DNA of 64,000 bases from Pseudomonadota bacterium (GTDB lineage: Bacteria > Pseudomonadota > Alphaproteobacteria > GCA-2731375). The position numbers were made by a program, and so were the translations under genes. Positions 1 to 64,000 of the stretch are shown piece after piece. Within the stretch, counting starts at the first letter, position 1, and every line of letters starts with the position of its first letter. The stretch lies in contig JAQBYC010000005.1 in the NCBI GenBank assembly GCA_027623205.1, forward strand, positions 20,209-84,208, given 5' to 3'. Under the pieces are notes generated by a model. It saw only the letters and a list, made by a program, of their open reading frames with translations, was not told where the DNA came from and ran no database searches.

Positions 1-165
1 CATTGACCGTCAGCCGCCGAGCCAGCCAGGAACTGCGCGATAACATGAGACGAAACCGCAAATCTTTGCCATTGTTTGATTTTGGCGAACGGCGAAGCAA
101 CAGATCGAACTAGCCGGAAACCGATTAACTGAAGATACGAATAAGAAAACAAGGGTGCCTGCACG

Positions 166-2982
166 ATGTATGAAGTTGGAATTGCGTTGTTCATTACGGC
201 CATCGTCGTCCTCGCGATCCTGTATATTATTTCCATCTGGATTTATAAGCGGGCGCCGTCGAATATGTGCTTTATCCGCACGGGCTTTGGCGGCACCAGG
301 GTCTGTTTGGGCCAGGGCGCCTTGGTCCTGCCGGTTTTTCATGAAGTATCGTGGGTCTCGCTTGAAACCCTGAAGCTGATCATTTCCCGGTCACGGGATC
401 AGGCGATCCTGACCTCGGACAATATTCGCATCGACGCGGTGGTCGAACTGTACACCCACGTTGGCCATACGGAAGACGCGGTGTTGACCGCTTCACGCAG
501 CCTGGGCGAAAAGACCTTTGATTCCGACAAGGTACGCAATCTGTTGGAAGCCAAAGTCGTCGGCGCCCTGCGCAGCTTTGCCGCGACCAAGACCTTGAAG
601 GAACTGCATCAAAACCGTGACGCCTTTTCCACCGACATCCGCAACGGTGTCACCGAAAGCTTCACCGCCAACGGGCTGGTCCTGGAGGAAGTCTCGATCG
701 TCACCCTGGAACAGTCAGGCAAGGAATTCTTCCGCACCGACAACGTGTTTGATGCCGAGGGTTTGAAGGTGATTACCGAGATTACCTCGGAGGCGCGGCG
801 CAAGGTGCATGACACGGAAAAACGCACCACGGTGTCGATCCGCCAGAAGGATCTGGATACCCAGTTGGAACTGTTGGAGATCGAGCGGCACGAAGCCGTG
901 GCCCGGGCCAATCAGGACAAGGAAATCGCCAACGAACAGGCCAAACAACTGGGTGAAAAGCAGATCTATGTGCTGGATCAGCGCATGGCGGTCGAGCAAA
1001 AGGAAATCGACAACGAAAAATCCCTGGAACGCATCCGTACCGATCGGGATCTGGCGGTAACGGAGGAAGCCAAGCGCCGTGAAATCGCCGAAATTCAAAA
1101 AGAACTCGCCCTGGAGACGGAGCGCCGAGACCGGGAAATCAATTTGATCGCCAAGGCGCGGGAAGAGGAATTGGCCAACATCAGCCGCAACCTGACCTTG
1201 GAATTGGCCGAACGGGATCGCCAGATCGAGCTGGTTGGCAAGGCCAAGGATACCGAGCTGGCGGAAATCGACCGTGTCCTATCGCGGGAGCGGGCCGAAA
1301 AGCAGCGGGAAATCGAACTATCCCAAAAGGAGAGAGAGCGTCAACAGTCAGAGATCGCGCGCATCACCGCCGTCATGGCGGACGAGGAAGCGGCCCGTGA
1401 TGCCCGCCACAACGCAGCCGAAGAGGCCGCCCTGTCGGTGCGCAAACGGGCGCTGCAAACCCGATTGGAAATGCTGGAACTGGACAAACAGGACAGCTTT
1501 GCCGCCGCCCGGCAGGAACAGGAAGTGGCCAACGAGAAGGCCCGTGTCCTGAGCGAGCAGCAACGTTTCATTCTGGATCGCCGCTGGGAGGTGGAGCAGG
1601 AAGAAATCACCAAGGCCGAGGCATTGGAAAAAGCCCGCCTACAAAAGGACACGGCCGTTATCGAGGAGAGCAAAGCGAAGCAAACCGCGGAGATCATGCG
1701 TTCCTTGTCACGCGAATCCGCGGAACGGGACCGCGAGATTGCTTTGGTCGGCAAGACGCAGGAATTGGAGCGGGCGGAAATCCGCCGCACCCTGGCCCGG
1801 GAACAGGAAGAACGGGACCGCGAGATTGCCATGGTCGCAAAAGCCAAGGAACTGGAACAGGTGGAGGTCCAGAAAAATCTGGCGATAGAGTTGGAGATGC
1901 GCCAGCGAGACATCGCCCTGATCGAGAAGGACAAGGAACGCGAGGCTGCGGACATCCGCCGTTTCCTGGCCCGTGAGATGGAGGAACGCAACCGCGAAAT
2001 CGCCCTGGTGGAGAAGACCAAGGAACTGGAGTCCGCGGAGGTGCAGCGCCTGACCACGACGGCGGAAAAGGAAAGCGCCCAACACCGGGTCGAATCCGTC
2101 CGCTTGCTGGCGGATGCCGAACGCGCCAAGGAAATCGAGCAGATCAATGCGGAAATGCTGGCGGAAATCCGCCGTATCGACGAGGAAAGCAAAGCGGCCA
2201 TCACCCGCATGCATATGATTACCCAATCGGAAGCGCGGAAACTGTCGGCGGAACAGGAATCGGATGCCACCATGATCCGCGCCCGCGCGTCGGCCGAGGC
2301 CCAGAAGATTTCCGCCGAAGGCATCGAGCGGGAGGCGGGTGCGAAAGGCCGGGCGGAAATGGAGATCGAGGCCCTGCGCGTCATCAATACCCAGCGTATG
2401 TTGGAGGCGGAGGCCAGCGGCATGGAAGCCAAGGCGGATGCCCTGAAAAAATACAACGACGCCGCCACCTTCCTGGAACTGGCGAAGCTGTCTATCGAGG
2501 CCGACCGGGATGTCCATATCGATCAGGCCCGCGCCATGGGCAATGCCCTGGAAGGGGCGCAGATCCGCATGTATGGCGGCGGCGACGGCACGGTCGACAC
2601 CATTCGCGGTCTGTTTACACAGGGCTTTGGCGTGGGCGAGGTACTGGAAGGCTTTGCCCAATCCATGCCCGACGGCCTGCGCCAGAAGTTTACCGCCAAC
2701 GGCCTGCGTGGCCTGTTCGGCCGCCCCTACGGACAGGGCGGCCTGCGGCAGGCGGCGGCGCATCTTTCGGCCTTGGTCGATACCACCTTGAGCACGAAGA
2801 AGGCCCGCGAAGCCAATTTCCCCGAGGCGCTGGAGAAACTCATCAAGGCGGCCGGCGACGACGAGACCATGGCCCAGACCCTGGCCATGCTGAAGGAGCT
2901 GAATAGCCAGGGTGCATTCGACAAGGTGTCTTTCGACAACGTCTGGAATATCATGCAGGCCGTGGCGAAGACGGCAGACTAG
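166..2982 (+). CDS. Flotillin-like SPFH/Band 7 protein with a very long repetitive coiled-coil region
   Basis: N-terminal TM segment followed by SPFH-like domain (IRIDAVVELYTHVG...NLLEAKVVGALRSFAA), then about 500 aa of charged E/R/K coiled coil with internal repeats and a flotillin-like A/E-rich tail. Confidence 0.88.
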   Translation: MYEVGIALFITAIVVLAILYIISIWIYKRAPSNMCFIRTGFGGTRVCLGQGALVLPVFHEVSWVSLETLKLIISRSRDQAILTSDNIRIDAVVELYTHVGHTEDAVLTASRSLGEKTFDSDKVRNLLEAKVVGALRSFAATKTLKELHQNRDAFSTDIRNGVTESFTANGLVLEEVSIVTLEQSGKEFFRTDNVFDAEGLKVITEITSEARRKVHDTEKRTTVSIRQKDLDTQLELLEIERHEAVARANQDKEIANEQAKQLGEKQIYVLDQRMAVEQKEIDNEKSLERIRTDRDLAVTEEAKRREIAEIQKELALETERRDREINLIAKAREEELANISRNLTLELAERDRQIELVGKAKDTELAEIDRVLSRERAEKQREIELSQKERERQQSEIARITAVMADEEAARDARHNAAEEAALSVRKRALQTRLEMLELDKQDSFAAARQEQEVANEKARVLSEQQRFILDRRWEVEQEEITKAEALEKARLQKDTAVIEESKAKQTAEIMRSLSRESAERDREIALVGKTQELERAEIRRTLAREQEERDREIAMVAKAKELEQVEVQKNLAIELEMRQRDIALIEKDKEREAADIRRFLAREMEERNREIALVEKTKELESAEVQRLTTTAEKESAQHRVESVRLLADAERAKEIEQINAEMLAEIRRIDEESKAAITRMHMITQSEARKLSAEQESDATMIRARASAEAQKISAEGIEREAGAKGRAEMEIEALRVINTQRMLEAEASGMEAKADALKKYNDAATFLELAKLSIEADRDVHIDQARAMGNALEGAQIRMYGGGDGTVDTIRGLFTQGFGVGEVLEGFAQSMPDGLRQKFTANGLRGLFGRPYGQGGLRQAAAHLSALVDTTLSTKKAREANFPEALEKLIKAAGDDETMAQTLAMLKELNSQGAFDKVSFDNVWNIMQAVAKTAD

Positions 2983-3005
2983 GCCGCGGGCCACCGGGCA
3001 CGATC

Positions 3006-4115
3006 ATGGCCGAACTTGACGTCGTCCTAGAGCATGTGGACAAGACCTTCCCGGGCAATACCCGGGCTGTCATCGACTTCAACGCCGAGATCGAGCATGG
3101 CGAATTCGTCTCCATGCTAGGCCCGTCGGGCTGCGGCAAGACGACGCTGTTGCGGATGATCGGCGGCTTGGAGGAGGTTACCTCCGGCCGTATCTTCATC
3201 TCCGGCAAGGATGTCACGGACCTGCCGCCGTCCCAGCGCGACACCTCGATGATGTTTCAAAGTTTCGCCTTGTTCCCCCACCGCACGGTTTTCCAGAATG
3301 TCGGGTTCAGCCTGAAGATGCAGGGGATCGACAAAAGCATCGCCGACCGGCGGGTGTGGGCAATGCTGGAAACCGTCGGCCTGGACCAATTATCGTCGCG
3401 CCGGCCTTCCGATCTATCGGGCGGCCAGCAACAGCGCGTGGCCCTGGCCCGGGCCTTGATCAGCGAGCCTACGGTGTTGTTGCTGGACGAGCCCCTGGGC
3501 GCACTGGATTACAACCTGCGTCAGACCATGATGGTCGAACTGAAGAAGATCCAGCAGGACACCGGCATCACCTTCATCATGGTCACTCATTCCCAACAGG
3601 AAGCCATGTCAATGGCCGACAAGGTTATCGTGATGAGTGATGCAATGGTGCAGCAAATTGGCTCTTCCCGGGAAATTCACGAGAACCCGCGCAACCGCTT
3701 CGTCGCAGAGTTCATCGGCAACAACAATATTTTCAAGGGCGTCATCCGTTCTCGCAGCGGCTCCATGGTATTTATCGAAGCCGGCGAACAGCTTTATTAT
3801 GTCCGCGTGCCCGAGCATATCCGCCAGGTCCCTATTGGCCAGGAAGCTCATTTTTCCGTACGCGCCGATCTGATGCATACGGGTGACAACCCTCAGATGG
3901 CCAACAAGATCATCGGCCGCTATTTGGCGACGGAATTCCTGGGCACGCTGGAAACGGACGTGTTCGAAGTGACGCCGGGCCATTTCATTCATGTGGAACA
4001 GCATCGTCACCTGTCGGATACCACCTATAAGGTCGGCGAGCGTGAAACCCTGTGTTTCGCGGCCAATTCCGGCATGCTATTGGAAGAAACCCGGCGGCCC
4101 GATGATAGGGTCTAA
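3006..4115 (+). CDS. ABC transporter ATP-binding protein, spermidine/putrescine (PotA) type
   Basis: Walker A GPSGCGKTT, signature LSGGQQQRVALARAL, Walker B LLLDEP, C-terminal TOBE-like region. Confidence 0.93.
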   Translation: MAELDVVLEHVDKTFPGNTRAVIDFNAEIEHGEFVSMLGPSGCGKTTLLRMIGGLEEVTSGRIFISGKDVTDLPPSQRDTSMMFQSFALFPHRTVFQNVGFSLKMQGIDKSIADRRVWAMLETVGLDQLSSRRPSDLSGGQQQRVALARALISEPTVLLLDEPLGALDYNLRQTMMVELKKIQQDTGITFIMVTHSQQEAMSMADKVIVMSDAMVQQIGSSREIHENPRNRFVAEFIGNNNIFKGVIRSRSGSMVFIEAGEQLYYVRVPEHIRQVPIGQEAHFSVRADLMHTGDNPQMANKIIGRYLATEFLGTLETDVFEVTPGHFIHVEQHRHLSDTTYKVGERETLCFAANSGMLLEETRRPDDRV

Positions 4116-4132
4116 CGCATGGAGGCGAGTGG

Positions 4133-5413
4133 ATGGATAGAACCGCCGATGTCGTGGTAATCGGTGCCGGGATCGCCGGCACGGCCGCCGCCTATTATCT
4201 CGCCAAGGGCGGTGCAAAAGTGGTGGTCTGCGAAAAGGGCGAGATTGCCGGCGAGCAATCCAGCCGCAACTGGGGTTTTGTCCGCCAACAGGGCCGGGAC
4301 CCGGCGGAAATCCCCCTGATGATGGAAGCCAATAAGATCTGGCGCGGCCTGGAACGCGAATTGAATGCCGATCTGGAATGGCTTGCGGCCGGCAACCTGG
4401 TGACCTTCGCGACAGAAGAAGAGCGTGCGGGTTGGGAAAACTGGCAGAAAACGGCAGCGCAATACGGGCTTTCATCCCGCATTCTGGGCCGGACCGAGTT
4501 GGAAGCAATGGTCCCCGGCAATGCCTTCGACTGCCTGGGCGGCATCTTCACTGAAAGTGACGGCCAGGCGGAACCGGCCAAGGTTACCGCCGCCCTGGCC
4601 CGCGCCGCAGAGGGCCGGGGCGCTGAATTTTTCAGCCAATGCGCCGTCTATGAGGTGGAGACGACCGGGGGCGCCGTATCAGGCGTGATAACCGAACGGG
4701 GCGCCATTCGGGCCCCAGTCGTGGTCTGCGCCGCCGGTGCCTGGTCGAGCCGGATGCTGCGCACCCTTGGCTTGAGATTGCCACAGATGTGGGTGAAGGG
4801 CTCGGTAGCGCGCACCACGCCGGGTCCGATCATATCGCATACCGCAACCTGGACCGGCGTCGCCTTTCGCCAACGGCGGGACGGCACTTTCAACATCGCC
4901 ACCCGCTCCGCCGATCACGACCTGACCATCGATAGCCTGTTGAACATGCCGGCCTTCCTGGGCAGTTTCGCCCGCAACAAGCGGGCCATCAAGCTGCACC
5001 TGAACCGCCTGTCCCTCGAATTGATCGCGGGCAGTTTCTCCACAGCCGCGCTGGGCCGTGAATTGACCAGCCACCGTATCCTGGATCCAGCGCCAAATCA
5101 TCGGGTACTGCGGCGGACCTTGGCTGAACTGCACCGCCTATTGCCAGCCACGGCGGCAGTTGAGATTGACCGAAGTTGGGCCGGTTATATCGACATGACC
5201 CCGGATATGTTGCCCGCGATTGATGCCGTCAGCCAGCCATCCGGCCTGATCATGGCCACCGGCTTCTCGGGTCACGGCTTTGGCATGGGGCCGATCGTGG
5301 GCCGTCTGGTCGCCGAACTGATCCAACGCGGCAAACCCTCCCTGGACCTCGGCGCGTTTCGTTTTGGCCGCTTCCACGACGGCACGAAACTGAAACCCCA
5401 CAGCGTAGTGTGA
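4133..5413 (+). CDS. FAD-dependent oxidoreductase (DAO family)
   Basis: N-terminal dinucleotide motif VVVIGAGIAGTAAAYYLAKGGAKVVVCEKG; C-terminal ATGFSGHGFGMGPIVG typical of DAO family. Confidence 0.92.
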   Translation: MDRTADVVVIGAGIAGTAAAYYLAKGGAKVVVCEKGEIAGEQSSRNWGFVRQQGRDPAEIPLMMEANKIWRGLERELNADLEWLAAGNLVTFATEEERAGWENWQKTAAQYGLSSRILGRTELEAMVPGNAFDCLGGIFTESDGQAEPAKVTAALARAAEGRGAEFFSQCAVYEVETTGGAVSGVITERGAIRAPVVVCAAGAWSSRMLRTLGLRLPQMWVKGSVARTTPGPIISHTATWTGVAFRQRRDGTFNIATRSADHDLTIDSLLNMPAFLGSFARNKRAIKLHLNRLSLELIAGSFSTAALGRELTSHRILDPAPNHRVLRRTLAELHRLLPATAAVEIDRSWAGYIDMTPDMLPAIDAVSQPSGLIMATGFSGHGFGMGPIVGRLVAELIQRGKPSLDLGAFRFGRFHDGTKLKPHSVV

Positions 5414-5426
5414 CAGGGGCAGGACG

Positions 5427-6260
5427 ATGGGCAAGCAGACAGAGACCATGGAAACAGTCCTGATCACCGGCGCCGCGGGTGGCATCGGCACGCGCCTGCG
5501 TCAATTACTGAAAGGCGTCTATCCGCGATTACTTCTCAGCGACCGGGAGAGGCCCGCCGACTTGGCGGCCAACGAGGAATTCATCCCTGCCGAGCTTGCC
5601 GACATGGCGCAGATGGAAAATCTGCTGCAAGGCGTCGATGGCGTTATCCATCTGGGCGGGCGTGCCATGGAGGATGAATGGGCGGTCATCCATCAGGCCA
5701 ACATTCTAGGTTGCCACAATTTATTCGAAGCCGCGCGCCTGAATGGCACCCGCCGGGTGGTCTTCGCCTCGTCAAACCACGCCATCGGGTTCTATCCACG
5801 CCATCGCCGCATTACCGTTGACGAAAAGGTCCGCCCCGATAGCCGCTATGGCGTTTCCAAGGCCTTTGGCGAGGCCCTTGGCGCCTTCTATGCGGAGAAG
5901 TTCGGTTTGGGCGTTCTGGCTATCCGGATCGGCAATGTCGACGACTATCCGGTCGACGAACGGCGCCTGTCAATCTGGATCAGTCCGCGCGATCTGGTGC
6001 AATTGATCCGCATTGGCCTCGAGCACCCCGGCCTACGCCATGAAATCGTCTGGGGGGCATCCGACAACGCGCGCGGTTGGTGGGATAACGAACCGGCATA
6101 CCGGCTTGGCTATCGCCCGGATGATCATGCCGAAGAGCATGCCGCACGGGCCCTGGCCGCCCAGGCCGGCCGGCCCGGCGATCCGGTTGGCGACCATTTC
6201 CAGGGCGGTGAGTTCTGCAGCATGGAATTCTCCGGGCCGATGCCCGACGGGAAGGCATGA
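5427..6260 (+). CDS. NAD-dependent epimerase/dehydratase family protein, uronate dehydrogenase-like
   Basis: VLITGAAGGIGTRLRQLL Rossmann motif, YGVSKAFGE catalytic YxxxK. Confidence 0.85.
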   Translation: MGKQTETMETVLITGAAGGIGTRLRQLLKGVYPRLLLSDRERPADLAANEEFIPAELADMAQMENLLQGVDGVIHLGGRAMEDEWAVIHQANILGCHNLFEAARLNGTRRVVFASSNHAIGFYPRHRRITVDEKVRPDSRYGVSKAFGEALGAFYAEKFGLGVLAIRIGNVDDYPVDERRLSIWISPRDLVQLIRIGLEHPGLRHEIVWGASDNARGWWDNEPAYRLGYRPDDHAEEHAARALAAQAGRPGDPVGDHFQGGEFCSMEFSGPMPDGKA

Positions 6261-7441
6261 CCGTGGCGACAATCGAAGCGGTTGATTTCTTTTACCTGCG
6301 CATGCCGGAGGTCGAAGCGATTGCCGACAACAGCCAGGATTCCCTGCTGGTTCGGGTTGCCAGCGGCAACGACGTGGGGTGGGGTGAATGCGACGCCGCG
6401 CCCCTGGTCTCCATCGCCTCCTTCATCGCGCCCATGTCCCATGGGATCTGCCGGCCGGTTCAGGATTCCGTCCTGGGCCAACTCCTGGACAGCCCCGCGG
6501 ACATTGCCCGCATCAACAAACTTGTGCGGGCCAACGGCCTCGATCTGTTGCAGACCTCGCATACCCTGGCAGGCATCGATATGGCCATGTGGGATCTGTT
6601 GGGCCGGCGCCGGGGCGAACCGGTCTGGCGCCTGCTTGGCCATGAGCAAAGCCATGGCAAGACCCCGTATGCATCGCAGCTATTCGGTGATGATCCGGCG
6701 GAAACCCTGGCCAAGGGCAAGGCGCAACGGGACCGGGGCTTTCGCGCCGTAAAGTTCGGCTGGGGACCTTACGGACAGGGCGATGCACGAAGCGATAGGG
6801 AACATATTGCCGCCGCCCGCGAAGGCCTGGGTGAAGAGGGGATACTACTGGTCGATGCCGGCACGGTCTGGGTTGATGACCTGGAGGCCGCCAGCGCCCG
6901 CCTCGAGGCCCTCAAGACCCACCGGGCAACCTGGCTGGAAGAACCATTCATCTCCCCTGCCCTGGCCGCCTATCGCCAGTTGGCTGAATTGGCCGCGCCC
7001 TTGCGTTTGGCGGGCGGCGAAGGCGCCCATAATTTCCATATGGCGCAACAGATGATCGATTATGCCGGTATCGGTTATGTGCAGATCGACGCCGGGCGCA
7101 TGGGTATCACCGATGCCAAGTCGGTTGCCGACTACGCCGCCCAGCGTGATGTCCGCTTCGTCAATCATACTTTTAATTCGCACCTCGCGCTCAGCGCCTC
7201 GTTGCAACCCTTCGCCGGACACGAAAAGGATGACATCTGCGAGTACCCGGTGGAAGCCAGGCCCCTGGCCCGCGAAATCACCCAAAGCATGATTGAACGC
7301 GACGCCAATGGCCTGATCCGCGCGCCTGACGCCCCCGGTCTGGGTCTGGAAATTGATACCGCCGCCATGGCCCGCTATCTGGTCCAGGTCGAGATCAAGA
7401 TCGATGGCGAAATGCTTTATACCACGCCCGCGTTACCGTGA
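6257..7441 (+). CDS. Mandelate racemase / muconate lactonizing enzyme (enolase superfamily)
   Basis: AGIDMAMWDLLGRRRGEPVWRLLG, FRAVKFGWGPYG, LVDAG, WLEEPF motifs; 4-nt overlap with upstream gene. Confidence 0.92.
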   Translation: MTVATIEAVDFFYLRMPEVEAIADNSQDSLLVRVASGNDVGWGECDAAPLVSIASFIAPMSHGICRPVQDSVLGQLLDSPADIARINKLVRANGLDLLQTSHTLAGIDMAMWDLLGRRRGEPVWRLLGHEQSHGKTPYASQLFGDDPAETLAKGKAQRDRGFRAVKFGWGPYGQGDARSDREHIAAAREGLGEEGILLVDAGTVWVDDLEAASARLEALKTHRATWLEEPFISPALAAYRQLAELAAPLRLAGGEGAHNFHMAQQMIDYAGIGYVQIDAGRMGITDAKSVADYAAQRDVRFVNHTFNSHLALSASLQPFAGHEKDDICEYPVEARPLAREITQSMIERDANGLIRAPDAPGLGLEIDTAAMARYLVQVEIKIDGEMLYTTPALP

Positions 7442-8260
7442 CCGCCGATAGAGAATCGTATAGATTCCCAGGAAAATCGAGATCATCAGCAACGAAAATA
7501 GGGTCGAGGCCGTCCCCAGCGCGAACAGGGTCGGGCGGATACGTTGGGTCATGGAGGCGTTGATATCCAGGGGCAGCGTATTCTGGGCCCCGGCCAACAG
7601 GGTGGTCCGGGCGAATTCGTCGTAGGACAGGGTGAAACCGAACAGACCGGCGGCAACCACCCCAGGCGTGATCAGGGGGAACGTCACTTCCTTGAACACC
7701 GTCCATTCATCGGCGCCCATATCGCGTGCCGCCTCCTCCAGCCTGGAATCAAAGCGGTTGAAGACCGCCATCATCACCAGATAGCCAAACGGCAGGGCCC
7801 AGATGACATGGACCGCCAAACCGGATGTATACCAGGCCGGCGCCAGGCCCAATTGCCGCAGCAGAATGGCCATCCCCAGACTGAGTAACACGCCCGGCAC
7901 CATCAGGCCGGTCAGAATAGTGTAAAACAGGACATTGGAAAAAAGAAACGACTTGCGAAAGGCCATCGCCAGCATGGTCGAAAACAGCGCCGTGAGCACC
8001 ATCACCATCAAGGCCAGAATGATGGACCGGCCCATGGCCCCCTGCATGTCGCCCACCGTTGAAGGTTCCAGCAGTTTGTTCCACCAATACAGGCTGAAGC
8101 CCCGCATGGGGAACGAGGTGCCGCCGCGCTGGCCCTGAAATGACAGCACGAACATGGCGAACATGGGGCCGTAGATGAACAGCAGGAAGATTACGTAATA
8201 GATGGAGAAGCCGGTTTTCACCCGCAACTTGCGCCAACGCTCCGGTGTCCTGCGCGCCAT
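7433..8260 (-). CDS. ABC transporter permease (PotC-like)
   Basis: Multiple TM helices with EAARDMGADEWTVFKEVTFPLITPG inner-membrane component loop. Confidence 0.92.
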   Translation of the reverse strand: MARRTPERWRKLRVKTGFSIYYVIFLLFIYGPMFAMFVLSFQGQRGGTSFPMRGFSLYWWNKLLEPSTVGDMQGAMGRSIILALMVMVLTALFSTMLAMAFRKSFLFSNVLFYTILTGLMVPGVLLSLGMAILLRQLGLAPAWYTSGLAVHVIWALPFGYLVMMAVFNRFDSRLEEAARDMGADEWTVFKEVTFPLITPGVVAAGLFGFTLSYDEFARTTLLAGAQNTLPLDINASMTQRIRPTLFALGTASTLFSLLMISIFLGIYTILYRRSR

Positions 8261-8265
8261 TGGCG

Positions 8266-9246
8266 TTACAACTCTTTCCGGATATCGACGACGCGCAAGA
8301 TGACGACGATGCCAATAACCATGGCCAGCATCAACATCAACGCATTGACGGCGGCAAACGGATAGTTCGCGATACCGTAATAATTGAGGATCACGGTGCC
8401 GGCGGTGGAGGTCTTGCCGCCATAGACCACGACCGCGGTGGCGAATTCACCCATAATCATGACGAAAATGAAAATCATCCCAATGGCGACGCCGGGCAGC
8501 GACATGGGACCGATTATTTCGCGGAAAATCTGAAACGGGGTGGCGCCCATGTCGGTGGCGGCTTCCAAAATGTCTTTGTCGATCTTGGCCAGCGAAAAGA
8601 ACATCGGCCCGATCCCCAGCACCACATAGATCTGCACCAATGCCATGGTGTAGCCGAACTCGGAATAAAACAGAAAACTGACCGGTTCGTCGACAATGCC
8701 GAGGCCAAGCAGGGCCTGATTGATCAGACCACGGCGGCCCAGCATGGGCAGCCAGGCCACGGCCCGGATCAAATACGAGGTCCAGAAGGGCACCATGCAC
8801 AACAGGAACAACGCCAATTGCCATTTGAAGGCCTGCACCTGCATGGCCAGAAAATAGGCGATGGGATAGCCCACGATCAGACACAGAAGCATGGTCACGA
8901 GGGTGAAATAAACCGTGGAACCAAGCGTCCGGATAAATACGCTGGGCAGTAGGAAGCGATCCGCGTCAGGATCGAAAAAGCCCTTGGTGTAAAAATACTC
9001 CCCGTAGAATTCCAGGGAAAAGGCCGGGCTCAAACCTTGGGGCGAATTCTCCCAGAAACTGAAAATGACAATGGAGACCAGCGGGACAACCAGAAACAGG
9101 ATAAGCCAGATGGCCGCGGGCGTTATCAGCCAGACCGTGGCGAAGCCTTCCTCGGTATGGCTGATCTTGGCTTGGATCGCCAGGTCATCCGGCGCGGGTT
9201 GGCCGCCGATCAAGCCTGTATGATATAATTCGCTAACTTTTGACAT
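8266..9246 (-). CDS. ABC transporter permease (PotB-like)
   Basis: Multiple TM helices with EAATDMGATPFQIFREIIGPMSLPG loop. Confidence 0.92.
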   Translation of the reverse strand: MSKVSELYHTGLIGGQPAPDDLAIQAKISHTEEGFATVWLITPAAIWLILFLVVPLVSIVIFSFWENSPQGLSPAFSLEFYGEYFYTKGFFDPDADRFLLPSVFIRTLGSTVYFTLVTMLLCLIVGYPIAYFLAMQVQAFKWQLALFLLCMVPFWTSYLIRAVAWLPMLGRRGLINQALLGLGIVDEPVSFLFYSEFGYTMALVQIYVVLGIGPMFFSLAKIDKDILEAATDMGATPFQIFREIIGPMSLPGVAIGMIFIFVMIMGEFATAVVVYGGKTSTAGTVILNYYGIANYPFAAVNALMLMLAMVIGIVVILRVVDIRKEL

Positions 9247-9274
9247 GCACGACCAAGATCAAATAGCGGCCTAG

Positions 9275-9317
9275 GGAAAAAAGCGGCCGGCGCGGCAAAT
9301 GCCGCACCGACCGCTTT
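9275..9317 (-). terminator. Rho-independent-type terminator/attenuator between the substrate-binding protein and permease genes
   Basis: Minus strand AAAGCGGTCGGTGCGGCA-TT-TGCCGCGCCGGCCGCTTT then T-run: 18-bp stem with two G-U pairs. Confidence 0.8.
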
Positions 9318-9367
9318 ATTATTCCATGTCCGCTCCGAATTAGGAACGGCCTAAAGGCCGAAGATCA

Positions 9368-10690
9368 TCAGGCGGTCAGGAATTCCGTCCACCGTTTCAC
9401 CAGATAATCGTTTTCGCTCATGATGGAGTTCCACACGGCGATATTCTTGAACCGTTGTTCATAGGATCCGCCATCACGCACCGCGCCCTTCGCGACAAGC
9501 GGCGTGCCGAAGGGGTCGGGCAGTTCCTTGGCAGCCGGTTTCCCTTCGTACCAGAAGTCCCATTCATCGGCCGGCAGGCTCTTTTTGGTGTTTGCCGTGG
9601 TCGACATGTAATAGCCCTGGCGGGCGACAAAGGCGCCGGCCCAGCCATCAAGCCACCAATTGACGTATTCATAAGCCTGATCCAGTTGCTTGCCGCTGGC
9701 CTTGGCCGATATCGCCAGGGCGCCGTGCCAGCCGCGCATGCCTTCCTTGGGCGAGGCATAGATACAGGGCACGCCTTCGGCGTTCACGGCCGTCACCGCC
9801 GGCGACCACATGCTTTGCAGGACAACTTCGCCACTGACCATCAGGTTGACCGATTGGCCGAAGGTTTCCCAGAAGGCCCGGAAGTGACCTTCCTTCTTCT
9901 TCTTCGTCAGGAAGTCGACCAGGACGTCGATTTCCTTGCGGGTCATGTCGCCTTTATCGCCAAACTTGATCAGACCCAGAGCCTCGACGCCCATGGCCGC
10001 ATCCATGGCGCCAATCTGAGGCACGTTCAATAGCGCCACCCGGCCCTTGAAATCGGAACTGAACAATTCCGCCCAGCTGTCAATGGAACGCTTGGTCTCC
10101 TTCGGGTTGTAGCCCAGGGAATCGGCGTTATGCCAACCCGGCACGGCCGAAATATAGCGCGACGGCCCCTTGGTCGGTGCACCGTTTTCGTCCACCCACA
10201 ATTTGTGAAACGGCGCATCGCCCTGGCCGATCTGCGAACCAGGGGTCAGTTTGCCGGTCTTGGTCAGATTCGAAACCTTGTCCCAGTCCCTGATACGCGT
10301 GGTATCGATCGGTTGGAACACCTTGGACGGCACCATGACATCGAACATGTCAAAGTAGCATTCGGAAACTTCATACTGGTCGTTCTGGTTCAGGGTTTTG
10401 CCAAACAGAGCACCGTAGCCAAGGGCCTGGCCGCGGACAGGAAAACCCAAATCCTTGGCCGCCTTGCCCTGGATCTCGTTGATGATACTGACGCCCAGGC
10501 CAATGCTCCGAATCGGATCGGCGGCCTGAACAATATTCGGGAAGCCGGTGATACCGCCCGCCGCCGCAATGCCCGCCGCGGTTCCCATGAATTTCCGGCG
10601 GCTGATCTTCAACAGCGCGCCAGTCGATTTTTTATTACCGTTTTTTGCAGTCATTTCCTGCCTCCCATTTGCCTGTTTGTCATGCGGCAA
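9368..10690 (-). CDS. Extracellular substrate-binding protein of PotD-type ABC transporter, Tat-exported
   Basis: Twin-arginine leader ISRRKFMGTAAGIAAAGGITG; periplasmic polyamine-binding-like sequence; divergent from the next gene. Confidence 0.88.
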   Translation of the reverse strand: MPHDKQANGRQEMTAKNGNKKSTGALLKISRRKFMGTAAGIAAAGGITGFPNIVQAADPIRSIGLGVSIINEIQGKAAKDLGFPVRGQALGYGALFGKTLNQNDQYEVSECYFDMFDVMVPSKVFQPIDTTRIRDWDKVSNLTKTGKLTPGSQIGQGDAPFHKLWVDENGAPTKGPSRYISAVPGWHNADSLGYNPKETKRSIDSWAELFSSDFKGRVALLNVPQIGAMDAAMGVEALGLIKFGDKGDMTRKEIDVLVDFLTKKKKEGHFRAFWETFGQSVNLMVSGEVVLQSMWSPAVTAVNAEGVPCIYASPKEGMRGWHGALAISAKASGKQLDQAYEYVNWWLDGWAGAFVARQGYYMSTTANTKKSLPADEWDFWYEGKPAAKELPDPFGTPLVAKGAVRDGGSYEQRFKNIAVWNSIMSENDYLVKRWTEFLTA

Positions 10691-10847
10691 TCATCGCACG
10701 ATCCTTGGCGGTAAATCCACGCCTTATCCATCCCTTGCTCCCGGCATCAATCCGCGGATCAAGCGCCTAGCGCAAAGCTGGTTTAATGATACATTAGGTT
10801 CGGAAACCGCCAAACTGAAAGTAACGGAATTATTCGGGGAGAAGGCT

Positions 10848-12317
10848 GTGACGGTCCTCATCAAAAACGGCCGCATCGTGACGGCAGCCGACGACTATAA
10901 CGCCGACATATTCATCGGCGGGGAAACGGTGTCCCTGATCGGCCGTAATCTGGAAATCGATGCGGACCATGTCATCGATGCCACCGGTAAACTGGTGATC
11001 CCGGGCGGCGTTGATCCGCACACTCATCTGGAAATGCCGTTCGGCGGCACCACCACCTCTGATACCTTCGAAACCGGCACCCGGGCCGCGGCCTTTGGCG
11101 GCACCACGACCATCGTTGATTTCGCCATTCAGACCAAGGGCACCTCGACCCTGGAAGCCCTGGATAGCTGGCATGGCAAGGCGGCGGGACGCACCGCCAT
11201 CGACTATGGCTTTCACATGGTTATTACCGACATGCCCGAGGAACGGTTGCCGGAAATGCGCCGCCTCTCCGACGAAGGCGTCACCTCGTACAAGTTGTTC
11301 ATGGCCTATCCCGGCGTCCTGCTGTCCGATGACGGCACCATATTCCGCGCCATGCGCAAGGCGGGCGAGGACGGCACCCTGGTCTGCATGCACGCCGAAA
11401 ATGGCATCGTCATTGACGAATTGGTCAAAATTGCGCTTTCAGAGGGCCATATAGAACCGAAATATCACGCCCTGACCCGCCCAACCCGCCTGGAAGCCGA
11501 AGGCGCGCACCGCGCCCTGGCCATTGCCGAGGTTGCCCGGGCGCCGGTCTATCTGGTGCATCTGAGTTGTTTTGACGCCCTGGAACAATTGCGCATGGCC
11601 CAGGCGCGCGGCGTCATGGCCCATGCCGAAACCTGCCCGCAATATTTACTGCTGGACGTGGATTGCTATGACGAGCCGGGCTTCGATGGCGCCAAATACG
11701 TGCTGACGCCGCCCCTGCGGGAAAAATGGAACCAGGCCGAGTTATGGGGCGGGCTGCGCACTTCCGCGCTGGATGTGATCTCCACCGATCATTGCCCCTT
11801 CTGCATGCGTGACCAGAAGGCGCTTGGCCGCGATGATTTCAGCCAGATCCCCAACGGCGGCCCCGGCGTGGAAAACCGCATGAGTCTGATCTATCACCGG
11901 GGCGTCAATCACGGCAATATCTCGCTCAACCGCTTCGTCGAACTGACCTCCACCTCGCCGGCCAAAATCTTTGGCCTGTTTCCCAAGAAGGGCACCATCG
12001 CCGTGGGCAGCGATGCCGATATCGTCGTCTTCGATCCAGACCGCGAAGAGACGATTTCCCTGCACAATCCCCACACCCACCACATGAACATCGACTACAA
12101 CGCCTATGAAGGCACCAAGGTGCGCGGCTTTACCGAGACCGTGCTGTCGCGGGGCCGGGTGATCATCGACAAGGGCAATTATCTGGGCCGGCCCGGCGAC
12201 GGCGCCTTCGTCAAACGCGGCCCCTACGGCGGCCTGCACGCCTCCAGCCGCGCCGCGGCCACCTCCATCGCGCTCAGCACCTCGGGCCGCCTTGGCGCGC
12301 CGGGGGCGCATCGGTAG
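10848..12317 (+). CDS. Dihydropyrimidinase / D-hydantoinase
   Basis: VIDATGKLVIPGGVDPHTHLEMPFGGT, YKLFMAYPG, STDHCPF; GTG at 10848 preferred over the ORF-track ATG at 10548, which overlaps the divergent gene. Confidence 0.9.
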   Translation: MTVLIKNGRIVTAADDYNADIFIGGETVSLIGRNLEIDADHVIDATGKLVIPGGVDPHTHLEMPFGGTTTSDTFETGTRAAAFGGTTTIVDFAIQTKGTSTLEALDSWHGKAAGRTAIDYGFHMVITDMPEERLPEMRRLSDEGVTSYKLFMAYPGVLLSDDGTIFRAMRKAGEDGTLVCMHAENGIVIDELVKIALSEGHIEPKYHALTRPTRLEAEGAHRALAIAEVARAPVYLVHLSCFDALEQLRMAQARGVMAHAETCPQYLLLDVDCYDEPGFDGAKYVLTPPLREKWNQAELWGGLRTSALDVISTDHCPFCMRDQKALGRDDFSQIPNGGPGVENRMSLIYHRGVNHGNISLNRFVELTSTSPAKIFGLFPKKGTIAVGSDADIVVFDPDREETISLHNPHTHHMNIDYNAYEGTKVRGFTETVLSRGRVIIDKGNYLGRPGDGAFVKRGPYGGLHASSRAAATSIALSTSGRLGAPGAHR

Positions 12318-12326
12318 GCAGCCGCC

Positions 12327-13028
12327 TCAACGGCCCAGAAAATCCAGGATCCAAGCGGCGGCGGCGGCTTCATCGGTGGGCGCTTGCAGACTCTCCAGGG
12401 CGGTCTCCACGACCTCGCCGCCCATTTGATCACGGCGCATCCGGTATAGCTCGGCGGCAAAGTCCCTGGTCATTTCGGGATGGTTCTGGATGCTCAGAAC
12501 GTTGGGGCCCACCGTCATGACGCCAATGGGGCAGAAGGCGCTGCCCGCCAGCACCTCGGCGCCCGGGGGCGGTGTTGTGACCTGGTCCTGATGCGAGGCC
12601 AGCAGGGCGAGGCTTGCCAGCGGCGGGCGCATCCAATCCGCCCGGCCCACGACGTCATGCCGATGCACCCCGGCGCCCCACCCAGGGGCCTTGACCACCG
12701 TGCCGCCAAAGGCCTGGGCCACCAGCTGATGGCCAAAACAGATGCCGACCACGGGTTGCGTTTCCGCCGCCGCCCGGGTGAAGGCCTCCAATTGGGCGAT
12801 CCAATCGTCGCCGTCATAGACGCTGGCCGCGCTGCCGGTGATCAACCAGCCGTCGCAGGCATCGCCCGCCTGGGGAAATTCGCCCAGATAGCAACGGTAG
12901 GGGCGCAGTATCGGCCCGGCGCCAGCAGGCGCCAGAAATCGTTGGAACGCTTCCGTGAAAGTGCCGAAGTGAGCCGAAAATTCCGCTGCGACCGCGCCCG
13001 CCTCAAGAATACCAATGGTCAACGTCAT
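12327..13028 (-). CDS. Class I glutamine amidotransferase (GMP synthase-like)
   Basis: PVVGICFGHQLVAQAFGG nucleophile elbow; SIQNHPEMT His/Glu motif. Confidence 0.9.
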   Translation of the reverse strand: MTLTIGILEAGAVAAEFSAHFGTFTEAFQRFLAPAGAGPILRPYRCYLGEFPQAGDACDGWLITGSAASVYDGDDWIAQLEAFTRAAAETQPVVGICFGHQLVAQAFGGTVVKAPGWGAGVHRHDVVGRADWMRPPLASLALLASHQDQVTTPPPGAEVLAGSAFCPIGVMTVGPNVLSIQNHPEMTRDFAAELYRMRRDQMGGEVVETALESLQAPTDEAAAAAWILDFLGR

Positions 13029-13030
13029 GC

Positions 13031-13948
13031 TTAGGAATCGACCAAATTGCCCTGGTCGTCGCGGGTCTCCGGACCGCGCACGCGGGCCCGGCCATCGCCG
13101 AAGTTCTGGTCCCGGCCCGCCAGGGCAGCCTTGAGGCCCTGGTCCTTCGCCACCTGGCGGAAGGAACGCGTTCCCGGTGCCAGGTGGGCGCGGGCGTCGT
13201 TTTCCGCCGCCAGCCGCTGCAGGGTCCGCGCCCCCATCAACTCCAGCCCAAGGTTGACGATGCGTTTATTGGCGGCCAGCAGATCGGGATCGATTTGCGC
13301 CATGCGCCCGGCCAGGCCTTCAACCTCCGCCTCCAACAGATCGGCGGGCACCGATTTCATCACCAGGCCGATTTCCACCGCTTCCGCGCCGGTGATGGTA
13401 TCGCCGGTCAGCACCAGGCGCTTGGCCCACTGCGGTCCGCAATGATAGACCCACATCTGGTTCGGTAACGAGCCCAGATCACGGGCCGGGGGAAAGCCGA
13501 TTACCGCGTCATCCGCCGCGATCACCATGTCGCACAGCAAGGCGATATCCGTGCCGCCGGCCAGACAATGGCCATGCACCTGGGCAATGGTGGGTTTGTG
13601 CATATCGAACAGCGCCATGCGCAGGCGCTGGCTGTATTCCAGGCGCCAGATGTCATCATCAATGGTCGGATCGGCATAGATGCCGCCGTCCCGATAGTTT
13701 CGTCCCGGCCGCCCCCCCGCGGGTGGATTGTTCAGCCCCGGTGTCAGATCGTAACCGGCGCTGAACGATGGCCCCGCGCCACGGATGATGATGCTATGCA
13801 CCGCCTTGTCGTTGTCGGCTTCCCACAGGGCGGCGTTCAATTCCTCCAACAGCGGCACCGAAAGCGCATTGCGCTTGGCGGGTCTGTTCAGGGTAATGCG
13901 GGCGCGGCCGTCCACCGCCTGGTAAATGATATGCTCGAAATCATCCAT
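13031..13948 (-). CDS. Enoyl-CoA hydratase/isomerase family protein
   Basis: ARITLNRPAKRNALSVPLLEEL, SAGYDL, VHGHCLAGGTDIALLCDMVIA. Confidence 0.92.
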   Translation of the reverse strand: MDDFEHIIYQAVDGRARITLNRPAKRNALSVPLLEELNAALWEADNDKAVHSIIIRGAGPSFSAGYDLTPGLNNPPAGGRPGRNYRDGGIYADPTIDDDIWRLEYSQRLRMALFDMHKPTIAQVHGHCLAGGTDIALLCDMVIAADDAVIGFPPARDLGSLPNQMWVYHCGPQWAKRLVLTGDTITGAEAVEIGLVMKSVPADLLEAEVEGLAGRMAQIDPDLLAANKRIVNLGLELMGARTLQRLAAENDARAHLAPGTRSFRQVAKDQGLKAALAGRDQNFGDGRARVRGPETRDDQGNLVDS

Positions 13949-13978
13949 GGCGAAAACCCATACCAGGGTTGGCCCGTA

Positions 13979-14452
13979 TCAAGCCCGGCCCCGACGACCG
14001 ACGGGACGCATGACCTTCAACAGCCAGAAAATGACGCAAAAGACGCCGGTCAAAATGATCAGCGCAAGCACCGCGGCCAGGCGTTTGCCAAAGGCTTCAT
14101 CCAGGCTGTAGCCGGGCGCCAGCAAATAGACGCACAGGATCTGCACCGCCTGCAGCGCGGCCCCGGCGCTAAACAAAATGGCGATAAAGGTCGAACCGCG
14201 CAGCGAGGTCAGCACCATGGCCTCGACGCTGCGCTGCTGCACGATATGGGTCTGATAGGCGCGCCAGTGATAGCCGCAGAAGCCAACAATACCGACGATC
14301 ACCACGGCCCAGAGAATGGCGTTTTCATAGCTCAAGCCGTTCAGGACCAGATTGAACAGATCCTCGAACGGTTGATAGAAATACAAAAATATCAAAACGA
14401 CGATGTAGACTATGAAACCAACAAGGGTCCAGAACCATTGCCAACCACTCAT
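13979..14452 (-). CDS. Hypothetical multi-TM membrane protein
   Basis: 157-aa ORF with about four hydrophobic segments. Confidence 0.6.
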   Translation of the reverse strand: MSGWQWFWTLVGFIVYIVVLIFLYFYQPFEDLFNLVLNGLSYENAILWAVVIVGIVGFCGYHWRAYQTHIVQQRSVEAMVLTSLRGSTFIAILFSAGAALQAVQILCVYLLAPGYSLDEAFGKRLAAVLALIILTGVFCVIFWLLKVMRPVGRRGRA

Positions 14453-14543
14453 ATGCCGTCCCCTTCAACCCTTGTTCCGCGGGGCATGTTAACTCTCTCA
14501 ATGTTATTGCGATAGACCCAGGTTTTACAAAACACCGGGAAAT

Positions 14544-15377
14544 CTAGTTATTTTCCGGCAAGGCGGCGGCGATCAGGCGGCCGAAAATGACCATCTCGGG
14601 GCTGGTCCGGCGGTACATATCGAGCGCGGCGAGCACGGCGGGGATTTCATCCAGGGCTGGCGCCCCTTGCTCTGATATGGGCGGCAGCGTGGGGAACTGC
14701 GCCGCCACCGCCGCGTCGATGCCGGCCAGCAAGGCTTTTCGCGCCGTATCCGTTTCAACTGCCCTGCCCAAGGGCGCCAGCCACCCGCCCAGGTGCGCGA
14801 TATAGGCCGGCCAATGGGCGAGCATCAGGTAGAGCCCCGGCACGAAGGGCTGGCCATCGACCGCCGTACCAAGCCGTAGCAGGACCGCCTGGGTATCCTT
14901 GTCCAACGCCGCGATATCGGCCAGGGCGGGCGGCGCCGGCAAGGCCCCAGGCGGTTGCCAGGTCGCGGCGGGCGAGCCGGGCGTGGTGCCGCCGGCAGGC
15001 CGTTCACCCTTTAACAGACGCCGCAGCAGGCCGGAAAACATCAGATTGACCGGCGCCACCCGGACAAATCCGGCACATACATCCGCGATGATCCGCTGGT
15101 CGGCGGCGTCGACACCAAACTGCCGCAGGAACCCGGCCGGCAGGGGCGATAGGGTTGGCAGTTCCAGGCCGCCGGCCACCCGCCAAGCGGCGGTTTGCGC
15201 CTGCCCGGACCGGAACGCAGGCCCCAGGGCCGACCAGACCCATTCCAGCCGGCCCGGCCGGGTCGCCAGATGGCGTTGCAAGGAGGACACGTAGGGCACG
15301 GCCCAGAGCCTGCGGATCTCGCCATATATTTCGGCGATGCGGCCCTCGGCCGCCGCTTCGGGTAGTTCAGCCAGCAT
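14544..15377 (-). CDS. Hypothetical protein, possibly DehI (2-haloacid dehalogenase)-like
   Basis: AAAEGRIAEIYGEIRRLWAVPYVSSLQRHLATRPGRLEWVW resembles the N-terminal repeat of the DehI family; start at the internal Met fits the upstream amidase end. Confidence 0.5.
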   Translation of the reverse strand: MLAELPEAAAEGRIAEIYGEIRRLWAVPYVSSLQRHLATRPGRLEWVWSALGPAFRSGQAQTAAWRVAGGLELPTLSPLPAGFLRQFGVDAADQRIIADVCAGFVRVAPVNLMFSGLLRRLLKGERPAGGTTPGSPAATWQPPGALPAPPALADIAALDKDTQAVLLRLGTAVDGQPFVPGLYLMLAHWPAYIAHLGGWLAPLGRAVETDTARKALLAGIDAAVAAQFPTLPPISEQGAPALDEIPAVLAALDMYRRTSPEMVIFGRLIAAALPENN

Positions 15378-16809
15378 CTGGATGGGGAGTCTTGATTGCC
15401 AAGGGCGGCCGGCGCTGATGCCATTCCGTGGCCTGCTCGTAAGCATCCGCCACCTGCAACAGCAATGGCTCCTCGAACCAGGGGCCTAGAAGTTGTAGGC
15501 CGATGGGCAAGCCATCCTGGGTGAAACCACAGGGAATGGAGATCGCCGGCTGCCCGGTGAAACAGGCCAGCCGGGTCAGCTGCCCAAGAACTTTCCAGCC
15601 GATAACCGATTGATCGCCCACCATTATCTCGCCGGTATCAATGGGGACCGACGGTATCACCGCCGTCGGCATGGCCAGAATGGGTGTCCGTTCCAGAACG
15701 CCGGCCATTTCCCGGCGCACCCGGGCCTGGGTTTGCCGGGCCAGGATGTAATCCGAGGCGGATAGACCCTCGCCCAGGCGAAGTCGCTGGTTCACGTCCG
15801 GCGACAGATCATCCGCGTTGTTCTGCAAATGCGCGCCATGCACCGTGTGAGCCTCGCCCATGGCCATGACGTTCCAGCCCTGCCGCGCCTCGCGGTTAAA
15901 GGGCAGGACGACCTCCTCGATCACGGCGCCCAACGCGTCAAGAACCACCAGGGCAGCCTGCACCGCCGCCTCGACATCAGGATGCAGGCGGTCAAAATAG
16001 AAATCCCGTGGCACACCGATACGCAGACCGTCCAGGGGCCGGCCCAACAGGGCGGTGTATTCAGCGACCTTGGCACCTGCCGTGCTGGGATCCGCCTCGT
16101 CCGCGCCGGCGATGGCATCCAGCACCAGGGCCGCGTCACGCACCGTGCGGGCCAGGGGGCCGCCATGATCCATGCTTTCGCACAGCGGATAGATGCCCGC
16201 GCGGGAGGCCAGACCATAGGTTTGTTTCAGGCCGACAACGCCGCACAGGGCGGCCGGAATACGGATCGAGCCGCCCGTGTCGCTGCCCAGGGTGGCCATG
16301 GCCAGATGGGCGGCGGTGGCGCAGCCCGAGCCGGAGGAAGAACCGCCACAGACCCGGTCCGTGTTCCACGGATTCCGCGCCGTGCCGACGATGGGATTGA
16401 TCCCGGTGGGGCCAAAGGCGAATTCGTGCAAATTCAGCAAACCCACCATGATGGCGCCCGCCTCGCGCAGACGGCCAACAGAGGTCGCATCGCTGTTGGC
16501 CACGCCTTCGGCAAGGATCCGTGAACCACAGGTGCGTTCCATCCCCGCGACCTGAAACAGGTCCTTCACCGCCATGGGTATGCCATGCAGGGGACCACGG
16601 TAACGGCCCGCCGCGATCTCCGCCTCGGCCGCCTTGGCCGCCGCCAGGGCGGCATCGGGGTAAAGCGAGATATAGGCGTTCAAGTCGGGGTTCAACGCCT
16701 CGATCCGCGCCAGCTGGCTTTGCATGACTTCGACGGGGGAGACTTCCCCGCCCGCGATCAGCGGCGCCAGGGCCGCGATATCCATCAAGGCCAGGTTGTC
16801 ACGACTCAT
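15367..16809 (-). CDS. Amidase (amidase signature family)
   Basis: VAVKDLFQVAGMERTCGS, GGSSSGSGCATAAHLAMATLGSDTGGSIRIPAALCGVVGLKQTYG Ser-cisSer-Lys region. Confidence 0.95.
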   Translation of the reverse strand: MSRDNLALMDIAALAPLIAGGEVSPVEVMQSQLARIEALNPDLNAYISLYPDAALAAAKAAEAEIAAGRYRGPLHGIPMAVKDLFQVAGMERTCGSRILAEGVANSDATSVGRLREAGAIMVGLLNLHEFAFGPTGINPIVGTARNPWNTDRVCGGSSSGSGCATAAHLAMATLGSDTGGSIRIPAALCGVVGLKQTYGLASRAGIYPLCESMDHGGPLARTVRDAALVLDAIAGADEADPSTAGAKVAEYTALLGRPLDGLRIGVPRDFYFDRLHPDVEAAVQAALVVLDALGAVIEEVVLPFNREARQGWNVMAMGEAHTVHGAHLQNNADDLSPDVNQRLRLGEGLSASDYILARQTQARVRREMAGVLERTPILAMPTAVIPSVPIDTGEIMVGDQSVIGWKVLGQLTRLACFTGQPAISIPCGFTQDGLPIGLQLLGPWFEEPLLLQVADAYEQATEWHQRRPPLAIKTPHPDAG

Positions 16810-17903
16810 GACGCGACCTCCGGCACCGCGATGATCAACAATATACCATAGACGGCGACATAGATGGCATCCTTGACCGCGCCCAGGCCCTGTTTGCTCT
16901 CGTTACCCTCATCACGACCCTGGATCAACAGCACAATAATCTCCAGCACGAAGGCGATGATCCCTAGAAACAGGAACGGCCAAATTGTGCTCCACCACGA
17001 CAAATCCACCGGCACCGCGACGCCCTGCACCGTACGCCAGATCAGCAACAATAGGGGCAGCGCAATCAGGTAGGCATGGGCAACCAGGAAACGAAAGCGC
17101 GTGCGTGTACGGTCCAGCAGCCAGAAAATCAGGAAAAACAGCGCCACGTAGAGAACATCCCAGAACACGGCGGCATATTTTTCACCTCCCCCCTGGTGCT
17201 GCAAATTAAGAAAGCCCAGGATCAACAGGAAGGTCATGGCATCGCACAGCAGCCATTCACGCAGATTTTCCGCGCCGCCCTTGACGTTCCAGCCCCGCGC
17301 CGCCTTGTCGAACAACAGAACCAGGGCGACCGCCAGACTGGCCGGATAGATCAGGCGCAAAACGACCAGATATTGTTCCGCCCGCGGCAAATAGACCCAG
17401 TTCAACAGCAAAAAGGCAACCAGCAGCGCCAATAGGCCCAGCATGCGCAATCCCGCCGAGGTCGGCTGGACAATGCCTTCGGAACCTTCAGATGCCGGCG
17501 CCGGCATGCCGGCCGATGCCGGCGATGCACCTGCTGCGCGCCCCTGCGCGATAGAATTATGACGGGAAGACTGAGCGATCAGGTAGACCAAAAAGCCGAT
17601 CAGGCCCAGGCCGCCGACCACCAGCATGATGACGAAGAAAGCCATGGCCCGGCTGTCTGCCCGCCAATCCACAGCCTGACCCATTAGACCCTGGGTGGAA
17701 AACTGCCAGACCCCAAGGATTACCACCACCAGCAGCAGCAGCGCAGCCAATAGATACGGATACCAACGGTTTGGCGCGCCTTCGGAAACAGCGCCCTTGG
17801 ATCGGGACAGCGCGCGGCCAACCAGAAATACCAGGAAGGCCAGCACCCCGACCACGGCAATGGCGGCCATCACCTGTAAAAACACAACCGAACGACTATC
17901 CAC
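16806..17903 (-). CDS. Hypothetical polytopic membrane protein
   Basis: 365 aa with many hydrophobic segments; 4-nt overlap with amidase. Confidence 0.65.
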   Translation of the reverse strand: MDSRSVVFLQVMAAIAVVGVLAFLVFLVGRALSRSKGAVSEGAPNRWYPYLLAALLLLVVVILGVWQFSTQGLMGQAVDWRADSRAMAFFVIMLVVGGLGLIGFLVYLIAQSSRHNSIAQGRAAGASPASAGMPAPASEGSEGIVQPTSAGLRMLGLLALLVAFLLLNWVYLPRAEQYLVVLRLIYPASLAVALVLLFDKAARGWNVKGGAENLREWLLCDAMTFLLILGFLNLQHQGGGEKYAAVFWDVLYVALFFLIFWLLDRTRTRFRFLVAHAYLIALPLLLLIWRTVQGVAVPVDLSWWSTIWPFLFLGIIAFVLEIIVLLIQGRDEGNESKQGLGAVKDAIYVAVYGILLIIAVPEVAS

Positions 17904-18033
17904 GAAACACCCCGTGCCCCCTATTTCACGCTACCGCAAAGACTTCTGATTATGCCGATGCATCTAGTCCGCGCATCGTCTCCAGATAATCCAATACATC
18001 TTCCACACTGACAACCAAGCCCGATCCTAAATT

Positions 18034-18819
18034 TTACGTTCGCAGCGTTACGCCGAAGCGGTCCTTGAAGGCCCGGCGCAACGCATCAAACCGCACGCCG
18101 ACCCGAATCACGGAAAAATCGCGGAAATCTACGATAGTCGAAGATCGACCCTGATGGTTGGCATATTGCGACAGGCCGTAATCGAAGGCGATGTCGGCGG
18201 CGGCGCGGACGACATCATCAATATCTTCCAGGCGGTACTTGCTGCCTGAAAGAGACAGATTGGCCGACGAACCGAACACCGGCATCTCCCGCTCCCACGA
18301 CTCATGGGCGATCACGTCGTGCAAGTGCCCGGCGTTCAGCAGCATATCCAGGGTCCCCGCCTTGGACGAGGATTGCAGTACGAAGGGATCGACATTTTGC
18401 AGAACGGGATGCGCCTCGCGAAACGGCGCCACCACGGAAAACGGCAACCCCACCGCCTCGACCATTTCCCGCACCATGGCGTGCTTTTCCTTTGCCATGA
18501 CATGCAACTGCCGGCTCATGGCAAAATTCCCGAACATACCGCTTGGTTTTTCGTAACTGCGCTGCTTGGCATCGAAAATGCGGCGAACGCCCTGGGTCGT
18601 CGCGGCCAAAATGGCATAGGCCACGTCCAAGGGCGCAATCGCCACGCCGCCGTCGGCCAGGACATCCAGCAAGGCATTGGCGTCAGCCCGAACCCGTTGC
18701 GCGTTCATCGGATCACCTGTGCGCCGCTCGTCCGGACTGGCCGGAACAATGGCTGTTTCCGCTTCAATGACCGGATTTTCCACCTTATTTGGTGCCGTAC
18801 AGGCGGTCACCGGCGTCAC
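18034..18819 (-). CDS. Sua5/YciO/YrdC family protein
   Basis: [54 protein letters not shown]. Confidence 0.8.
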
Positions 18820-19420
18820 CCAGGCCGGGCAGTATGTAGCCGATGTCGCTCAATTGCCGGTCGATGGCGGCGGTCAAAATGGGTACATCCGGATGAGCAG
18901 TGGCAAAGGCCTCGATCCCTTCCGGCGCCGCCACCAGGGCGACGAATTTGATCCGCCTGGCACCGGCCTCCTTCAGGCGGCTGACGGCGGCGGCCGCGGA
19001 ATTGCCCGTCGCCAGCATGGGATCCACCACGATCACCTGCCGCTCGCCGATGGAATGGGGCAGCTTCAGGTAATATTCCACCGCTTCCAGGGTATCGTGA
19101 TCCCGGTACATGCCGATATGGCCGACCCGGGCGGCGGGAATCAGATCAAGCATGCCCTCCAGCAAACCGTTGCCAGCGCGCAGGATCGACACCAGGCACA
19201 GTTTCTTGCCATCCAGAACCGGGGCCTCCATCGCCTCCAACGGCGTCTCGATCCGAACCTGTTTCAGGGCCAGATCGCGGGTCGCCTCGAATGCCAGCAG
19301 CAAGGCGATCTCGCGCAACAATTGCCGGAACGCCGCCGTTGATGTTTCGACCCGCCGCAGCAAGGTGAGTTTGTGCTGGATCAGCGGATGATCCGCAACC
19401 GTCACATTCGGTGCCGCCAT
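18785..19420 (-). CDS. upp: Uracil phosphoribosyltransferase
   Basis: [60 protein letters not shown]. Confidence 0.95.
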
Positions 19421-19619
19421 GCTGTGTCGCCCCTCTGTATAATTTGCGCCCCAGTGTAACCACAGGCCCGGGCGGGACATAGCCCCTTCACCGCATTTCG
19501 GCCCGAAATCAATAAAAATCGAAGGTGAACCTGGCACGTCCTGCGATCCATGGCGCCGTTACATTGTTAACCGCTCCTTAAGGTTTAGCCGCCAGGGTAA
19601 CAATGCCCTGCCCTATGCG

Positions 19620-19722
19620 GGGAGCGAACCACGAAAAGGCAAACCGTCGGCAACGGCGGGACGCAAAGCCACCGGTCCAACCAGCCCACCCGGGGTTGCG
19701 GATAGCGGAGCCATCGAAAAGG
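19620..19722 (+). ncRNA. Cyclic-di-GMP-I (GEMM-I) riboswitch
   Basis: GGCAAACCGTCG-GCAA-CGGCGGGACGCAAAGCCACCGG: P2 stem CCGTCG/CGGCGG closed by GNRA loop plus invariant GGGACGCAAAGCC; 3' part GGATAGCGGAGCCATCG; directly 5' of a flagellin ORF. Confidence 0.85.
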
Positions 19723-19734
19723 AAGACGCAGACA

Positions 19735-20553
19735 ATGGTAAGCTCCATCAACACCAACACTGGCGCCGCGATCGGTTTGCGGCAGTTGTCGGCGGCCCGC
19801 GACAACCTGGACAAGACCCAAAGCCACATTTCCACCGGTAGGAAGATCAACGCGCCCAAGGATGATGCCGCCACCCTGGCCATCGCCCAGCAGTTGTTGG
19901 CGACTTTTTCCGGCACGGTAGCAGTGCGCGATGGCCTGAGCCGGGCCAGCGCCACCCTTGATGTCGCCGTGGCCGCGGGCCAGTCGACCGCCGGCATGCT
20001 GGTCGAGATGAAGGGCCTGGCGGTACAGGCCAATCAAGAAGTGCTGGATCAATCATCGCGTAATGCCTTGAATTCCGCCTTCAGCGCGCTGCGTGATCAG
20101 ATCGCCACCATCAATGACAGTGCCAGCTTCGCCGGCAGCAACCTGATCGCCGCGGGCGCGGTCGATCAGAATGTCCTGAGTGACGAAAACGGCGGACGCA
20201 TCAGCGTCCGCGCCCAGGATCTATCCACCGGCGGCCTCGGTGTCACCGGTCTTTCGCTGGATACCTTTGGTAACGCCACCGGCGCATTGAGCGCCCTGGA
20301 TACAGCGATCACCGATGCCATGGCGAAACTGGCCGACCTTGGCAGTTCCGCCAAGCGCATTGAAACCCACGACGACCTGCTCGGTATCCAAAACGACACC
20401 TTGCGCGCCGGCATCGGCAATCTGGTCGATGCGGACTTGGCGGCGGAAAGTGCGGCACTGCAATCCAATCAGATCAAGGAATCTCTCGGCGTGATCAGCC
20501 TCAGTATCGCCAATGCCGCCCCCTCGCGGATGCTCGCGCTGTTTGGCGGTTAG
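19735..20553 (+). CDS. Flagellin
   Basis: SSINTNTGAAIGLRQLSAARDNLDKTQSHISTGRKINAPKDDAATLAIAQQLL N-terminal D0/D1 and C-terminal D0; ATG at 19735 chosen because it follows the riboswitch and an AAGGAAG SD. Confidence 0.93.
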   Translation: MVSSINTNTGAAIGLRQLSAARDNLDKTQSHISTGRKINAPKDDAATLAIAQQLLATFSGTVAVRDGLSRASATLDVAVAAGQSTAGMLVEMKGLAVQANQEVLDQSSRNALNSAFSALRDQIATINDSASFAGSNLIAAGAVDQNVLSDENGGRISVRAQDLSTGGLGVTGLSLDTFGNATGALSALDTAITDAMAKLADLGSSAKRIETHDDLLGIQNDTLRAGIGNLVDADLAAESAALQSNQIKESLGVISLSIANAAPSRMLALFGG

Positions 20554-20680
20554 ACCATCTTCTGGACTGACTCTCCCGCCCGCTCCTCCTTCCAGCCACG
20601 CCCCAGTAGCTCCTGGGATCATAGTCCCCTGTGTGGCCGGGGAGCGGGTGGCCTGGTCACCCGATGAAAATCGAAAACTT
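20552..20680. repeat. Diverged copy of palindromic repeat (copy C)
   Basis: TAGACCATC...CCCGCTCC...CCCCAGTAGCTCCTGGGATCAT...GGGGAGCGGGTGG...GATGAAAATCGAAAAC; matches copies at 54.04 and 63.93 kb. Confidence 0.7.
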
Positions 20681-20790
20681 TTGGCGCACACTCTGACAAT
20701 TTTGGTTCGTCTTCCCATGGCCCTCAAATAGAGCATGGCCCCCTCGCGGTATTTCCGCCTAGTATCAACGAGGAATATTGGGAGCGGACC

Positions 20791-21462
20791 ATGGCAGAGA
20801 TTAGTTATCCGGCGGACTGGCGCGACATTCCGCCCGCGCAATTCGAAAGCATGCTGCTGACGCCGGCGCAATATACCGCCATGCGGGCGGAACGCCTGGC
20901 GCGGGAGGAGGCCGCACCCGAGGTAGGCCAATTGGCGCCGGACTTCGCCCTGGAGCGGCTCTCGGCGGAAGGCAAGCGGACCGGCGAGTTGGTTGGCCTG
21001 TCGGACAGTTTTTCAGGGGCCCGGGGCCGCCCGGTCGGCCTGGTCTTCGGCTCCTACACCTGACCGCCCTTTCGCATTCAGGCCGTGCGCCTGAACGAGA
21101 TCGCGGGACAGTTCAAGGACCGGGTGGATTTTTATTGCATCTATATCCAGGAAGCCCACCCCAATGACGGTTGGCAGGTGCAGCAAAATCTGGAACAGAA
21201 CATCATCCTGAATGCGCCCGACACGATCGACGAGCGCGCCGCCATCGCCGAGGTCTGCATCCTGCGCCTGAACATGGCCATGCCCATGTTACTGGACGAT
21301 ATGACCGATCAGGCGGACAGGCTGTATAACGCCCTGCCGGAGCGTTTGTACCTGATCGATGACGCCGGCGTCGTGCGTTTCAAGACCGTGGCGGGTTCCA
21401 GGGGCTTCAAGCCCGAGGACTGGGCCGCGGCCATTGCCGATCTGGTGGGGCCGCCAGGTTAG
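20791..21462 (+). CDS. Iodothyronine deiodinase-like selenoprotein, UGA (Sec) at codon 91
   Basis: ORFs 20791-21063 and 21085-21462 are in frame with a single TGA at 21061-21063; read-through gives GLVFGSYT-U-PPFR...VDFYCIYIQEAHPNDGW, matching the deiodinase Sec site (FGSxTUPPF) and the EAHPSDGW motif. Confidence 0.92.
21077..21095 (+). promoter_or_regulatory. Candidate bacterial SECIS hairpin
   Basis: TTCAGGC-CGTGC-GCCTGAA: perfect 7-bp stem, 5-nt loop with G at loop position 2, loop about 20 nt after the UGA. Confidence 0.75.
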
Positions 21463-21482
21463 ACGGCAGCCCGTCGATACTC

Positions 21483-22355
21483 ATGGAAAAACAATCGGTG
21501 CCGCGGGGCATCATCTACGTCATCCTGTCGGCCATGGTTCTGGTGCCCATGGTGTCGGCCTCGATCAAGCATCTGGGGCAAAGTTATGGCGTCGTGGAAA
21601 TTGTCTGGGTCCGGGCCCTGGGGCAGACCGTGTGGATGACGGCGTTGTTGGTGCCACGCCATGGCTGGCGGATCTTGCGGCCCCACCGCCTCGGCCCCCA
21701 GTTGCTTCGCTCGGGCGTCCTTTTTTTCTCCACCATATGCTTTGTTTTCGGCATCAGGGCCGTACCGTTGGTGACGACCCATGTCATAGGCTTCATCGCG
21801 CCGATGATTGTCGTCGCCCTGTCCGCCGTATTCCTGGCGGAGCGGATCAACGCCGCCCGATGGATTGCCGTGTTCGGGGGTTTCCTCGGAGTCCTGATTG
21901 TCTTGCAACCGGGCCTGGATGGGGCCCTGCCCCCGGCCTCACTGTGGCTGCTGGCGGGCGCCGTGGGCTGGGCGGTGGTGCAAATACTCAGCCGCCGGAT
22001 CGCCAGCCACGACCGTTCGGAAACCACGGCGATTTACACCTATGTGGTTGCCCTGGCTGTCATGACGCCCCTGGTCCCCGGCAGTCTGGATTTTTCTTTC
22101 TCGCCCAGGGCGGGCGACTGGCTGGCATTCATTCTGATCGGCCTGGTGGGCGGCATGCGCCATTATTGCAGTATCAAGGCCTATGCCCTGGCGCCGGCCT
22201 CGATCATCGCGCCTTTCAACTATACCGAACTATTGGGCGCGACCCTGGTCGGGGCGATCGTGTTTGGCAGCACCCCGGACGCCGCGACCTGGTTGGGCGC
22301 GCTGGTGATCATCGCCGCCGGGCTCTACCTGGTCTATTGCGAACGCCGTGGCTAG
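21483..22355 (+). CDS. EamA/DMT-family transporter
   Basis: About 10 TM helices in two EamA-like halves. Confidence 0.88.
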   Translation: MEKQSVPRGIIYVILSAMVLVPMVSASIKHLGQSYGVVEIVWVRALGQTVWMTALLVPRHGWRILRPHRLGPQLLRSGVLFFSTICFVFGIRAVPLVTTHVIGFIAPMIVVALSAVFLAERINAARWIAVFGGFLGVLIVLQPGLDGALPPASLWLLAGAVGWAVVQILSRRIASHDRSETTAIYTYVVALAVMTPLVPGSLDFSFSPRAGDWLAFILIGLVGGMRHYCSIKAYALAPASIIAPFNYTELLGATLVGAIVFGSTPDAATWLGALVIIAAGLYLVYCERRG

Positions 22356-22469
22356 AACGACTTTAATTTAGCTAAATTCACCCATCCCCCGCTGACATGG
22401 ATCAATTCGCCAGGCGCGGCGGCCCTGTATACTGCCCTCTTTTCATCCGAAGATAGGGAGTAGGCTGCG

Positions 22470-23432
22470 GTGACGGCACACAAGCACCTGACGGAGCCCA
22501 CGGACTTCGGCGATGGGCAATATCCCCACGCCCTGGTCAACGTCACCAATGTCTGCAACCTGGATTGCCGCCATTGTTTCGTCTTTCGCGCCGACAATCC
22601 GAACGCGCCCCGGGACAAGATGAGCGACGCCACCATGCTGCACCAGTTGGCGGTGCTGCGGGACAAGCATGGTATCCGGTCCATGCTGTTCATGGGGGGC
22701 GAGCCGATGATCCGCAAGGATCTGGTCATGCGGGCAACAGAGCTGTTTCCTGAAAGCGCCATTGTCACCAATGGCACCTATGGCATTCCATCGGTCCCCG
22801 GTCATCTGGTTACGGTTTCCCTGGACGGGCCGGCGCATTTGAACGATCCAATCAGGGGCGAGGGCGTCTTTGCCAAGGTGCGCGATGCAGTATTTGCCCG
22901 CGATCCGGCTGATGGCACCACGGTCATGCTGCAAATGGCGGTAACCCGCGAGAATGCCCCCGGCCTGGAGGAATTCATGGCCGAGGTCTGCGATTGGCCC
23001 ATCTCCGGCGTTGCGTTCAGTTTTTACGTGCCCGTGAAAAATGATACCACGGGCCTGGATTGGCCGGATCTGAGGGAACGGGACAAGGTTCTGGACAGGG
23101 TCATCGCCCTGAAGCGGCAATACCCCCAGGTCATAAAATCAAACATCCCCACGCTGGAAATGATGAAATCGGACGTCGCCCTGCAGTCAACCGGTGAAAA
23201 CGGCGAACATTGCATCCTGCGCCGCGACACCCTGCCCCTGTATATGGGCGAGGGCGGTCAGTTCGAGAAACCATTCTGCTGCTATGGCAACGATGTCGAT
23301 TGCACCGGCTGCGGCGCCTATGCGGTGTTCAACCGGGCCTATTTGGACGCCCAGGGCCGGGGCAAAGCCGCACGCTATGGCCACGATGGAGCCGCCAAAC
23401 TGGCGGCCTTGGAAGGAAGTGCGGCGGACTGA
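22470..23432 (+). CDS. Radical SAM protein
   Basis: NVCNLDCRHCF (CxxxCxxC), MGGEPMIRKDL, TNGTYG, SLDGP; extra C-terminal Cys cluster CCYGNDVDCTGCGAY. Confidence 0.9.
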   Translation: MTAHKHLTEPTDFGDGQYPHALVNVTNVCNLDCRHCFVFRADNPNAPRDKMSDATMLHQLAVLRDKHGIRSMLFMGGEPMIRKDLVMRATELFPESAIVTNGTYGIPSVPGHLVTVSLDGPAHLNDPIRGEGVFAKVRDAVFARDPADGTTVMLQMAVTRENAPGLEEFMAEVCDWPISGVAFSFYVPVKNDTTGLDWPDLRERDKVLDRVIALKRQYPQVIKSNIPTLEMMKSDVALQSTGENGEHCILRRDTLPLYMGEGGQFEKPFCCYGNDVDCTGCGAYAVFNRAYLDAQGRGKAARYGHDGAAKLAALEGSAAD

Positions 23433-23435
23433 GGA

Positions 23436-24221
23436 TCAACCGCGCCCGACAAAGGGCATTTTGGTGGCCATCACCGTCAGGAACTGCACGTTGGCGTCAG
23501 GCGGCAGGCTGGCCATGTAGACCACCGCGCGGGAGACATTGTCCACGTCCATCAATGGTTCCGGCCTGGTCGAGCCATCGGCCTGGGGTACGCCGTCCTT
23601 CATGCGCGCCGCCATGGGCGTAAAGGCATTGCCAATATCAAGCTGGCCGCAGGCGATATCGTATTTGCGGCCATCCAGCGAGGTGGATTTTGTCAGGCCG
23701 GTCACGGCGTGTTTGGTTGCGGTGTAGGGCGCCGAATTAGGCCGGGGCGCGTGCGCCGAGATGGAGCCGTTGTTGATAATGCGCCCGCCCATGGGGTTTT
23801 GGGCCTTCATAACCTTGAAAGCCTCCTGAGTGCAGAGGAAAACACCGGTCAAATTGACATTGACCACCGTGGACCATTGCTCGAACGACAGGTCTTCAAG
23901 ATTGATCGGCGGCGCGCCGGCGCCGGCGTTGTTGAACAGCAAATCGAGACGGCCGAAAGCCTTGACCGCGGCCGCGAACAAAGCCGCGACGGAGGCCGGG
24001 TCGGAGACATCCGTGGGCACGGCCAGGGCGCGGGCGCCGTCGGCGCCAGCCTCGGCAATACTTTCCCGCAAGGCGTCTTCGCGCCGCCCCGCCAGGGCCA
24101 CCGAGTAGCCTTCACCCAACAGAGCCACGGCGGCGCCACGGCCAATGCCCGAACCCGCCCCCGTCACAATGGCAACCTTGCCTTCCCCACTCATATCACT
24201 GGCCCTTCCATCCTCTGGCAT
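23436..24221 (-). CDS. SDR family oxidoreductase
   Basis: [38 protein letters not shown]. Confidence 0.93.
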
Positions 24222-24250
24222 CCCGGTCGCAAAGGTAGTCCGCGGAGCCC

Positions 24251-25117
24251 CTAATAATCAACGCTGAAATACCCCGGCCGGCCCAGGGGCCAATATTCCC
24301 CCCAAACGTCCGCGCCGCCGTCGACGGTCAGGACCGTACCGTTGACGAATTGCCCCGACGGCCCCGCCAGATAGACCGCCGCCTGGGCGATATCCTGCAC
24401 GGTGCCCATGCGGCGCATGGGATTGTGATCGAAACTGGGCTTGGCGCTGTCCGGATAATGCACCAGGCCCGGCGAGGCCACCACCCCGATGGCAATGGAA
24501 TTGAGCCGGATATCATAGGGCGCCCATTCCACGCACAGGCTGCGGGTAAGATGAATTTCCCCCGCCCGCGCCGCCTGCGTATGGGCGATGCCGGAGGTGC
24601 AGGTGGCCAGAACCGTCACCATGTTGATGACGCAGCCCGGTTGTTCGTGGTCCCGCCAATGACGCGCCGCCGCCTGCATCATGAACCACGACCCGTTCAG
24701 GTTGGTATCGACCACGGCGCGCCAGCCATTGGGGCTGATGTCCAAGGCGGGGGCGGCGAACTGTCCACCGGCATTGTTGATCAGAATATCCAGGCGGCCA
24801 TAACGCGCCCAGACCGCCGCCATCAGTTTGGCGACCTGATCCGCATCGCGGATCGTCATGGCCTGGGTAAAACAGGGGATTTTCAGGCTTGCCATGGCCG
24901 CTTCAAAGGCCGCCATTTTCTCCCCATCCCGGCCACAGGAGACGATGGTGGCGCCCAGGCGGCCAAACAATACCGCCGTGGCCAGACCGATCCCCCCGGC
25001 CCCGCCGGAAACCAGCACGACCTGATCCTTGAACAGATCATCACGATAGACCGTGGGCAAAGCAGCCAGTTCCTGGGCCGTGGGCGCTGCGTATATCCGG
25101 TCGTCGGCATCCGTCAT
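24251..25117 (-). CDS. SDR family oxidoreductase
   Basis: [31 protein letters not shown]-terminal [10 protein letters not shown]. Confidence 0.9.
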
Positions 25118-25123
25118 GGCGGT

Positions 25124-25699
25124 CTACTCCGCCGTCTGGTAGTCATCGGGGAAGTATTCCCGGACGAATTTGCTGTCGCTGTTGTAGGTGTAGCAGGTGT
25201 TCAACATGCCCGCCGGCAACCGCCGGGACGGGGCCTGCCGGTCTTCACCGTTTTCCTTGGTTTCGCCCATTGGTGTCTTCTCGGTCCAGATGGCCTGCAT
25301 GGCCGTGGTCGCCATTTGCGCCAGCATTTCCACCAGATGGGTGCAGCCACGGCCATGGCCGACCCGTTCGCGCACCATGCGGTTCCAGCCCGGCCCGATC
25401 CGCAGGCCCGCCAGCGCCTCGAAATTCGGCGCCACCAGATGGCAAATACCATGGGCGCCCACGTCCAGCTTCGCCTCAGCCGACTGCACCTCCATTTTCC
25501 GATCGATGGTCAGGCGCAGCCAAAGGTCATGCACGGGCTCGCCCGCGGCACGGTGGGAATCAAGCAGGTGATGGGAGAACGGTTTGATGTCGAGAATATG
25601 ACCTTCCACATCGACCAGGCCGTCGTGGCGCTGATAGGCGGTGATGGAAATGGTGCGATTGTGAATTTGCTCCCGTTCGGTGGCTTGGGAAAGCGGCAT
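25124..25699 (-). CDS. DUF2889-like protein
   Basis: RTISITAYQRHDGLVDVEGHILDIKPFSH and GRGCTHLVEMLAQM resemble DUF2889. Confidence 0.7.
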   Translation of the reverse strand: MPLSQATEREQIHNRTISITAYQRHDGLVDVEGHILDIKPFSHHLLDSHRAAGEPVHDLWLRLTIDRKMEVQSAEAKLDVGAHGICHLVAPNFEALAGLRIGPGWNRMVRERVGHGRGCTHLVEMLAQMATTAMQAIWTEKTPMGETKENGEDRQAPSRRLPAGMLNTCYTYNSDSKFVREYFPDDYQTAE

Positions 25700-25825
25700 T
25701 GGACTACCTCGAAATTACCATGACATCGTTACCCTGCGATAGCGCGCCGGGACAGAGAAGGCAAGCGGGCAACGGCTGTACGCGGGGCAAAATGCCATGT
25801 AGACAGTAGTTCTGGATATCGGGGC

Positions 25826-27067
25826 ATGGGTTCTATGCAAATAACAGCGCGCGGCGACAAGGACGACCCTTACGGCTGGGTCATGGTGTTCGTCGGGTTT
25901 TCCCTGATGTCCATGAGTTTCGGCGGCCTTGGCGCGGTCGGGGTATTCCTGAAACCGATTGCCATGGAATTCGGCTGGTCGCGCGGCAGTATCGCGCTGG
26001 GCTATACCACGGCGGCGTTTTCGGCGGCGCTGTTCGGTATTCTTTGGGGTTTTCTCGCCGACCGTCATCCAACCCGTTACTTCACGGTGATGGGCGCGAT
26101 CGCCATCGCCGTCGCGATGCTGCTGTTAAGCCAGACCACGGCGCAATGGCAGTACTATCTTGCCTATTTTGTCTTCGGCGCCTTCGGCCATGGCGCCCTG
26201 GCGAGCACGATGTGGGCCAACATCGGTCAATGGTTCACCCGCAACATGGGCCTGGCGTTGGGCATCGGCCTGGCCGGCGGCGCGTTCGGCCAGGCCGTGG
26301 TCCCCCTGTCGGCCCGGTTGCTGATTTCCGCCTACGACTGGCGGACCGCATTCCTGATCCTGGGTGTGGTTTATTTGCTGCTTGGCCTGATGATCGCGGC
26401 CTTGACCCGCGATCCGCCAGCCAAGCGCGCCCGTCTGGCGGCGATGGACAAGGCGGAGATGAAAAGCAGTTCCTGGCACCTGGGCGAGGCCCGCCATGCC
26501 GTCACCTGGTTCAGCATGGCCGTTATATTTTGCTGTACCTGCATGTCGCTGGCGGTGGTCCACGTCGTCCCCATGCTATCGGACCGGGGTTTCAGCCCGG
26601 AAATCGCCGCCGGCGCCCTGGCCACGCTGATGCTGGTCGGGGTGCTGGGACGCATGGGCGCCGGACTGATCTGCGACCTGATCGGCCCCATCCGCACCTA
26701 CGCGCTGATGTCGCTGGGACAGACGTTGCTGGTCATCTGGTTTCCTCACATCGAAACCCTGTCCGGCGTTTACCTGTTGGCCGGGCTGTTCGGCTTCAGC
26801 TTCTCGGGCGTCATGGCCTCGATGGTGGTCTGCGTCAACGTCGCGGTGCCGGCCGGGGTCGCGGCGCGGGCCTGGGCTATCGTATCGTTCTTTGCCTGGA
26901 TTGGCATGGGCACGGGCAGCTACATGGGCGGTCTGCTGTTCGACCTGACGGGCGGTTATACCTGGGCCTACGCCTTCGCCGCCGCCATGGGCGCCGTCAA
27001 CCTGGTGATCCTTGCGCTGTTCTATATCAGCCGCGGCAAACGCCAACCGGTCCTGGCCGTCGGCTAG
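25826..27067 (+). CDS. MFS transporter
   Basis: 12-TM pattern; GFLADRHPTRYFTVMGA loop 2-3 motif. Confidence 0.9.
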   Translation: MGSMQITARGDKDDPYGWVMVFVGFSLMSMSFGGLGAVGVFLKPIAMEFGWSRGSIALGYTTAAFSAALFGILWGFLADRHPTRYFTVMGAIAIAVAMLLLSQTTAQWQYYLAYFVFGAFGHGALASTMWANIGQWFTRNMGLALGIGLAGGAFGQAVVPLSARLLISAYDWRTAFLILGVVYLLLGLMIAALTRDPPAKRARLAAMDKAEMKSSSWHLGEARHAVTWFSMAVIFCCTCMSLAVVHVVPMLSDRGFSPEIAAGALATLMLVGVLGRMGAGLICDLIGPIRTYALMSLGQTLLVIWFPHIETLSGVYLLAGLFGFSFSGVMASMVVCVNVAVPAGVAARAWAIVSFFAWIGMGTGSYMGGLLFDLTGGYTWAYAFAAAMGAVNLVILALFYISRGKRQPVLAVG

Positions 27068-27070
27068 TGT

Positions 27071-28549
27071 TCAGGCATTCCGCGAGGCATCCGGGTCCAG
27101 GGGATAGATTGGCCGGCGCAGGTTCTTGAAGGGGAAGGCGGCGTAGTCCGAACTGCACACGCCGGGACCGGCGAGCAGAACCACGTGTTTGGCGATGGGG
27201 CCGAAACCCGCCCTGAAATGCTGCCGCGACTTGATCAGCACATAACGCTTGGCCGCCGGGTCGATGCCGGCGTGGGTGAAACAGCCCGTATCAAAGGGCT
27301 CGTGGCGCCGTTCGGAAACCACAATATCAACGCTCCCCGCACGCAGCACCGCCGTGCGACCCAAATTCATCGGACTGCCCGTGGCCATGGGACCGGTAAC
27401 AATGAAGCGGCCATCGGTAATGCAGCGCACGCTGCCGCTGACGGTAAGGGGCCGGCCCTGCAGACCCATGGCCGGGCTATCGGTCTTGCCCCCCAGTTGC
27501 AGGGTGACCGCCCCCCCGACGCCGGCATCAATCATCCGATCGACGCTTTCGGGATCCCAGATCGGGCCCGCCGCGACATCTTCCAGACCCAGGCGCAGGA
27601 CCTCCCCCAGCACGTCCATATTGTCCTGCGGCCCGCCGGCGCCGCAATTGTCGCCATGATCCACCAGGATCACCGGTCCGTCAGCCAGCGCCCTGGCCCG
27701 TGCCAGAGAGGTTGCAACCGGTTCGATCTCGAACACGAAATCCGCGCGCCGGCGCCAGGCCTGGTCCATCAATGCGTCCAGCAGGCGGCCGGCGGCTGCG
27801 GCGTCGCCATCGCCAACCACCACGGCGCCCAGACCCACATGGGGAATATCCGCCAGGGGGAAGCCGCCAAAGACCGAAGCGTTCAGCACTTCGCCCGCTG
27901 TTTCGGCCGCCATGGCGCGGTTCATGATGTCCTTCATGGGCTGATCCAGCGGCGTCTGGCGCAGCATATGGGTCAACATGGGCAGCGAATGCCATAACAT
28001 TACCGGGCGCACTTCACCCCGCATGGCCCGGATCAGGGTTTCGCCGGCGCGGCGCCCGGTCTCGGCCATATCGATATGGGGGTAGGTGCAATAGCCGGTA
28101 ATCACGGTCGCATTGGCGATCATCACGGCGGACAGGTTGGCATGGAAATCCAGCGCCACGGCGATGGGTATCTCCGGTGCGATGGCGCGGATACGGCGCA
28201 ACAACTCGCCTTCGCCGTCGTCATGATCCATCGTCACCATGGCGCCATGCAGATCCAGCATGACACCGTCACAGCCCGACCGCACCGCATCGCAGATGGC
28301 CGCCGCCATCTCGTCGAAGGCGGTCTGATCCACCGCGCCGCTGGGATTGGCGTTGGCGATCAGGGGCACCACGTAGTCGGCCCCTTCCCGTTCGGCGATA
28401 TCGATGTAGGCCGCGATCGGATTATTGGTGCCGCGGTAGATCTCCACCGCTTTCGCCCCTGATTTCGGACTGAACGCCCCCAGCGGCGTCGGCAGCGGTG
28501 AAAACGTGTTGGTTTCATGCCGCATGGTGGCCAGAACCAGTCGCATCAC
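27071..28549 (-). CDS. M81 family metallopeptidase / MlrC-like protein
   Basis: MRLVLATMRHETNTFSPLPT, CDGVMLDLHGAMVTMDHDDGEGELL, DHGDNCGAGGPQDN. Confidence 0.9.
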   Translation of the reverse strand: MMRLVLATMRHETNTFSPLPTPLGAFSPKSGAKAVEIYRGTNNPIAAYIDIAEREGADYVVPLIANANPSGAVDQTAFDEMAAAICDAVRSGCDGVMLDLHGAMVTMDHDDGEGELLRRIRAIAPEIPIAVALDFHANLSAVMIANATVITGYCTYPHIDMAETGRRAGETLIRAMRGEVRPVMLWHSLPMLTHMLRQTPLDQPMKDIMNRAMAAETAGEVLNASVFGGFPLADIPHVGLGAVVVGDGDAAAAGRLLDALMDQAWRRRADFVFEIEPVATSLARARALADGPVILVDHGDNCGAGGPQDNMDVLGEVLRLGLEDVAAGPIWDPESVDRMIDAGVGGAVTLQLGGKTDSPAMGLQGRPLTVSGSVRCITDGRFIVTGPMATGSPMNLGRTAVLRAGSVDIVVSERRHEPFDTGCFTHAGIDPAAKRYVLIKSRQHFRAGFGPIAKHVVLLAGPGVCSSDYAAFPFKNLRRPIYPLDPDASRNA

Positions 28550-28563
28550 GGAATCCTTATAAT

Positions 28564-29577
28564 CTAACTTCGGCGTTGCGGCGGCACGCCATCGTCGCTG
28601 ACCAGATGACAGGCCACCGCATGACCGGGGCGAATGCTGCGCAAGGGCGGTGTTTCCTGAACGCAGCGCGCCTCGGCAAAGGGACAGCGGGAGGAAAAGC
28701 GGCAGCCGGGCGGCAGATCGATAGGGCTGGGCGGATCACCCTGCAAACGGATTCGGTCAGCCCGCGCCCGCGTCGCGGGATCCGCCGACGGCACCGCCGA
28801 CAGCAAGGCCCAGGTGTAGGGATGCAGCGGCTCGGTAAAGAGCGAAATTCGGTCGGCGTATTCCACGATCTGGCCCAGATACATCACCGCGATCTCGTCG
28901 CACATATATTGCACCACGCCCAAATCGTGCGAGATGAACAGATAGGTCAGGCCGAATTCGTCCTGCAGCGACCGCAACAGGTTCAAGATCTGGGCCTGGA
29001 TCGCCACGTCCAGGGCCGATACCGGTTCATCACACACCACCAGTTCCGGCTGTGTCGCCAGGGCGCGCGCAACGCCAATGCGCTGGCGTTGGCCGCCGGA
29101 GAATTGATGCGGGAAAAGCGCCTGCTGCTCGGGCCGCAGGCCGACTTTCCTGAACAGGTCGGCAACCCGCCCCTCGCGGTCCGCCGGATCGCCAATATTC
29201 ATCAGGTCCATGGGCTCGCGGACGATGGCGCCCGCCCGCACGCGGGGATTCAACGACGAATAGGGGTCCTGAAAAATGATCTGCATGCGCGTCCTGGCGT
29301 GGCGCAAATCCTCGCCCTCGAGGGCCGCCAGATCGGTATCACCCAGGCGCATGGCGCCGCTGGTAATCGGCGTCAGACGCATTACCGCCATCGCCGTTGT
29401 CGTCTTGCCCGAACCGCTTTCGCCGACGATACCCAAGGTAGTTCCGCGTTTGATCTGAAAAGACACGTCATCAACCGCGTGAACCCGTGACGCCTTGGCA
29501 AAGATATTCTTCCGCGGCAGCCGGAAGTAGACTTTCAGATGCGCGACATCCAGTAGAATATCGTCGTCATCACTCAT
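28564..29577 (-). CDS. Dipeptide/oligopeptide ABC transporter ATP-binding protein (DppF type)
   Basis: GESGSGKTT, FSGGQRQRIGVARAL, C-terminal CRFSSRCPFAEARC; start set at internal Met overlapping the upstream gene. Confidence 0.93.
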   Translation of the reverse strand: MSDDDDILLDVAHLKVYFRLPRKNIFAKASRVHAVDDVSFQIKRGTTLGIVGESGSGKTTTAMAVMRLTPITSGAMRLGDTDLAALEGEDLRHARTRMQIIFQDPYSSLNPRVRAGAIVREPMDLMNIGDPADREGRVADLFRKVGLRPEQQALFPHQFSGGQRQRIGVARALATQPELVVCDEPVSALDVAIQAQILNLLRSLQDEFGLTYLFISHDLGVVQYMCDEIAVMYLGQIVEYADRISLFTEPLHPYTWALLSAVPSADPATRARADRIRLQGDPPSPIDLPPGCRFSSRCPFAEARCVQETPPLRSIRPGHAVACHLVSDDGVPPQRRS

Positions 29578-30569
29578 GCCGCCGCTTCCCGCTCCGTCAG
29601 CCAGCAGGCGACATCGTGGCCGCTGTCGACGGCCCGCGAGGGGGGCATTTCCGCGCGGCATTTGGCATCGGCATATGGACAACGCGGCGCAAACGCGCAA
29701 CCACTGCCAAGCTGGGAAAGGGCCGGCACCACGCCTGGAATTTCCAGCAACGGCGGGCGCTCCACGGTCGGATTTCTGGTCAGATGCGGAACACAGCGGA
29801 TCAGGCCCTGGGTGTAGGGGTGCCGGGGATCGGTCAGGATCTGCGTCACACCGGCCTGTTCGATGATGCGTCCGGCATACATCACCACGACCCGCTGCGC
29901 CATTTCCGCGATGGCGCCCATGTCATGGGTGATCATGATGATGGCGGTGCCGGTTTTTTCCTTCAGGTCGTTCAGCAGATCAAATATCTGCGCCTGCACC
30001 GTGACGTCCAGCGCGGTCGTCGGCTCATCGGCGATCAAGACGCGCGGCTTGCAGGCCAGGGCCATGGCGATCATCACCCTTTGCCGCATACCGCCGGACA
30101 TTTGGTGTGGATATTCGTGGATCCGCTTTTCCGCCGCCGGTATACCGACCGCCTGCAGCATCTCCAGCGCCCGCGCCATGGCGTCCGCCCGCGACAGACC
30201 TTCATGCAAGCGCGCCGTTTCGGCGATCTGATTGCCGATGGAATAAACCGGATTCAGGGAGGTCATGGGTTCCTGAAAAATCATCGAAATTTCGTTGCCC
30301 CGCACTTCGCGCATGCGCTGTTCATTGGCTTGTAACAAATCCTCGCCATCCAGCAGGATGCGGCCGCCGGCAATGCGCCCCGGCGGGATCGGCACCAGGC
30401 CCATGATCGACAGCGCGGTCATGCTTTTGCCGCAGCCGGATTCTCCTACGATGCCGAGGGTCTCACCCGTATCCAACGAGATACTGAGGTTGTCGATGAC
30501 CTTGGCGATACCATCACGGGTCTTGAACTCGACCCGCAGGCCTTCAACAGAGAGCAACCTTTCAGCCAT
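29574..30569 (-). CDS. Dipeptide/oligopeptide ABC transporter ATP-binding protein (DppD type)
   Basis: GESGCGKSMTALSIMGL, MSGGMRQRVMIAMAL, CAFAPRCPYADAKC. Confidence 0.94.
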   Translation of the reverse strand: MAERLLSVEGLRVEFKTRDGIAKVIDNLSISLDTGETLGIVGESGCGKSMTALSIMGLVPIPPGRIAGGRILLDGEDLLQANEQRMREVRGNEISMIFQEPMTSLNPVYSIGNQIAETARLHEGLSRADAMARALEMLQAVGIPAAEKRIHEYPHQMSGGMRQRVMIAMALACKPRVLIADEPTTALDVTVQAQIFDLLNDLKEKTGTAIIMITHDMGAIAEMAQRVVVMYAGRIIEQAGVTQILTDPRHPYTQGLIRCVPHLTRNPTVERPPLLEIPGVVPALSQLGSGCAFAPRCPYADAKCRAEMPPSRAVDSGHDVACWLTEREAAA

Positions 30570-30572
30570 CCC

Positions 30573-31472
30573 TCAACGCTCCCTCAGCTTCGGATTGAAG
30601 GCATCGTTCAGGCCGTCGCCAATCAGACTCATGGCCAGCACCGTCAGGAAAATGGCGACGCCGGGAATGGTCACCGTCCAGGGCGCATCCAGCAGATAGT
30701 CGCGATTGTCGCCGATCAGCTTGCCCCAGCTCATCACGTTGGGGTCACTGAGGCCGAGAAAGCTGAGCGCCGCTTCAAACAGAATGGCGATGCCGACCGT
30801 CAACGCCGCGTTGACGATCAGCGGTGGCAAGGCATTCGGCAATATGACCAGCCAGATGATGCGCCGGTCCCGCCCCCCGATGGAACGCGCCGCCTTGACG
30901 AAATCAAGCTCGCGCAGACGCATGAATTCGGCCCGCGCCAGTCGCGCGACACCGGTCCAACTGACGACACCAATGGCAATCGCCACGGTTTCCAGGGTCG
31001 GCGAGAACAGGGCGACCAGAACCATGGCCAGCAGCAGCGGCGGCAGCACCTGGAAAAATTCGGTGATCCGCATCAGGACTTCATCAACCCAGCCGCGGTA
31101 GTAACCAGCCATGGCGCCGATGGACAGACCGATGATGAGCGTAATTGCCGCGGCCGCGCCGCCAACCGCCATGGTTACGCGGGCGCCATAGATGATGGAG
31201 ACAAGCATATCGCGGCCAAGATTATCGGTGCCGAAAAGATGCCCACTCTCACCGGGCGGCAACAGCGGCACATCCACCATCTCGAACGGATCAACGTTCA
31301 ATATCACCGGCGCCAGCAATGCGGCGGCAACGATCACGACAAAGACCAACAGGCCGGCCACCGCCGCGTAGTTGCGCATATACATGGTGACGAACTGCCG
31401 GAACGGATGCTCGACGGGGGTTTCCGGCATCTCGTCGATCTGGCGGGATTGGGTATTGTCGCTGTCTGTCAT
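30573..31472 (-). CDS. ABC transporter permease (DppC type)
   Basis: N-terminal HPFRQFVTMYMRNYAAVAGLLVF, HLFGTDNLGRDMLVSIIYGAR, FVKAARSIGGRDRRII. Confidence 0.93.
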   Translation of the reverse strand: MTDSDNTQSRQIDEMPETPVEHPFRQFVTMYMRNYAAVAGLLVFVVIVAAALLAPVILNVDPFEMVDVPLLPPGESGHLFGTDNLGRDMLVSIIYGARVTMAVGGAAAAITLIIGLSIGAMAGYYRGWVDEVLMRITEFFQVLPPLLLAMVLVALFSPTLETVAIAIGVVSWTGVARLARAEFMRLRELDFVKAARSIGGRDRRIIWLVILPNALPPLIVNAALTVGIAILFEAALSFLGLSDPNVMSWGKLIGDNRDYLLDAPWTVTIPGVAIFLTVLAMSLIGDGLNDAFNPKLRER

Positions 31473-31483
31473 GCAGCCGCCCC

Positions 31484-32467
31484 CTAGGCCGTGTTCGAGA
31501 GGCGGATACGCGGATCGATGATCCGGTAAGCCAGGTCAGTCAATAGATTGAACACGATCACCACGAAGGCGGAGAAAAATAAAATCCCCATGATGGTCGG
31601 TGTATCGCCGCGCAGGATAGATTCGAATGCCAGCGTCCCCAGGCCGGGCCAGCTGAACACGGTCTCGATAACCACCGCGCCCGAAAAGATGTGCGAGAAC
31701 TGCAGCCCGGCGATGGTGATCACCGGAATGACCGCATTTCGCAGGGCATGCTTGTAGATGATCATCCGCTGGCCCAGGCCCTTGGCCCGCGCCGTGCGAA
31801 TATAGTCGGAACCCAGGATATCCATCATGCTGGCCCGCGCCAGACGGCTGTATTGCGCCAGATAGATCGACGACAAGGATACCACCGGCAGGAACAGATG
31901 ATGCGCCACATCCAGGTACCATTTCCAGGTACCGGTCTCGCTCAACGGTTCCGCCAGCCCCGATAGCGGCATTATCTGCAGGATCGAAACAAACAGGATG
32001 ATCAACAGGAATGCGGTCCAGAAGACCGGCGCGGAAAATCCGATCAACGCCAGGATGGTAATGAAATGGCTGAATATGCCATTGGGGCGCTGCGCCGCGA
32101 TGACCCCAAACAAAGTGCCCGCAAAGATGGCCAGCAACAAAGCCGTAACCACCAGCAGCAGGGTTGGACCAAGGCGCCCCAGGATCAGGTCAAGCACCGG
32201 CGCGTTGAAATAATAGGAACTGCCCAAATCACCCTGCAGGACTTTGCCGACATAGGTCAGCAATTGCACGTGAAAGGGCTGGTCCAGACCATAACTGCGA
32301 CGGATTTCCGCCATCAATTCGGCGGAAGCGCCACCGCTTTCACCGGCAATGGTTTCGGCGATATCGCCGGGCACCAGATACAGCAAAACGAAATTGAAAA
32401 CGATAACCGCCAATAACAGCAGGAATGCATACAGGAAGCGCCGCGCCACGACGGTCAGAAACTGCAT
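31484..32467 (-). CDS. ABC transporter permease (DppB type)
   Basis: PGD..ETIAGESGGASAELMAEIRRSYGLDQPF, YIRTARAKGLGQRMIIYKHALRNAVIPVIT. Confidence 0.93.
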   Translation of the reverse strand: MQFLTVVARRFLYAFLLLLAVIVFNFVLLYLVPGDIAETIAGESGGASAELMAEIRRSYGLDQPFHVQLLTYVGKVLQGDLGSSYYFNAPVLDLILGRLGPTLLLVVTALLLAIFAGTLFGVIAAQRPNGIFSHFITILALIGFSAPVFWTAFLLIILFVSILQIMPLSGLAEPLSETGTWKWYLDVAHHLFLPVVSLSSIYLAQYSRLARASMMDILGSDYIRTARAKGLGQRMIIYKHALRNAVIPVITIAGLQFSHIFSGAVVIETVFSWPGLGTLAFESILRGDTPTIMGILFFSAFVVIVFNLLTDLAYRIIDPRIRLSNTA

Positions 32468-32553
32468 CTATCAGCCTTCCCAATCAACCGCGGCACGGCG
32501 GAATGGGGTTCGAATACCGCCATTCCGCCGCTCACGGTTCCCAATTCCGCTGA

Positions 32554-34146
32554 CTATTTTATATAGACGTTGTCCATCGGCGAGGACGTGCCCCAGATGG
32601 AATCGATCGGCGGATTCCCCACCCGTTCGTTGTTGTAAATGGTGTGATAGGGCGAGGCATTGATGTAAATAACAGGCGCCTCCTCCACGACCATTTTCTG
32701 CATATCCGCATACAACGCTTTGCGTTTATCCAGATTGATTTCCAGGCCCGCCTTCATCATCACCGCATCCACATCAGCGTTGCGAAACTGTTGCGTATTA
32801 TGCCACGGCACACCCTCGCGGATGTTGGAGGACTGATAAGTGCGATGCACGCCGATCACCGGATCGCCCCAGTTGAACACCGAATCCAGGGTCATGTCGA
32901 AATCATGCCCGGCAACGGTCTTGATCCAGGAACGGAAATCCGACGATGCCTTCAAGGTCACGTCGATGCCGATTTTCTTCAACTGCGCCTTGGTAATTTC
33001 CGACCAGCGTTTCCAGGTTGCGCCGCCGGGAATGAAGTTCAGCGTGGTTTTGAAGCGAATGCCGTCGGCATCCGGATTGAGGCCGGCCGCGTCCAGCAGG
33101 GCCTTGGCCCTGTCCAGATCATAATCGTACAGATTGACGTCGGCCGAATAGAACGCGCTGCCCGGATGGATCGGCCCTGTCGCCCGTTGGGCGAAGCCGG
33201 CGTAGAGGATCTTGATCAACAGCTCCTTGTCCAGCGCATAGCCAATCGCCTGGCGGACACGCTTGTCGTCGAAGGGCTTCCTTGCCGTGTTGAAGGCCAG
33301 CCAGTTCAACGGACCGATGGCCGAATAACCTTCCGGCGTCAGGGTCAGATGCTTGCTCTTTTTCAGCCGCGTCAGTTCCTGCGGGTCCGAGGCAAAGGCA
33401 GTGATGTCCGCCTTGCCGGTCTCCAGCGCGATAATACGGGAGGTGGATTCAGCCATCTTCTTGAACACGATGAAATCCAGATAAGGCCGGCCTTTCAGGA
33501 AGAAATCATCGAAGCGCTCCATGATGATGTACTCGCCGGGCTTGAACTCCTTCAGCTTGAAGGGGCCGGAACCGACAATGTCCTGGCTGTTGCGCGGATT
33601 CTTTCGAATGTCGCCTTCGCCATAAATATGCTTGGGAATGACCACGCCAAGCTGCGACGACATCGCCAGTTCAATGGCCGGATGCGGCGCGCTCAGATGG
33701 ATAATCGCGGTCAACTTGTCCGGCGTCGTGACTTTGGTCACCGGCGCATACATGGTCTTGAACGGGTGGTTGGCCTTGATCGTTTCAATGGAGAAGGCAA
33801 CATCTTCCGAGGTGATGGGATGACCATCATGAAATTTGGCGTTCTCGCGCAAATTGACGGTCACCGACAAGCCGTCATCCGAGATGCTCCAGCTTTTCGC
33901 GAGATAGGGCTGTGGCCGCCATTGGTCGTCATAGCGCAGCAGGGCGGCAAACAGTTGCGTGCCCGGAATGCCCGTTGGCGTGCCGGAAGCAATCGCCGGG
34001 TTAAAGTGGCCGGCGATAATTCGATAAATGAACGTCAGCGTACCGCCTTGTTTCGGCTCTGACAGGGCCGGTGATACGGCAAACGCCGCCGCGACCAAAA
34101 GCGCGGCCACACCGGCTGCTATCCTTGAATGCGTTCTCATCAGCAA
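32554..34146 (-). CDS. ABC transporter substrate-binding protein, family 5 (DppA type)
   Basis: Signal peptide then GGTLTFIYR, LAKSWSISDDGLSVTVNLRENAKFHDGHPITSEDVAFSIE. Confidence 0.93.
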   Translation of the reverse strand: MLMRTHSRIAAGVAALLVAAAFAVSPALSEPKQGGTLTFIYRIIAGHFNPAIASGTPTGIPGTQLFAALLRYDDQWRPQPYLAKSWSISDDGLSVTVNLRENAKFHDGHPITSEDVAFSIETIKANHPFKTMYAPVTKVTTPDKLTAIIHLSAPHPAIELAMSSQLGVVIPKHIYGEGDIRKNPRNSQDIVGSGPFKLKEFKPGEYIIMERFDDFFLKGRPYLDFIVFKKMAESTSRIIALETGKADITAFASDPQELTRLKKSKHLTLTPEGYSAIGPLNWLAFNTARKPFDDKRVRQAIGYALDKELLIKILYAGFAQRATGPIHPGSAFYSADVNLYDYDLDRAKALLDAAGLNPDADGIRFKTTLNFIPGGATWKRWSEITKAQLKKIGIDVTLKASSDFRSWIKTVAGHDFDMTLDSVFNWGDPVIGVHRTYQSSNIREGVPWHNTQQFRNADVDAVMMKAGLEINLDKRKALYADMQKMVVEEAPVIYINASPYHTIYNNERVGNPPIDSIWGTSSPMDNVYIK

Positions 34147-34336
34147 TCTCCCTGAGATGAGGTTTATTCACCCGGACGGTTCATCCGCCCTAGAACAGCC
34201 AAAACGATAGACTGTTGCCTCCCGCATGAGAAGGTAAAAACGGAATTGCGGCAAAGCCAGCTGATACGCAATTGCCTGTTACCGGACCACGGAACCGGTT
34301 AGCCTGTCTGGCAAACATCATTCGGGAGACAGAAAA

Positions 34337-35152
34337 ATGGCAACGGAATTCGCACCTGACGATCAACAACTGGATGGCAAAACCGCCATCGTAAGCGGCG
34401 CCGGGGCGTTGGAAGGCGGCATCGGCAATGGCCGCGCCGCCGCCATTCTGCTGGCCCGGGCCGGCGCGCGCATTCTGGCGGTGGACCGCGATCTCGACCG
34501 CGCGGCGGAAACCGCCGCGATGATTGAGGCGGAGGGCGGTGAGGCCCTGGCCCATGCCGCGGACATGACGAACGAAGCCGACTGCAAGGCCGTGGCGGAA
34601 CTGGCCATGGAAAAATTCGGCCGCGTGGACGTCCTGGACAACAACGTCGGCATCGGCAGTTCCGGCACCGTGGTCGACGAGGTGGTGGAGGTTTGGGAGC
34701 GGGTCATGCGGGTCAACGTGCAGAGCATGTTCCTGGCCGCCAAGTTCGCCATACCGGCCATGATCGCCAGCGGCGGAGGTGGCGCCATCGTCAATGTCTC
34801 CTCCATCTCGGCCCTGCGGCCGCGCGGTCTGACCGCCTATTCGGCCTCCAAGGGCGCCGTAATTTCGCTCACCCGCGCCATGGCGATCGACCATGCCCCC
34901 GACGGCATCCGGGCCAACTGCATCGCGCCGGGGCCGGTCTATACCCCCATGGTTTATGGCCGCGGCATGTCCGACGCGGCGCGGGCCCTGCGGCGGCAAG
35001 CCTCGCCCCTGGGGATCGAAGGCACGGGCTGGGATATCGGCAACGCGGTGGTGTTTCTGTCTTCGGCACGGGCCCGCTATATCACCGGGCAGACCCTGGT
35101 CGTCGATGGCGGCATCACCGTCTCCGGCCCCGCCCGCGACCCCAACGTTTAA
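34337..35152 (+). CDS. SDR family oxidoreductase
   Basis: AIVSGAGALEGGIGNGRAAAILLARAGA, NNVGIGSSG, YSASKGAVISLTRAMA. Confidence 0.92.
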   Translation: MATEFAPDDQQLDGKTAIVSGAGALEGGIGNGRAAAILLARAGARILAVDRDLDRAAETAAMIEAEGGEALAHAADMTNEADCKAVAELAMEKFGRVDVLDNNVGIGSSGTVVDEVVEVWERVMRVNVQSMFLAAKFAIPAMIASGGGGAIVNVSSISALRPRGLTAYSASKGAVISLTRAMAIDHAPDGIRANCIAPGPVYTPMVYGRGMSDAARALRRQASPLGIEGTGWDIGNAVVFLSSARARYITGQTLVVDGGITVSGPARDPNV

Positions 35153-35173
35153 ATTCAAGGAGCAACTGTTGCC

Positions 35174-35719
35174 ATGGCACGCATCCCCTATCTCGACGCC
35201 GAGGATCTGGCCGAGGAAGACCGCGATCTGCTGAAGCGGACCATCAACCTGCACCGCGCCCTGGTCAACAGCCCCGGGGCGGCGCGCAATTTCGGCCATC
35301 TGGGCAGTTATATCCGCTTCGGCTCGAACCTGGACCCCCGGCTGCGGGAACTGGCCATTTTGCAGGTCGGCTATCTGACCAAAAGCGAATATGAATACAG
35401 CCATCATATCAAAATCGGCCGTGATTTTGGCGTCACCGACGACGATATCCGCGCCATGATAACCGAGACCGAGGGCCGGAACAGCGGCCTGCCCCGCCTG
35501 GACCGCGCCGTTCTGCGCGCGGCGCGGGAAATGACCGAGGATGGCAAGATTTCCGATGCCACCTTCGCCAGGCTGGACGAGAGCCTCAGCCCGGAACTGC
35601 TGGTCGACCTGACCGTCGTCATCGCCTTTTACAACGCGGTGGTGCGCGTCCTGGGCACCCTGGAGATCGACGTGGAGGACAGTTACGCGCCGTTTCTCGA
35701 GGAATTCCCTCTGCCCTGA
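35174..35719 (+). CDS. Carboxymuconolactone decarboxylase family protein
   Basis: RLRELAILQVGYLTKSEYEYSHHIKIGRDFGVTDDDI (E..H pattern of CMD family). Confidence 0.88.
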   Translation: MARIPYLDAEDLAEEDRDLLKRTINLHRALVNSPGAARNFGHLGSYIRFGSNLDPRLRELAILQVGYLTKSEYEYSHHIKIGRDFGVTDDDIRAMITETEGRNSGLPRLDRAVLRAAREMTEDGKISDATFARLDESLSPELLVDLTVVIAFYNAVVRVLGTLEIDVEDSYAPFLEEFPLP

Positions 35720-35750
35720 CATCTGTTTTCGGTATTCATGGACTGGAGCC

Positions 35751-37265
35751 TCAGCGCTGCCTGATCCTGATGAACAGCATCAACGGCAGCGAGGCGATGC
35801 AGGCGAGGGTGTACATCACAAAGGCGTTTGTGTAACCGATCAGGGTCGCCTGACGACCGATCTCGCCAGCCAGCGCGCCCAGTCCACTTGTCGACTCGAT
35901 GCTCCACAGCCCGCGTATACTGGCAAAGGAGAAAGCCTCGTTGAACGGGCTGACGGCCTCGGTGATCTCCGCATAGGCGACGGAACCGGTGCGCACCACC
36001 GTCAGAACACTCAGGGAGATGAAGATGCTGCTGCCGAAATTGCGCAGCAGATGGAAGATTGCCGAAGCGTCCGGCAACAGCCGGTCCGGCAGGGTGGCGA
36101 AGGTAACCACCGACAACGGCACCCACATCAGGCCGCAGCCGAAGCCCTGGATAACACCGATCCAACCAACCGCGAAGGCCGAAATATTGAAGTCGAAGGC
36201 GGCGGTCTGCCAGCCACTGAGGCCGATCAGCCCGAGGCCAAGGACGATACCGATGCGCGGATCGAGACGGCCCATGCGCGAGGCGGCGAGAAAGCCCAGC
36301 ACCATGCCGGCGCCACGCGTCCCCAGCAGGGTACCGATCAGGCTGTCGGGAAAACCCATCAGGTCATGCAGCAGCGGGGGCAGCAGCACCAGCGGCGTCA
36401 AATTCAGCATGCCGTAAACGAAAACCAGGAACAGGCCGACCGAGAAGTTGCGGTCACGAAATAGCGCCGGACTGATAAACGGCTTGCTCGCCGTGGCCGT
36501 GTGCACCACGAACAGGTAAAAGGCGAGGCCCATGACGATCGCCAGCAGCAAGATCAGGTTCGATTCAAACCAATCCAGCCGCTGGCCGCGGTCCATGATG
36601 AACTGCAAGGCGCTGACCGCCAGCGACAGCAATATAAAGCCGGTCCAGTCGAGCCGGGTGCCAGCCTGCCTGCCGCCGTCGCGGATGAAGGCAAGCACAC
36701 CCAGCAACGCAAGCACGCACAGCGGCAGGATCAGCAGAAATATCCAGCGCCAGCCGTATTCCTCGGCCAGGTAGCCGCCCAGCATCGGCGCGATTGCCGG
36801 GCCGATCACCACCGACATGCCGAAGACGCCCTGGGCCATCGCCCGTTGCCCCGGCGGATAGTTCGCAACGATGATCGCCTGCGCCAGGGGCACCAGCGGC
36901 GCGCCCAACGCGCCCTGGCCGATCCGATAAACCAGCAATGGCGGCAGCGTTGTAGCGGTGGCGCAGAGCAGGGAAAAAAGCGAAAACCCGGCGACCGACC
37001 AGATCAGCACCTGGCGCTGGCCAAACCGCGCCACCATCCAGCCGGTCATGGGCGTCACCACCGCCGTCGCCACCACATTCAGCGTGACCACCCAGGACAC
37101 CTGGTCCGGCGTCGCCGACAACGCACCCTGCAATTGCGGCAGCGCCACGTTGACGATGGTCATGGTCAAGGCATAGAGCATGGTGCACAGCGAGACCGTG
37201 ATCAAAACGATCACGCGGTTGGCCGCCGTGGCATTGGGGATTTTGGCTGCCTGGCTCGCGCTCAT
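35751..37265 (-). CDS. DHA2-family MFS multidrug transporter (EmrB/QacA type)
   Basis: 14-TM pattern; TMTIVNVALPQLQGALSATPDQVSWVVTLNVVATAVVTPMTGWMVARFG. Confidence 0.92.
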   Translation of the reverse strand: MSASQAAKIPNATAANRVIVLITVSLCTMLYALTMTIVNVALPQLQGALSATPDQVSWVVTLNVVATAVVTPMTGWMVARFGQRQVLIWSVAGFSLFSLLCATATTLPPLLVYRIGQGALGAPLVPLAQAIIVANYPPGQRAMAQGVFGMSVVIGPAIAPMLGGYLAEEYGWRWIFLLILPLCVLALLGVLAFIRDGGRQAGTRLDWTGFILLSLAVSALQFIMDRGQRLDWFESNLILLLAIVMGLAFYLFVVHTATASKPFISPALFRDRNFSVGLFLVFVYGMLNLTPLVLLPPLLHDLMGFPDSLIGTLLGTRGAGMVLGFLAASRMGRLDPRIGIVLGLGLIGLSGWQTAAFDFNISAFAVGWIGVIQGFGCGLMWVPLSVVTFATLPDRLLPDASAIFHLLRNFGSSIFISLSVLTVVRTGSVAYAEITEAVSPFNEAFSFASIRGLWSIESTSGLGALAGEIGRQATLIGYTNAFVMYTLACIASLPLMLFIRIRQR

Positions 37266-37341
37266 GGCGCAATTCTAGACCATTTTCGGGTCCGGCTGAA
37301 ACAGCCGCTTACTGGACGGATGCCCGAGCGAAGATAGAACC

Positions 37342-40300
37342 CTATTCCGCCGCCTGCGGCGCGAGCGGCGCCTTCGCCGCCCGGCGCCGCTCCAACTGGG
37401 CCGAAGTGCGGGCGCCAAGGGCCAACAGCGAGGGCGTCACGAACAGGGTCAGCACGGTGGCGAAACTCAACCCGAACGCCACGGCCGTGGAAAGCTGCAC
37501 CCACATCTGGGTCGAAGGCGCGCCATGGGAGATTTCCCGCGTTACAAAGTCAATGTTGACCTGAAAAACCATGGGCAACAGGCCGAAAATCGTGGTGATC
37601 GTGGTCAACATCACCGGACGCAAACGCTGGCTGCCGGTGCGAACCACGGCTTCCATGGGTTCCATGCCCGATTTCACCAATCTGGCATAAGTATCGATCA
37701 AAACGATGTTGTTGTTGACCACGATACCGGCCAGGGCGATGACTCCGATCCCGGTCATGACGATACCAAACGATTGCCCGGTGATAATCAAGCCGGCCAT
37801 CACCCCCACCGTGGACATGATCACCGCCGTCAAAATCAACAGGGAATGATAGAAGCTGTTGAACTGGGTGATCAAAATAATCGCCATCACGAACAGAGCG
37901 AAGCCAAAGGCCTTTTGCAGAAAAGCCGCCGCCTCCTTTTGATCCTTGTCGGCGCCCCGGAACCTGATATCGACATCCGCGTCAAAGGTCTGGTTCCGCA
38001 TCCAGGTGCGAATTTCATTGATCTTGTCGTCGCTCAACAGGCCTTCGGCGACGCTGGCCTGCAGCTTCAGCACGCGCTGCCCGTCGCTGCGTTTCAGCAA
38101 ACCGGAGCGTTGTTGCGGGGTGCGCGTAACAAAATTCGAAATGGGTACCTGGCCATGGCTGGTTTCCACGCGCAACAGATCCAACTGTTCGATATTACGG
38201 TACTGGATGGGAAAGCGGACCCGAATTTCCACTTCCTCGTCAGCATCATCCGGCCGGTATTCCCCGACCTTGATGCCGTTGGTGACCAGTTGCACCGCCT
38301 TGCCCACGGCCAGAATATCGGCGTTGAAAAGGCCCGCCTGGGCGCGGTCGACCTGGACCTGCCATTCGATACCGGGCAGGGCGCGGCTATCTTCCACATC
38401 CAGGATACCGTCCATGGACTCCAGTTTGCGGCGGAAATTCGCCACCACCGCATCCAGGCGTTCAGGGATTTGGGAACGAAATTCAATCTGGATATCCTTG
38501 CCCGTGGGCGGTCCAAAGTCCGGTTCCCTGGGTTCCACCCAGACGCCAGCCAAATGCGCCGTGCGTTGCCTGATTTCGCCGGTGATTTCGGCCGAGGTAC
38601 GGCGTTCGTCCCAATTGATGAACTCAATGAAGATGGTGCCGATCACGTCCTGGGCCTGATCCTCGCCGCGGGAAGCGCCACCGGTTCGGGCATAGATCGT
38701 ACGGATGCCCGAAATGTTCATCAATTCCGCCTCGACCTCGCGGACCAGCAGATCTTTTTCCCGGGTGGACATGTTGCCGCGGGCATGCACATGGACCAGG
38801 GTTTGTTCCGGCTCCACATCGGGAAAAAATTCCACCCCCTTGCCGGATGACCAATAGGCCGCCTGGACTCCGGCCAGAATGACCACCGCCGCCGCCACCA
38901 CCAGGATTGGGCGGCGGATTATGACCGTCAGGGTACGGGCGTACAGGCCCGTCATACCGGGCAACTGCCGCACATCACCGCGCTCGGATACCGCCAGGGC
39001 GGCCAGGGTCTGCTTGTTGGCAGAGCTCGCCTTGCCGATCAAACCGCCCAATGTGGGCACGAATATCAGGGCCATCAACAGTGAGCCGGTCAGGGTCACG
39101 ACCAGAGTAATGGGCAGGAATTTCATGAACTCGCCCACGACGCCCGGCCAAAATATCAACGGCATGAAAGCGGCCAGGGTCGTGGCCGTGGATGCGATGA
39201 TCGGCCAGGACATACGGCGGGCGGCCATGGCATAGGCCTCTTTCCGCGGCAGGCCTTCAGCCAGTTTCCGATCGGCATATTCAGTCACCACGATGGCCCC
39301 ATCGACCAACATCCCGACCGCCAGGATCAGGGCGAACAGCACGACTATATTGACGGTCAGGCCAAGGCCATCCAGCACCAGGATGCCGAACAGAAACGAG
39401 GCCGGAATAGCCAGACCGACCAGCCCGGCCGTGCGCAGGCCCAAGGCGGCCACGACAACAATAAAGACCAGAAGAATGGCGCTAAGCACGTTGTTCTGCA
39501 GGTCGTCCAGCATCCGGCGGATATTTTTCGATTCATCCTGAATGAAATCCACCTGCACACCGGCGGGCCAGCTTTTGGCGCGCGCCGTCACCAGATGACG
39601 CACCTGATCGATGGTTTCGATAACATTCTCGCCAAGGCGCTTCTTGATTTCCAGGGTGACGCCGGCGCGCCCGTTGATGCGGGCGTACGAGGTCGCATCG
39701 CGGAAGGTCCGGCGCACCGTGGCAACGTCAGCCAGCGTGACAACACCATTCCCGAAGGCCTTGATGGGTAAATTCAATAAATCCTCGGCGGTTTCGAACA
39801 GTCCCGGCACCTTGATGGCAAAACGACCCTTGCCCGTATCCATGGTGCCGGCGGCGATAAGCTGATTGTTACGGGACGCCGTCCGCACCAATTCCTCCTG
39901 GCTGATGCCATAACTTTCCAGGCGCACGGGATCGACCAATATTTCCAGCAACTCCGCCCGCTCGCCCGCGATATCAGCCTCCAACACCCCCGGCAATGCC
40001 TCCAATTCGTCCTGCAAGTCCCGCGCCAGCCGCAACAAGGTGCGCTCGGGAACATCGCCGGCCAGGGTGACCACAAGCACCGGAAACAGCCCCACATTGA
40101 CCTCGTGCGCGGTCGGTTCGTCGGTTTCCGCGGGCAGGTCGGGTTTCACCAGATCAATGGCCTCGCGCACGTCGCGCAGGGCCTGATCCGCATCAAAACC
40201 CGCCTCGAATTCCAGCAATACCGAGGCACTTCCCAATTCCGCCCGGCTGCGCATTTCCTTGACCCCTTCGATGGAGCGCAATTCCTGCTCCATGGGGCGG

Positions 40301-40494
40301 ACCAACAGGCGCTCGGCATCCTCGGGCGAGATGCCGTCGTGCTTCATGGCGACATAAATGATGGGAATGTTGATATCGGGCTTGGATTCCTTGGGAATGG
40401 TCAGATACGAACCCAGGCCGGCGATCAACACCAGAACCAGAATGGATAGAACGCTGCGGGCATGCTGGACCGCGGCATCAATGATGGCGTTCAT
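37342..40494 (-). CDS. RND efflux transporter permease (AcrB/MexF superfamily)
   Basis: 1050 aa, AVGMLVDGAIVVTEYADR, GIGVIALAGIVVNNNIVLIDTYARL, characteristic RND repeats. Confidence 0.95.
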   Translation of the reverse strand: MNAIIDAAVQHARSVLSILVLVLIAGLGSYLTIPKESKPDINIPIIYVAMKHDGISPEDAERLLVRPMEQELRSIEGVKEMRSRAELGSASVLLEFEAGFDADQALRDVREAIDLVKPDLPAETDEPTAHEVNVGLFPVLVVTLAGDVPERTLLRLARDLQDELEALPGVLEADIAGERAELLEILVDPVRLESYGISQEELVRTASRNNQLIAAGTMDTGKGRFAIKVPGLFETAEDLLNLPIKAFGNGVVTLADVATVRRTFRDATSYARINGRAGVTLEIKKRLGENVIETIDQVRHLVTARAKSWPAGVQVDFIQDESKNIRRMLDDLQNNVLSAILLVFIVVVAALGLRTAGLVGLAIPASFLFGILVLDGLGLTVNIVVLFALILAVGMLVDGAIVVTEYADRKLAEGLPRKEAYAMAARRMSWPIIASTATTLAAFMPLIFWPGVVGEFMKFLPITLVVTLTGSLLMALIFVPTLGGLIGKASSANKQTLAALAVSERGDVRQLPGMTGLYARTLTVIIRRPILVVAAAVVILAGVQAAYWSSGKGVEFFPDVEPEQTLVHVHARGNMSTREKDLLVREVEAELMNISGIRTIYARTGGASRGEDQAQDVIGTIFIEFINWDERRTSAEITGEIRQRTAHLAGVWVEPREPDFGPPTGKDIQIEFRSQIPERLDAVVANFRRKLESMDGILDVEDSRALPGIEWQVQVDRAQAGLFNADILAVGKAVQLVTNGIKVGEYRPDDADEEVEIRVRFPIQYRNIEQLDLLRVETSHGQVPISNFVTRTPQQRSGLLKRSDGQRVLKLQASVAEGLLSDDKINEIRTWMRNQTFDADVDIRFRGADKDQKEAAAFLQKAFGFALFVMAIILITQFNSFYHSLLILTAVIMSTVGVMAGLIITGQSFGIVMTGIGVIALAGIVVNNNIVLIDTYARLVKSGMEPMEAVVRTGSQRLRPVMLTTITTIFGLLPMVFQVNIDFVTREISHGAPSTQMWVQLSTAVAFGLSFATVLTLFVTPSLLALGARTSAQLERRRAAKAPLAPQAAE

Positions 40495-41648
40495 GATGCC
40501 GGCGCCCCGCCGGCTTTACCAGCATCGGCTTTGCCTTCGCCGCTGTTGCCGTCAGGCTGAGCGGAAACCCGGACCCGGTCGCCCTGACGCACGAACTCCT
40601 GGCCAACCACGATCAACTCGGCCTTTTTCGGCAAACCGGCAACCCACATGCCGTCCGCGGTACTGTCGATGATCTCAACCGCATAGAAGCCGACCACGCC
40701 GCCACTCTCCACACAGCGCACACCGACAGTGCCGCTGTCATTCAGGGTCAGGATGGCCGGTGTGATAAAATGAGCCTGCACCTGGTCGGTGGGAAAACTA
40801 AGCGCGGCGGTCGTACCATGGCGTAATTTACCGTCGGAATTCGGCACCAGCAATTCGACCCGGAAAGTCCGGGTGGTGGCATCCGCCGTGGACGCGATGT
40901 AATGGATTTTGCCCTCGACCTTTTCTCCGGTAACCAGGGTGGCGCTGCCTTTGTCGTTCAGGCGTAGGCGGCCGACATTATTCTCGCTGACCTGCGCCAC
41001 CACCAGGTAGGGATCTTCATCAACCAGCAGGGCAATAGGGCTGCCGTCCTTGACATAGGCGCCCAATTCCACTTCGCGGCTGTCGACGATAGCGTCAAAG
41101 GGCGCGCGGATCACGGTGCGGTCCAAGGCAACATCCATCGCTTTAACCATGGCCATGGCCCCATCCAGGCGGGCCGCCGCGGCGGAAAACTGGGTTTCCG
41201 CGCGATAGCCTTTTTTGCGCAGTTGCTTGGCCGCCTCGTACTCAATCTCGTGTTGGCGCACCAGGGCCTTGGCTTCCGCCATTTGCGCCATTCGGTCTGC
41301 GACATCGATACGCACCAGCACGTCACCACGGCGGACCCGGCCGCCCTTTTGCACCGCGACCTCGGTGATCCGACCCTTGATTTCGGACATCACCATGACC
41401 TTGCGCTTGGCTTCGGTATGCCCCCGCGCGGTAACTTCGCGCCAATGGTCCTGAGCCACCGATGGCTTGGTGCGCACGGCGGTCAGCGAGGCGTCTCCTT
41501 GTTTGGCGTTACGTTCGGCGACCGTAGGCGCCTGACCGGGTACAACTTTGCCATTCGCCAGGCCGTTGTGCGCACCGAACTGGCCGCTCAACACCCAGCC
41601 CAACGCGACCACGGTAATGGCCGCGGCAAGGAGATAGGAAACCCGCAT
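40491..41648 (-). CDS. RND efflux periplasmic adaptor (membrane fusion) subunit
   Basis: GRITEVAVQKGGRVRRGDVLVRID lipoyl-like half, TVIRAPFDAIVDSREVELGAYVKDG; overlaps RND start. Confidence 0.92.
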   Translation of the reverse strand: MRVSYLLAAAITVVALGWVLSGQFGAHNGLANGKVVPGQAPTVAERNAKQGDASLTAVRTKPSVAQDHWREVTARGHTEAKRKVMVMSEIKGRITEVAVQKGGRVRRGDVLVRIDVADRMAQMAEAKALVRQHEIEYEAAKQLRKKGYRAETQFSAAAARLDGAMAMVKAMDVALDRTVIRAPFDAIVDSREVELGAYVKDGSPIALLVDEDPYLVVAQVSENNVGRLRLNDKGSATLVTGEKVEGKIHYIASTADATTRTFRVELLVPNSDGKLRHGTTAALSFPTDQVQAHFITPAILTLNDSGTVGVRCVESGGVVGFYAVEIIDSTADGMWVAGLPKKAELIVVGQEFVRQGDRVRVSAQPDGNSGEGKADAGKAGGAPAS

Positions 41649-41661
41649 GTTCAAATCCCGC

Positions 41662-42231
41662 CTAATTGCCAGCGCCGGCGCCAGTGCGACCGCCGGTGCG
41701 ATCGCCATCGATCTGCGCCAGCAACGCTTCGCTTTCCACCAGATACCGGTTGTCTTCCAGATAGCTCGCCGCCGCCTCGTAAAGTGCCCGGCCATAGCCG
41801 GCAACAAAGCGTTGTGCCGCCGTGCCGCGGGCCTCCCTTTCGGCAAGTTCGGCCCCAAGGCTGCGATGTTCCGCGATCCGTCGGTCGATCATTTCGCCAA
41901 CCTGGCCGGCAGGCAATAGATCGGCGAAAAACATGGCGACCAGGAACTCGGAACGGACCCGGTCCCGGCCGGGTGGATTGTTCAATTCCCTGACCAAGGT
42001 CAATCGCCCTTCGACCGTCAGGCTATAGACTTTTTTATCTGGCCGTTTCGCCTGCTGTTCGGTTTCACTACGGACCAACCCTTCGGTCTGCAGACGCTTC
42101 AGGGCCGGATAGATCGATCCAAAGGAGGCGTCATAAAAATGGCTGAAGACATTCTCCAGCCGTTTTTTGATTTCATAGCCCGACGCGTCGCCCAGGCTCA
42201 ACACGCCGAGGCATAGGGTACGTACATCCAT
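41662..42231 (-). CDS. PadR family transcriptional regulator
   Basis: LCLGVLSLGDASGYEIKKRLENVFSHFYDASFGSIYPALKRLQTEGLV, KVYSLTVEGR. Confidence 0.93.
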   Translation of the reverse strand: MDVRTLCLGVLSLGDASGYEIKKRLENVFSHFYDASFGSIYPALKRLQTEGLVRSETEQQAKRPDKKVYSLTVEGRLTLVRELNNPPGRDRVRSEFLVAMFFADLLPAGQVGEMIDRRIAEHRSLGAELAEREARGTAAQRFVAGYGRALYEAAASYLEDNRYLVESEALLAQIDGDRTGGRTGAGAGN

Positions 42232-42265
42232 CACAAATCGATCTCCTCGCTTGCCAACATTTTGC

Positions 42266-42284
42266 ATATAGCGATTCGATATAT
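42266..42284. promoter_or_regulatory. Possible PadR operator (imperfect dyad)
   Basis: ATATAGCGA-T-TCGATATAT, 7 of 9 half-site positions symmetric, just upstream of the PadR gene. Confidence 0.35.
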
Positions 42285-42383
42285 TAATGTAAAGAGTAGG
42301 TTATCAAACTACGCCATAAGGCCTAGCTGAACAGACGCCAAACAGCCGTGTTCATCGGGGGTCTCAGAGGGCAGGCGGTCCGG

Positions 42384-43328
42384 TCAGGCGAGGCTGATCA
42401 CGTCGCCGGCATGGTTCAGATCCGCCAGTTCACGGCCCAGATAAGCCGCGACGCTGGCTAGACCACGGGGCGCCCCCGGCGCCAGGCGAGCTTCAGCTTC
42501 GGGATTATAGTTCGTGTTGGTGTTGATATCATAGGTCAGGGCCCGGCCCGCGGCATCAACAATGAACTCGATGCCGGCAATCGAAATCCGGTTGTCCGCC
42601 AGGAACCGGCCATAGGCTTGGATCAAGGGCGAGGAAAATCCTTCCACGATTTGGAACATGGGGCCCTGGGCGGGATCCACGGCGCAGGCTTCCGCCGGGC
42701 AAAGTTGAAAGCCATCGCGGGTGTCCACCCGCACGGCGTAAAGAAACGCCCCGCCGACGAATTCAAGCCGGGTGATGTACGGCGCCGGCGCCTGAATATA
42801 TTCCTGCAACAACAAAATGCCGTCTATCGGCGGCTCATGGTCCGGGCCGTCCAGCCAGGCGGCAAAGGCTGCTGCGTCGTCATGCAAGTACACGCCCAAG
42901 CCTTTTCCGCCCCGATTATGTTTGGAGATGAAGGGTCCGGCAAAGGTGCGGGCGGCCGCGATCGCCGGGTCGCGGCCATGGGTGGGACAGGTGCGCGGGG
43001 TCGCTATCCCCGCCGTTCGCAGCGCGGCATATTGCGCGACTTTCGACAGTTCCAGGCGAACGGCGCTGCTGCCGTTGACTACTCGGCGGCCATAGGCCTC
43101 CAGCCATTGGATCACCGCATCGGCATATTCCGGCGCAAAGCGGTGGCCGCGGCTATGGGCCGAGGCGCTTAACCGGGAATAGTACAGGCCCTTTGGTGGA
43201 GGCGCGGACAGATCGAATTGACCCTGGGCCACATCCCAAAGCCGATAGGGCAATTGGCCCCGGTCCAGTTCCGCCAATAGCGGCGCCGTCCATTCGCTGT
43301 TCTCGTAAAGAATATGGATTTGTGTCAT
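42384..43328 (-). CDS. ATP-grasp / RimK-like ligase
   Basis: GPFISKHNRGGKGLGVYLHDD, LLLQEYIQAP, DNRISIAGIEFIVDAAGRALTYDINTNTNYN metal-binding end. Confidence 0.85.
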   Translation of the reverse strand: MTQIHILYENSEWTAPLLAELDRGQLPYRLWDVAQGQFDLSAPPPKGLYYSRLSASAHSRGHRFAPEYADAVIQWLEAYGRRVVNGSSAVRLELSKVAQYAALRTAGIATPRTCPTHGRDPAIAAARTFAGPFISKHNRGGKGLGVYLHDDAAAFAAWLDGPDHEPPIDGILLLQEYIQAPAPYITRLEFVGGAFLYAVRVDTRDGFQLCPAEACAVDPAQGPMFQIVEGFSSPLIQAYGRFLADNRISIAGIEFIVDAAGRALTYDINTNTNYNPEAEARLAPGAPRGLASVAAYLGRELADLNHAGDVISLA

Positions 43329-43337
43329 GCCCGGCGC

Positions 43338-44141
43338 CTAGCCGACCTTGACCGAGGTACCGCCGTCAACGGGCAGGGCGGCACCGGTTATGAAACCCGC
43401 CTCATCGGAAGCAAGGAACAGGGCCGCGTTGGCGACGTCCCAGGCGGTGCCCATCTTGCCCCCCAGGGGCACTTTGGCATCGCGTCCAGCGGCAATTTCG
43501 GCCCGGCTCTTACCCAGTGCCAGGACCCGGGTATCGACCGCCATCGGCGTATCCATCAGTCCCGGCAGTATGACATTGGCGCGCACGCCATAGGGCGCGT
43601 TCTGAATAGCCAGTTGCTCCGTCAGGGCGATAACCGCCGCCTTGGTGGTTTTATAGGCAACCAGGGGATACATTGACCAGGCGGCGAGCGACGAAATATT
43701 GATGATCACCCCGCTGCCCTGCGCCCGCATGCCGGGCAGGGCGTGTTTACAAGTCAAAACCATGCCGCGCAGGTTCACGGCGACACAATGGTCGAAGGCA
43801 GCAACCGTAATCTCGGTAATCTCGGCGTCGCCGCCGGCGATCGAGATGCCCACATTATTATGCAAGATATCCAGCCGGCCATGACGCCCCAGACATTCGG
43901 CCACGGCGGCCTGGACAGACGCCTCATCGGTCACGTCGGCCTGCACCGCAATTGCCTTGCCGCCCTCGTCCTTTATCATCGCCGTGGTTTCCTCGGCCGA
44001 GCCGAGATCGCGGTCAACCGCGACCACCTGGGCGCCCTGCCGGGCGAACACCATGGCCGTGGCCCGGCCGTTGCCCATGGTCTCGCCCGGGCTTTGTCCC
44101 GCACCGACCACCATCGCAATTCGATCCTGTAAACGCATCAT
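43338..44141 (-). CDS. SDR family oxidoreductase
   Basis: AMVVGAGQSPGETMGNGRATAMVFARQGA, HNNVGISIAGG, YKTTKAAVIALTEQLA. Confidence 0.92.
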   Translation of the reverse strand: MMRLQDRIAMVVGAGQSPGETMGNGRATAMVFARQGAQVVAVDRDLGSAEETTAMIKDEGGKAIAVQADVTDEASVQAAVAECLGRHGRLDILHNNVGISIAGGDAEITEITVAAFDHCVAVNLRGMVLTCKHALPGMRAQGSGVIINISSLAAWSMYPLVAYKTTKAAVIALTEQLAIQNAPYGVRANVILPGLMDTPMAVDTRVLALGKSRAEIAAGRDAKVPLGGKMGTAWDVANAALFLASDEAGFITGAALPVDGGTSVKVG

Positions 44142-44206
44142 CGCCTCCCCGGCTGGTTTAAACTAGTATTTCCAAAGCGCATTATAGACCAAGGAATGGA
44201 TTTGCG

Positions 44207-45052
44207 ATGACCGATCAAACAACAGTTCTGCTGGACGGCTTGACATTCCCCGAGGGGCCCCGCTGGCATGATGGTCGGCTTTGGTTTTCTGACTTCTATG
44301 CCCATGAAGTCGTGGCGGTGGACCTGTCGGGCAAACGGGAAACCATTGTCGACGTGCCGGGGCAGCCTTCGGGCCTGGGCTGGACACCCGACGGGCGGCT
44401 GCTCGTGGTTTCCATGCTGGACCGCAAGCTGCTGCGCCTTGACCCAGGCGGCCTGGTGGAGGTAGCGGACCTGTCGGACCTGGCCGGATACCACTGCAAT
44501 GACATGGTGGTGGACGGCGAGGGCCGCGCCTATGTGGGCAATTTCGGCTTCAACAGCCACGGCGGCGACCCGTTCCAGACCGCCGATCTGATCCGTGTCG
44601 ATCCCGACGGCAGCACATCGGTGGCCGCGACCGGTCTGGCCTTCCCCAACGGCGCCGTCATCACCCCCGATGGCGGCACCCTGATCGTGGGCGAAACCCG
44701 CGGCAACATCTTGAGCGCCTGGGACCGCCGGCCCGACGGCTCGCTGCACAACCGGCGGGTCTGGGCTGACTTGCAGGGCGGCTGGCCCGATGGTATTTGC
44801 CTGGACGCCGATGGCGCGATCTGGGTCGCCGACCCGCGCAACAAGGAAACCATCCGGGTGCGGGAGGGTGGCGAGGTCACGGACCGCATCTCCACCGGTG
44901 AGATGGGTTCGTTCGCCTGTATGCTGGGCGGCCCGGACCGAACCACGCTGTTCATTTGCACCTGCCTGCAATCTGGGCCGGACACCGCCGCGCTTCGTTC
45001 GGGTCGGATCGAAACGATTGAGGTTAAAGTCCCCGGCGCCGGCTGGCCATAG
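44207..45052 (+). CDS. SMP-30/gluconolactonase family protein
   Basis: LTFPEGPRWHDGRLWFSDFY, YHCNDMVVDGEGRAYVGNFG, LAFPNGAVITPDG, WPDGICLDADGAIWVA. Confidence 0.94.
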   Translation: MTDQTTVLLDGLTFPEGPRWHDGRLWFSDFYAHEVVAVDLSGKRETIVDVPGQPSGLGWTPDGRLLVVSMLDRKLLRLDPGGLVEVADLSDLAGYHCNDMVVDGEGRAYVGNFGFNSHGGDPFQTADLIRVDPDGSTSVAATGLAFPNGAVITPDGGTLIVGETRGNILSAWDRRPDGSLHNRRVWADLQGGWPDGICLDADGAIWVADPRNKETIRVREGGEVTDRISTGEMGSFACMLGGPDRTTLFICTCLQSGPDTAALRSGRIETIEVKVPGAGWP

Positions 45053-45154
45053 GGGTCAATCCACCAACCCCGGGGCCGCGACGGCAACGACGGGCAATTG
45101 ACGATGATGGCCATACCACTAATTCATGCCATGCGCCGATGTTGCGGGGACGCG

Positions 45155-45814
45155 TCAGGTCAATTTGGCATTGAACGCAACGCAAATCCTGACACCCGGC
45201 CCTTTAAAAGGCGTTACCGAGTGTTCATAGTAGCTTGGGAACATGACCAAATCACCCGCCTCAGGATTGATCGCATGGGCGGAATGCTGATGCGGTAGCC
45301 GCATAGAATTCGCCCGCGGCCGTGGGTCGACGAAGGAAATGCAGCCGTGCGGCTGCCCAGCCGTGCTGTTCTGCATGACCTTCGGCACCGTGACGTAATA
45401 GACACCGGATATATTGGCATCGGGATGCATGTGCTGGTGATTGTAGTCACCCTCCCGCATGATGACGCACCACCCCCACAATCGCAGGTTTCTCCCCTCT
45501 GGCGGGGCGGCGCACTCGTTCTCGATCAGGGGACCCACATAGGCTAAAATGCCGTCGAAAATCATTTGCCGAAGTTCAACGATGGCCCCGTCTTTGCCCG
45601 ACAACAATTGCGTGTCGCTGTGATAGCCGCCAAGGTTTGACGTGCCGGCCAGTTTGTTGCGTTCACGTTTTTCAAGTGCAAGCAGGTAGCGGTGCAGCCG
45701 GCCATTCAGATCCTCAGTACCCTTATGCCGGCGGCGCATGAAGGTGGTTGGGAAATGATTCGAGATCTGGTCTTCGAAAGCAGTATCCGCGGTCATGATT
45801 TTATGGTCCGGCAT
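45155..45814 (-). CDS. Putative 2OG-Fe(II) oxygenase family protein
   Basis: WGWCVIMREGDYNHQHMHPDANISGVYYVTVP...DLVMFPSYYEHSVTPFKGPGVRICVAFNA: HxD..H and R facial-triad pattern. Confidence 0.82.
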   Translation of the reverse strand: MPDHKIMTADTAFEDQISNHFPTTFMRRRHKGTEDLNGRLHRYLLALEKRERNKLAGTSNLGGYHSDTQLLSGKDGAIVELRQMIFDGILAYVGPLIENECAAPPEGRNLRLWGWCVIMREGDYNHQHMHPDANISGVYYVTVPKVMQNSTAGQPHGCISFVDPRPRANSMRLPHQHSAHAINPEAGDLVMFPSYYEHSVTPFKGPGVRICVAFNAKLT

Positions 45815-45968
45815 GTCAGATAATTTTCAACAGGTATATACAGTGTTACCCTTCACAAGGCATGCCTGTTCTCCAAACCGGAGGCGGCGAAACCAGCGCC
45901 GCGTCAGCCCCTGAAACCTTTCACGCCAGTCAACTGACCCCATATGGCCGAATTGCACATGACCCCGG

Positions 45969-46829
45969 CTAGTTCGAGGGCGCTCCATTACCACTGGTTT
46001 CGTCGCTGGTTTCGTCTTCGCTGCCTTCAATATCCGGCCCATCGCCCGGGTCCGGGTTGTCCGGGTCCGGGTTATCCAGGGTTTTAACAAAGCGCAGTTG
46101 CGCCCGGTAACTGAAGGGCACAGAGGCCAGATACAACACACCCATAACCGACAACACAAGCCAGGGATAGCTGGACAAAACCGCCGCGACGATGCCGACC
46201 ACCACCAACAGAGGCAGCACCAGGTCCCGGCGTATGCGTACCCGCTTGAGGGAATAGGTGGGGACCCGGCTAATCATCATGAAGGCCACCAGCAGCAGCC
46301 AGGCAGCCATCAAGGCCGGCTGGCGCAGGAAGCTGCTTTCGATTTGAAAGCTGATGGCCATGGGCAACATCACCATACAGGCCCCCGCCGGGGCCGCCAT
46401 GCCCGTAAAGAAATAACTGGCCCAGACCGGGCGGTCCGGATTATCCAGGGCTGTGTTAAAGCGGGCCAGCCGCAAGGCACAACAGGTGCTGTAGGCCAGA
46501 CCTGCGATCCAGCCCACGCCGCCCAGGGCCTCGGTGCTCCACAAATAAACCACCAGCGCCGGCGCCACGCCAAAAGCAATGAAATCCGAAAGGGAATCCA
46601 ATTCAGCGCCAAATTTGGTCGCCCCTTTCAACAACCGTGCCATCCGCCCGTCCAGACCATCCAGAATACCCGCGATGATGATCGCCGCCACCGCCAGTTG
46701 CCATTTTTCCTGCATCGCAAAGCGGATCGCCGACATGCCGGCGCAGAGCGCCAGGACTGTCAGGATATTGGGAATAAGGCTGTTGACCGGTAATTCGCGA
46801 AACCGGCGATTGCGCCGCCCGATTTTCAT
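45969..46829 (-). CDS. pssA: CDP-diacylglycerol--serine O-phosphatidyltransferase
   Basis: [41 protein letters not shown]-alcohol phosphotransferase motif; adjacent psd. Confidence 0.94.
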
Positions 46830-47518
46830 CGCACCTCTCCCTGCCGCGGCGCTTCGACGCCATCGCAATCAGCCAGCACCGTTTCCCCCGCCACGGCGGT
46901 CTGTCCCACCGCCACCAGAGGCGCCGTGCCCTCGTCCAGATATACGTCAACCCGACTGCCGAAGCGGATCAAGCCAAAGCGCGCGCCCACATGCACCCGC
47001 TGTCCCTCGTACAGGCTGCAAACGATCCGCCGCGCCACCAGGCCGGCAATCTGCACGAAAGCGATATCCTGGCCCCCTGAAGTGGTCATGCGGATCGCCT
47101 GGCGTTCATTGTCCGTCGAAGCCTTGTCAAGCGAGGCATTGAGGAACTTGCCCGGCCGATAGGATACCGCCGTGATCTCGCCATCAATGGGTATGCGGTT
47201 TACGTGCACATCGAACACGTTCATGAAGACGGCAATGCGTTGGCGGGGCTTTTCGCCCATCCCCAATTCCGCCGGCGGCACGGCCATTTCGATGGATTGC
47301 ACCACGCCATCAGCCGGCGAAATGATCAGACCGTCGCGGGTCGGTGTGATGCGGTCGGGATCACGAAAAAAATAGACGCACCAGCAGGTCAGCAACACGC
47401 CAAGCCAGCCCAACGGATCAGCGATCCAGAACAGGATAATCGTTGCCAGGGCAAAAATCGCGATGAAACGATAACCCTCGCGGTTGATCGGGACGATCAC
47501 AGCCTTCAATGCATCCAT
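46826..47518 (-). CDS. psd: Phosphatidylserine decarboxylase
   Basis: [47 protein letters not shown]-terminal [15 protein letters not shown] processing region. Confidence 0.94.
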
Positions 47519-47571
47519 TCCGTCGTCTATTCCACGTTGGCGGTAGCGGCTCCCGGCCCGCAGCCAAACAT

Positions 47572-49470
47572 CTAAACCACCGGTTCCTTTTCCGCGACCT
47601 GATTTTCAAACACTATCGGTAGACCATCCTTATCCAGCCGCTCCAGCCGTTGCAAGGCCTCGGCCTGCTCCTGCTGTCTTTGCCACATGTCGGCGTAGGT
47701 GCCGTTCGCGGCCAACAGCGTCTCGTGTCGGCCCTTCTCGACTATGCGGCCAGCTTCCAACACGATGATTTCATCGGCATCGACGATAGTGGATAGGCGA
47801 TGGGCGATGACCAGGGTGGTGCGGTCGCGGGAGACCAGACGCAATGCGGCCTGAATTTCCTTTTCCGTCCGCGAGTCCAGGGCCGAGGTCGCTTCGTCGA
47901 ATAACAGGATCGCCGGATTTTTCAGGATCGTCCGGGCAATCGCGACCCGTTGCTTTTCACCGCCCGAGAGTTTGAGGCCCCGCTCGCCAACGGGCGAATT
48001 ATATCCTTCGGGCAGGGCAGCGACAAAATCATGAATCTGGGCCAGCTTGGCCGCCGCCTCGATCTCTTCATCCGAGGCGTCGACGCGGCCATAGCGGATA
48101 TTGTAACGGATGGAATCGTTAAACAGAACCGTGTCCTGCGGTACAATTCCCACGCTCGCGCGCAGCGATTGCTGGGTCACCTGTCGTATATCCTGGCCAT
48201 CGACCAACACGCGCCCGCCCTGGACGTCGTAAAATCGGAACAGGATGCGGGAAATGGTCGATTTGCCGGCCCCCGACGGACCGACGATCGCGACTGTATT
48301 GCCCGCCGGTACGCGAAAGCTGACCCCATGCAGGATTTGCCGTTCATTCGCGTAACCGAAATCTACGTTCTCGAACACCACCTCGCCGGCATTGATATTC
48401 AGCGGCGCGGCATTCGGGGCATCGGCGATTTCCGCATGCACCTCAATCAACTCGAACATCTTGTCCATGTCCACCAGGCTTTGCTTGATCTCGCGGTAGA
48501 CGAAGCCCAGAAATCCCAAGGGTTGGTACATCTGCATCATAAAGGTGTTGATTAGGACAAAATCGCCAAGGGTCAGATCGCCGCTAACAATGCCCCGCGC
48601 TGCCAATAGCATTACCGTGCCCATACCAAGGGCGATGATCACGCCCTGGCTGATATTTAGCACGGCCAGGGATGTTTGGCTGCGTACGGCGGCGGTTTCA
48701 TAGCGCGACATTGATTGGTCGAAGCGGGTCGCCTCGTGGCCCTCGTTGCCAAAATATTTCACGGTTTCGAAATTCAATAGACTGTCGATGGCCCGTGAAC
48801 TGGCCTCGCTGTCGGTGCGGTTCATCTCGCGCCGATGCTTCAGACGCCATTCCGTCACGCTCAACGTGACGGCGATATAGACTGCCACCGCGAACAGGGT
48901 AACACCCGAATAATCTGCCCCATAGTTGATCAACAGCACGCCACAGACCAGGGACAGTTCCAGCAGGGTGGGAAGAATATTGAACAGGGAAAACCGCAAC
49001 AGAAAATCGATCCCCTTGGTGCCCCGTTCAATGACCCGGCTTAACCCGCCCGTGCGCCGGTCGAGATGGAAGGCCAGGGAGAGGTTATGCAAATGGCGAA
49101 AGACCTGCAGGGCGACGGTGCGCAGGGCATGTTGGCCAACCTTGGCGAAGACCGCATCCCGCAGTTCACCAAAGGCCTGGCTTGCCAACCGCGCCGCGCC
49201 ATAGGCCAGGATCATCAGAATGGGCACAGCCACGGCGGCCCCGACTTTTCCGTCCAGGCCGGTAACATTCAACAAATCTATGACTTCCTTGTAGACGAAC
49301 GGAATAGAGACGATCGCGATCTTGGCTGCGGCCAGCAGCACGATGGCCACGATGACCCGAAGCCGCAGATCCCAGCGCCCCCGAGGCCACAAATATGGCA
49401 TCAAGGTAGCCAGTGTTCGCCAATGACTGCGGCTGGACCCCTCGGCTGTGGGATCAAAACTTCTACGCAT
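47572..49470 (-). CDS. ABC transporter with fused TMD and ATPase, Atm1/heavy-metal exporter type
   Basis: [42 protein letters not shown]-like [55 protein letters not shown]. Confidence 0.93.
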
Positions 49471-49753
49471 GATAACTCGCCATCCCCAGCATCGCGCAAT
49501 TCTGCGCTGGACCGCCTTGCAGATATGTATGCTGTTCGACTGCAAAAGAATAGGGAATAGGAAAATTTCTCCTGAATCCAACAGCGGGCCCGCGGCGGAA
49601 AGAAGAACACACCGAGGCCCGGCACAGGCTTTGCCGAATAACCAGCCCCGCTCATGGGAACCCATAGTGAAAAAGGGAAGCCACAAAAGAGAAAGAGCCG
49701 TTCGTTTACTCGAAGTTAACTCCGCCAGGATGTAATCACCGTCGAAACAGGGG

Positions 49754-50251
49754 ATGGGATTAATGTCTGTCGGCTACCAGGATGATCTTGACAAGAATTG
49801 GAATATTTCAGCCGCCATGCCCGAAACGGCGGCACCGGCTGACGGTATAAAGTACGCCACCCTGAACGCGGCACTGGACCAGGCCGGCTCGGTCTTAGGT
49901 GATATGCGCGGGAACCTGCCGATCGCCTTTCGCTTCAAATGGCACGACATGGTGATATTTTGCCAAATCGTCGAGCGGGACTCCGAGGTGGTGCTGGATC
50001 TGGCCACCGATCTAGGCCCGCTGCCGTTCACAATCGAAAACAGCGCGCGGCGCGGCTATTTAAAGGAACTGGGCGGTTCCAAAACTAATTTACCTATTGG
50101 CGAATTCGTCTTGACGGAACGCCGCCGGTTTCGCCACTGCGTCACCCAGACCATGAGCACGCCCATAACTGGCAGCCACATTGTCACAACGGTCGTACAA
50201 TCTCTTTTGACAGCCCGGCCTTATTACGAACTGGCCAAAGCCCGGCTGTAG
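49754..50251 (+). CDS. Hypothetical protein
   Basis: 165-aa ORF in an otherwise unoccupied interval; no family recognised. Confidence 0.6.
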   Translation: MGLMSVGYQDDLDKNWNISAAMPETAAPADGIKYATLNAALDQAGSVLGDMRGNLPIAFRFKWHDMVIFCQIVERDSEVVLDLATDLGPLPFTIENSARRGYLKELGGSKTNLPIGEFVLTERRRFRHCVTQTMSTPITGSHIVTTVVQSLLTARPYYELAKARL

Positions 50252-50304
50252 GATGCCGGCGACAGGCCCGATGATCGGCACCGTCCAGCCTGCCGCAGCC
50301 AGTT

Positions 50305-50637
50305 CTAGTTCATGGGGAGACCGCGGCGGACGTAGCGGCCGTCTTCAACGCAGATGAAATAGTCTTCCACTTCCGGGTGGCGCACCGGCACTTCGTTATC
50401 GTCGGTCAGCAAATTCTGTTCCGAGACATAGGCCACATATGTGGTTTGCGCGTTCTCCGCCAGCAGATGATAAAATGGCTGATCACGTCGTGGGCGAACA
50501 TCTTCCGGGATCGACATCAGCCATTCCTCGGAATTGGCGAAGACCGGATCCACGTCGAAAACCACCCCCCGGAAGGGGTGGATACGGTGCTTAACGACAT
50601 CGCCGATCTGGAATTTCGCGACCATTACTGTCGTCAC
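50305..50637 (-). CDS. hspQ: Heat shock protein HspQ
   Basis: AKFQIGDVVKHRIHPFRGVVFDVDPVFANSEEWL...QPFYHLLAENAQTTYVAYVSEQNLL. Confidence 0.93.
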   Translation of the reverse strand: MTTVMVAKFQIGDVVKHRIHPFRGVVFDVDPVFANSEEWLMSIPEDVRPRRDQPFYHLLAENAQTTYVAYVSEQNLLTDDNEVPVRHPEVEDYFICVEDGRYVRRGLPMN

Positions 50638-50699
50638 GGGATCTCTGGCTCCTCATCCTACACTGGTATCAATGATTCCTAATCCTTATTAGCACAACA

Positions 50700-51050
50700 T
50701 TAGCCATTGATCACCTGCCAGTTTCCGTCCGGCTGCCGACAGGCAAGGCCATAAGCTTGTTGCGACGGACCATTGATGACAACACTATTTTGCTACTCCC
50801 GGCAATAGCAGCCAGCGTCCGGGCGTCCCCCGCGGGTCGGTCGGATTTCACCATGACTGCCACTGTGGGGATTGGACCATTGAATGGTTTCACTTATCGG
50901 CGCGAAATGGGCCTGTTGTTGGGCATTGGAGAGGACAATACGGTCCGCCCGATCCAGCGAGCGGCCAATCTCGGCGCCCGGAAAAGCGCCCATCACAGTT
51001 CCGGCGGCCACGGCGACAAGCCGGCCGCGGCTCGTGGTCTTCATAACCAT
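50700..51050 (-). pseudogene. Degenerate 17-kDa surface-antigen-like gene with in-frame amber codon
   Basis: GAFPGAEIGRSLDRADR...TIQWSNPHSGSHGEIRPTRGGRPDAGCYCRE-TAG(50793-50795)[33 protein letters not shown]; no lipoprotein signal at the N-terminus. Confidence 0.8.
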
Positions 51051-51196
51051 CTCCTCGGTTTCAGTTGCGCTTTATTGGAATGAGAGATCGCCATCGCCTG
51101 TCTGAATGGATCCTGAGAACTCTATTCACCTTAGGTTCATCTTTCCAACAATCGTGAACCGCCGTAGGATCAACCTGGCAATAAGGGAGCAAATAC

Positions 51197-52102
51197 GTGG
51201 CCAGCACCAAGAGCGCCGATACCGAAGGCGCGAAACAGGCGATCCTGGACTATTGCCTGCGCAAAGGCGCCCTGGCGGCAGGCGTCGCCGATCTCGAAGC
51301 GTTGGAGCGCATCGCCCCGCCGGGTCATCGGCCCAGCGACCTTATGCCCAAGGTCAAATCCGTCATTTCCCTGGGCGTTGGCGGCCAGACCCAGGGCGCC
51401 TGGTCGGTGCCAGCCAAGGCCATGGGTTATTTCGGCTCAACCGAGACGCGGGCCTATACCATTGCCTATGGAGCGGCCTTTTTTATCGAGGGGATGTACC
51501 AGACACCGGCGATTTATTGCCCGCCGGACATGGATAATGAAAAAGGCCCCCGGGTACCATTGCAAAGTCTGAAACTGCATGCCGAGATCGCGGGCATCGG
51601 CGCCCGCTCGCTGGCCGGCGACATCCTGTTGCATCCGGAATTTGGCTACATGTACTACGCCTCGATCTTCACGGAACTGGCGTTGGAACCTGATCAGCCC
51701 ATGGCGGAGAATCCCTGCCCGGCACCCTCCTGTGTTTCCATGTACCGCCAGATCGGGCGCACGCCGTGCCAGAAATTCTGTCCCGTACAATGCCTCTCGG
51801 GCCATATTGACGCAGACGGCAAGCAAGCCGAAATGCACTATGACATGGCCGCCTGCGCCGAGATGAGCCAACAATACGAGGCCGTGCCCGCCTTGTTGGC
51901 GGAGGCCATGGCGGCCGAAGACGCCCAAGGCCGCGATGACATACTGTTCGATCCCGACAACAAAATGCTCTGGTACAAAATGTCCGTCGGCTCCGGCGGG
52001 TTGTTGGCGCAATGTTTTGAATGCATGCGGGTCTGCCCTATCGCCACCAAATCACCCCTGGCCGATCCCATCCGCCGTTCCAAAGCCAAGGCAGCCACCT
52101 GA
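51197..52102 (+). CDS. QueG-like / epoxyqueuosine-reductase-like iron-sulfur protein
   Basis: CPAPSC..., TPCQKFCPVQCLSG and AQCFECMRVCPIATKSPLAD 4Fe-4S motifs; ferredoxin-like C-terminal. Confidence 0.78.
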   Translation: MASTKSADTEGAKQAILDYCLRKGALAAGVADLEALERIAPPGHRPSDLMPKVKSVISLGVGGQTQGAWSVPAKAMGYFGSTETRAYTIAYGAAFFIEGMYQTPAIYCPPDMDNEKGPRVPLQSLKLHAEIAGIGARSLAGDILLHPEFGYMYYASIFTELALEPDQPMAENPCPAPSCVSMYRQIGRTPCQKFCPVQCLSGHIDADGKQAEMHYDMAACAEMSQQYEAVPALLAEAMAAEDAQGRDDILFDPDNKMLWYKMSVGSGGLLAQCFECMRVCPIATKSPLADPIRRSKAKAAT

Positions 52103-52104
52103 TC

Positions 52105-54042
52105 ATGGCGCGCGGGTTAAGCCGGCAGCAGATCGGCGTTACAGTGGCGATGATCGACAGCTATGGCGATCTGGTTTTCGAGATGAGCCATAACAAGCAG
52201 ACCCGCCGGGGCGACCCGATCCGAGAACTGGACTTCGCGGCAATCGAGGCACGGCGGGGCGAACTGGGTATGAGCGATGGCCAAATCGCCCAGCGCATCG
52301 GCCTTAGCGAAATCCAGGTGATGTATATCCGCACTACGATGGAGCGACGGCGCTTTCGCACAAATCATTTCCAGCGGCTGTTGGAGTTGGGCGGTGGCAA
52401 ACGCTTTCGCCACGAACGCTTCACGGCTCATGAAGACCGTTTCCAGTATCACGACGATGCCATTGCCTTGCGCGAGGCCATGACGTTCAATCCTGAACGC
52501 GCCCGCTATTACGCCGAACAAGGCTGGTGGGCCGATGATACCTTGAGTGGTTGGCTGGCGCGCAATGTCGCCGAACGGCCGGCCGCGCCGGCGGTCATCC
52601 TGGACGGGGTGGTTATGGACTACGCCAGCCTGGCCGCGCGGGTGGACCGTTTGGCCGGTGGCTTGCACGGCCTCGGCCTGGGGCCTGGCGATGTCATTGC
52701 GGTGCAGTTGCCGAATGTACCCGATTATCTGGTCGGCTATCTGGCCATTGCCCGTCTGGGTGCGGTGATGACAACGCTCTATATGCCGCACCGGGGACGG
52801 GAATTCGCAACTCTTCTGGGTCACAGCCGGGCCCGGGCAATGATCTGTTTGAGCGACGCCGGCGGTTTCCCGGCCGCGCAAACCGCGCTGGACTTGGATC
52901 TCGAAAAACTGCAATCGGTGATCGCGATCGGCACGGATGTGGCAAAAGCGGTACCGGGCGCGGTGCCATTCGAGGATCTGGCCGCCGGCACGGCCAGCGC
53001 AGACGCGTTGGGCTTGCCGCTCCCGGTGGCCGCCGACCCGTTCCTGTTGCTCTACACCTCCGGCACCACGGCCAGCCCCAAGGCGGTGCCGCACAATTCC
53101 CACACCATGCTGGGCAATGCCCGTCTGGGCGCGGCAGAGCACCAGTTGAGCGCCGACGATGTTATATTGTCGGCCCCGCCGTTCGGACATCTGTTCGCGC
53201 TATATTCCTTTCATCTGGCGCTCTATTCCGGCGCGGCCAATCTATTGCTGCCCGCTTTCACGCCGCCCGATTTAGCCGCCACCATCGAGGCTGGCGGCGC
53301 CACTGCCCTGTTCGCCGCTCCGGCCCATATGGCCGCCTGTCTGGGCATGGGCCTGTTCGACAAGCACGACTGCAGCTCCCTCGGCCTGATGGTGCTATCG
53401 GGTAGCGCGGTGCCTGACGAGATGGCCCGCGCCGTTGATCGCAAACTACCCGACTGCGCCATCAACCAGCTATGGGGCATGACAGAGACACAGGGTGCGC
53501 TGTACTGCCGCCCCGGCGACAGCATAGAGACAGCGGCAACCTCTGCAGGTCAGCCCGCCCCCGGTGTGGAAGCGCGAATCAACGATGACGGCGAGCTACA
53601 GGTACGCGGCTCCATGCTGTTTCCAGGCTATTTCGACAATCCAGGCGCCAACGCGGCCGCATTTACCAAAGACGGCTGGTTCCGCAGTGGCGATCTGGCC
53701 AGCCAGGACAGGCAAGGCAATATCGCCATCACCGGCCGTATCAAGGACATAATCAACCGCGGCGGTGTGAAATATAACCCGCGCGAGATCGAAGATCTTT
53801 TGGACAAACATCCCGGCATCGCGCAATCGGCCATCGTACCCATGCCCGACAATGTGCTGGGGGAGCGGGCCTGCTGCTTCGCCGTCGCCATCGATCCGGA
53901 TATCGATCTCGATGGTCTGTGCCAATATCTGCTGGGTCACGGCATCGCCAAAACCAAACTGCCTGAACGCCTGGTCCTGGTAGCCGAAATGCCGCTGACC
54001 CCGACCCGTAAGATCATCAAGGGGCGCTTGTTCCTACCCTAG
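52105..54042 (+). CDS. AMP-dependent acyl-CoA synthetase/ligase with N-terminal HTH-like extension
   Basis: FLLLYTSGTTASPKAVPHNS, MVLSGSAVPDEM, WGMTETQG, WFRSGDLASQDRQGNIAITGRIKDIINRGGVKYNPREIEDLL; ATG at 52105 sits right after the upstream stop. Confidence 0.92.
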   Translation: MARGLSRQQIGVTVAMIDSYGDLVFEMSHNKQTRRGDPIRELDFAAIEARRGELGMSDGQIAQRIGLSEIQVMYIRTTMERRRFRTNHFQRLLELGGGKRFRHERFTAHEDRFQYHDDAIALREAMTFNPERARYYAEQGWWADDTLSGWLARNVAERPAAPAVILDGVVMDYASLAARVDRLAGGLHGLGLGPGDVIAVQLPNVPDYLVGYLAIARLGAVMTTLYMPHRGREFATLLGHSRARAMICLSDAGGFPAAQTALDLDLEKLQSVIAIGTDVAKAVPGAVPFEDLAAGTASADALGLPLPVAADPFLLLYTSGTTASPKAVPHNSHTMLGNARLGAAEHQLSADDVILSAPPFGHLFALYSFHLALYSGAANLLLPAFTPPDLAATIEAGGATALFAAPAHMAACLGMGLFDKHDCSSLGLMVLSGSAVPDEMARAVDRKLPDCAINQLWGMTETQGALYCRPGDSIETAATSAGQPAPGVEARINDDGELQVRGSMLFPGYFDNPGANAAAFTKDGWFRSGDLASQDRQGNIAITGRIKDIINRGGVKYNPREIEDLLDKHPGIAQSAIVPMPDNVLGERACCFAVAIDPDIDLDGLCQYLLGHGIAKTKLPERLVLVAEMPLTPTRKIIKGRLFLP

Positions 54043-54166
54043 ACCATTTTCGATATTCATCGAGTCGCCGAGCCACCCGCTCCCCCTCCCGACCACCCAA
54101 TAATTACAATCCTGTGGGTGGTCGGGAGGGGGAGCGGGTGGGTAAGTCAACCTCGAAAATGATCTA
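54041..54166. repeat. Long palindromic repeat (copy A) with 26-bp perfect stem
   Basis: CCACCCGCTCCCCCTCCCGACCACCC (54073-54098) is perfectly complementary to GGGTGGTCGGGAGGGGGAGCGGGTGG (54116-54141); outer ends AGACCATTTTCGA...TCGAAAATGATCT also inverted. Confidence 0.9.
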
Positions 54167-54340
54167 ACATAAAAAACAACGATGCTATTGGCCATGCCGC
54201 CCGACGTGTTCGCCCGCGGCATCGAAGGTCTGGATGGCGTTGGCAAGATCGGCCTGCATTATACCGATGGTCCTAGCTATTGGCCCGGCTCGCGGCATGT
54301 CGGTCAACAATCCGGGCGGCAGCAAGGGCTACACACAGGC

Positions 54341-55054
54341 CTATTTGATTGCGAAGATCACCCTGAGGGTGACACCGATTTCCGTCCTGCCGGGGGCGAT
54401 GGGGCTGCCGGCGTTAACGCTGGACAAGGCACGCATTTGCGGCACCGGCGCACCAGCGGCGCTTTCTTCGATGCGAAGCACCGGACCTAATTGTACACCC
54501 GCCTCGGTCGCGTAAAGCTGCGCCCGCCGGCGGGCGTCCTGGATGGCCCGCTTACGCGCCGTATCCAGTAACGGCGCCGGATCGGCAATGGCAAAATGCA
54601 GGCCGGATAGATTATTGACTCCCACGGCGGCCAGCCGGTCCAGCAATTCACCCAACCGGTCCACCGCACGCAAGCGAATGCGCACATTCCCCGTCGCACG
54701 GAAAGCGCTGGGTGCCGGCTGAACGTCTTGTTGCCCACGGCTCGGATAAATGGCCCGCAAATCCACCTGCTGGCTTTGCACATCGCGTTCCGCCAGACCG
54801 AAACTCTCCAGGGCCGCCAATAAGTCGGCCAGGATTTTGTTGTGCGCCAACAGGGCCGCCTTGGCGCTCGGGGCCTGACTGGTGACGCCGGCATGCAACT
54901 CGGTGAAATCAGGCCGGGCGCTAACCACGCCCTGGCCCCGCACCGAAATACTCCGCCCCATGCCATGGCCTCCAGAGGCGGTACCGTCGCCAGCCCAGGC
55001 AGATGCGGCAAGGCCGGCCATGACAACAGCGGCCAGAAAACCAGGAACCCGCAC
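54341..55054 (-). CDS. SIMPL domain (DUF541) protein with signal peptide
   Basis: SISVRGQGVVSARPDFTELHAGVTSQAPSAKAALLAHNKILADLLAALESFGLAERDVQSQQVDLRAIY. Confidence 0.9.
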   Translation of the reverse strand: MRVPGFLAAVVMAGLAASAWAGDGTASGGHGMGRSISVRGQGVVSARPDFTELHAGVTSQAPSAKAALLAHNKILADLLAALESFGLAERDVQSQQVDLRAIYPSRGQQDVQPAPSAFRATGNVRIRLRAVDRLGELLDRLAAVGVNNLSGLHFAIADPAPLLDTARKRAIQDARRRAQLYATEAGVQLGPVLRIEESAAGAPVPQMRALSSVNAGSPIAPGRTEIGVTLRVIFAIK

Positions 55055-55056
55055 GG

Positions 55057-55323
55057 CTAGATTTCTCTGGCTGGCGCCACGCCCGGGTCAACCTCGCAGC
55101 GCAACAATTGCCCTGGCGCCAGCGACACCTGGGAACCCGCCGGGCGGCACGAGACATAGGCTGCCGCACCGGTGTTTTCCAACTCTATCGCAGCCAGTTT
55201 CGGGCTACAGGCGATCGCCATGGCGATCAGCACCCACAGGCCCAGAAGGCCCGCCATGACGAAGGGATACATGGTTCCGCGATCATGAATTCCGGCCTGT
55301 GCCGAGTATCGAAAAATTGTCAT
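55057..55323 (-). CDS. Small hypothetical single-TM protein
   Basis: MTIFRYSAQ... with one hydrophobic segment; 2 nt from the SIMPL gene. Confidence 0.45.
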   Translation of the reverse strand: MTIFRYSAQAGIHDRGTMYPFVMAGLLGLWVLIAMAIACSPKLAAIELENTGAAAYVSCRPAGSQVSLAPGQLLRCEVDPGVAPAREI

Positions 55324-56193
55324 CCGTTCACCTTCCCACGCCATGCCTCATTTTCATATTGGCCATCGGAGATGGCCGTACAAGGGCAAAATTATGTCGA
55401 AATCGTGTCCGCCGAAGCTTGGTCCCATACTGTACCGATGTCGACGAGGTGCTGCCTTGACGTGGACCCTTTACTGCATTGGGGAAACTGTTTGCCGCCT
55501 TCGCGGCCTAAGTTCAGCGTCGCCAGATGACCGATCCGAACGGCGCCACGGGCGGAAATGGAAAAGCCCTCAGCGAGCGCCGGAGACGGCCGATATCCAG
55601 GACAGTGGTGGAATGACACCTTTCGCGTTCGCAGGCAGGTAACCGGACAGATATTAACCGCCACCGGCAAAGTCGGAACCCGCTGTAGGCCACCGTCTCC
55701 CGCCCTCCGAGCGCGAGAATATAGGCACTACCCATGGCAAGAATGGCAGGCAGTCAGAATGACTAAGTACGACTTGGTATGCCCAATTTAATACCTGTTT
55801 TCTGCCAATTACCGCATCAAGAAAAGACTAAGAATGCATCGGTAGTGATAAAAATATCAGCTTGGCCATACATGGCCATACCACATTATTCAGCGAGGTC
55901 CGCAACGCATATAAAATGAATCCCTTATCGTCGGCAGTTTCCCAGCCAGCGACCCGGGAAATAGGATTTCGTGACCCGGATGGGGCCAGACAATGCCGTT
56001 TGGGAGGTTGCACAGATTGGCGTTCAAGGTTTCGTCTACCGCGCAGATCACCCCCTTCGCTTCGCTATATTCACCACCACAACGACCTATCACCGCTATC
56101 CATCGATGGAGTCCTTGAATACCGGCGCATTACAAAGTTCCAAACCGATACAGCAATCGAGGACCTCTTTCGGCTTGCAGTCGACTGAGGCGC

Positions 56194-56535
56194 TCATGCT
56201 TTGCGAGGCGGTGCCGCCGGTTTGTGTTTCGCCATCATGGGGGCGGTATTTGCGGCGGCTTGATACCTACCGGTCTGATGCGCGGCGTAAGTCATACGGG
56301 CCGCTTGTCCTGCTGGGGTCATACCTTGCTCCGCCAGGGAGACCGGCATTGCGTCCAGCAGGAAAATCTGGTCGTCGGTGGGCTGTTGCCCCGTCACATG
56401 CAGGAAAAAGAATTCCACAACGCTGACACGGCCCATCAGCTCGTTACATAGGTCCCTGCCCCGCAAAGTGATCGAGAATTTGTCCGCCATACAGATCCCG
56501 CTTTTCGCCTTGCCACGTTTGCCAATCAGCATCAC
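56194..56535 (-). pseudogene. N-terminal fragment of a citryl-CoA lyase / citrate synthase-family protein
   Basis: DKFSITLRGRDLCNELMGRVSVVEFFFLHVTGQQPTDDQIFLLDAMPVSLAEQGMTPAGQAARMTYAA resembles the citrate synthase-like N-terminal region; catalytic C-terminal part absent. Confidence 0.6.
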
Positions 56536-56888
56536 CTATCACTCTCATTAATGAATGGAATGTCAAGACCAGCATAGCCGTGGCGACACCCGAATTAGCC
56601 AGAATTTGCCGCGGAAATACAACGACTGATCAACCAGTCTAGCAAATATTCGAACATGGAATTCACGACCTGCAGCGCAACGCCGCTGGCTTGGTACTGC
56701 GCCATCTTTACGGGCGGCATTCCTTGCTGTTTGATGGGTGCCGGCCTGATGCAAAAGGCATTGTCAAGGATCACCGGGATGTCGCGCCACATAACCACTC
56801 CGTGCATTTGCCTCCCCGCAATCCTGCTCACGGCCTGCCCTGCGGCATTCACACAATAATTTGGCTGTCGTCTTGATTTTGTGAATCC

Positions 56889-57203
56889 ATGTCCTTTTGG
56901 GATGATTTGCTTCGGGAGATTTTGATGTTGATTTTTGGAGATGTTCGCATTGATCATCGTTTTGACTGGCTGTTGGATAGCGTGGTCGCGACGAGTAGCG
57001 TTGTCTTACGACGTCTTGGTAAAGACCGGGCCGGCGAGATCACGGCGCAACGTTTTCTGGACAATGAACGGGTCAGCGCGGGGGTGATCGTTGCCGCCCC
57101 TGCCTCGGACGACTTTCGGGTTGGACGCTTCCAGGACGCCAGCGATACTTTCGCCGAACCGGGCCGGGCCGGCGATGAGGCCGCCGCGGCCCCCGAACGT
57201 TAG
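56889..57203 (+). pseudogene. IS4/Tn5-type transposase N-terminal remnant
   Basis: FGDVRIDHRFDWLLDSVVAT...GEITAQRFLDNERVSAGVIVAA resembles the GD.R...R...KAAYRFLDN.rV DNA-binding region of IS4-family transposases; no catalytic domain. Confidence 0.55.
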
Positions 57204-57559
57204 CGTCCGGCCTGCCCCACCTACCAATCTACAATCTGATCCGCGACTGTATCCGTGAGAAGCGGGCAAATACGTATCCGCCTAATTCTGGCGCACGCCT
57301 TGATTGATGACTGTGAGAACGAAACCGATTCGTCTTTTCTGTAGCGTTGAGAAGAAGTTTTGGATAGTGGCCCGGACGTAGGTTCCGGGTTCGTCCGTTT
57401 CCGAGGTGGCGCGTTGTCCGTGATCCCGGTCACGACCCGCCGATCGAAAACGCGGTTCGCTGGGAAACAATACGAGCCATGGCCTAGACTATGGAGACTG
57501 TTTGGCTACAGTCAGGATCGCGTTTGGCAAGCATCTTGAAGAACGTCCGGCACGGTGGA

Positions 57560-57912
57560 TAAAGGCGTGACCGTCAAATATTATGCCAAAGAACATGACA
57601 ACGCCCAATGCGTGGCTAAACCTAGATGCACCACGAGAAAATAGCGCCGGGTATCCCGGGACATCAATCAGGAAGCTCGCGACTATACTCAAGACTTGAT
57701 GAAAACCGATGCTTACGTGACGTTAAAGCATCCAGCGCAGGAAGATCGAACGGTTGTTCGGTGAGGCAAAACACTTGCGCGCCATGATCAGACTGAGACT
57801 TTGCGGTTTGTCTGGCGCCAAGGGTGAATTTTTGCTGACCGCAACCATCCAGAATCGCAAACGCCTCGCCAACATCGCCTCATTACCCACACCACGGCCG
57901 GGGACCGCCTAG
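57560..57912 (+). pseudogene. IS1182-family transposase C-terminal remnant with frameshift and stop
   Basis: Reading across frames: NAQCVAKPRCTTRK*RRVSRDINQEARDYTQDLMKTDAYVTLKH then frame change to IQRRKIERLFGEAKHLRAMIRLRLCGLSGAKGEFLLTATIQNRKRLANI. Confidence 0.75.
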
Positions 57913-58110
57913 CCAGAGCCCAAACCGCAACCTCAACCATAAAAAAAAGCAATGCCGCTGTTCTTGGTTTGGTGCAACTTTTCACCTTCTTTTAAATAGT
58001 ACTTGACAGCGATCGCATTTGGATACACTTGAGAAAAAGCGTAAAGGCCCTGCGACAGAAACGACGATGTTCGCGCGACGGCTGGCCATTCGCTGGGAAA
58101 TGCTGGGAAC

Positions 58111-59463
58111 ATGGATATCCTGGTTGAAGAGGCCGCTGAACCTCCAAGTTTTATTCAGCCATCGACGCCGACCCACCTTGCTCAACACTTCCCAACCGAT
58201 CATCAATCGGTTGTTTCAAAACCGAAAAGATCGATCCACCGAATCCCGCAAAAACCGTATTTTCCGGTCAGCGCGGAAACTAACCTGTTCCGCAAACGGT
58301 TCTTCCCCGAAGCCAGTCTAGCCGACTGGAACGATTGGCGATGGCAACTGCGCAACCGCATCCGTTCGCTTGAAATGCTGGAGCGGGTGTTTATCCTGTC
58401 CGATGATGAACGCACTGCCGTCTATCATCACAAGGGTTCCCTGCCGGTCGGCATCACCCCCTACTATGCCAGCCTGATGAGCCGCGAAGATGCCGCAGAC
58501 GGGTTGCGCCGAACCCATATCCCTGTCGGCACTGAATACATCAGGACCCCGGGTGAAGCCGACGACCCACTGGGCGAAGATCACGATGCCGCCGTTCCGG
58601 GCCTCGTTCATCGTTATCCAGATCGGGTCCTATTCCTGTCGACTGGCTTTTGCTCGACCTATTGCAGGTACTGCACGCGCTCACGCATGGTGGGCGAAGC
58701 CGGTGGCGACTACAATTTTTCCAAGAACCAGTGGGACCAGGCCTTCGCCTATATCGAAGCCCACCGCGAAATTCGCGACGTCCTAATCTCCGGCGGCGAC
58801 CCGCTGACCCTTGCCGATGACAAACTCGACTATCTGCTTGGCCGGTTGCGGGCGATCAAGCATGTGGAATTCATCCGTCTCGGAACCAAGGTGCCTACGG
58901 TCCTGCCCATGCGGGTGACCAAGGCACTGACGAGGATTCTGAAAAAACATCATCCGCTGTGGATGAGTATTCACTTCACCCATGCCACCGAATTGACCAA
59001 AGAAGTCACCGAATCGACGGGACGCCTCGCTGACGCCGGCATTCCCCTCGGTGCGCAGACGGTTCTGTTGAAAGGCATCAACGACAGTGTCGAGACCCTG
59101 AAAGAACTGTATCACGGATTGCTGATGCGCCGGGTCAAACCCTATTACCTGTACCAGTGCGACCCGATCACCGGCTCGTCGCATTTCCGCACGCCTGTTT
59201 CCAAGGGGATCGAGATCATCGAGGGCCTGCGTGGACATACCACCGGCTATGCCGTGCCGCAATTCGTGATTGATGCGCCCGGTGGCGGGGGCAAGATTCC
59301 GTTACTGCCCGAATATCTGGTTGGTCGGGATGGAGACGACCTGCTGATCCGCAATTTCGAGGGTGGAATCTACCGCTACCCCGACCCGGACGGCACGCTA
59401 GGCTCCGGCCAGACTCCAACGCGCCAGCAGATTGCCGCCGCCAAACCGGAGGTCGTGCGATGA
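58111..59463 (+). CDS. KamA-family radical SAM aminomutase (lysine 2,3-aminomutase-like)
   Basis: STGFCSTYCRYCTRSRMVG (CxxxCxxC), SGGDPLTL, LYQCDPITGSSHFRTPVSKGIEIIEGLRGHTTGYAVPQFVIDAPGGGGKIPLLP. Confidence 0.93.
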   Translation: MDILVEEAAEPPSFIQPSTPTHLAQHFPTDHQSVVSKPKRSIHRIPQKPYFPVSAETNLFRKRFFPEASLADWNDWRWQLRNRIRSLEMLERVFILSDDERTAVYHHKGSLPVGITPYYASLMSREDAADGLRRTHIPVGTEYIRTPGEADDPLGEDHDAAVPGLVHRYPDRVLFLSTGFCSTYCRYCTRSRMVGEAGGDYNFSKNQWDQAFAYIEAHREIRDVLISGGDPLTLADDKLDYLLGRLRAIKHVEFIRLGTKVPTVLPMRVTKALTRILKKHHPLWMSIHFTHATELTKEVTESTGRLADAGIPLGAQTVLLKGINDSVETLKELYHGLLMRRVKPYYLYQCDPITGSSHFRTPVSKGIEIIEGLRGHTTGYAVPQFVIDAPGGGGKIPLLPEYLVGRDGDDLLIRNFEGGIYRYPDPDGTLGSGQTPTRQQIAAAKPEVVR

Positions 59464-60476
59464 GGACCGTTGGCCTGGTGTACGATCTGCGCGACGACTA
59501 TCTCGCGCTGGGGTTTTCCGACGAGCAGACCGCCGAGTTTGACAAGCGCGAAACGATCAACCAGATCACCGAGGCGCTGTCCGGTCTCGGCTATGCCGTC
59601 GAACCCATCGGTCATGGTCGGCGCCTGGCTGCTGCCCTGAGCAATGGCCAGCGCTGGGATCTTGTGTTCTCCATCGCGGAAGGCGTCCGGGGCCGGTCGC
59701 GCGAAGCCCAGGTTCCGGCGCTTTGCGAGTTGTTTGATCAGGCCTACGTATTTTCCGACCCCCTGACCATGGCCGTGACCCTCGACAAGGCCATGGCCAA
59801 ACGCATCGTCCGTGATTGCGGCATCGCGACAGCACCTTTTGTCGTTCTGGAGTCCGGCTCTGAAACGCTGGCCGACTGGAACCATTATCCGGCCTTTGTC
59901 AAACCTTTGGCCGAGGGAACGGGAAAGGGCTGCGAGCTTGCCTCGCTGGTCGACAATGAAGCCGAACTGCGGGCCGCGGCGATGAGCCTGATTCTGCGTT
60001 TTGGCCAACCGGCGCTGGTTGAGGCCTATCTGCCGGGGCGTGAATTTACCGTCGGCATCATTGGCAACGGCGCGCACGCCCATGTCATCGGCACGATGGA
60101 GATCCTGCTCAACGCCGACGCCGAACCGGGTGTGTACTCTTATACCAACAAGGAAGAATGGGAGCGCCTTGTGACCTACCGCCGGGCCGACGACGAAGAG
60201 GCCGGACGGGCAGCCGACTGCGCGTTGGCTGCCTATCGCGCACTCGGCTGCCATGATGCCGCCCGCCTCGATCTGCGCTCGGACCGGACAGGAACCCCGG
60301 TATTTCTTGAGGCAAACCCCATTGCCGGGCTGAACATGACCCATTCCGACTTGCCGATGCTGGCGGCCCAGAATGGAATTACCTATGCCGACCTGCTGGC
60401 GATGATCGTCACTGCGGCGGTCGAACGCTACGAGATAACCGATCGCGGTTTTGCCGACCTGCGCGCCAGCGCTTAA
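59460..60476 (+). CDS. D-Ala-D-Ala-ligase-like ATP-grasp enzyme 1
   Basis: DLVFSIAEGVRGRSREAQVPALCELF, YPAFVKPLAEGTGKGCE, LVEAYLPGREFTVGIIG, ARLDLRSDRTGTPVFLEANPIAGLN. Confidence 0.9.
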   Translation: MRTVGLVYDLRDDYLALGFSDEQTAEFDKRETINQITEALSGLGYAVEPIGHGRRLAAALSNGQRWDLVFSIAEGVRGRSREAQVPALCELFDQAYVFSDPLTMAVTLDKAMAKRIVRDCGIATAPFVVLESGSETLADWNHYPAFVKPLAEGTGKGCELASLVDNEAELRAAAMSLILRFGQPALVEAYLPGREFTVGIIGNGAHAHVIGTMEILLNADAEPGVYSYTNKEEWERLVTYRRADDEEAGRAADCALAAYRALGCHDAARLDLRSDRTGTPVFLEANPIAGLNMTHSDLPMLAAQNGITYADLLAMIVTAAVERYEITDRGFADLRASA

Positions 60477-61480
60477 TGGCGAATCGACATGGCTTTGTGC
60501 CGGTCCTGCACGCGGCAACAGACCGTAGCCCGGACGAAGTCGATACCTTGGTGGCCGCCGAAGCCGTTGCCGCGGCCCTCGTCCGGCTCGGCTACAAAAC
60601 GGAAATCTGCTTTGTCGACTTCGACCTGTCGAGACTTGAGGACTTGGCGGCGCGCCAACCGTTACTGGTGTTTAACCTGGTAGAAGCGATGCGCGGTGAT
60701 GACCGCCTGTTTGGCATTGTCCCCGCTGTGCTCGAGCATCTCGGACTGGCTTTCACCGGTGGCGGGTCGGCAGATATCTCGACGACCTTGTCAAAATGCC
60801 GAACCAAACAACTGCTCCGCGCCGCTGGGCTGCCTACTGCTGGTTGGTCGGTTGACGGCGCAACCTGCGAGCCCGGGTCCCTGTATATCGTCAAGGCCGA
60901 CTTGTACCACGGCTCGGTCGGTATGGATGCCCAGTCTGTTGTTACCGGTGCGAAAACCGGCGCAGAAATAGCCGATCGTCGGCGCCGCTATGGCATCGAT
61001 TTTTTTGCCGAACAGTTCATTGACGGCCGCGAGTTCAACGTCGCCCTGACCGCCGGTGCGGGCAGGGTTAAGCTGCTGCCCATTCAGGAAATCGTCTTCG
61101 AGGATTTCGCCGATGGCCAAGCGCAAATCGTCGACTATGCCGCCAAATGGGATCCGGACAGTACGGTATATCATGCCACACCGCGCCGCTTCGGCATCGA
61201 GGCACGCGAACCCATGCTGGCCAAAACATTGGCCGGGATAACCCTCGCCGCGTGGCAGGCCCTGTCGCTCGGCGGATATGGCCGGGTCGATTTCCGCGTC
61301 GACGACCAGGGCCACGCGTTCGTGCTCGAGGTCAACATCAATCCGGCAATCGCCCCCGATGCCGGCATGGTCGCGGCGGCAGCGGAGGCCGGCATGGCGT
61401 ACGATGACCTGATCAAAACCATTGTCGAAGACGGCATCGCGCACCATGTGAACATCACCAAGGCCCGGAACCATGCTTAG
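60476..61480 (+). CDS. D-Ala-D-Ala-ligase-like ATP-grasp enzyme 2
   Basis: LLVFNLVEAMRGDDRLFGIVPAVLEHLGLAFTGGGSADISTTLSKCRTKQLLRAAGLPTAGW, FFAEQFIDGREFNVALTAG, GRVDFRVDDQGHAFVLEVNINPAIAPDAG. Confidence 0.9.
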   Translation: MANRHGFVPVLHAATDRSPDEVDTLVAAEAVAAALVRLGYKTEICFVDFDLSRLEDLAARQPLLVFNLVEAMRGDDRLFGIVPAVLEHLGLAFTGGGSADISTTLSKCRTKQLLRAAGLPTAGWSVDGATCEPGSLYIVKADLYHGSVGMDAQSVVTGAKTGAEIADRRRRYGIDFFAEQFIDGREFNVALTAGAGRVKLLPIQEIVFEDFADGQAQIVDYAAKWDPDSTVYHATPRRFGIEAREPMLAKTLAGITLAAWQALSLGGYGRVDFRVDDQGHAFVLEVNINPAIAPDAGMVAAAAEAGMAYDDLIKTIVEDGIAHHVNITKARNHA

Positions 61481-63746
61481 AATTCGCAGAGTCCAGGATG
61501 ACTCCACACCGGCCAACAAGACGGTGATTCTGGAAGCCCAGTCAATCATGCGCGTGCAATTCCCCGGCCTATCCGGCGACGATATCGACAAACTGCCCAA
61601 CCAGTTGCTCGACCCGGTGTCCTACGGCTTTGTTTCCAACCTGTTTGTCGCCGAAGACGCCCGCGACCGCCTGCATGGACTGGCACTGTTCTTGTTTTTC
61701 TCCGATATCAAGGTCTGTTATCTTGAACTGGTGTCCGCGGCCCCAGGGACGACCGGACGCGGCATCGGCGACGTGCTTTATACGCGGGTGCGGGAAGAAG
61801 CCATGGCGCTCAATGCTGAGGCGCTGTTTTTCGAATGCCTGCCGGACGACCCGGCCCTCAGCCCAGATCCGGACATACGGGCGCAGAATGCGGCACGGCT
61901 GAAATTCTATGAACGCTTCGGTGCCCGGCCGGTTATCGGCACCGCCTATGAGACCCCGGTCAGCGATGACGCCACCGATCCGCCTTATCTGATGGTCGAC
62001 ATGCTGGGAAACGCCGCCGAACCCGGACTCGAACTGGTGCGCCGGGCGGTTCGCGTGATTCTCGAGCGCAAGTATGAAACCATCTGTACGCCCGACTATG
62101 TGACCAGCGTGATCACCTCGATAACCGAGGATCCGGTGCGTCTGCGCGACTATCGCTATATCCACCCCCGATCACGCAGGCGGTCCCAGTCACCGCATGG
62201 TCAGCAGGCGATGCCGGTCATCGTCAACGACAAGCACGACATCCACCATGTGCATGACCGCGGCTATGTCGAGGCACCGGCCCGCGTGCGGGCGATCTGG
62301 AGCGAACTGGAAAACGCCGGCATGGTGCGCCGAGTGGCGCCGCAACATTATCCGGAACGTCACATCCTCGCCGTACACGACGCCAGGCTGGTCTCCTACA
62401 TTCGCCGCGCCTGCAAACTTGCCGGCAGCAAGACGTCGATCTATCCCTATGTTTTCCCGGTCCGCAACGCCGCCCGGCCGCCGAAAGAGCAGGCCGTGCT
62501 AGCCGGCTATTACTGCATCGATACATTCACACCACTGAATGAAAACGCCTACCTGGCGGCGCGGCGCGCCGTCGACTGCACGATGACCGCCGCCGACCTG
62601 ATCCTCAATGGCGCGCCTGCCGCCTACGCTCTCGTCCGGCCACCCGGGCACCACGCCGAAGCCAAGGTGTTCGGCGGTTTCTGTTATTTCAACAACGCCG
62701 CGATTGCCGCCAATTATCTGTCGCGCTACGGCCGGGTTGCGATCCTTGATATCGACTATCATCACGGCAACGGCCAGCAGGACATCTTCTATCAGCGATC
62801 CGATGTGTTGACCGTGTCGATCCATGGCCACCCGAATTTTGCCTATCCCTATTTCAGCGGCTTTCGCGACGAAAAGGGTTTGGACGATGGCGCCGGTTAC
62901 AACGTCAACCTGCCGTTGGCCGAGACCATCACCCCGGCGCTCTATCACAAGGTCCTGGCAGAGGCGTTGGCGCGCATCCGCCGGTTCCGGCCGTCCTATC
63001 TGGTGGTGCCGGCCGGCTTCGATACCGCCAAGGGCGATCCGACGGGCACATGGTCGAACCTGGCCAGGGACTTCACCGAGATCGGCAGGGCGATCGGCGC
63101 CGAAGGATACCCGACCCTGATCGTTCAGGAAGGCGGCTACCGGGTCCGCGCGCTCGGCACCAACGTGCGCAGTTTTCTCGGCGGGTTTTCCGCCGCCCAG
63201 ACCGGCATCGCCACTCTAACGGCCCGTGATCCAATTGTCCGCCAAACGGGGACACTGAACACCGCGGCGCTCGTCTGGCGCGATTCGGTCTCGGCCGACG
63301 ACGTCAACCGCATCCGTTCCCTGGTCGGCGCGACCGGCTATTTCAGCGCCGACGAAATCGCCATCGCCGCCGAGTTGGTTGAGGAGCGCATGGCCAAGGG
63401 CCGCCGCTCCGGCTACGAGTTCCTGCTCGCCGAGCTGGACGGGCGGCTGGTCGGCTACACCTGTTTCGGCAAGATCGACGGCACCGAAGGCTCGTTCGAT
63501 CTCTACTGGATCGCCGTCGACCCGGAACTCCAGGGCAACGGCCTTGGTCGCCTGATCATGGACAGGACCGAAGCGGCGATGCGCCTCATGGGCGCGATCA
63601 GCGTCTATGCCGACACCTCGTCGTCGGAACGCTACAGCTCAACCAGGATGTTCTACGTCTCCATGGGGTTTCACGAACAGGCCCTGCTCGAGGATTTTTA
63701 CAGCAAGGGCGACGGCAAGGTGATTTTCGAGAAAGTGCTGGACTGA
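61473..63746 (+). CDS. Triple-domain fusion: GNAT acetyltransferase - HDAC/acetylpolyamine amidohydrolase - GNAT acetyltransferase
   Basis: N-terminal GNAT (TTGRGIGDVLYTRVREEA), middle Zn amidohydrolase (RPPGHHAE, LDIDYHHGNGQQDIFY, VPAGFDTAKGDPTG, QEGGYRV), C-terminal GNAT (WIAVDPELQGNGLGRLIMDRTEAAM). Confidence 0.92.
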   Translation: MLRIRRVQDDSTPANKTVILEAQSIMRVQFPGLSGDDIDKLPNQLLDPVSYGFVSNLFVAEDARDRLHGLALFLFFSDIKVCYLELVSAAPGTTGRGIGDVLYTRVREEAMALNAEALFFECLPDDPALSPDPDIRAQNAARLKFYERFGARPVIGTAYETPVSDDATDPPYLMVDMLGNAAEPGLELVRRAVRVILERKYETICTPDYVTSVITSITEDPVRLRDYRYIHPRSRRRSQSPHGQQAMPVIVNDKHDIHHVHDRGYVEAPARVRAIWSELENAGMVRRVAPQHYPERHILAVHDARLVSYIRRACKLAGSKTSIYPYVFPVRNAARPPKEQAVLAGYYCIDTFTPLNENAYLAARRAVDCTMTAADLILNGAPAAYALVRPPGHHAEAKVFGGFCYFNNAAIAANYLSRYGRVAILDIDYHHGNGQQDIFYQRSDVLTVSIHGHPNFAYPYFSGFRDEKGLDDGAGYNVNLPLAETITPALYHKVLAEALARIRRFRPSYLVVPAGFDTAKGDPTGTWSNLARDFTEIGRAIGAEGYPTLIVQEGGYRVRALGTNVRSFLGGFSAAQTGIATLTARDPIVRQTGTLNTAALVWRDSVSADDVNRIRSLVGATGYFSADEIAIAAELVEERMAKGRRSGYEFLLAELDGRLVGYTCFGKIDGTEGSFDLYWIAVDPELQGNGLGRLIMDRTEAAMRLMGAISVYADTSSSERYSSTRMFYVSMGFHEQALLEDFYSKGDGKVIFEKVLD

Positions 63747-63930
63747 ACCCTCGCGCGCGGACGGCCGCCGACCCGGCTCACGGTTTTTCCGGCACCGCGA
63801 ACAGCGCCATGAACCCCGGCCTCGGTCAGATTGGTCGTCTCTTTGGCAAAATCATATAGCGCCGGCTCGCGGCCGATAAAATACTGGGTCGTCAGGGCGA
63901 CGGATCATCGAACGCCCCGGCGGCAACATG

Positions 63931-64000
63931 AGACCATTTTCGAGGTTGACTTACCCACCCGCTCCCGCTCCCGACCACCCCCAGTCGCTCTTGGGATCAT
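63931..64000. repeat. Palindromic repeat copy B (left arm, cut by window end)
   Basis: AGACCATTTTCGAGGTTGACTTACCCACCCGCTCCCGCTCCCGACCACCC closely matches the reverse complement of the right arm of copy A; then CCCCAGTCGCTCTTGGGATCAT as in copy C. Confidence 0.85.

Follow-up and report, generated by a model that had tools for sequence, protein, structure and literature searches.

A GEMM-I riboswitch probably controls translation of a specialised flagellin paralog within a small regulon of one alphaproteobacterial family

Can a second messenger decide, through the leader of a single mRNA, whether a filament protein is made? The question is raised by a flagellin gene of an uncultured alphaproteobacterium (assembly of 5.0 Mb in 228 contigs), which lies in the 64,000-nucleotide stretch of DNA analysed here (the window). 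An earlier note had read the leader of this gene as a c-di-GMP-I (GEMM-I) riboswitch that would act on translation. Our own reading, to which we give a probability of roughly 0.7, is that a c-di-GMP-I riboswitch, presumed to bind its ligand, governs how a single, specialised flagellin paralog is translated and belongs to a small family-level GEMM-I regulon.

The identity of the aptamer is clear. Positions 19628-19718 of the forward strand match RF01051 (c-di-GMP-I, GEMM-I) over the full model (1-87 of 87) at 56.2 bits and E 2.6e-8 (cmscan, Rfam 15). The gathering threshold is 35 bits, so the low score that was to have counted against the riboswitch did not occur, and no other Rfam family passes its threshold anywhere in the window. 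The hallmark motifs named from the letters alone are all in place: GGCAAACC begins at 19638, GGGACGCAAAGCC occupies 19658-19670, P2 is capped by GCAA, and the distal AGCGG and CATCG lie at 19704-19708 and 19712-19716. As a hallmark CATCG is only partly apt, for the motif is there but includes a U where nearly all examined GEMM-I RNAs have C92 (pocket positions are numbered after Vc2). The closing helix P1 is present, with CG/CG here and AG/CU in two relatives (G006 and G009), a compensatory change that supports the helix. At the base of P3, the Rfam alignment has two non-standard pairs, A-C and C-A. With its score, full-length match, G20, A47, and P1, the RNA is a member of RF01051. It is a real GEMM-I riboswitch of a kind already known, its location is conserved and makes biological sense, and it would be expected to bind its ligand. 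It has in common with Vc2 of Vibrio cholerae the full-length covariance match, the G20 and A47 contacts, the GNRA-capped P2, and the C of the conserved interhelical pair. It differs from Vc2 in the U at 92, in the A-C and C-A pairs at the P3 base, and in abutting the Shine-Dalgarno sequence; J1/2 is also one nucleotide shorter than in Vc2 in leaders reading CGAAAxGG.

At what level might such an aptamer act? Its final CGAA runs straight into the Shine-Dalgarno sequence AAGGAAG (19719-19725, forward strand), just as the earlier note described, and the ATG follows at 19735. The 16 nt between aptamer end and ATG become mostly 13-16 nt across eleven orthologous loci, all of which keep the placement on the Shine-Dalgarno sequence. 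Because the aptamer ends there and a terminator would not fit, control is likely to act on translation; this was the level first proposed, it remains the natural reading, and position supports it well. Since the aptamer directly precedes the flagellin gene, c-di-GMP can probably decide directly whether the filament protein is made. The broader claim that second-messenger level is linked directly to filament production holds in part: the aptamer sits on the ribosome-binding site at 11 loci, but the gene encodes one flagellin of several, a fast-evolving paralog, and the aptamer carries C92U. Owing to that substitution, plain high-affinity sensing of c-di-GMP should not be taken for granted.

The regulated gene (19735-20553, forward strand) encodes a flagellin of 272 aa with both Flagellin_N (PF00669, 2.1e-22, 80.1 bits) and Flagellin_C (PF00700, 4.6e-12, 46.5 bits) domains. 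An in-frame ATG at 19603 would lengthen the ORF to 316 aa and run it across the aptamer; we rejected this N-terminal extension because the orthologs are 272 aa long and start MVNSINTN-like, and the upstream frame is open over varying lengths. The closest solved structures are the Caulobacter-type FljM/FljL/FljN (PDB search, E 2.8e-48). Caulobacter FljK/L/M/N share with this protein their size (about 272 aa), their sequence, and the alphaproteobacterial CtrA lineage, and we know of no GEMM-I riboswitch on these genes. The flagellin had been called solitary, which is true of the window, where no other flagellar family was found among about 50 ORFs tested, but not of the genome, in which four of the five flagellin matches lie on other contigs. 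The 11 aptamer-bearing orthologs group in a single clade (support 99/97, recovered in 98% of bootstrap trees). By contrast, the aptamer core is upstream in 0 of 23 other flagellin rows, which include partial copies of the same gene and are mostly shorter-branched. Thus, the riboswitch marks one specialised paralog, and the protein is a distinct, fast-evolving member of a set of several flagellins.

The order of upp (uracil phosphoribosyltransferase, opposite strand), riboswitch, flagellin, and deiodinase gene (18785-21462) is kept in several genus members, and in some the flagellin gene adjoins a Sel1-repeat gene that is itself preceded by a GEMM-I aptamer. The iodothyronine-deiodinase-like gene (20791-21462, forward strand) contains an in-frame TGA at 21061-21063, in the context FGSYT-TGA-PPF. 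With this TGA read as selenocysteine, the entire protein matches PF00837 (1.5e-24). Just after the TGA lies a strong hairpin (z -2.95), relatives keep the TGA, and the genome has a tRNA-Sec gene; the product is a probable bacterial selenoprotein.

Is the flagellin aptamer an isolated case? The genome holds three GEMM-I aptamers, and a search of 60 relatives found 2-5 in each of 10/10 genus members and 4/4 family members. In a phylum-wide sample, 24 of 299 genomes had a GEMM-I match, and the only alphaproteobacterium among these 24 was the genome of the window itself. Across the genus and family, aptamers typically lie directly before the Shine-Dalgarno sequence of five classes of gene: those for the flagellin of 272 aa (11 genomes), for a CheY-like receiver of 136 aa, for a Sel1-repeat protein, and for two proteins without a match to a known family, one of 76 aa and the other a hydrophobic protein of 56 aa. 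The two other aptamers of the window's genome precede a short ORF and the conserved 76-aa protein (G000:C95, L052; MELNLSPSS...DSDTGxNIDLSV, no Pfam or NCBIfam match). At G000:C129:96366-96446 (L001), the 56-aa protein of relatives is reduced to 31 codons, which looks like a frameshift or an assembly error. The genome also encodes 7 GGDEF and 5 EAL domains. The recurring aptamers establish a small GEMM-I regulon in this alphaproteobacterial family. In the open literature searched, we found no direct report of GEMM-I on a flagellin gene. The named relatives are metagenome-assembled genomes, and some have sample names that indicate the Black Sea (150 m) and the Arabian Sea.

The leaders of this regulon also have a promoter feature in common. 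A perfect CtrA-type box, TTAACCGCTCCTTAA (TTAA-N7-TTAA), lies at 19567-19581 on the forward strand, 46 nt upstream of the aptamer, and may bind CtrA; it is one of 29 perfect boxes in the 5.0-Mb genome. All flagellin leaders have such a block, with 0-2 mismatches, 44-55 nt before the aptamer, and most leaders of the other classes have a similar one. Perfect boxes occur in 8/43 GEMM-I leaders, where dinucleotide shuffles lead one to expect 0.21, and boxes with at most one mismatch in 32/43, where 3.7 are expected, a contrast that shared ancestry overstates because related leaders are not independent. In this assembly, ctrA is represented only by a C-terminal fragment located where a contig ends (NF045991, 1.8e-29). 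A CtrA-regulated promoter calls for such a box close by and for ctrA in the same genome, both of which are present here, and we infer that CtrA controls the flagellin promoter. A block aligned among flagellin promoters contains a weak candidate for the -10 element, CAGGGT (19593-19598, forward strand; TAGCGT-like in relatives). At the presumed 5' end of the transcript lies a hairpin, P0 (CCCUGC-CCUAU-GCGGGG, 19606-19622, forward strand), which has counterparts of differing sequence in the majority of flagellin leaders and in several leaders of the Sel1 class.

In which direction would the switch work? Transcription from the CtrA-type promoter would give a leader of about 135 nt, in which binding of c-di-GMP would close P1 (C-G/C-G). 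The segment GCG-AA-CC-A-CG (19624-19633, forward strand) could form the 5' strand of an extended P1, its CG pairing with CG at 19715-19716. Closure of P1 puts CC (19629-19630) opposite the Shine-Dalgarno GG and GCG (19624-19626) opposite CGC (19727-19729) before the start codon, and these strands would most likely pair. Pairing of the Shine-Dalgarno sequence would block ribosome entry, and high c-di-GMP would turn the flagellin off. We favour this OFF direction because of these facing strands and because all 18 aligned leaders keep the CCA before P1 and the ACGC ahead of the ATG unchanged. It is also in line with Cd1, the GEMM-I RNA before the Clostridioides difficile flagellar operon, which is an off switch (PMC4744006). 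Both RNAs are placed on flagellar genes; however, Cd1 precedes an operon, whereas the RNA here, from an alphaproteobacterium, precedes just one structural flagellin gene in a translational layout where a terminator has no room. We consider it reasonably likely that high c-di-GMP shuts off translation of the flagellin.

The opposite direction, an ON switch, is rather unlikely. Here nt 92-93 and their flank would pair with the Shine-Dalgarno sequence in the free RNA (a CC/UC-GAAA-GG mini-hairpin), and the ligand would draw nt 92-93 into the pocket and P1, free the ribosome-binding site, and raise translation. Many leaders have CCGAAAGG as the 3' strand, which could form a GNRA mini-hairpin on the Shine-Dalgarno sequence, and folding finds such hairpins in the free state. 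Moreover, Vienna folding of this leader predicts that P1 closure exposes the Shine-Dalgarno sequence (0.89 versus 0.38), a sign opposite to that of the OFF reading. Across leaders, forcing or blocking P1 had no consistent effect on accessibility. Against the ON reading, the loop of the mini-hairpin varies from GAA to GAAAA, the hairpin is broken in G006 and G009 (UCUCAGG), and U92 weakens it. Flagella are also usually repressed by high c-di-GMP, and the precedent of Cd1 points the same way. Exchanging 5' and 3' strands between leaders caused no significant loss of pairing, either in a wide-window duplex test or in a narrow test with P1 closed. Since neither test separated own from swapped partners, covariation does not show the helix that would sequester the Shine-Dalgarno sequence, and with no help from the strand-swap or folding tests, the direction of the switch is something we infer.

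What, then, does the pocket sense? The equivalents of G20 (19638), which reads one guanine of the ligand, and A47 (19665), which stacks between the ligand bases, are consensus. The equivalent of C92 (19714), which pairs with the other guanine of c-di-GMP, is an off-consensus U (all three on the forward strand). U92 occurs in 8/11 flagellin aptamers, spread over three genera of the family, whereas C92 is found in 32/32 aptamers of the four other classes in genus and family (Fisher p ~1e-6, uncorrected for ancestry). C92 is likewise present in 42/43 aptamers from Pseudomonadota genomes outside the genus, the lowest-scoring of which are less surely aligned, and U also appears in a few aptamers that fall outside the gene classes, in other members of the family or the taxonomic class. 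Site 92 has changed more than once within the flagellin class, since the most distant family member (G014) has U92 and three genus members have C92. C92 is less conserved than A47 (PMC9049102). As a ligand contact rather than a strict family criterion, it bears on the claim about ligand and affinity, which U92 lowers, and not on membership of RF01051 by Rfam's criterion.

In Vc2, changes at positions 20 and 92 impair c-di-GMP binding and alter specificity: G20A binds cGAMP, and G20A/C92U binds c-di-AMP (PMC7288161, PMC9049102). C92U could mean lost affinity, a raised threshold, or a shifted ligand preference, and together with the two non-standard P3 pairs it could make ligand binding weak or altered. 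It probably raises the c-di-GMP level needed, in which case the flagellin would respond at higher levels than other genes of the regulon. An unlikely extension is that the flagellin aptamers are a natural G20/U92 subtype with shifted affinity or preference (weak c-di-GMP or c-AMP-GMP sensing), such that sister switches on CtrA-driven motility genes differ in threshold or ligand within one genome. That the RNA here has changed its ligand, G20 and U92 suiting a mixed G/A dinucleotide (3',3'-cGAMP), or that it binds c-di-GMP only weakly, we regard as quite improbable: the class-specific U92 and the Vc2 mutants speak for it, but three orthologs (G001, G005, and G007) keep C92 before the same gene. 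The natural cGAMP sensors known to us have A20, not U92. The Geobacter 3',3'-cGAMP variant, also changed at a ligand-contact base, has A at 20 and C at 92, where this aptamer has G and U, and so position 20 lacks the A that defines that subclass. Another Pseudomonadota genome (G084:C36, L128 and L138) has tandem GEMM-I aptamers 222 nt apart, both with the cGAMP-type signature A20. Finally, a degenerate relic kept by chance is highly improbable: the score is below that of most sister aptamers, and there are two P3 mismatches and U92, but the core motifs, the Shine-Dalgarno spacing, and the compensatory P1 change are kept across genera though flanks differ, and 11/11 clade members retain the aptamer.

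Why does a translational riboswitch on one flagellin matter? GEMM-I RNAs are rare in the sampled Alphaproteobacteria, where c-di-GMP has mostly been studied through CtrA control and protein receptors. To the first reading of this leader, our analysis adds a genus-wide regulon, CtrA-type boxes, a dedicated flagellin paralog, and a class-specific C92U. Sister aptamers that naturally differ, C or U, at a base contacting the ligand offer a ready set for studying how threshold or ligand choice is tuned in nature. Throughout the genus, GEMM-I RNAs seem to occupy the ribosome-binding sites of genes that have CtrA-type promoters, an arrangement that would join a cell-cycle regulator, acting on transcription, and a second messenger, acting on translation, on the same mRNA.
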